Origin: a virus
Length of the DNA stretch: 28,901 nt
Direction: 5' to 3' (one strand)
Virus record (IMG/VR): IMGVR_UViG_3300025108_000274
Location: 1-28,901 of that record
Positions 1 through 28,901 of this stretch are shown in pieces. The notes under the pieces were generated by a model. That model made no database searches, was not told the origin of the DNA, and saw only the letters and a list, made by a program, of their open reading frames with translations. Made by a program: the position numbers and the translations under genes. Each line of letters opens with the position of its first letter. The first letter of the stretch is position 1.

Positions 1-3000
1 ACTTCGACGCGAGCAAGAATTTCTATAAGATTCTTTTCCGTCCTGGGTATTCTATCCAGACTAGAGAATTAACACAAATACAATCTATTCTACAGAATCA
101 GGTTGAAAGTTTTGGTAAGTATGCTTTCAAACAAGGAGACTTAGTTGTCCCTGGAGAGGTTGGACTTAACACCAAACTAGATTACGTAAAACTATCTTCT
201 GTATCAGAAGTCGCTGTATCAGATGGCGATGATATCGTTTATAAAAAATATGATATTAGTCAGCTTATTGGATTACAAATCCGAGGTTTGAGTTCTGGGG
301 TAATTGCTACTGTTCTAGAAACAAAGTTAGCAACAGATTCTACTGCTGATACAGTATATGTAAATTATCTAAGTAGCGGAAATTCTAATTTAGATGATAC
401 ATTTCGTCAAGGAGAAACACTCGAAGTAGTAGATGGAGTTAATAGTCCATTACTAGTTGTTGGAACTGATGGAAGTGTTCTTCCAACTAGTATCCAAATT
501 ACAAATCCAGATACGGATGAAGTTACTCCACTAGAAAGTCCTGCTATGGGATATGCTTCTGCTGTAAAAGTAGAAGAAGGTATATATTTCGTAAATGGAT
601 ATTTTGTTAGAAACGAAAAACAACTTTTAGTAATAGACGACTATTATAATAATCCATCCGCAAAAGTTGGATTTACTATCGTTGAAGAAGTTGTTACTCC
701 AGAAGAAGATGCATCTCTATATGATAATTCTATTGGATCTGCAAACTATTCTGCTCCTGGCGCACACAGACTTAAAATTAGTTTAACAATTAAGAAATTT
801 AAACTATCTGAAGCGACAGATAAGAATTTTATTCAACTAATCACAGTATACAAAGGATTAGTACAGAAAAAAGTATCTCCTACAAACTACAGTTTAATTG
901 AGCAAACTCTTGCTAGAAGAACTTTTGACGAAAGTGGTGATTATGTTGTAAATAATTTCTCTGTGGACATCAGAGAATATGCACAAAAAGATAAAAATGG
1001 TGGTGTTTATAAAGTTGATGAGTTTGATCTATATAACGGATTAAGTGAGTCTGAAGCAAGTAGAAAAATGCTTGCTGGTATTGGACCAGGTAAAGCATAT
1101 ATCAGAGGATATGAAATTGTCAACAAAGAGACAAAATTTTTAGAAATTAGCAAAGCAAGAGAATCTCTTTCAAGTGATAATGTTATACTGAAAACTAAAG
1201 GACTTCCCACTTTCAATATTACTAACACGTATGGAAGTGTCCCATTAAATAAAGAAGGTGGAGATCTCACCGCATATCCATATATCAATTTATTCGCTAC
1301 TTATAATGATGGATCTATTGGTCTTAATGGATCAGAAAAATCTACAGACCATAGACAAACTTTAAATAAAAGAGGAACCACATTAACAAGTAATGATGGT
1401 ATTAAAACAGTTACTATTAATGTAACGAACACAACCACTACATTGGCATCAATTACAGATGGTACGTTTGCTAATTTGGCAGATTTGTATTTTATCAAAA
1501 CTAGAGATGATGCTGGCAATGCTCTTACAACAGGAACATTAAAATCGTTATCTTTTGCTAAAGTAAACAAACCATTACTCAACGCTAATGATTCTGTTTT
1601 ATTCCTAGAATTAACAGTAGTTGGAGAGAAAGAAGATATTGAATTATTGATGCTGGAATACGATCCAGGCGATACTAACTATGAAAGAAATCTATTTTTA
1701 TCAGAAGCAGATGCTGCGACTGATAGTAATGAATTGGGATATATTATAGACTACAGTGAAACTATCACACCTTTAGTTGGTAGAGCAAAACCAAGCAACT
1801 ATTTCTTAAAGAATAGAGGTCTTGGATTCAATTCAGACTCTGACATTATTTTATCTAAAGGAAGATTGGCAGGAGGCGGTGATACATACAATGCTATTTT
1901 TGGTCTTTCTTATTTTGACCCCGAATTTTATACAAAATTACTACTGCAAACTGTTCCACAAAATAATAGTTTTGGAATTGGTAAGTATGTTGTTGGATTG
2001 ACTAGTGGTGCTTATGGAGTTGTTGAAGGAGCACCTTCTGGAACATATTCTATTGGCAGTATTCTATTTGTAAAAACTCTTTCTGGTAAATTTACTTCCG
2101 GAGAATCTATTAGAGATGAAGACGGAGTTACAAATAAAATTGCTAAAGATAACACAATTTCTAAATTTATTGTAGCTAATCGTGGACTTGGATATGCTGA
2201 TGGTTCTACTATTATCGTTAATGGCGTAGAATATGATGCTGCAGCAGCAGAGTTGATGCGTTTGACAAACGGTTCGTTCTACACAATTCAAATTAATAAT
2301 AAGTCTGCTTTATCTACAGAGTATTCTCAACCACCATCGGTATCTATTAAACAACCAGATGGATCTGCTAATCCTAGCATTAGTGCTGTCATTTTACCTG
2401 TACTAACTAGAAATTCTGTAACGACTTACACACCACAAAATGTAAAATCTGTAGCAGCACAATATGGATCTGGTAATGCTAATATTTTTACTGCAGATTT
2501 AGTCACAGATGATCAATCGTATGCTGAAATTAAATCAGTCACTGATTTTACTTTCTTTGGTTCTAAAGGTTATAATTTTATAGAATCTACTAGTTTTAGT
2601 GCTGATGCCAGTATTTTGCTACAGCAAGGAGATGTTATTCAGTTTTCAGATGAAAGCAATACACTAGTTCGTGCTGTCGTACAATATGCTACTCAAAGAC
2701 AAGGATCTTCTAAGTCTAGAGTATACATGGATACTGTTCTTCCTGGTAATGTAACCAATACTAGTATTGTTAGATTACGTCCAAGAGTAGAAAATGCTAA
2801 CTTAGGAACTTTACTATTCCCAACAGGAAGCAATCAAATTAAAAAAGTTTCTAGTACACCCGAAGAAACAAATATCAAGTATTTTTTCCGTAGAGATTTC
2901 GTAACTACAGCGTCTACGTCTGGTGGTACAATCACTTTTGCTGCTCAACTACCATTTGGCACACAAAGGTTTGCCACTTTTACTGAAGAAAATTATATCA

Positions 3001-6000
3001 TTACTGTATTAGATCCAGGTGATGCTCCAAATATTAGTAAAGGTGATATCATTTACGTTGATGTAGATTCTGTGGACATTAGTTCTGCTACTGATACAGC
3101 AAGTGGACTAACATCTGGTAGTATTAGTCTTAATTTACCAACATCATACTTTGGAACTATTCCAGTAAATGGTACATTCCCCAAGTTAAAACTATCCGCA
3201 ACATTAGAAGTTTCAAATGCCAAACCTAGATTAAAAACTTCTATTGAAAACAGAAGAATTGTTGTCACTTCTTCAGGAGATCGTGTAATTCCATTTAGAG
3301 GAACTAATTACGATAGTGATGTTGTTGAAACTATTTCGTATTCGGATGCTTATAAACTGAAATATGTCTATGAGGGTAGCGCAACACAACCACCAACCGT
3401 TGATACTTCAGGACAGTTAATTTCCGGAATAGATGTAACAGATAGATTTACGTTTGATAATGGACAAAGAGATACCGTATATGATGTTTCTCGTATTGTA
3501 TTAAAACCTGGAAAAGAACAAACTACAGGTCAACTTGTAATTGCTTTTGATTACTTTGAACAGTCTCAGGGAGACTTCTGTACAATTGATAGTTATATTC
3601 ATGAAGCAGGTGTAACCGAAGACCTTATTCCTTCATTCAATTCTTCTGTATATGGAATTGTAAATTTAAAAAATTTATTAGACTTTAGACCTAAGGTTGA
3701 TTCTGCATCAACTATCGCTGGTTTCCAAGATCAATCTTCATTGGCAGATAGTGTAGGTAAGTTTGCTGGAGTGGGATCTGTAATTGCTGCTACCCCAGCA
3801 CCAGATCTTGGACTAGAGTACACAATCTCCTTTAGTCAAGTACAATATCTTGATAGAATTGATGGAGTTTTCTTAAATAAAAATGGAAACTTTATTGTTA
3901 AGGAAGGAAACTCTTCATTAAATCCAACTAAACCAGATCCTATTGATGATGCGATTGCTTTATTCTATGCCTATATTCCTGCGTTTACTCAAACCAGCAA
4001 AGATGTAAGAATTACATCAGTCGATAATCGCCGTTATACAATGCGTGATATCGGCAAACTAGAGAAGCGTATTGAGCGTCTTGAATATTATACTACACTC
4101 AGCATTTTAGAGCAACAAGCTTTAAACATGCAGGTCAAAGACGAAATTGGTTTGGATAGATTCAAATCAGGTTTCTTAGTTGATAATTTTGAATCTCATA
4201 GATCTGGAAATCTAGTATCTCTTGATTACCAATGTGCGGTTGATTCTCAGCAATCAGTTTTACGTCCACAATCTAAGGAAGATTCTTTATTCTTAGAAGA
4301 ACTTAATACTAGAGAAGATCAAAGATTTGTTTCTGGATATAAAAAATCTGGCAACATTATTACTCTTCCCTATACTAGTTTGAATCTATTAGGTAATAGT
4401 TTTGCTTCAAAAACACTAAATCCAAATCCATTTGTTGTTCTACAATATGTTGGCGATGCTTCAATATCACCAAGTATTGATCAGTGGTATGATCAATCAA
4501 TAGAACCTCTTGTAGTAGATACAAATACGGATCTATACAAGATTTTTCTTGCTAAGCAAGATGTAAGAGAAAGTTTTTCCAGTTTATACAATTCTTTTGT
4601 TATAAACTGGGTTGGATCTTCTCCATCATTCACATCTATAAATTCTCTAGGACAGATCAATTCCTTGGAATCTCAGTCTTCTGTAAGTAAGGCTTCTGTT
4701 TCAAGTTCTTCAAACATCAGTCCACAAAATAATGATGTTGCTAAAGGAGTACAATCTTCTATCGTCAGAGGCAATTCTGTATCCACCTCACTACAATTCT
4801 TTGCTAGAAGTCAACCCGTCAAGTTTGTAATTAGCAGACTAAAACCGAATACTAATATTTCAGTATTCTTGGAAGGTAGAGATATCAGTCGTTGGGTAAA
4901 TCCTGATCTTAGATTTACTGGTATTGCTGGTAATTCATTATCAGCTTTTAACGGCAATATAACTACAGATAACGATGGTAATGCTAGTGGACTAATCTTA
5001 TTACCTGCAGGTTTTGCTCCTAGACAAAATGCTACATGGGGTGGCGATGTTGATACTGTTGATTATGATACAGAATCTGAAGAAGTAAGAATTACATCTG
5101 GAGTTAAGACTTTCAGGTTTACTTCAAGCGATAGCGATGCTGATAAACTAACGGTATCTACTTACGCAGAAGTCAAATACTATGCTACTGGCATTTTACC
5201 AGAAAATCCTGTTAGTATTATCTCAACTAAACCATCTTTCTTTAAAGCAAATGAGGGTGTTCAATTTGTTGATAGTAATACAGACAATCCTGTAAGACCA
5301 AATCCACTTGCTCAAACATTTAAAGTTGAAAACTATGATGGTGGAGTATTTACTACTGGCATTGACCTTTACTTTAACAAAAAGAGTAATAAGGTTCCTG
5401 TCAAAGTATACTTAACCAATGTAGACTCAGACAAACCAGGCAAAAATATTATTCCTGGAACAGAAAAAATCCTATCCCCATTTACGTATATCAAATTCTC
5501 GGCAAATGGAAATGTTTATATTACCAAAGGCGAAAACGTAACGGGAACTACTTCTGCCGCAAGTGGTCCAATTGAAAAGGTTATTGATAAAAATGGTGTT
5601 GATTTAGTTCCATCTTCTTCTGGTAGATTTTTGTTAACAAATGAGCAAGTATATACACTTGTTCTGAGTAATCATAATGGTCGTTCGTTTAATCAAAACG
5701 AACAACTTTCAGTTCCATCAGTAACTCTCAGAAACAATACACAGGGAGAATTTGGAGTTCTAACTGTTGCGAAAGATAGTGGTAAAGTTTCAAATATTAG
5801 AATTACATCTACGGGACAAAATTATACCAACGCAATTCTAACCATTGAAAGTCCACAACTCCCTGGTGGATCTGTTGCTACTGCTAGTGTGGAAGTGTCT
5901 GATGGCAAACTTTATAATACAGAAATTAGTTTGAATGGATTTGGATATACCGAACCTCCATCGGTCGTCATCAAAGGCATCGGTAATGGCGCTGGAGGAG

Positions 6001-8072
6001 CGATAATTGAGACTGAGATAGAGATTGATAGTCCAGCTGTTAGGATGGGTGTAGCAGTGGATCAGACCGGTCTCACAGATTCCACTGTTCCAACACATTT
6101 TGAATTTGAACATCCTGTATATCTACAGAATGACACAGAGTACGCTATGGCAATTGAAACAGATTCAACTGACTATGAAATTTGGGTATCTAGACTTGGA
6201 GAAGTTGATGTTTCTACAAGCACTGTTGTTACGACGCAACCTTCTCTTGGTTCAGTATACAGATCACAAAATGTAGACAATTGGACAGAAGATAATTTTG
6301 AGGATGTCAAGTTTACTCTATACAGAGCAGAATTTAATATCACCAAAACTGCAGAGTTGGTATTAACAAATGAATCTTTAGGATATGAGTTATTATCTAA
6401 GAATCCATTTAATACTAATGCCACAGCTAATACAAACGCGACTTCAAACCTATTCAGAAACAATAATAATATTATTCAAGTATCACATAGAGATAATGGA
6501 TTTGAAACTTCCGGATCTTCTTATGTTTTCTTCAAAGGTGCAGTTGAAACTGGTGGTGTAACTTCGGATGTTTTAAATAGTAAGTTATTCCAAATTACAA
6601 ATAGTGGAATTGATACTTACAATATTGTATCAACTATTGCTGCTTCTGGAAATATTGAAGGTGGTGGTGAAGCAGTATATGCTACTTACAATAGAAAATA
6701 TGAAATTTTATATCCACAAATTCAATACTTATCATTTACTGGAACTAAACTAAGTTCTTCTATCAAAACAACAAATGTTGTTCCTGTAGATTCAACAACT
6801 AATAATTACACATCGTACTCACAAACAGATTATGAAAAGACATTTTTAAATGAACCACATTATTTTACGAATCAAAAATTTATTGCTTCTGACATTAATG
6901 AGACATTAAACAATGTTACTTCATTAATGTATAAGTTGTCTCTTTCATCTACTGTTTCATATCTTTCTCCTGTAGTTGATCTTTCCACAGCAAGTGTCAA
7001 AACTATATCAAATAGAATTGAATCTGCTACTGGACAAGAAGACAGATACGGAAGAAGAGATCAAATCATTAAATTCTACCCAATCTATAAGTTTAATATA
7101 GGAAATACCAGCGGTAGTCAAATTCAAGATAACCAAGCTATTGAAGGATATACTTCAAAAGCAGTTGGTACTATTGCCAAAGTTGATGGTTCTACAGTTT
7201 ATGTGAGACTTAAAACAAGTCAATTCTTCAAAAGGGGAGAAAGAGTTACACTAGGAAATCAAACAACGTTAGTCGAAACTGTTAATGGTGTAGTTGTTCC
7301 AGCTGCTACTATTGATACTAATCCAATTGAAGTATTCATTGATATTCCTGACGCAGCAACTATGGTTGCCAGAAATCCGTCTAATATTTTAGAATCATAT
7401 GATAACATTATTACAGGAACTGCGGTTATATGGAATAATAAAACTCAAGAATTAGAAGTCAGAAATGATACACAACCATTGATAGATGACTTCACTGGAA
7501 GGATCATTGATAATACAGTGTTTAATAGAAATTCTGTTGTAATTGATCAACTTTCTGATATCTTTAGAGTAGGAGACTTCCTCAAGTATCCAAATCAAAT
7601 AGATAGTGAAGCAAGATTCTTAGAAATCAAAACTATTACTTATGCCAACGGAATAGAATATGTTTCCGATAACACGTCTAAGAATAGTTCTACTGTAGCA
7701 AAATATGTTACAAAAGAAGTCGTAATTAATAATCCCGCGACTGCTGTTGATGTTCACATAACATTAAATTCTAAAGATATTAATGACGTTCAAGTTCTTT
7801 ACAAGTTTAAAAAATCTTCAAGTCAAGAAAACTTTGAAGACATTAACTGGATATACTTCAATGAAAATGGAAAACCAAATTCTCTAGAGATTGCTACTCC
7901 AGAAAATACAATTTCTTCTATTGTAGAGAAACAATCTTCATATCAAGACATTACTTATAGTGTGTCTGATCTCCCAGAGTTTTCATCTTTTGCTATCAAA
8001 ATTGTTATGAAAGGAGTTGATCCGGCATTTGTTCCTAAGATTCAAGATATTAGAGCAGTAGCAGCATTTTAA
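1..8072 (+). CDS. Giant DUF4815-type virion structural protein, 5' partial
   Basis: The frame is open from base 3, so the true start lies before the window; about 2689 residues are visible. The first visible residues (FRPGYSIQTRELTQIQSILQ, then FKQGDLVVPGEVGL) and later pieces such as GYFVRNEKQL and SAPGAHRLKI match what I recall of DUF4815 proteins, found in T4-like cyanophages among baseplate and tail genes. A short predicted coiled coil lies near visible residues 1340-1375 (LEKRIERLEYYTTLSILEQQ). Further on are beta-rich repeats: GxGY-type repeats (nt 2161-2405 and 5764-6030) and several 'GE-x-V-x-G-x-TS' segments (near nt 1980, 5530 and 7145). A cytoplasmically assembled virion component of the baseplate or fibre network is inferred; the exact T4 equivalent is unclear. 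No signal peptide or frameshift is seen. A TTG at 288 is not the start, because homologous sequence continues upstream of it. Confidence 0.85.
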   Translation, partial: FDASKNFYKILFRPGYSIQTRELTQIQSILQNQVESFGKYAFKQGDLVVPGEVGLNTKLDYVKLSSVSEVAVSDGDDIVYKKYDISQLIGLQIRGLSSGVIATVLETKLATDSTADTVYVNYLSSGNSNLDDTFRQGETLEVVDGVNSPLLVVGTDGSVLPTSIQITNPDTDEVTPLESPAMGYASAVKVEEGIYFVNGYFVRNEKQLLVIDDYYNNPSAKVGFTIVEEVVTPEEDASLYDNSIGSANYSAPGAHRLKISLTIKKFKLSEATDKNFIQLITVYKGLVQKKVSPTNYSLIEQTLARRTFDESGDYVVNNFSVDIREYAQKDKNGGVYKVDEFDLYNGLSESEASRKMLAGIGPGKAYIRGYEIVNKETKFLEISKARESLSSDNVILKTKGLPTFNITNTYGSVPLNKEGGDLTAYPYINLFATYNDGSIGLNGSEKSTDHRQTLNKRGTTLTSNDGIKTVTINVTNTTTTLASITDGTFANLADLYFIKTRDDAGNALTTGTLKSLSFAKVNKPLLNANDSVLFLELTVVGEKEDIELLMLEYDPGDTNYERNLFLSEADAATDSNELGYIIDYSETITPLVGRAKPSNYFLKNRGLGFNSDSDIILSKGRLAGGGDTYNAIFGLSYFDPEFYTKLLLQTVPQNNSFGIGKYVVGLTSGAYGVVEGAPSGTYSIGSILFVKTLSGKFTSGESIRDEDGVTNKIAKDNTISKFIVANRGLGYADGSTIIVNGVEYDAAAAELMRLTNGSFYTIQINNKSALSTEYSQPPSVSIKQPDGSANPSISAVILPVLTRNSVTTYTPQNVKSVAAQYGSGNANIFTADLVTDDQSYAEIKSVTDFTFFGSKGYNFIESTSFSADASILLQQGDVIQFSDESNTLVRAVVQYATQRQGSSKSRVYMDTVLPGNVTNTSIVRLRPRVENANLGTLLFPTGSNQIKKVSSTPEETNIKYFFRRDFVTTASTSGGTITFAAQLPFGTQRFATFTEENYIITVLDPGDAPNISKGDIIYVDVDSVDISSATDTASGLTSGSISLNLPTSYFGTIPVNGTFPKLKLSATLEVSNAKPRLKTSIENRRIVVTSSGDRVIPFRGTNYDSDVVETISYSDAYKLKYVYEGSATQPPTVDTSGQLISGIDVTDRFTFDNGQRDTVYDVSRIVLKPGKEQTTGQLVIAFDYFEQSQGDFCTIDSYIHEAGVTEDLIPSFNSSVYGIVNLKNLLDFRPKVDSASTIAGFQDQSSLADSVGKFAGVGSVIAATPAPDLGLEYTISFSQVQYLDRIDGVFLNKNGNFIVKEGNSSLNPTKPDPIDDAIALFYAYIPAFTQTSKDVRITSVDNRRYTMRDIGKLEKRIERLEYYTTLSILEQQALNMQVKDEIGLDRFKSGFLVDNFESHRSGNLVSLDYQCAVDSQQSVLRPQSKEDSLFLEELNTREDQRFVSGYKKSGNIITLPYTSLNLLGNSFASKTLNPNPFVVLQYVGDASISPSIDQWYDQSIEPLVVDTNTDLYKIFLAKQDVRESFSSLYNSFVINWVGSSPSFTSINSLGQINSLESQSSVSKASVSSSSNISPQNNDVAKGVQSSIVRGNSVSTSLQFFARSQPVKFVISRLKPNTNISVFLEGRDISRWVNPDLRFTGIAGNSLSAFNGNITTDNDGNASGLILLPAGFAPRQNATWGGDVDTVDYDTESEEVRITSGVKTFRFTSSDSDADKLTVSTYAEVKYYATGILPENPVSIISTKPSFFKANEGVQFVDSNTDNPVRPNPLAQTFKVENYDGGVFTTGIDLYFNKKSNKVPVKVYLTNVDSDKPGKNIIPGTEKILSPFTYIKFSANGNVYITKGENVTGTTSAASGPIEKVIDKNGVDLVPSSSGRFLLTNEQVYTLVLSNHNGRSFNQNEQLSVPSVTLRNNTQGEFGVLTVAKDSGKVSNIRITSTGQNYTNAILTIESPQLPGGSVATASVEVSDGKLYNTEISLNGFGYTEPPSVVIKGIGNGAGGAIIETEIEIDSPAVRMGVAVDQTGLTDSTVPTHFEFEHPVYLQNDTEYAMAIETDSTDYEIWVSRLGEVDVSTSTVVTTQPSLGSVYRSQNVDNWTEDNFEDVKFTLYRAEFNITKTAELVLTNESLGYELLSKNPFNTNATANTNATSNLFRNNNNIIQVSHRDNGFETSGSSYVFFKGAVETGGVTSDVLNSKLFQITNSGIDTYNIVSTIAASGNIEGGGEAVYATYNRKYEILYPQIQYLSFTGTKLSSSIKTTNVVPVDSTTNNYTSYSQTDYEKTFLNEPHYFTNQKFIASDINETLNNVTSLMYKLSLSSTVSYLSPVVDLSTASVKTISNRIESATGQEDRYGRRDQIIKFYPIYKFNIGNTSGSQIQDNQAIEGYTSKAVGTIAKVDGSTVYVRLKTSQFFKRGERVTLGNQTTLVETVNGVVVPAATIDTNPIEVFIDIPDAATMVARNPSNILESYDNIITGTAVIWNNKTQELEVRNDTQPLIDDFTGRIIDNTVFNRNSVVIDQLSDIFRVGDFLKYPNQIDSEARFLEIKTITYANGIEYVSDNTSKNSSTVAKYVTKEVVINNPATAVDVHITLNSKDINDVQVLYKFKKSSSQENFEDINWIYFNENGKPNSLEIATPENTISSIVEKQSSYQDITYSVSDLPEFSSFAIKIVMKGVDPAFVPKIQDIRAVAAF

Positions 8073-8081
8073 TTTCCGCGT

Positions 8082-8288
8082 ATGGGTTATATTAAAGTTA
8101 AAGGGCATGACGGTCTTGTCAGAGATGAGACCTCAGGTGCCATAGTCAATCACAACGATTCTGCTATCCAAGCAAGACGCAAGCAGCGACAGCTGAATTC
8201 CGCGTTGGACGACATAAATATCTTGAAGGATGAAGTCTCTGAAATCAAATCCCTACTTAGAGAGTTAATAAAAAATGCCAGCAATTAA
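8082..8288 (+). CDS. Small coiled-coil protein between two giant virion genes
   Basis: This 68-residue protein starts nine bases after the previous stop and overlaps the next gene by 14 bases, which suggests translational coupling. The N-terminus (MGYIKVKGHDGLVRDETSGA) resembles small proteins I associate with tail genes of marine T4-like phages. Residues 29-66 are charged and heptad-like (ALDDINILKDEVSEIKSLL), a predicted amphipathic helix or short coiled coil. There are no cysteines and no membrane segment. The function is unknown. Its position suggests a small structural or assembly partner of the flanking giant proteins, but this rests on context only. Confidence 0.8.
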   Translation: MGYIKVKGHDGLVRDETSGAIVNHNDSAIQARRKQRQLNSALDDINILKDEVSEIKSLLRELIKNASN

Positions 8289-11200
8289 TGTCGCTAGAAC
8301 TGATACTTTTGAAAAACAAAGGTTAAAAATTAACGAAATTGGTTCTCAAATTTTTAACGTTACTGCTGGTGGCAGTGATCTTGCTACGGGCAATTTAAAA
8401 CTAGGGAATGGATCAAGAATTGCTCCGTCATTATCTTTTACGAATGATGCTCAAGTTGGTATTTACAGACCTTCTGGTGGAACTCTTGGTCTTGTAGGAG
8501 GAGCAAAAAATATTATTGATTTCTCAAACGAAGATATTTTTTCTTATAGGAATATTTCGTTTAGAAAAAAAGTTTTATCAGATGCAAATTTAACTTTAAC
8601 AAGTTCAGGATTAAACTACGATTTTGGAACTTATAATAATATTTCTGTTGTTGGAGGATCTGGTGATCTTGGAACATTAGATATTGAAGTAGTGGCATAT
8701 TCTGGCACTATAACAAATACTGGACAAAATTATAATCCTGGATCATTTTCAAATGTTAGTCTTGCTGGTGGAAATGGAACTAATGCTACTGTAGATTTTA
8801 CTGTAGATGCTATTGATGGTTCTATTACAAGTAATGGTTCTCAGTATGCTCCTGGACAGTATCAGAATGTCAATCTCCAAAATGGTACTGGATCATCCGC
8901 TACAGCTAATATTACTATTACTGGCGAAGAAACAATTTCAGGTTCGATATCTAATGCTGGATCTCTATATGCAAATAACATCTACAATGGAGTTGCGATA
9001 AGAAATGATGCTACTGCTGTTTATGTTTTATCTTCTGTAGCAAATCCTGGTTCACCTCCGCCAAATAATGTATATCAGATTAATGGTATTACTCAGCAAG
9101 CATTAACTTTAATAAAAGGAAATACATATAGATTTGATATTTCAGATTCAAGTTTATCAACTCACCCATTACAATTTTTAACTGCTGGTGGTGCAGCATT
9201 AGATTTTCAAAGTTATGTTGTAAATAAAGTTGGAACAGAAGGTACTGCAGAATCATTTATTGATTTAATTATTTCTCCAAACGCTCCATCAGAAGCACTT
9301 AAATACGATTGTCAGAATCATCCAAATATGGGTGCTACTATGACAGTAGGAACCGGATCTGCTGGAGTTTCTGGTAGTGGAATGACTGCCAATTTTGAAG
9401 TTGTTGGTGGTGCTATACAAAATTTTGCTATTGCATCTCAAGGAAATGGATATAAAGTAAACGATTCCTTGACTGTTGCTGCATTTGATCTTGGAGGAAC
9501 TGGTTCAGGATTCCTCTATAATATTAATTCAATTACATATACAGGAACTGTAACCGATGTAAGTATTATATCTTCTGGACAAAATTATGTTTTGGGTGAT
9601 GTATTAACAGCAAACGATTCTGATCTAGGAAATGGTGGTGGATCTGGATTTGAATATACAGTAAATACTTCTCCAGGAATTATTAAAGATTTAACCTTTG
9701 TTGATAGAGGAACGAATTATCAAACCAATGATGTATTAACATTACAAACAGGATTATCTGGAATTACTGGGGACTTTATAGTTCCTATTACAGGAGTTTC
9801 TGCAACAACAGATGGTTCAACAACTGTTACTGTTGCATCTACTGTTGGTATTTACAGTGGAATGGTTATCACTGTTAGTGCTGGTCCAGGTGATTTGGCA
9901 CCAAACACAACCGTAGATACAATTTTAAACTCAACATCATTTACAGTTTCGCAAAATTCTGTTGCTAGTGGATCTTTAACTTTAGATTTTGCAACATCTG
10001 GAAGTTCGGATGAAGTTATAGTTTCCTCCATAGCAGGAATTTCTGTGGGTGATATTCCTACAGTATCATCTGGTGTTGGTGTTTTACCAGCAAATACAAC
10101 AATTACTAATATCAATGAACTAGGTTCTTCAATTACATTATCAAATACACCCACTTCGGGTGGACCAGTAACATTAACTATTAGTCCAGCATATGGTGTT
10201 GGCACAACCCCATTTGCTTATCAAATTTTGAATTTGGGAGCAGTATCAACAGTAAGTGTCAATAATCCTGGTAATGGTTACAACCAGGGCGATCTTCTCT
10301 CTGTATCACCAACAGATTTAATTCAACCAACTACTTATTCAGTAAAATCTCCCACAGTTCAAACACTCACATTTTCAGGAAGTGTATCTACCTCATTATT
10401 AAGTGTTGGTGATATATTAGATTACGATGACGGAACTTTTGTTTCTTCTTTTGAGATTATCAATATCACAGCATCTGGACCAAATATTTCTGATGTTACT
10501 GTAATTGGCGAAACTTTACAACCATCAAATATTCTTGTTAAGCAAGGAACTTCATCTCCACAACTAACAATTAATACTGTATCAAATGGATTTAGATTTT
10601 TAATTGATACCGGTGGTGGTTTTACTTTAACTCCAGATTTGACATTGTATGTTGGTAATACATACGCTTTTGATTTAAGTGATTCAACAAATTCTAGTCA
10701 TTCATTTGCATTCTCTAAATTTAGAGATGGTATTCATTCACCAAGCAAAATAGAAAATATTTCGACTTCTCTAGTCTCTGGTTCTAGAGTAATAACAGTT
10801 GCTTCCACAACTGGCATTTTAGCTGGTATGGAGTTAGAGAAAATTTCAGGAGACGGGGAATTTTTAATAGGAACTGTTGTTGAAAGTGTGGATTCTGGAA
10901 CGCAAATTACTCTATCACAAAATCCAACATCTGCTGGTGCAATTATACTTACATTTGCAGGAACAGAATATACAGACGGAGTTGTCAGAACATCAAATTT
11001 ATTAACACTCAAAATTACCGAAGGCACTCCATCTCCCCTATATTATTTTTGCAATAATTCTGGTGCTACTCATACTAATATGGGTGGAGAAGATAATACG
11101 GAAGCAGAGATAACTATAGATCCAAACAATCCAAAAACTTTTGGATCTGGATTTCAACTATCTGTAGATAATAGTTCATCTACAGATACAGTAAAAATTG

Positions 11201-13116
11201 ATATCTTATCTGGAATAATTAATACTAATGACATTGTTAGTAGTACTGGAACTATTCAAACAATAAACTCTACAACATTAACCACAAATACTGCCGGAGT
11301 TGACACATTAACTGTCTCCAATATTGCATCTGCATCATCTTTAAATGTTACTGCAGTAACAGAATTTAGTCAAAATGTTCTAGTTGGAAGCAATCTTGAA
11401 ATTACTGCTACTAATGGTAATATTACTACCAACGGAACATTAAGATCCAATGCTAGTGTTAATGTTAGTGGGAAACTCGCTATCAATAACAGCACAATTT
11501 CTTCAATTGGAACTAATGATCTGATTTTATCTCCAGCTGGAGGAAAATTAGTCAAAGTAGACACAACAACTTCACTACTTATTCCAGTTGGTACTAGTTT
11601 AGAAAGACCAACGTTTACTACGGGTGAAGGAGATGGTGCAATTCGTTTCAACACCGTAAGTGGTCAGTATGAAGGATATAATGCTACAACACAATCATGG
11701 TCATCACTTGGTGGGGTTCGTGATATTGATGGCAACACTTATATTCTAGCAGAACTTACTGCAGGATCAAATGATAATATTTTATATTTTTATAATGATA
11801 ACAATAATACACTACAATTAACTACAAATCAATTACGTTTTGAAAGTGTAAAAGAACTTGCATCACCTAGATTAGGAATTCCAGCATATACAGAATGGAC
11901 GGCAAATACTCCAGTAACAACTGGTCAGTATCTTAAATATAGAAATAATTTATATGAAGTAACATCTGATGGCAGCACAGGAACATCTGGTAGCGAACCT
12001 ATACATGTTTCTGGCACTCAAAATAATGGAACGGCACAGTTAAATTGGAGTCAAATTGCAGTTTCTCCAATTATCTTTAATGAAGCAGAAGAAGTTAGAG
12101 TTGGTCCTAACAAAGACTGTCCGCTAATTGTTAACTCTGAAATTAAAATTAGTTCTAATGAAATTTCTTCTCTCGTTGAAAATTTAGTTTTTAAACCAAA
12201 TTCAGGAAAACAAACTATTGTTGATTCCAATACTCACTTCAGAATTCCTGCAGGTGATAATAATGCAAAAAATCTTGCGCCAGCTGGTCCTGGTTCTATT
12301 AGATTTAATACAGAAATTTTACAATTTGAAGGATATAGTGGTAATAACTGGTCTTCTCTTGGTGGTGTAAGAGATGTTGATGGGAATACGTATATTATTC
12401 CTGAAACTGCTCCTGCAGCAAACGAAAATATTTTATATTTTTATAATAATAATGTAAACACTTTACAACTTTCTGTAAGTTCGTTAGATTTTACTAATAT
12501 TGACACTATTACTACTGGAGGAAATAGTTTAGAACTTAGTGCGGAAATTGTAACGTTAAATGCTGGTGATACTACTGTTGACAACACTAGTGCTGACCGT
12601 ACATTTATTAGTAGCACAAAACAATATCTTGATTTTGGTCTGTCTTCTGGATTAAATGTAGATCCTATTTTGAGACTGGATGATCAAGGTGATGTTTTCT
12701 TAAACACAACTTTTGGAAGTGGATCTTTTAACGGTGTTAAAGTTCTTGACGGAGCACTAAAAGAATTTGAACTAGCAGATTATAAAATTAGCACAGCAAC
12801 ATTTGCGTTAATTAAAGGTGGATCTGAATCTTCTTCTGTTATTTTATATCCAAGTGGAAGTAGTAAAGGATGTAAAATAACAGTAGTTTCTAAATCTGCA
12901 TCTGGTAAAAGATCTATGACAGAGTATTCAGTTATAGATAATGGCACAGACATCTTCCATAATGAATATGCGTCTTTGAATACTTCTGCTGATCAGTATA
13001 CATCTGTTTTTGATCTTACTGCTGCAACAGAACCCAGAATAACTTTATCTTTGTCAGATGATCATGACACTGGTGATATTGTTAACTTCACCGTACTAAT
13101 ACAGGAAATTAAGTAA
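8275..13116 (+). CDS. Modular tail-fibre-like virion protein with cupredoxin-like domains (1613 aa)
   Basis: A large beta-rich protein built from repeats, with no signal peptide. Approximate order: N-terminal segment (1-100); GxxY-type beta repeats (110-240); a cupredoxin-like domain (246-358) with H297, C346, H349 and M352; more GxxY repeats (375-500); two tandem 'T-x-TVAST-x-GI' modules (505-640); another GxxY repeat (655-690); a second cupredoxin-like domain (763-945) interrupted by a third copy of the same module; a duplicated segment (1063-1199 and 1283-1419), each copy holding 'IRFNT ... W-SSLGGVRD'; a W/Y-rich module between the copies (1205-1262); and a C-terminal region ending VLIQEIK. 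The IRFNT/YNG-W and GGVRD-DGNTY pieces are typical of marine T4-like phage fibre proteins. ATG 8275 overlaps the upstream gene and is preceded by a purine-rich stretch. A virion fibre or baseplate role is inferred; copper binding is a hypothesis. Confidence 0.8.
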   Translation: MPAINVARTDTFEKQRLKINEIGSQIFNVTAGGSDLATGNLKLGNGSRIAPSLSFTNDAQVGIYRPSGGTLGLVGGAKNIIDFSNEDIFSYRNISFRKKVLSDANLTLTSSGLNYDFGTYNNISVVGGSGDLGTLDIEVVAYSGTITNTGQNYNPGSFSNVSLAGGNGTNATVDFTVDAIDGSITSNGSQYAPGQYQNVNLQNGTGSSATANITITGEETISGSISNAGSLYANNIYNGVAIRNDATAVYVLSSVANPGSPPPNNVYQINGITQQALTLIKGNTYRFDISDSSLSTHPLQFLTAGGAALDFQSYVVNKVGTEGTAESFIDLIISPNAPSEALKYDCQNHPNMGATMTVGTGSAGVSGSGMTANFEVVGGAIQNFAIASQGNGYKVNDSLTVAAFDLGGTGSGFLYNINSITYTGTVTDVSIISSGQNYVLGDVLTANDSDLGNGGGSGFEYTVNTSPGIIKDLTFVDRGTNYQTNDVLTLQTGLSGITGDFIVPITGVSATTDGSTTVTVASTVGIYSGMVITVSAGPGDLAPNTTVDTILNSTSFTVSQNSVASGSLTLDFATSGSSDEVIVSSIAGISVGDIPTVSSGVGVLPANTTITNINELGSSITLSNTPTSGGPVTLTISPAYGVGTTPFAYQILNLGAVSTVSVNNPGNGYNQGDLLSVSPTDLIQPTTYSVKSPTVQTLTFSGSVSTSLLSVGDILDYDDGTFVSSFEIINITASGPNISDVTVIGETLQPSNILVKQGTSSPQLTINTVSNGFRFLIDTGGGFTLTPDLTLYVGNTYAFDLSDSTNSSHSFAFSKFRDGIHSPSKIENISTSLVSGSRVITVASTTGILAGMELEKISGDGEFLIGTVVESVDSGTQITLSQNPTSAGAIILTFAGTEYTDGVVRTSNLLTLKITEGTPSPLYYFCNNSGATHTNMGGEDNTEAEITIDPNNPKTFGSGFQLSVDNSSSTDTVKIDILSGIINTNDIVSSTGTIQTINSTTLTTNTAGVDTLTVSNIASASSLNVTAVTEFSQNVLVGSNLEITATNGNITTNGTLRSNASVNVSGKLAINNSTISSIGTNDLILSPAGGKLVKVDTTTSLLIPVGTSLERPTFTTGEGDGAIRFNTVSGQYEGYNATTQSWSSLGGVRDIDGNTYILAELTAGSNDNILYFYNDNNNTLQLTTNQLRFESVKELASPRLGIPAYTEWTANTPVTTGQYLKYRNNLYEVTSDGSTGTSGSEPIHVSGTQNNGTAQLNWSQIAVSPIIFNEAEEVRVGPNKDCPLIVNSEIKISSNEISSLVENLVFKPNSGKQTIVDSNTHFRIPAGDNNAKNLAPAGPGSIRFNTEILQFEGYSGNNWSSLGGVRDVDGNTYIIPETAPAANENILYFYNNNVNTLQLSVSSLDFTNIDTITTGGNSLELSAEIVTLNAGDTTVDNTSADRTFISSTKQYLDFGLSSGLNVDPILRLDDQGDVFLNTTFGSGSFNGVKVLDGALKEFELADYKISTATFALIKGGSESSSVILYPSGSSKGCKITVVSKSASGKRSMTEYSVIDNGTDIFHNEYASLNTSADQYTSVFDLTAATEPRITLSLSDDHDTGDIVNFTVLIQEIK
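9010..9345 (+). other. Cupredoxin-like domain 1 with complete type-1 copper ligand pattern
   Basis: Residues about 246-358 of the 1613-residue protein read as a small beta-barrel of the cupredoxin type: 'GNTYRFDISDSS' followed by 'THPLQF' (H297), a variable loop, then 'LKYDCQNHPNMG' (C346, H349, M352). The spacing C-x2-H-x2-M is that of amicyanin, and the upstream His in a 'x-H-P-x-x-F' strand matches the first ligand of plastocyanin-like proteins. The residues are seen directly. The fold and actual copper binding are inferred and not shown. Bacterial cupredoxins are normally periplasmic and exported, so one inside a phage fibre would be loaded, if at all, after lysis or outside the cell. Confidence 0.6.
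9790..10190 (+). repeat. Two tandem 'TVAST-GI' beta modules in the fibre protein
   Basis: Two consecutive segments of about 65 residues share the pattern 'T-x-V-T-V-AS-x-x-GI-x-x-GM ... T-x-I-x-x-(S/T)-x-x-x-(S/L)-x-N' and end in short hydrophobic strands (SLTLDF, VTLTIS). A third copy is inserted in cupredoxin-like domain 2 (about nt 10765-10965). They look like small beta-sandwich or hairpin modules used as spacers; the exact fold is not recognised. Confidence 0.5.
10561..11110 (+). other. Cupredoxin-like domain 2, split by an inserted beta module
   Basis: Residues about 763-945 repeat the plan of domain 1: 'GNTYAFDLSDST', then 'SSHSFAF' (H809), then 'YYFCNNSGATHTNMGG' (C926, H933, M936). 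H809 and C926 are 117 residues apart, against 49 in domain 1. The extra length is largely a 'SRVITVASTTGILAGM ... ITLSQNPTSAG' module (about nt 10765-10965) that also occurs twice in tandem at nt 9790-10190. The ligand loop is C-x6-H-x2-M, four residues longer than in domain 1, so metal binding may be altered or lost. Confidence 0.5.
11461..12530 (+). repeat. Duplicated fibre segment with IRFNT and GGVRD-DGNTY motifs
   Basis: Two copies (nt about 11461-11870 and 12121-12530) follow the same order: a short 'ISS ... L-x-x-x-P-x-x-GK' strand pair, an 'IP-x-G' turn, 'IRFNT', a 'Y ... W-SSLGGVRD' segment, 'DGNTYI', then 'N-x-NILYFYN' and 'TLQL'. The DNA is diverged but alignable. A W/Y-rich module of about 58 residues separates the copies. 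This indicates an internal duplication followed by, or together with, insertion of a separate module. Confidence 0.65.
11887..12060 (+). repeat. W/Y-rich module, copy in the 1613-residue protein
   Basis: Residues about 1205-1262 contain W1208, 'GQYLKYRNNLYEVTSDG', 'GTSGSEPIHVSG' and 'NGTAQLNW'. The same plan recurs at nt 14230-14405 in the 3126-residue protein (W193, 'YRYSVSNVYQATNTG', 'GSLSPEHKDG', 'NGTVNF'). Aromatic residues around a short 'G-x-x-x-x-x-Y' core recall small carbohydrate-binding modules of the CBM5/12 type, but that similarity is weak and only by eye. Confidence 0.45.
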
Positions 13117-13117
13117 A

Positions 13118-13618
13118 ATGACAATAAATCTAAAAGAATTTGAATCTCTTGGAGGATTCTCTATTGGTGATGTTTCTATTGTTGATAAAGATAAAAATGC
13201 AAAAGATTTTAATACTCTAGAAATTAAAAATTCTTTTCATCCAGATAGTAATGTAGTTAGATATATTCTAAGAGGTCTTAATACTTCTACGCTTGAGTTG
13301 GATAATGTTGGAACTAACATCACACTTTCAAATAATACAATGAACTTTATTACGGGGCATTATATTGCTGTAAATCCATCTGGAGTTGTGTATTCGGGAA
13401 AATTGGAAAGTTCTGTTTATACTGCAGGTGATGGCGCTACCACAGTTCTTTCTAGTATGGAGACAGTTATTAAACAGGATGTTCCCGTTTCAGAATCTTG
13501 GACTATTGAACCTTTTACCGCAACCAATCGTTTTAGTTATTCGACTATAAGATCAGGAACAGTGCAAACAATTAAATGGGCAGTATCTACCGAGGTTGTA
13601 AGTATTACCTGGGCTTAG
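13118..13618 (+). CDS. Virion-region protein of unknown function (166 aa)
   Basis: It starts one base after the stop of the 1613-residue fibre gene, with AGGA about 12 bases upstream of the ATG, so it is probably translated from the same message. The sequence has no cysteine, no membrane segment and no signal peptide. It is rich in Ser, Thr, Asn and beta-forming residues (for example 'TLELDNVGTNITLSNN' and 'GHYIAVNPSGVVYSG') and ends in a hydrophobic strand (TEVVSITWA). I do not recognise a defined family. Location and composition suggest a small structural or fibre-associated protein. It closes the first transcription unit: a CTAAATA box follows two bases after its stop. Confidence 0.8.
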   Translation: MTINLKEFESLGGFSIGDVSIVDKDKNAKDFNTLEIKNSFHPDSNVVRYILRGLNTSTLELDNVGTNITLSNNTMNFITGHYIAVNPSGVVYSGKLESSVYTAGDGATTVLSSMETVIKQDVPVSESWTIEPFTATNRFSYSTIRSGTVQTIKWAVSTEVVSITWA

Positions 13619-13619
13619 T

Positions 13620-13627
13620 GCTAAATA
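13620..13627 (+). promoter_or_regulatory. Putative late promoter box (GCTAAATA)
   Basis: GCTAAATA lies between genes, 35 bases before the ATG of the 3126-residue fibre gene. It resembles the T4 late promoter TATAAATA and recurs, with the core TAAATA, before five other units in this window. Confidence 0.55.
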
Positions 13628-13662
13628 TATTATAGGAAAAAAGTCAAGGATACGACAGCGCC

Positions 13663-16600
13663 ATGAGTTTTCATATTAATTCCGATAAAGAAAAAATTAG
13701 GGGCGTAAACCCTAAACTCATCGGTGATAATGAAGCTACAATTAGGGTAGGCACTGGGGCAAATGAACAGGAAATCATGCGCCTACAGAAAGATCCTGTT
13801 AGTGGTCTTCCCCGTGTAGGTATCAATAGAACAGGTCAAAGAGTCAATAATATTGATATAGATCAAGGTGGATCTGGATACAATCAAGTTCCATTGGTTG
13901 TTATTGATCCACCAGCAGATGGTGGAACTCAAGCTCAAGCATCTGCTTCTGTTTTTAACGGCAGGGTTGTTTCTGTTTCGGTTAATGATCCTGGTACTGG
14001 ATATACATCTGTACCTAATGTTTCATTTACGGGAGGAAATGGTTCTGGTGCTGCAGCAACTGCTTTTCTTGATACTGTTGAGTTTGAACTTGACATCAAT
14101 GGTGCTATCAGAACATCAACATCTATCATTTCTGATACAGCAAGAATTTTAAATCTGGATATTGAGAACTTTGTTACTCCAGATTTGAACATGAGGGCAC
14201 CGAACCTCAAAACATTTATGAATGGCACTGGGACGCCATGGGCTGCAAATGTTATTGTACAGAAAGATCAATACCGATATTCTGTTTCTAATGTTTATCA
14301 AGCAACGAATACAGGAACTACTGGATCACTATCTCCAGAACACAAAGATGGCATTGAAGCAAATGGAACTGTAAACTTTAAGCATATTGGTTTTAGGGTA
14401 AGCACTCCAACAGAATTTCAGTATTTAGAAACAGGTGAAGCAGGAGCATTCCCTCGTTCTATCACTCCTCTACTTGGTGATAGATCAGATAAGATTGCTA
14501 CTACAGAATACGTCCTCAACCTAGCAACCAATGACGTTGGTGGTCGTGTTTATGTTTCACAGCAAATTGGTTCCGACTTAAATGACGGTCGTTCTGCTGT
14601 AAACCCTGTCCGTAGTATTAAAAAAGCAGCACAGATTGCATGGTCCACCCCTGGTGTTAAGGAAACACTGATTGTTTCTGGTGGAGACTATGTAGAAGAC
14701 AATCCTATCTCACTGCCACCTGATTGCTCTGTTGTTGGTGATAACCTTCGTTTGGTAATTATCAGACCTGGTAATGTTGGTAAACATATCTTTAAATTTG
14801 GTGATAAAAACTATGTCACTGGTGTAACATATAGAGATAAAGTTGACTCTAACGGTGATCCCACTGGAACGTGGGACTTTGCTATGGTCTTTGATGACAA
14901 GCAAAGAATCATTATTGATAACGAAGTCAATGGAGACTTTGGTGTTGAGTTTCCAATTGGACATCAGGTTTTTGGACCAGATAGATTTCGTATTTCTTTC
15001 CAAAATAACACAGGACTAGCATTACTACAATCAGGAGTTCAACTCCTAGGTTTGAACACTGGTGCTAGAGCAGATAGTTCTGGTGTATCGTTTACTGCAA
15101 CAACCGGATCAAATGCATTTATTTCCGGCACAATTGATGTAGAATTAAAATCTGGTTCTTTTATTGAAGGAGACCAGTATAGTTATATTACATCAGCTGC
15201 AGTTGGCGGCGCATTCTCTCAAACAATTAGTGGCACTTCGGGAGAAAATACTCTAAGGTTTACTACAGATCCATCAACAGATCTTCCAGTAAACAACGTT
15301 GTTTTCTTGGACGATACCGACAACTCATCATTCACTTCAGGTTTTTATCAAGTTTCGGTTGTTAACAATGGTAATGCACCCACGTATTGGGATGTTACTT
15401 TTGTTCCTATTTTAGGTGCAGTGGGATGGGACAGCACTTTATCTGATACAACAATCACGGTTAGTTCTGCAACACCAACAACAAATACTATTGATAGCAC
15501 AAACCTTAAGTCAATTAGAGCTGAAGGTGAAGTTGTTTCTTATGATGAAGATATTATATCAACTCTGCCAATCACTAGATTAGATTTCTCTCTACAGGGA
15601 GATCCTAGTATTGCTACTGGTGGTTTCCAATCGGATATTTATGGAGACGCAGAAGATATTGGCGGTGTTGTTGTTTATACTAGTGCTCTTGTAGGTAGAA
15701 CTAACTTCCACGAATTTAAAGAAGGTCAAGAAATTATTCTTGAAAACCTCCCAACTTCTGGACCAGACTTATCGTTCTTAAATGGAAAGCAAAGAATTTA
15801 CAAAGTCCTAGAAGATGCTGATGGTCGCGCACGACGTTTTGTTATTCCAAAAAAAGTCCCCTCTTTAACAACTGCAAATTTCTCCCCAAGTGAATTTGCT
15901 GTAGTAAAATCATATTCTAAGTCGGTCACACTTTCATTACTAAACTCACCAAATAAATTTGCTGTAGCAACTCCTGCTGAAAGAAGATATCAGGATGCTT
16001 GTCAGTTAATTAGAAATAATAGAGACTACATCGCAGAAGAAGTAGTTGGTATTATTAACGATCAATTTAAATCAGATTACTATTCTGTATACAATTTGGA
16101 TACAGGTAATAATACATTTGACATTTATCTAGGTCCACTAGATCATGCAAACACATATGTCAGTGGTGGTACTGTAACATTTGGAGGAACTTCTTATGCT
16201 ATTAGCGATTTTGTATACGACACTGCAGTAACTGGTGTAGCTACTATTACAACAACTGCAGTTGCCATTGCTGCATTGTCTGAAGATGACACTGTTCAGT
16301 TAGCAGATATTTTAATCTCTTGCACTGCCGGTGAGAAAATTTATCCCTCATATAGTTCACCAACAAATGTAAATAATGGGTCTAACGGTGATGAGCAATG
16401 TAAGCAAGACGTTGTTCATTTCCTAAATGCTCTTGTAAGAGACCTTGAGTTTGGATCTAATCACAACATTATCGAAGCTGCTTCTAAGTATATTATTGAT
16501 GGAAAGATTGCTTTTATTGAAGACGAAATTATTCAAAATGTTCGTGCAATTGAATATGCTAGAGAGTTAGCAATTTATGCAATGTGTAATTGGAGGATCA

Positions 16601-19600
16601 AGAACAGAACTGTTTCGGATCCTTTATACGTCACAAAGTATGCTACATCAGTAAGGTATACAGATCCCACTATTGTTAATACAACAGCAGGAACTCCTGC
16701 TTGTGATGATGTAAGATCTGCTATTGATACACTAGCATACCTTTGGGCTGATGTTATTACTAATGATGCATCTGGAACATATCTTGATGCTGCTTATCTA
16801 ATTGCTAAAAATGCTGATTTGATTGCAGACCAAGCACTTATCGATACTGAGATAACATATCCAACTTTAGGTCTTTCAAATATTCGCCAGAGAAAATGTC
16901 TTAGAGATATTAGACTTGTAATTGAAGGTCTTGTAAGAGATTTAGTTCTTGGAGGAAACCATGGTATTGTTTCTGCTGCAGAATCGTATTTCAGTGGTAC
17001 TGTCCTTTCTGGAATTCCAGAAGCACAGTTAGAGGAAACTAGGTATGCATTTCAGCAAGTAAAAGATCTTGCTATTGCGGCAATGCGTAACTGGACGGAT
17101 GGAGATGTTTTAGCTACGACACCATCTACTGCTACGTATGCTCCAAACACTGGAGTATTCACAGTAACATTCCCAAATCCAGCAACACCTCCAGTAGCAA
17201 ATCAAGACAGAATTGCTTTTGCTGAAGGAGCAATTACATTCAGTTGCGCCCATGATGGTGGTGGTAATGATGCAAGTCCATATAGAACAGACGCAAATTT
17301 CGGACAAAGTTTCTTAATTACCAATGTTTCAAACAATGGTGGAAATACTATTGTTACTGCCAACGTTGGTGTAGGTGGAAGCAATACGGACTCACACACG
17401 TTTGCAGGTGCATTAGCAAATGGAACTAAAATTATCTATACTCCATTTGCAACAACTTCACTTATTCCAAAATTTGAAGATTGGAGTATTCTAGAAGATA
17501 GTGCAAACCCATCATGTGCTGCTATTGCTTCTGCTATCACAACAGCACTAGCAACTTTTGATAGTATTTTAGAGTATGCTTCTGATCCTGTTAATGGCGC
17601 ATCTCCTGGATCTATTGCACAAACCTTTGGAACTTTATATGAAACTAATAGTCTTCTAACTTATCCTAGTAGTTTTGTTAACGACTTCGGTAGTAATAAA
17701 ATGGCAGTTCGTGGTGTATATGATGATTTGCCAATTATCGAAGCATCTCCGTATACACAGAATGCTTCTGTCATCTCCTTTAGAGGTGGCGGTGGTGCAG
17801 AAATTGATGGTGATAAGGTTAAGCAACCTAACTGCCCCTTCCCTGGTCTAGAACCAGACGGAACAGCATCGTTCCCTAATCAGGGTAAGTCGATGGTTGC
17901 TGCGGCATTCACGATTGTTTCCTTTGGTGGCACAGGATATAAAGTTATCAATGATGGTTATACCCAGTTAGTTTCTGTCTTCGTTATCTTCTGCCAAGAT
18001 GGTGTTCTTTGCGAGACTGGTGGTTATGCTTCTATCACCAACTCTGCTACTAACTTCGGAACCTTTGCTTTAAGAGGAACAGGTTTCCGTAAAGACCCAT
18101 ATGAATTTGACGCTGGCACAGTTAATGTTGTTTCTCAAACACCAACTGGTAGAACTATTCTTACTGTTGGTAATATCGGAAGAGAACCGCTAGAACATTA
18201 TATTGTTAAAATTGATGGATATACAAATGCAGATCCAGATAAAGAATTCTTTATCGAATCTGTAAGTGCAGTTACTGTCGGACCTCCTTTTACAGCAACA
18301 CTTACACTTGATGATGGTGTTGGCAATGGACTATCTCTCATTCGCGAATCTGATGGAGCAACTGTTTCTGGTTTAACAGCACTACAGCAAGCATTGACAC
18401 CATCAGGAGCATCAAATGCTGTTATTAGATTACACAGACCATCTATTGTTAACTCTTCTTCTCACACTTGGGAATTTGCAGGTTCAGGAACTAACTACTT
18501 AGCTCTTCCCGAAAACGGTGGAACTAAAGTTGAGGCAAATGAGCAAGTATCTCAAAACTATGGTCGTGTATATGTCTCAGGTACTGATGAACTAGGAGAC
18601 TTTAAGGTTGGAACATTTGCGAGAATTGAAAACAGAACTGGTAATATCACCTTTACTGGCACGGTTACCATCTCAGAAGTTGAATTCTTGAAACTGAAAG
18701 GTGGCGACGTTGTTGTTACCGGATTCGATAACTCGAATACTCTTGGTGGTGCTAATGCCACTGACTCTAAACTACCTACACAGAAAGCAGTTAAAGATTA
18801 TATCACAAATAACCTTGGACCTTTCATCAACAAACCATATTCTACGAACGCTGTTCCTAGAGCACTGGTTGAACTTACAGATTCTGGTAAGATCTCTCTC
18901 GATCAAATCCCAGCATTAAGACCATTTAGTATTTTTACTGTCGTAAATGAAACAGAAAGACTTTCTATCGACGGAGCACTTGCTGGAGATATTGCTATTC
19001 AAGATAATAGTGATGTTGTAGATGGATCACCACAATCGTTCATTTTGAATAATGATTTAACAAGTCTGTTCCTTGGATTTGCTGTTGATGCATCACTAGC
19101 ATTTACTATCGGTGATGTATTTACTGGTTCTCCATCTACAGGTAGGATTCAATCTACTGAGTATAGGGAAGGTGTATTATATAAAATCAATATTACAGAC
19201 GGTGGTTCTGGATATACTGTTGCTCCAACGGTAACAATTTCTGGCGGTAATCCATCAGCAGGTTCTGTTGCTGCTACAGCAACTTGTACTATTGCTAATG
19301 GCGAAGTTGTTACTATTACTGTCACAGAAAATGCAAGTTATGTTGGTGGATTGGGATACACTACACAACCAGTAATTACTATTGCGGCACCTCCGGGAGC
19401 TGGCACACAAGCAACTGCTACTGCACTAACTGAAAGTAGATTGTATGGTAATATTGTTAATCAGATCAAGATGCTTGATACTGATACATTTGATGATAGC
19501 AGCAGTCCTGCAAATACAATTAATATTCTCAGGGTTGTCAATACATCATCATCACTTATTAGCAACTGGGTATCACTAAGTAGTGAAGCAGTTGGTGTTG

Positions 19601-22600
19601 GATCTCTTACTGGTCCTGGTGTTATTTCTACAACTTTATTGGGTTCAGAAGCGGCAAACTCTTTCTCTTTCTTAAGAGGAGACCAGAGATATGCAAAAAC
19701 CGTTCAATCTTTAAAAGGAGCAGAAACAAGATACTTTGCAAGATTATTTGCACAGGCATCTCTAGGTTCAAGTTCGTTTATTTTCCAAGGACTATCTGGA
19801 GTTCTCAAAGGAAATACAATTTCTGATAACGTGGCTGGAGTAGTAGCAGATACTACTGTAAATGGTGTTACTGTAGTTGGTGGTTTAACAACAGTTTCTT
19901 TCAATAATCCCATTGATGCCACTATTGCAGCAGGAACTGTTATTGAATTTGGTCGTGGTGCTTCCCCACTTGTTTTTGATTCTACAAATACTGGAGGAGA
20001 ATTTATTGATTCTGTTGTAATTGCAAATCCAGGAACTGGATTTACTGATGGTCAATACTTTGATGTTCCATTGGATGCACCTGCGGGAATCAATGGCAAT
20101 GATCTGCGAGTAAATATTATTGTTGGTGAGAACGGACAATCAGGTGAAGTCACAACAGTCACTGTAACAAATGCCGGTAGTGGATACACCCAAGATTTCC
20201 AAATTACTCCAAACCCATCAATAATTGGTTCAGGTTCTAATTTAGTTTTACTTGCAAAAGTAGCTACAACACAAAAACAATTTGCTAATATCGCATTAGA
20301 TATCCAGAGAGTTTCCGATCTAACAATTTCACAGGATCTCTTTGGTACTATTGGTGTTGCTAGATTTAAGAAGTCTCAGTTTAATATTGGTGATGAAGGG
20401 AACGGATCTGTTTCTATTAAACAAGGTCCCGATAGCGGATTAGACGCTGACTTATTAGATGGTCAGCAAGGTAATTTTTACTTAGACGGTCAATATTTTG
20501 TTGACAGAAGTATTACACCGGACAAACTTAAAGACGATACTTATGGCATTAGTATTAGTGGTAGATCTACCAGCACACTTCGTGTTGATACTGGCATCAG
20601 CAACCCTAATGCAAATCCCATCCCAAGTGGTGCTGTCCAAGGTTTAACATTGCAGACTTTGTTTAATAGTTCTGACGGTCTATTAGCAGCATATCCAAGT
20701 GTAGATACTGGAAACCAGAACTCTGCCAAACATTTATTGATGACTCTTCGTAATGGAGAAACTGGTGGGGACGCTACCTTTGGTGGCGTAAGACAACTTG
20801 CATTTGCCAATGACGATAGAATCTATTTCCGTGGGTCAGGTGATGGAGTATCAAATTATAATTCTTGGTTTGAAGTTTGGACTTCAGGAAACCAGGGTAT
20901 TAGTTCTGGAATGGATTCAGACAAACTTGATAACAAAGAAGGTATCTGGTATCAAGATGGTTGGAACATTAAAGAGAATACAATTTTTGAAACTAGACTT
21001 CCAACATGGAGAAGTTCTACCAAATTTAGGGATAAGATTGAAGTTGCTTCTTATGCGGGAACAGATACTTTCTACAGAATTTTCGTAAGACAAAACCTTG
21101 ATGTTGATCCAGGTGGAGATTTTGAAACTACTAAGACAATTGACCTTTACAATATTAATAAGTTAAGTGTTGGTGATTTTACAATTACAGCAACAGGACA
21201 AAATGTTGACTTAGTTGATTCTTCTAATACTTATACAATGCTTACCGGAAGACTTGCTTCTGGTGGTAATATTGAATCTGCAGTTTATCTTGGATATGCT
21301 GGAGATGAAAGAGAGTTTGAACAATATGAAATTTTTGATGATAACACAGTTCAATATGCAGAATTAGGTAATGATTCTGGAACTGGTTATGTAAGACTTG
21401 GTAGATACGATGGTCTTGCGGCAACTCAACCATACATCTATTTTAACTCTTCTCAAGCACAAGCAGTAGATAATAATGGAGATCCTACTTATAACTCTGC
21501 TATTATCGCTGATGGTGGTGATGCAAACGAAGGATCTGGTAGTCTTGAATTTAAGGTTTTTGACGAAAATGAACTTAAAGTTAACAACAATATTATTTGG
21601 AACGCAGGTAATGTTGCATTTAATTCTAGTAATGTAGCTTCAACAGCATCACTCAAGTCTGCTGTGATGAGAGATACCTCTGGTAATTTTACTGCCGGAA
21701 CAATTACCGCTGGTATTATTGGTGCTGCTTCTCTCAACGTATTGAAAACTGGTGATACCATGACTGGATCACTCAGTATTACTGGTGCCAGCAATGGATT
21801 AACTATTCAAACTGGAAATATTGCAATCAATGGCGGAGCAGGAACTGGAACTACTGGAAATTTAACAGTTAGCGGAAATCTTTTAGTTGATGAAGGAGCT
21901 CTATATGTAAATAAAACAAATAATAGAGTAAGTGTTAGAGCATATGATGATCCTCAAAATCCAGGAACACCATTTGAACCAGATCCTACATCTGGATTAA
22001 ATGTTTATTCACAAGCAGGAAGTCTCGATATTCAGACCAACACTGATCTGTTACAAGTTGGTATTTACCAGCAGCAAATTTGGAACTATGTTAATACTGG
22101 TGAAACTGGTTTACTACTTACTCATGGTGCAACTGTAACTACACAGGCACAGTGGGGTATTTCTTGCCATAGAACTACTGACAATTCTGGTGAACTTATC
22201 TTTAGAACAAGAACAGCATCAGCAGAAAATGCCGATAAATTGGTAATTGATAATACTGGCAATTTAATTCCTGGTGCTGATAGTGCTCAAGATTTCGGAA
22301 CTAGTTCCAAGAGATGGCAAAATTCTTATGCAGATATAGGAGTTTTTACAGACAGTGTAAGAATTTCTGATGGTGCTGCAAACAAAGAAGCAGATATTCA
22401 TTTCAGAGGTGGTGGAACTGGTGCTTCAGGCGGTAAAAATTTCCGTATTGGTTCTAATATTGGCGGTGGTGTTGATACTTGGAGCGTATATGCATCAGAA
22501 ACAAATGGTGATGATGACTGGAAGAGTTTAGCAACTACTCCTTTACCTCCTGCACTTTCAATCCAAGGAACCAACAATAGAGTTGCAATTAACACAACTT

Positions 22601-23043
22601 TATTCTCAGGAACAGATAATACTGATCCAGAGAACCCAGAGAATCGTGATTACATCTTAAACATCAATGGAGATGTAAATCTAGATGGACAACTGTTCCA
22701 AAATAATGCCGAGTTCGTCACTTCTAGATGGACAGAAGCAGATTCAAATATCGTCAATGCCAACATCAAAGATATCTATAGGTTATCTGCTGTAGGTATT
22801 AACAATGCATCTCCTCAATATGCTTTAGACATTGATGGCGATCAAAACATAACTGGAAAACTATATATCAATGGTGTAGCACAATGGTTAGATGCTGGTG
22901 GAATTATTCGTTCTGCTGCAAATAACGTTGACGAGAATGTTGCAATTCCAGCCGGACAAACTGCGGTTAGTTTCGGAAGAATAGAACTAAATACAACTAG
23001 GACCATTACGATTGGTTCTGGGGCAGTTTGGAAAATCGTTTAA
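13663..23043 (+). CDS. Giant tail-fibre-like virion protein with beta-helix region (3126 aa)
   Basis: The largest gene in the window. Approximate order: N-terminal segment (1-60); GxGY repeats (62-140); a W/Y-rich module (190-247); a beta-helix start at 295-480, with 'YVSQQIGSDLNDGRSAVNP' typical of pectate-lyase-like or DUF1565-like solenoids; a beta region (480-765); a duplicated helical block (774-1030 and 1038-1297); return to beta-helix-like sequence (1340-1480); 'LPTQKAVKDYI' (1704-1714), a common phage fibre motif; GxGY repeats (about 1840-1925 and 2110-2200); 'LDADLLDG' (2260-2267); and 'LKTGDTMTGSL' (2694-2704), a motif of T4 gp37-like and other long tail fibres. The C-terminus ends in a short beta region (TITIGSGAVWKIV). 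These motifs support a trimeric fibre or side-fibre role. ATG 13663 has AAGGA about 13 bases upstream. The exact counterpart in T4 is not clear. Confidence 0.85.
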   Translation: MSFHINSDKEKIRGVNPKLIGDNEATIRVGTGANEQEIMRLQKDPVSGLPRVGINRTGQRVNNIDIDQGGSGYNQVPLVVIDPPADGGTQAQASASVFNGRVVSVSVNDPGTGYTSVPNVSFTGGNGSGAAATAFLDTVEFELDINGAIRTSTSIISDTARILNLDIENFVTPDLNMRAPNLKTFMNGTGTPWAANVIVQKDQYRYSVSNVYQATNTGTTGSLSPEHKDGIEANGTVNFKHIGFRVSTPTEFQYLETGEAGAFPRSITPLLGDRSDKIATTEYVLNLATNDVGGRVYVSQQIGSDLNDGRSAVNPVRSIKKAAQIAWSTPGVKETLIVSGGDYVEDNPISLPPDCSVVGDNLRLVIIRPGNVGKHIFKFGDKNYVTGVTYRDKVDSNGDPTGTWDFAMVFDDKQRIIIDNEVNGDFGVEFPIGHQVFGPDRFRISFQNNTGLALLQSGVQLLGLNTGARADSSGVSFTATTGSNAFISGTIDVELKSGSFIEGDQYSYITSAAVGGAFSQTISGTSGENTLRFTTDPSTDLPVNNVVFLDDTDNSSFTSGFYQVSVVNNGNAPTYWDVTFVPILGAVGWDSTLSDTTITVSSATPTTNTIDSTNLKSIRAEGEVVSYDEDIISTLPITRLDFSLQGDPSIATGGFQSDIYGDAEDIGGVVVYTSALVGRTNFHEFKEGQEIILENLPTSGPDLSFLNGKQRIYKVLEDADGRARRFVIPKKVPSLTTANFSPSEFAVVKSYSKSVTLSLLNSPNKFAVATPAERRYQDACQLIRNNRDYIAEEVVGIINDQFKSDYYSVYNLDTGNNTFDIYLGPLDHANTYVSGGTVTFGGTSYAISDFVYDTAVTGVATITTTAVAIAALSEDDTVQLADILISCTAGEKIYPSYSSPTNVNNGSNGDEQCKQDVVHFLNALVRDLEFGSNHNIIEAASKYIIDGKIAFIEDEIIQNVRAIEYARELAIYAMCNWRIKNRTVSDPLYVTKYATSVRYTDPTIVNTTAGTPACDDVRSAIDTLAYLWADVITNDASGTYLDAAYLIAKNADLIADQALIDTEITYPTLGLSNIRQRKCLRDIRLVIEGLVRDLVLGGNHGIVSAAESYFSGTVLSGIPEAQLEETRYAFQQVKDLAIAAMRNWTDGDVLATTPSTATYAPNTGVFTVTFPNPATPPVANQDRIAFAEGAITFSCAHDGGGNDASPYRTDANFGQSFLITNVSNNGGNTIVTANVGVGGSNTDSHTFAGALANGTKIIYTPFATTSLIPKFEDWSILEDSANPSCAAIASAITTALATFDSILEYASDPVNGASPGSIAQTFGTLYETNSLLTYPSSFVNDFGSNKMAVRGVYDDLPIIEASPYTQNASVISFRGGGGAEIDGDKVKQPNCPFPGLEPDGTASFPNQGKSMVAAAFTIVSFGGTGYKVINDGYTQLVSVFVIFCQDGVLCETGGYASITNSATNFGTFALRGTGFRKDPYEFDAGTVNVVSQTPTGRTILTVGNIGREPLEHYIVKIDGYTNADPDKEFFIESVSAVTVGPPFTATLTLDDGVGNGLSLIRESDGATVSGLTALQQALTPSGASNAVIRLHRPSIVNSSSHTWEFAGSGTNYLALPENGGTKVEANEQVSQNYGRVYVSGTDELGDFKVGTFARIENRTGNITFTGTVTISEVEFLKLKGGDVVVTGFDNSNTLGGANATDSKLPTQKAVKDYITNNLGPFINKPYSTNAVPRALVELTDSGKISLDQIPALRPFSIFTVVNETERLSIDGALAGDIAIQDNSDVVDGSPQSFILNNDLTSLFLGFAVDASLAFTIGDVFTGSPSTGRIQSTEYREGVLYKINITDGGSGYTVAPTVTISGGNPSAGSVAATATCTIANGEVVTITVTENASYVGGLGYTTQPVITIAAPPGAGTQATATALTESRLYGNIVNQIKMLDTDTFDDSSSPANTINILRVVNTSSSLISNWVSLSSEAVGVGSLTGPGVISTTLLGSEAANSFSFLRGDQRYAKTVQSLKGAETRYFARLFAQASLGSSSFIFQGLSGVLKGNTISDNVAGVVADTTVNGVTVVGGLTTVSFNNPIDATIAAGTVIEFGRGASPLVFDSTNTGGEFIDSVVIANPGTGFTDGQYFDVPLDAPAGINGNDLRVNIIVGENGQSGEVTTVTVTNAGSGYTQDFQITPNPSIIGSGSNLVLLAKVATTQKQFANIALDIQRVSDLTISQDLFGTIGVARFKKSQFNIGDEGNGSVSIKQGPDSGLDADLLDGQQGNFYLDGQYFVDRSITPDKLKDDTYGISISGRSTSTLRVDTGISNPNANPIPSGAVQGLTLQTLFNSSDGLLAAYPSVDTGNQNSAKHLLMTLRNGETGGDATFGGVRQLAFANDDRIYFRGSGDGVSNYNSWFEVWTSGNQGISSGMDSDKLDNKEGIWYQDGWNIKENTIFETRLPTWRSSTKFRDKIEVASYAGTDTFYRIFVRQNLDVDPGGDFETTKTIDLYNINKLSVGDFTITATGQNVDLVDSSNTYTMLTGRLASGGNIESAVYLGYAGDEREFEQYEIFDDNTVQYAELGNDSGTGYVRLGRYDGLAATQPYIYFNSSQAQAVDNNGDPTYNSAIIADGGDANEGSGSLEFKVFDENELKVNNNIIWNAGNVAFNSSNVASTASLKSAVMRDTSGNFTAGTITAGIIGAASLNVLKTGDTMTGSLSITGASNGLTIQTGNIAINGGAGTGTTGNLTVSGNLLVDEGALYVNKTNNRVSVRAYDDPQNPGTPFEPDPTSGLNVYSQAGSLDIQTNTDLLQVGIYQQQIWNYVNTGETGLLLTHGATVTTQAQWGISCHRTTDNSGELIFRTRTASAENADKLVIDNTGNLIPGADSAQDFGTSSKRWQNSYADIGVFTDSVRISDGAANKEADIHFRGGGTGASGGKNFRIGSNIGGGVDTWSVYASETNGDDDWKSLATTPLPPALSIQGTNNRVAINTTLFSGTDNTDPENPENRDYILNINGDVNLDGQLFQNNAEFVTSRWTEADSNIVNANIKDIYRLSAVGINNASPQYALDIDGDQNITGKLYINGVAQWLDAGGIIRSAANNVDENVAIPAGQTAVSFGRIELNTTRTITIGSGAVWKIV
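14230..14405 (+). repeat. W/Y-rich module, copy in the 3126-residue protein
   Basis: Residues about 190-247 hold 'TPWAANVIVQKDQYRYSVSN', 'VYQATNTGTTGSLSPEH' and 'NGTVNFKHIG'. This is the counterpart of the module at nt 11887-12060 in the neighbouring fibre gene. Its presence in both suggests transfer of a module between the two genes or from a common pool. Confidence 0.45.
15982..17580 (+). repeat. Tandem duplication of a helical block inside the fibre protein
   Basis: Block 1 (residues about 774-1030) and block 2 (about 1038-1297) share an ordered set of motifs: 'Y-x-DA-x-x-LI-x-x-N-x-D-x-IA' (from Y776 and Y1040); 'C ... L-VRDL-x-x-G-x-NH-x-I-x-x-AA' (C913 and C1079); 'YA-x-x-x-x-x-A-x-x-AM-x-NW' (ending W977 and W1144); and 'P-x-C ... 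AI-T' (C1014 and C1285). The blocks are predicted mainly helical, unlike the surrounding beta-rich fibre sequence. DNA identity is low, so the duplication is old. Confidence 0.65.
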
Positions 23044-23052
23044 TTTTAACAC

Positions 23053-23907
23053 ATGGCACGTTTTTATTCTTCTAGATTTCAATCCGAACGAATTAATTGT
23101 TCGGATGCATTACAAGTACCTATTCTAGATAGTAACCCATTAGATGGGGAAAATGCTGAGATGATGTATATTGATGGACAAATGAAATATTATTATAATG
23201 GTGAATGGAATAATATAAAAGTAAAACGAAGGGATGGTTCTAGTGCAGCAGCAGCTGCTCTTAGTTCTACTGAATTAAAAAATACATTAGGAGGTTCTGC
23301 TAGTAATGGTACGTATTGGTATCAAATGGTTGATGGAACTACCCAACAATTGTGGACAGATTTTACTACTTACGCTCCATATTCTTTTGTTATGGTGTCT
23401 AGATTAAATAATACATCTTATGATCAACGTTTAACAACTGCGGTAAATGCTTCAGACTTAGCAATTGTTCCTAACGATACGGCTGCTACTCAAATATCCA
23501 AACTATCAGACATTAATATTGGAGGAATCCAAACAGGTGGAACAATACGATGGGTGATTGCTGGATCAAAAGCAACATTTTATAGAATGGAAGCAAGTCC
23601 AAAATGGACTTCTGATTTTGGTACTAGTGGATGTTGTTCTTGTAGTTTCTTTAATGGATATGATGCATATGCTACACCATCATCTGCACCAAATTGGCAA
23701 ACGGGCTCAATTCACAAAGGTGGTTGTGGCGGAGGTCAAGATAGTAGTGGAGCTTGGTTGACTTTATCTGGGATCCATATTGATGATAGTAGATATTATG
23801 GAGGTTATGCTGGATCTTCTAGCACTATGGGCAATACCCCATCTCCATATCTATGTGGTGGCGGCACTAATTGGAATATTAATGGTTGGGTGTTAATGTC
23901 ATGGTGA
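23053..23907 (+). CDS. Adhesin candidate with Cys-rich, possibly fibrinogen-like C-terminus (284 aa)
   Basis: Residues 10-56 form the short module shared with neighbouring adhesins (MMYIDGQ ... YYYNGEWNNIKV). A small linker follows, then a region of about 200 residues starting 'NGTYWYQMVDGTTQQLW'. It includes 'QISKLSDINIGG' and 'TIRWVIAG', a cysteine cluster (C194, C195, C197, C225, C268), Gly/Ser/Trp-rich loops, and the end 'NINGWVLMSW'. The overall pattern recalls fibrinogen-related (FReD) domains found in some bacterial and viral lectin-like proteins, but this is by eye and weak. The gene starts nine bases after the giant fibre gene with no visible Shine-Dalgarno sequence or promoter box, so coupled expression is likely. 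A receptor-binding tip protein is inferred from context. Confidence 0.7.
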   Translation: MARFYSSRFQSERINCSDALQVPILDSNPLDGENAEMMYIDGQMKYYYNGEWNNIKVKRRDGSSAAAAALSSTELKNTLGGSASNGTYWYQMVDGTTQQLWTDFTTYAPYSFVMVSRLNNTSYDQRLTTAVNASDLAIVPNDTAATQISKLSDINIGGIQTGGTIRWVIAGSKATFYRMEASPKWTSDFGTSGCCSCSFFNGYDAYATPSSAPNWQTGSIHKGGCGGGQDSSGAWLTLSGIHIDDSRYYGGYAGSSSTMGNTPSPYLCGGGTNWNINGWVLMSW

Positions 23908-23913
23908 TAAATA
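23906..23913 (+). promoter_or_regulatory. Putative late promoter box (GATAAATA)
   Basis: GATAAATA overlaps the TGA stop of the 284-residue adhesin gene and ends 21 bases before the ATG of the first glycine-rich gene. It is the match closest to T4 TATAAATA in this window. An AAGG follows it, upstream of the ATG. Confidence 0.55.
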
Positions 23914-23934
23914 TTAATAAGGTATTTTAAAAAA

Positions 23935-24957
23935 ATGGGAATTTTAAACGTTGGTATTGGGGAAGCAGCAGAATCTATTATCCTTCCTCAAATTACAACT
24001 GCTCAAAGGAACGCTCTTCCTCCAGAAACAGGGCAAATTATTTTTAATACCGATGATTTTGAAGTGCAGTTCTACAATGGAACTGAATGGAAAAATGGCG
24101 GATCTGCTCCGTTTGAAGCTACTGGCGGTGTTATCAATGACATAGGTGGATATAGAGTTCACTTATTTGAAAATGACGGTGCTTTTACTGTAACTGCTGG
24201 TGCAAGAAATTGTGAGTTTCTTGTCGTTGCCGGTGGCGGCGGTGGCGGAGGATGGGGCGGCGGCGGTGGCGCTGGTGGATACCGTTCTTCAGTTGTAGGA
24301 GAAACTTCTGGTGGTGGAATTGCACCTGAAGGAACTTTATCTGCTGTAGAAGGATCATACACTGTTAAAGTTGGTGCAGGGGGAGCAAGAGGTAGTACTG
24401 GATATACTGGTGGTGGTGCTGGTCAAGATTCTTATATAATTGGTCCTGGTGGAACTAATATTACATCAAAAGGTGGTGCTGGTGGAGGTTGGTGGCAAGG
24501 TAATGTTCCTCCAATTGGTGGATCTGGTGGCGGTGGATCAGGTTCTGGTGCTGGTAGTGCTGGAACATCAGGACAAGGTAGTGCTGGTGGATCTGGACAA
24601 GGTAGTCAAAGTAGTCCATATCTAGGACACGGAGGTGGCGGTGGCGCTGGTCAAGTCGGTCAAGTCGGTTCTGGTGTTACTGGTGGTAATGGCGGCAACG
24701 GAATAACTTCTTCTATAACTGGGTCAGCTGTAGTTCGTTCTGGTGGTGGTGGAGGTCATTCTCCAGGTCTAGGTAATAGCGCACTATCTTCTGGTGGTTC
24801 TGGCGGCGGCGGTGGTGGTGGAAACTACTACAATGCAGCTCCAGCACAAAATGGAAACTCCAACACAGGTGGCGGAGGCGGCGGAAATTATGGAGACGGT
24901 TCCAGACTTTGTGGTGAAGGCGGATCTGGTATTGTTGCTATAAGATATCCAATCTAA
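23935..24957 (+). CDS. Glycine-rich adhesin candidate, copy 1 (340 aa)
   Basis: Residues 14-56 are the shared N-terminal module ('LPQITTAQRNALPPETGQII', then 'FNTDDFEVQFYNGTEWKNGG'). A short beta piece follows ('YRVHLFENDGAFTV'), then 'EFLVVAGGGGGGGWGGGGG' and a long glycine-rich domain to the end (GGSGIVAIRYPI). This matches a domain type very common in marine phages (Gly_rich_2-like). Runs of glycine with interspersed aromatic and Ser residues recall the polyglycine-II sandwich of the Salmonella phage S16 gp38 adhesin, so a distal receptor-binding role is plausible. It is not collagen-like: there is no regular G-X-Y pattern. It has its own promoter-like box and a diverged paralogue directly downstream. 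Confidence 0.8.
   Translation: MGILNVGIGEAAESIILPQITTAQRNALPPETGQIIFNTDDFEVQFYNGTEWKNGGSAPFEATGGVINDIGGYRVHLFENDGAFTVTAGARNCEFLVVAGGGGGGGWGGGGGAGGYRSSVVGETSGGGIAPEGTLSAVEGSYTVKVGAGGARGSTGYTGGGAGQDSYIIGPGGTNITSKGGAGGGWWQGNVPPIGGSGGGGSGSGAGSAGTSGQGSAGGSGQGSQSSPYLGHGGGGGAGQVGQVGSGVTGGNGGNGITSSITGSAVVRSGGGGGHSPGLGNSALSSGGSGGGGGGGNYYNAAPAQNGNSNTGGGGGGNYGDGSRLCGEGGSGIVAIRYPI
24232..24275 (+). repeat. 44-bp identical glycine-codon patch shared with the downstream paralogue
   Basis: This stretch is identical base for base to 25300-25343 in the second glycine-rich gene. It is a local GC-rich island in an AT-rich region. Another patch, 24472-24548, matches 25537-25613 at 76 of 77 bases. Confidence 0.85.
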
Positions 24958-24960
24958 ATA
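24953..24960 (+). promoter_or_regulatory. Putative late promoter box (TCTAAATA)
   Basis: TCTAAATA includes the TAA stop of the first glycine-rich gene and ends 21 bases before the ATG of the second, the same spacing as the box before copy 1. No Shine-Dalgarno sequence is evident between them. Confidence 0.5.
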
Positions 24961-24981
24961 TTACATAGAATAATCAAAACA

Positions 24982-26022
24982 ATGTCTAAAATTATTGTAG
25001 ATCAATTAAATGCAACTGAAGCATTTAAAGTTCCAACATACACTGAAGCACAGAGAGATGCTTTGGTAGATGTGTTGGAAGGATTTTTAATTCATAATTC
25101 TACAGCAGAACAATTAGAAATTTATTATTCTGGTGATTGGAGAAATTTGGGAAATAAAACAGCAGCTGGAGGTGGAAGTATAGAAGCCATAGGTGGAACT
25201 GTTTCTACATCAGGTGCTTATAAGGTTCATACTTTTGAGAGTGATGGAATTTTTACAGTAAATTCTGGAACAACAGAAATTGAATACTTAGTTATCGCTG
25301 GTGGCGGCGGTGGCGGAGGATGGGGCGGCGGCGGTGGCGCTGGCGGTTATCGCTGTTCTGTAGTTGGAGAGCAGTCTGGTGGTCAAACACCAGCAGAAAA
25401 TAAAGTAGAAGTTACTGAAGGTGCTTATTCTGTCAAAGTTGGCAGTGGAGGAGCAAGAGGTACTACTGGATATACTGGTGGTGGTTCTGGCGAAGACTCG
25501 GAAATTGCAGGTCCTGGTGTTTCAATTACAGCAAAAGGTGGTGCTGGTGGCGGTTGGTGGCAAGGTAATGTTCCTCCAATTGGTGGATCTGGTGGCGGTG
25601 GATCAGGTTCTGGATCAGGTTCTGCTGGTGTTGCCGGACAAGGTAATGCTGGCGGAAATGGACAAGGTGCTCAAAGTGGTCCATACTTAGGACATGGTGG
25701 AGGAGGAGGTTCTTCATCGGGTGGTAAAGTAGGTTCTGGTGTTACTGGTGGTAATGGCGGCAACGGAACTGCTTCATTAATTACAGGACAATCTATCATC
25801 AGAGCAGGTGGTGGTGGAGGTCATTCTCCAGGTTTGGGCAATTCGGCATTATCTTCTGGTGGCACTGGAGGCGGTGGTGGTGGTGGAAACTACTACAATG
25901 CAGCTCAAGCAGAAAATGGCAGTGATGGTAAAGGTGGCGGAGGCGGTGGAAATTATGGAGACGGTTCTAGACTTTGTGGTGAAGGCGGATCTGGTCTTGT
26001 AGTTATACGATACCCCGCTTAA
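24982..26022 (+). CDS. Glycine-rich adhesin candidate, copy 2 (346 aa)
   Basis: A tandem paralogue of the preceding gene with the same plan. The N-terminal module (about 13-57: 'VPTYTEAQRDAL', 'YYSGDWRNLG') is strongly diverged from copy 1. It is followed by 'YKVHTFESDGIFTV', 'EYLVIAGGGGGGGWGGGGG' and a long glycine-rich domain ending 'GEGGSGLVVIRYPA'. Several glycine-rich stretches are nearly identical in DNA to copy 1, while linker loops differ ('SSSGGKVGSG' here, 'AGQVGQVGSG' there; 'AQAENGSDGK' here, 'APAQNGNSNT' there). It is probably a receptor-binding or fibre-tip protein, either an alternative to copy 1 or a partner in the same structure. Confidence 0.8.
   Translation: MSKIIVDQLNATEAFKVPTYTEAQRDALVDVLEGFLIHNSTAEQLEIYYSGDWRNLGNKTAAGGGSIEAIGGTVSTSGAYKVHTFESDGIFTVNSGTTEIEYLVIAGGGGGGGWGGGGGAGGYRCSVVGEQSGGQTPAENKVEVTEGAYSVKVGSGGARGTTGYTGGGSGEDSEIAGPGVSITAKGGAGGGWWQGNVPPIGGSGGGGSGSGSGSAGVAGQGNAGGNGQGAQSGPYLGHGGGGGSSSGGKVGSGVTGGNGGNGTASLITGQSIIRAGGGGGHSPGLGNSALSSGGTGGGGGGGNYYNAAQAENGSDGKGGGGGGNYGDGSRLCGEGGSGLVVIRYPA
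25300..25613 (+). repeat. Near-identical DNA patches matching glycine-rich copy 1
   Basis: Within this span, 25300-25343 is identical to 24232-24275 and 25537-25613 matches 24472-24548 at 76 of 77 bases, while the sequence between is less similar. The mosaic suggests recent gene conversion or selection on the glycine framework. Confidence 0.8.
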
Positions 26023-26028
26023 TAAATA
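26021..26028 (+). promoter_or_regulatory. Putative late promoter box (AATAAATA)
   Basis: AATAAATA overlaps the TAA stop of the second glycine-rich gene and ends 28 bases before the ATG of the 169-residue gene. The leader is very AT-rich with no Shine-Dalgarno sequence. Confidence 0.5.
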
Positions 26029-26056
26029 TAAAAAACTGATTATATATTAAAATCTC

Positions 26057-26566
26057 ATGGCACATTTTGCTCGTTTAGATGAAAATAATGTAGTTATTGC
26101 AGTACACAGAGTGTCTAATGTTGACTGCTGTGATGAAACTGGATTTGAAAAAGAACATGTTGGTATTGCTTTCCTGAGAAAATTATGGGGTGCCCAAAGC
26201 AAATGGGTAAAAACTTCATATAATTCAAAAATTAGAAAAAATTATGCTTATGTTGGCGGAACATATGATGCAAAAAGAGATGCATTTATTGGACCAAAAC
26301 CTTTTGATTCTTGGATTTTAGATGAAAATTTATGTATGTGGATAGCACCAAAACCACACCCAGAACCAGAAACGCTTGGAAGTATCAATCCATTCAAATA
26401 CATTTGGGACGAAAGTGTAATGGATTGGATTTCGGGAAAAGATGAAGATACAGTTGATCGTTGTATGAGACAAGTAAAGAAAGTAGTTATTGAAGATCCA
26501 ACAGAAGGAGATAAAGCAATGCGTGAGGTTGGAAGATTTGGAGAATTTGTAGAAAAAGATAATTAA
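26057..26566 (+). CDS. Conserved-type marine phage protein, unknown function (169 aa)
   Basis: The N-terminus 'MAHFARLDENNVVIAVHRVS' and the core 'WVKTSYNSKIRKNYAYVG' followed by 'YDAKRDAFIGPKPFDSWIL' match a protein type that I recognise as widespread near tail-fibre genes of marine phages, with no assigned function. The core is Trp/Tyr-rich ('LCMWIAPKPHPEPE', 'KYIWDESVMDWISG') and is followed by a charged C-terminal tail of about 45 residues. A 'CCDETG' segment lies at 24-29. There is no signal peptide or membrane helix. Its place between adhesin candidates and two oxygenase-like genes suggests a structural or assembly accessory. The next gene begins one base after its stop. Confidence 0.75.
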   Translation: MAHFARLDENNVVIAVHRVSNVDCCDETGFEKEHVGIAFLRKLWGAQSKWVKTSYNSKIRKNYAYVGGTYDAKRDAFIGPKPFDSWILDENLCMWIAPKPHPEPETLGSINPFKYIWDESVMDWISGKDEDTVDRCMRQVKKVVIEDPTEGDKAMREVGRFGEFVEKDN

Positions 26567-26567
26567 T

Positions 26568-27233
26568 ATGAAATTTCCTACATTATGTGTTGATGATTTT
26601 TACAAAAACCCAAAACAAATAAGAGACTATGCTTTGTCTCTAAACTATAATAAAGATCTTGGAATATTTCCTGGTGAAAGAACAAAATATTTACATGAAA
26701 TAAATCCAGGATTATTTGAACAATTTTGTCATAAATTATTTTCTTTATTTTTTAATTTTTCTGCAGAAAATTGTAATTGGAAAGTAGAAACAAGATTTCA
26801 AAAAACTTATCAAATATCGGATGATCCTACCAGCGTATTAAATCGTGGGTGGGATCATCTAGATAGCAATGTGGTTGCTGCTGGTTTAATTTACTTAAAC
26901 AAAAAATCTACGTTAGATAGTGGAACTACTATAAGCAAATTAAAAACAGAAAAAGAAACATTTGATTATTCTAAAAGAGACAAAATGTATCAATCTCGTG
27001 ATGTAAATTTAGAGGAATATAAAAAATCTATTGAGTTGCATAAAACATATTTTGAAGACACTATAGAATTTAAGAATGTTTTCAATAGAATGGTATGCTA
27101 TGATAGTTCACAGTGGCATAGAGAAACTAGTTTGTTTTACGAACACGAACCTAGACTTACACAGGTATTTTTTATTCATAATGTAGAATCAAATACTTTT
27201 CCCATTGAACGTTGTATGTCTTATGAGTTATGA
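26568..27233 (+). CDS. 2OG-Fe(II) dioxygenase-like protein, DUF6445-type (221 aa)
   Basis: Opening 'VDDFYKNPKQIRDYALSL' and the core 'GWDHLDSNVVAAGLIYLN' resemble DUF6445-like proteins of the 2-oxoglutarate/Fe(II) dioxygenase superfamily. Candidate iron ligands are H97 and D99 (an HxD motif in 'DHLDS') and H184 in 'SSQWHRE'; R196 in 'EPRLTQVFFI' is placed to bind 2-oxoglutarate. The complete triad suggests an active oxygenase, probably a hydroxylase acting on protein, sugar or a small molecule; the substrate is unknown. The gene starts one base after its upstream neighbour and overlaps the next by ATGA, so all three are probably co-translated. Confidence 0.65.
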   Translation: MKFPTLCVDDFYKNPKQIRDYALSLNYNKDLGIFPGERTKYLHEINPGLFEQFCHKLFSLFFNFSAENCNWKVETRFQKTYQISDDPTSVLNRGWDHLDSNVVAAGLIYLNKKSTLDSGTTISKLKTEKETFDYSKRDKMYQSRDVNLEEYKKSIELHKTYFEDTIEFKNVFNRMVCYDSSQWHRETSLFYEHEPRLTQVFFIHNVESNTFPIERCMSYEL

Positions 27234-27832
27234 TTTTAGATATTCCATCTGTCCCAATTGGTGTTTACGAAAATAACAATCAAGAAGAACATAGTTACTT
27301 CATCAATAAAATTGAGTACGAAGCACTCACAGAATGGGGACAAAGAAGTTGCAATAAATTTGTTCTAGATAAAACAAATTTAAAAATTTGGATTGAGTCT
27401 AAAATTCAGGACTATGCTAAATTATGTTTGGCAACTAATCAAAAATTATCGATAACACAAAGTTGGACATTAAAAAACGAAAACAGAGCATCCAAACTTT
27501 TTAAACATACGCATCCAAATTCAATTATTAGTGGAGCATATTATTTAAAATGCAGTGATCGATCATCACACTTAAAAATAGAAGCACAAAATTGTTTTAC
27601 TCCAGAAAGAATTACATGGGATAAAGACCAAAGTTTGTTTAAAGATCAACCATGGTTGTGGCAGTATTTTTCTTACCCTCCTAAGATTGGAAGACTTTAT
27701 CTTTTTCCTTCAAACTTAACTCACTATGTTGATCCAGAAATAGATAATGACACCCGATGTGTTTTATCCTTTAATACATGGTTTAATGATCCAATTGGAA
27801 ATGTAGAGAGTTTAACATTTCTAGGCATTTAA
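27230..27832 (+). CDS. Putative 2OG-Fe(II) oxygenase, PF13759/TIGR02466-like (200 aa)
   Basis: The core 'FKHTHPNSIISGAYYL' followed by 'GRLYLFPSNLTHYVDPEI' and 'TRCVLSFNTWF' fits the putative 2OG-Fe(II) oxygenase family common in marine cyanophages. Candidate metal-site residues are H93 and/or H95, possibly with N97, plus H165. R176 would contact 2-oxoglutarate. The first motif is HxHxN rather than HxD, so the exact ligand set is uncertain. The length is close to that usual for the family. Start ATG 27230 overlaps the TGA of the previous gene. It differs in sequence and motif from that neighbour, so the two are not simple duplicates. Confidence 0.7.
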   Translation: MILDIPSVPIGVYENNNQEEHSYFINKIEYEALTEWGQRSCNKFVLDKTNLKIWIESKIQDYAKLCLATNQKLSITQSWTLKNENRASKLFKHTHPNSIISGAYYLKCSDRSSHLKIEAQNCFTPERITWDKDQSLFKDQPWLWQYFSYPPKIGRLYLFPSNLTHYVDPEIDNDTRCVLSFNTWFNDPIGNVESLTFLGI

Positions 27833-27839
27833 TATCGAT

Positions 27840-27847
27840 ACTAAATA
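27840..27847 (+). promoter_or_regulatory. Putative late promoter box (ACTAAATA)
   Basis: ACTAAATA lies eight bases after the stop of the second oxygenase gene and ends 28 bases before the ATG of the 65-residue coiled-coil gene. Confidence 0.5.
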
Positions 27848-27875
27848 AACATATACACAATTACATGTGATAACC

Positions 27876-28073
27876 ATGGATCCTACACAACTTAAGTCCA
27901 ATTTTGAAGAGCAGATTGCTACAACCGAAAAGCAAATTGCGGAACTAGAAGAAAACCTAACCAAGGCAAGAGAGTATAAGATTAAACTCCAAGGTGGTCT
28001 TGAAACTCTAGGTCTTCTAGAAGACAAACCTGAGGAAGCAGCAGAAGCAGCACCCACAGAAGTAGTAGAATAA
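27876..28073 (+). CDS. Small coiled-coil protein upstream of the neck gene (65 aa)
   Basis: ATG 27876 is preferred over an in-frame GTG nine bases upstream, because it gives 'MDPTQLKSNFEEQ', the type of N-terminus I recall for small proteins before gp13 in T4-like cyanophages. Residues 5-50 are strongly heptad-like ('TTEKQIAELEENLTKAREY'), and the tail is acidic and Ala/Glu/Pro-rich (KPEEAAEAAPTEVVE). There is no signal peptide or membrane segment. The function is unknown; a small assembly or scaffold partner is possible. It is flanked by its own promoter-like box and a terminator, so it may be transcribed as a single-gene unit. Confidence 0.75.
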   Translation: MDPTQLKSNFEEQIATTEKQIAELEENLTKAREYKIKLQGGLETLGLLEDKPEEAAEAAPTEVVE

Positions 28074-28080
28074 CTCTCAG

Positions 28081-28115
28081 ATCCCTTCTTCCTAAATAGG
28101 TAAGAAGGGATTTTT
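28081..28115 (+). terminator. Intrinsic terminator with a promoter-like box in its loop
   Basis: A perfect 10-bp stem (ATCCCTTCTT at 28081-28090 with AAGAAGGGAT at 28102-28111) is followed directly by a T tract (28111-28115). The loop (28091-28101) contains CCTAAATAGG, whose CC/GG ends could extend the stem. It ends the message of the 65-residue gene and probably read-through from upstream. Confidence 0.85.
28091..28098 (+). promoter_or_regulatory. Putative late promoter box (CCTAAATA) inside the terminator loop
   Basis: CCTAAATA ends 24 bases before the ATG of the gp13-like gene, within the spacing range of the other boxes here (21-35). A transcript starting a few bases downstream would lack the left arm of the hairpin and so escape termination. 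Confidence 0.5.
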
Positions 28116-28122
28116 GTGTGTA

Positions 28123-28901
28123 ATGGCGTCTCCAAATTCAAGAGCTGATCTTATCACATATTGTAAGAGGCAACTTGGTGAGCCTGTATTACAAGTCAAC
28201 ATTGATGACGAACAAGTAAATAATGTTATTGATGACACGTATCAGTTCTTCCAAGAGAACTGCTACAACGGCATGGAAAGATGTTTCATGAGGCATGAAA
28301 TTACTGCCGATGACATAACTCGTTTCAATGGCAAATCAACAACATCATCTGGAACAACAAATTGGGAAGAGTCTACTAACTATATTCCTGTTCCAGATCA
28401 TGTAGTTGGTGTCAGTAAAGTTTTTGGTTTAGTCAGCAACTCAATTAGATCCAATCTCTTTGGTGTTGAGTATCAGATGTTCCTGAATGATCTATATGCA
28501 TTTGGGTCTCTTGATATTGTCAACTACTTTATGAACAAACAGTATCTAGAAACTCTAGATATGATTCTGAATAATGGTTCGTTCCAACAGTTCAGATATA
28601 CACAGCGTCGTGATCGTTTATATCTTGACATCAATAAAGCATTCCTCAAAGAAGATACCTATCTGGTAATTGAGGCACATAGGATGATTGATCCTACAGA
28701 TGCTACAGAGATGAATAATGATATGTTTGTCAAGAAATATGCCACTGCTCTTATGAAGAGACAGTGGGGTCAAAACTTGATTAAATATAACAACGTTCAA
28801 CTACCTGGCGGTATCACGCTTAATGGTAGAGAATTATATACAGACGCACTAGGCGAGATTGAGAAGATCGAAAGCGAAGTTCTCAGTAAGTACGCCATTC
28901 C
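28123..28901 (+). CDS. 13: Neck protein, T4 gp13-like, 3' partial
   Basis: ATG 28123 opens a frame that runs without a stop to the window end (259 full codons). The N-terminus 'MASPNSRADLITYCKRQLGE' and the following 'VNIDDEQVNNVIDDTYQFFQ' are characteristic of the neck protein gp13 of T4-like cyanophages. Later pieces such as 'YIPVPDHVVGVSKVFG' and 'QFRYTQRRDRLYLDI' are consistent with it. In T4, gp13 forms with gp14 the neck that seals the filled head and joins it to the tail. The gene normally precedes gp14 and gp15, which would lie beyond this window. It is separated from the upstream gene by a terminator and probably has its own late promoter. Confidence 0.85.
   Translation, partial: MASPNSRADLITYCKRQLGEPVLQVNIDDEQVNNVIDDTYQFFQENCYNGMERCFMRHEITADDITRFNGKSTTSSGTTNWEESTNYIPVPDHVVGVSKVFGLVSNSIRSNLFGVEYQMFLNDLYAFGSLDIVNYFMNKQYLETLDMILNNGSFQQFRYTQRRDRLYLDINKAFLKEDTYLVIEAHRMIDPTDATEMNNDMFVKKYATALMKRQWGQNLIKYNNVQLPGGITLNGRELYTDALGEIEKIESEVLSKYAI

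Follow-up and report, generated by a model that had tools for sequence, protein, structure and literature searches.

The stretch of DNA analysed here (the window; 28,901 bases, a complete IMG/VR virus record) encodes a large phage structural protein in which a small domain appears to hold the complete ligand set of a type-1 copper site. Plastocyanin, amicyanin and rusticyanin are soluble carriers, whereas this domain (domain 1) is a module within a large virion protein. The features on which the analysis rests are collected in Table 1.

Table 1. Features of the structural protein gene and its two cupredoxin-like copies; positions refer to the window.
Feature	Positions	Strand	Basis
Virion structural protein, 1613 aa, repeat-rich, with both cupredoxin-like copies	8275..13116	+	ORF, phrog matches
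Left half of fibre repeat unit split by domain 1 (approximate)	8935..9006	+	Alignment with ACG-2014i
Cupredoxin-like domain 1, residues 245-361	9007..9357	+	AlphaFold2 model, structure neighbours, plastocyanin profile alignment
H297, first putative type-1 copper ligand, in STHPLQF	9163..9165	+	Model position 53, before strand; pairs with plastocyanin His
C346, putative copper thiolate ligand	9310..9312	+	Model position 102, last residue of penultimate strand; pairs with plastocyanin Cys
H349, third putative ligand, in loop before last strand	9319..9321	+	Sequence, model, plastocyanin alignment
M352, putative axial ligand, C-x2-H-x2-M	9328..9330	+	Sequence, model, plastocyanin alignment
Right half of split fibre repeat unit (approximate)	9358..9405	+	Alignment with ACG-2014i
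Second, diverged cupredoxin-like copy (copy 2) with insert of ~70 residues	10531..11109	+	Profile matches; partly confident model
H809, presumed first ligand of copy 2	10699..10701	+	Alignment A5
Small beta domain between first His and Cys of copy 2 (approximate)	10750..10960	+	Confident model part, residues about 73-143
C926, H933, M936 of copy 2, CNNSGATHTNM, C-x6-H-x2-M	11050..11082	+	Sequence

The structural protein and the predicted fold of domain 1

The closest DNA relatives of the window are the Synechococcus myoviruses ACG-2014i, ACG-2014e and S-CAM4. The 1613-residue protein matches phrog_6005, a virion structural protein family (1735 bits), and phrog_32294, a baseplate wedge subunit, and its relatives in many cyanomyoviruses, including S-PM2p086, are annotated as virion structural proteins. 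The first-pass annotation had spoken of a phage fibre protein, which is approximate; given these family matches and annotations, tail-region structural protein is the safer name. Virions of the cyanophage S-SM1 have been examined by mass spectrometry, which identified 41 proteins, with orthologues marked (Sullivan and others, PMC3037559). The whole 1613-residue sequence contains four cysteines, C346, C926, C1282 and C1533. Elsewhere in the window, a 2594-residue ORF (288-8072) matches DUF4815 and phrog_358, of unknown function, two adjoining ORFs at 23935-26022 share closely similar glycine-rich regions, one of them matching Gly_rich_2, and look like a tandem duplicate, and two further adjoining ORFs at 26568-27832 match DUF6445 and a putative 2OG-Fe(II) oxygenase.

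Translation of the gene bears out the residues named in the first-pass annotation, with H297 in THPLQF and C346, H349 and M352 in YDCQNHPNMG, as well as the C-x2-H-x2-M spacing claimed for the last three. This spacing is of the amicyanin type, in contrast to the C-x2-H-x4-M of plastocyanin. When residues 245-361 were modelled with AlphaFold2 from 29 aligned sequences, a confident beta-sandwich of nine strands was obtained, with a mean pLDDT of 94.5. In the numbering of the model, H53 lies two residues before the strand formed by residues 55-59, C102 ends the penultimate strand (96-102), and H105 and M108 are in the loop that precedes strand 110-115, which are the standard topological positions of cupredoxin ligands. 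Judged from this topology, the four residues may lie close together in space.

Comparison of the model with known structures points in the same direction. Among PDB neighbours found by Foldseek, rusticyanins matched best, followed mostly by multicopper oxidases and nitrite reductase; the best 33 matches also include plastocyanin and other sandwiches such as Flt3 complexes, and similarity to the PDB entries is moderate, with TM-scores of about 0.5-0.6. The best 50 VIA matches listed are all copper proteins, the first being the first domain of a nitrite reductase. Its Z-score of 8.9 is only modestly above the 7-8 that is common as a best score for models with no clear match, and we therefore put weight on the uniformity of the list. 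Structure matches in a viral library comprise many marine phage fibre proteins and some beta-sandwich proteins of giant viruses. The fold predicted by these approaches is the cupredoxin-type sandwich that had been proposed and not another, and we regard residues 245-361 as very probably a cupredoxin domain.

Sequence comparison contributes less. Domain 1 of the window matched no cupredoxin family in Pfam or NCBIfam, including PF00127 (Copper-bind), plastocyanin and amicyanin, no Pfam family gathers the module, and a PDB search with the single domain 1 sequence returned nothing significant. The NCBIfam plastocyanin and amicyanin models gave weak matches in 1-2 of 19 relatives. The PDB entries that best matched a profile of the 19 relatives were plastocyanins (E 0.007), and when ten plastocyanins taken from genomes of cyanobacteria were aligned and compared with the profile by hhalign, the probability was 95.8 and all four ligands were paired. 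However, when the four ligand columns were masked on both sides the hhalign score fell from 50 to 19, which is the background level (the best of 30 column shuffles scored 18.5), showing that the sequence link to plastocyanin rests on the ligand motif. Since little sequence is shared beyond that motif, the fold prediction is the stronger argument.

Conservation of the ligand set

The first-pass annotation had asked whether the four residues are conserved together. Homologues were collected with a DNA seed for GNTYRFD, a stretch that contains no ligand, and the full set of H, C, H and M was present in 88 of the 93 domains with sufficient downstream sequence, a set being counted when any His occurred in the 23 residues after the seed together with C-x(2-8)-H-x2-M. 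This simple His criterion counted a chance His in one domain, L246. Two of the five exceptions (L217 and L246) retain none of the ligands, and the remaining three (L203, L230 and L312) belong to the copy 2 type and have partial sets. Once redundancy above 80% had been removed, 50 domains remained; their ligand columns show 92-96% conservation and rank among the seven best columns outside the seed. Further copies without ligands are seen, for example L037-L045 and L031, and incomplete sets are found for the most part in copy 2, with Glu frequently replacing Met. Joint retention of the ligands is accordingly the rule, and their loss is mostly, but not always, complete.

Because homologues gathered through a ligand-free seed keep the whole set so regularly, its presence in domain 1 is more than chance. 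The retention of all four residues in most copies also argues that a metal is probably needed for function and that the set is more than a leftover of the fold, whereas the existence of ligand-less copies indicates that the fold can serve without metal. On balance, we consider it likely that the site in domain 1 is kept for binding a metal. Two other lines of evidence were set aside. A count of 202 HCHM sets in 236 copies is biased, since the search patterns partly held the ligand motif, and was not used as main evidence; synonymous codon variation at the ligand sites was rejected as evidence of selection, because picking copies by a pattern fixes the residues.

Mobility of the module and its distribution

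Alignment with ACG-2014i revealed that the repeat unit split by domain 1 in the window is uninterrupted in that phage, and that the domain is absent at the same place. Domain 1 is also missing in S-PM2 and is present in S-H9-1. It is thus a mobile module inserted in one fibre repeat, and its presence in the window and S-H9-1 against its absence in ACG-2014i is modularity within virion proteins of the kind shown by the Ig-like domains that phages display. Members of the module match tail fibre, baseplate wedge and connector families. Locus searches were made with alignment A3, alignment A2 being too diverse for the purpose. Matches by tblastn were obtained in 53 of 50,697 phage records, from marine phages of several groups, and each of the six phage genomes searched contained one to five profile matches; no match to the module was found in the plasmids searched. 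S-H9-1 also encodes a subtilase-family protein (L375:1256-3262; MW117966.1 77755-79761, minus strand; Peptidase_S8 E 3.3e-21), and this carries a C-terminal cupredoxin-like copy with GHPF and YYYICQFHSGM.

The 1613-residue protein itself contains a second copy, which the first-pass annotation had missed. Its model is partly confident (pLDDT 69.6), with the cupredoxin part too uncertain to interpret. In copy 2 of related phages, Glu is often found at the Met position (alignment A5). Recent tandem duplication is not supported as the source of copy 2, as the two copies lie apart, in different parts of a tree that is poorly resolved.

Bacterial and archaeal genome contigs yielded 70 loci. These include SAR86 and Woeseiaceae proteins with a lipoprotein-like start and a terminal copy, of which two (L163:3639-5342 and L172:3453-5318) have an HExxH stretch and the copy at the C-terminus. 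Prochlorococcus proteins, among them L170:4926-6143, carry an N-terminal copy, and in a sample of that genus 7 of 41 genomes gave a match. On a contig binned as SAR116, a 215-residue protein (L133:4671-5315) starts MARFASGRKTYGISDRSGFRYR and has the copy at its end; similar starts are seen at L135, L137 and L146, and the L133 locus is probably of phage origin. A 189 kb contig labelled Prochlorococcus (L186) has five profile matches in large ORFs, and its size suggests that it may be a cyanophage genome sorted with the cell. Some of the nominally cellular contigs are probably phage.

Possible roles of the domain on the virion

Taken as a whole, the reading we favor is that domain 1 is a cupredoxin with an intact type-1 ligand set, carried as a mobile virion module in a metal-clamped display or adhesion role, and we give this full combination an even chance. 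The site would hold one metal ion, most likely copper, which would tie the first His to the Cys-His-Met loop, and the domain would be exposed on the tail exterior as a binding or adhesion module clamped by the metal, by analogy with the Ig-like domains that phages display. For the narrower proposal that the metal is most likely copper and that the module is used for display or binding on the virion, our expectation is likewise evenly divided. Ig-like virion domains, such as those of T4 Hoc (PMC10385173), are small beta-sandwich modules that vary between relatives, features that domain 1 shares; its closest structural counterparts are cupredoxins, whose sandwich is a related one, and it has a conserved metal-site motif. 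With plastocyanin, amicyanin and rusticyanin it has in common the beta-sandwich, the His before a strand and the arrangement of Cys, His and Met around the last loop. The cupredoxin domains of multicopper oxidases and nitrite reductases give the best structural Z-scores, but unlike these domain 1 stands alone in a structural protein, and an unsystematic look recognized no trinuclear or type-2 site.

Alternatively, the metal in the site might take part in attachment directly, being recognized by a metal-uptake system on the host surface or by a metal-dependent receptor. This would carry over to copper the 'Trojan Horse' idea put forward for iron in phage tails, for which there is a precedent in the HxH iron sites of tail fibres, found in T4 gp37 and proposed in marine phages such as alterophage R22Y (PMC11705849). 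Such sites resemble domain 1 in that a metal site is proposed in a phage tail protein; here, by contrast, the putative site is mononuclear, with four ligands within one chain, and no HxH motif was seen when the 1613-residue sequence was read by eye. The occurrence of the module in fibre, baseplate and connector families of several marine phage groups, and the retention of the ligands in most homologues, are consistent with direct attachment. However, no receptor is known, and the module is also present in marine bacteria, in lipoprotein-like and other proteins that imply no attachment to prey cells. We consider this explanation unlikely.

Less likely still, in our view, is a purely structural beta-sandwich whose ligand set is either a relic or a stabilizing site for zinc or iron. 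Ligand-less copies do persist (L037-L045, L031, L217 and L246), and Met is frequently replaced by Glu in copy 2 of related phages; on the other hand, complete sets in 88 of 93 domains are not expected of a relic, although that frequency says nothing against zinc or iron. That domain 1 serves on the cell surface as a genuine electron carrier or redox centre appears very unlikely. The domain does have the ligands and the C-x2-H-x2-M spacing of electron-transfer cupredoxins, but no redox partner was recognized in an unsystematic look at the window, and the structural proteins over which the module is spread are unrelated, a distribution more in keeping with display than with a dedicated route for electrons. 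Finally, a different beta-sandwich bearing the motif by chance, as the moderate TM-scores and the Flt3 receptor complexes among the Foldseek matches might allow, is hardly credible, since topology, ligand placement, top structural matches and profile alignment all agree on a cupredoxin.

The fold and the ligand set are already known, and it is their use as a recurrent virion-protein module that appears new in the open-licence literature we searched. Judged by title and the start of the abstract, no paper in that literature described the module as a recurrent unit of virion proteins or a role for it, and an earlier mention elsewhere is possible. No open-licence paper brought cupredoxin together with phage and tail fiber, or plastocyanin-like with cyanophage and tail, and cupredoxin and cyanophage occurred together only in a paper on Borgs, with one mention of each.

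The module is a recurrent, unannotated unit of the fibre and baseplate proteins of marine phages. It is tempting to extend the metal-clamped display reading to many marine tailed phages bearing several blue-copper centres per virion, which would act at the host surface in copper-dependent attachment or electron transfer and make virus particles a copper-binding pool in the ocean, but we hold this wider picture to be doubtful. Should copper indeed occupy the site, the particles of marine phages would contain a metal centre that, to our knowledge, is otherwise known only from cellular proteins, virus particles would be linked to marine copper chemistry, and the domain would offer a concrete test case for metal-dependent phage attachment.
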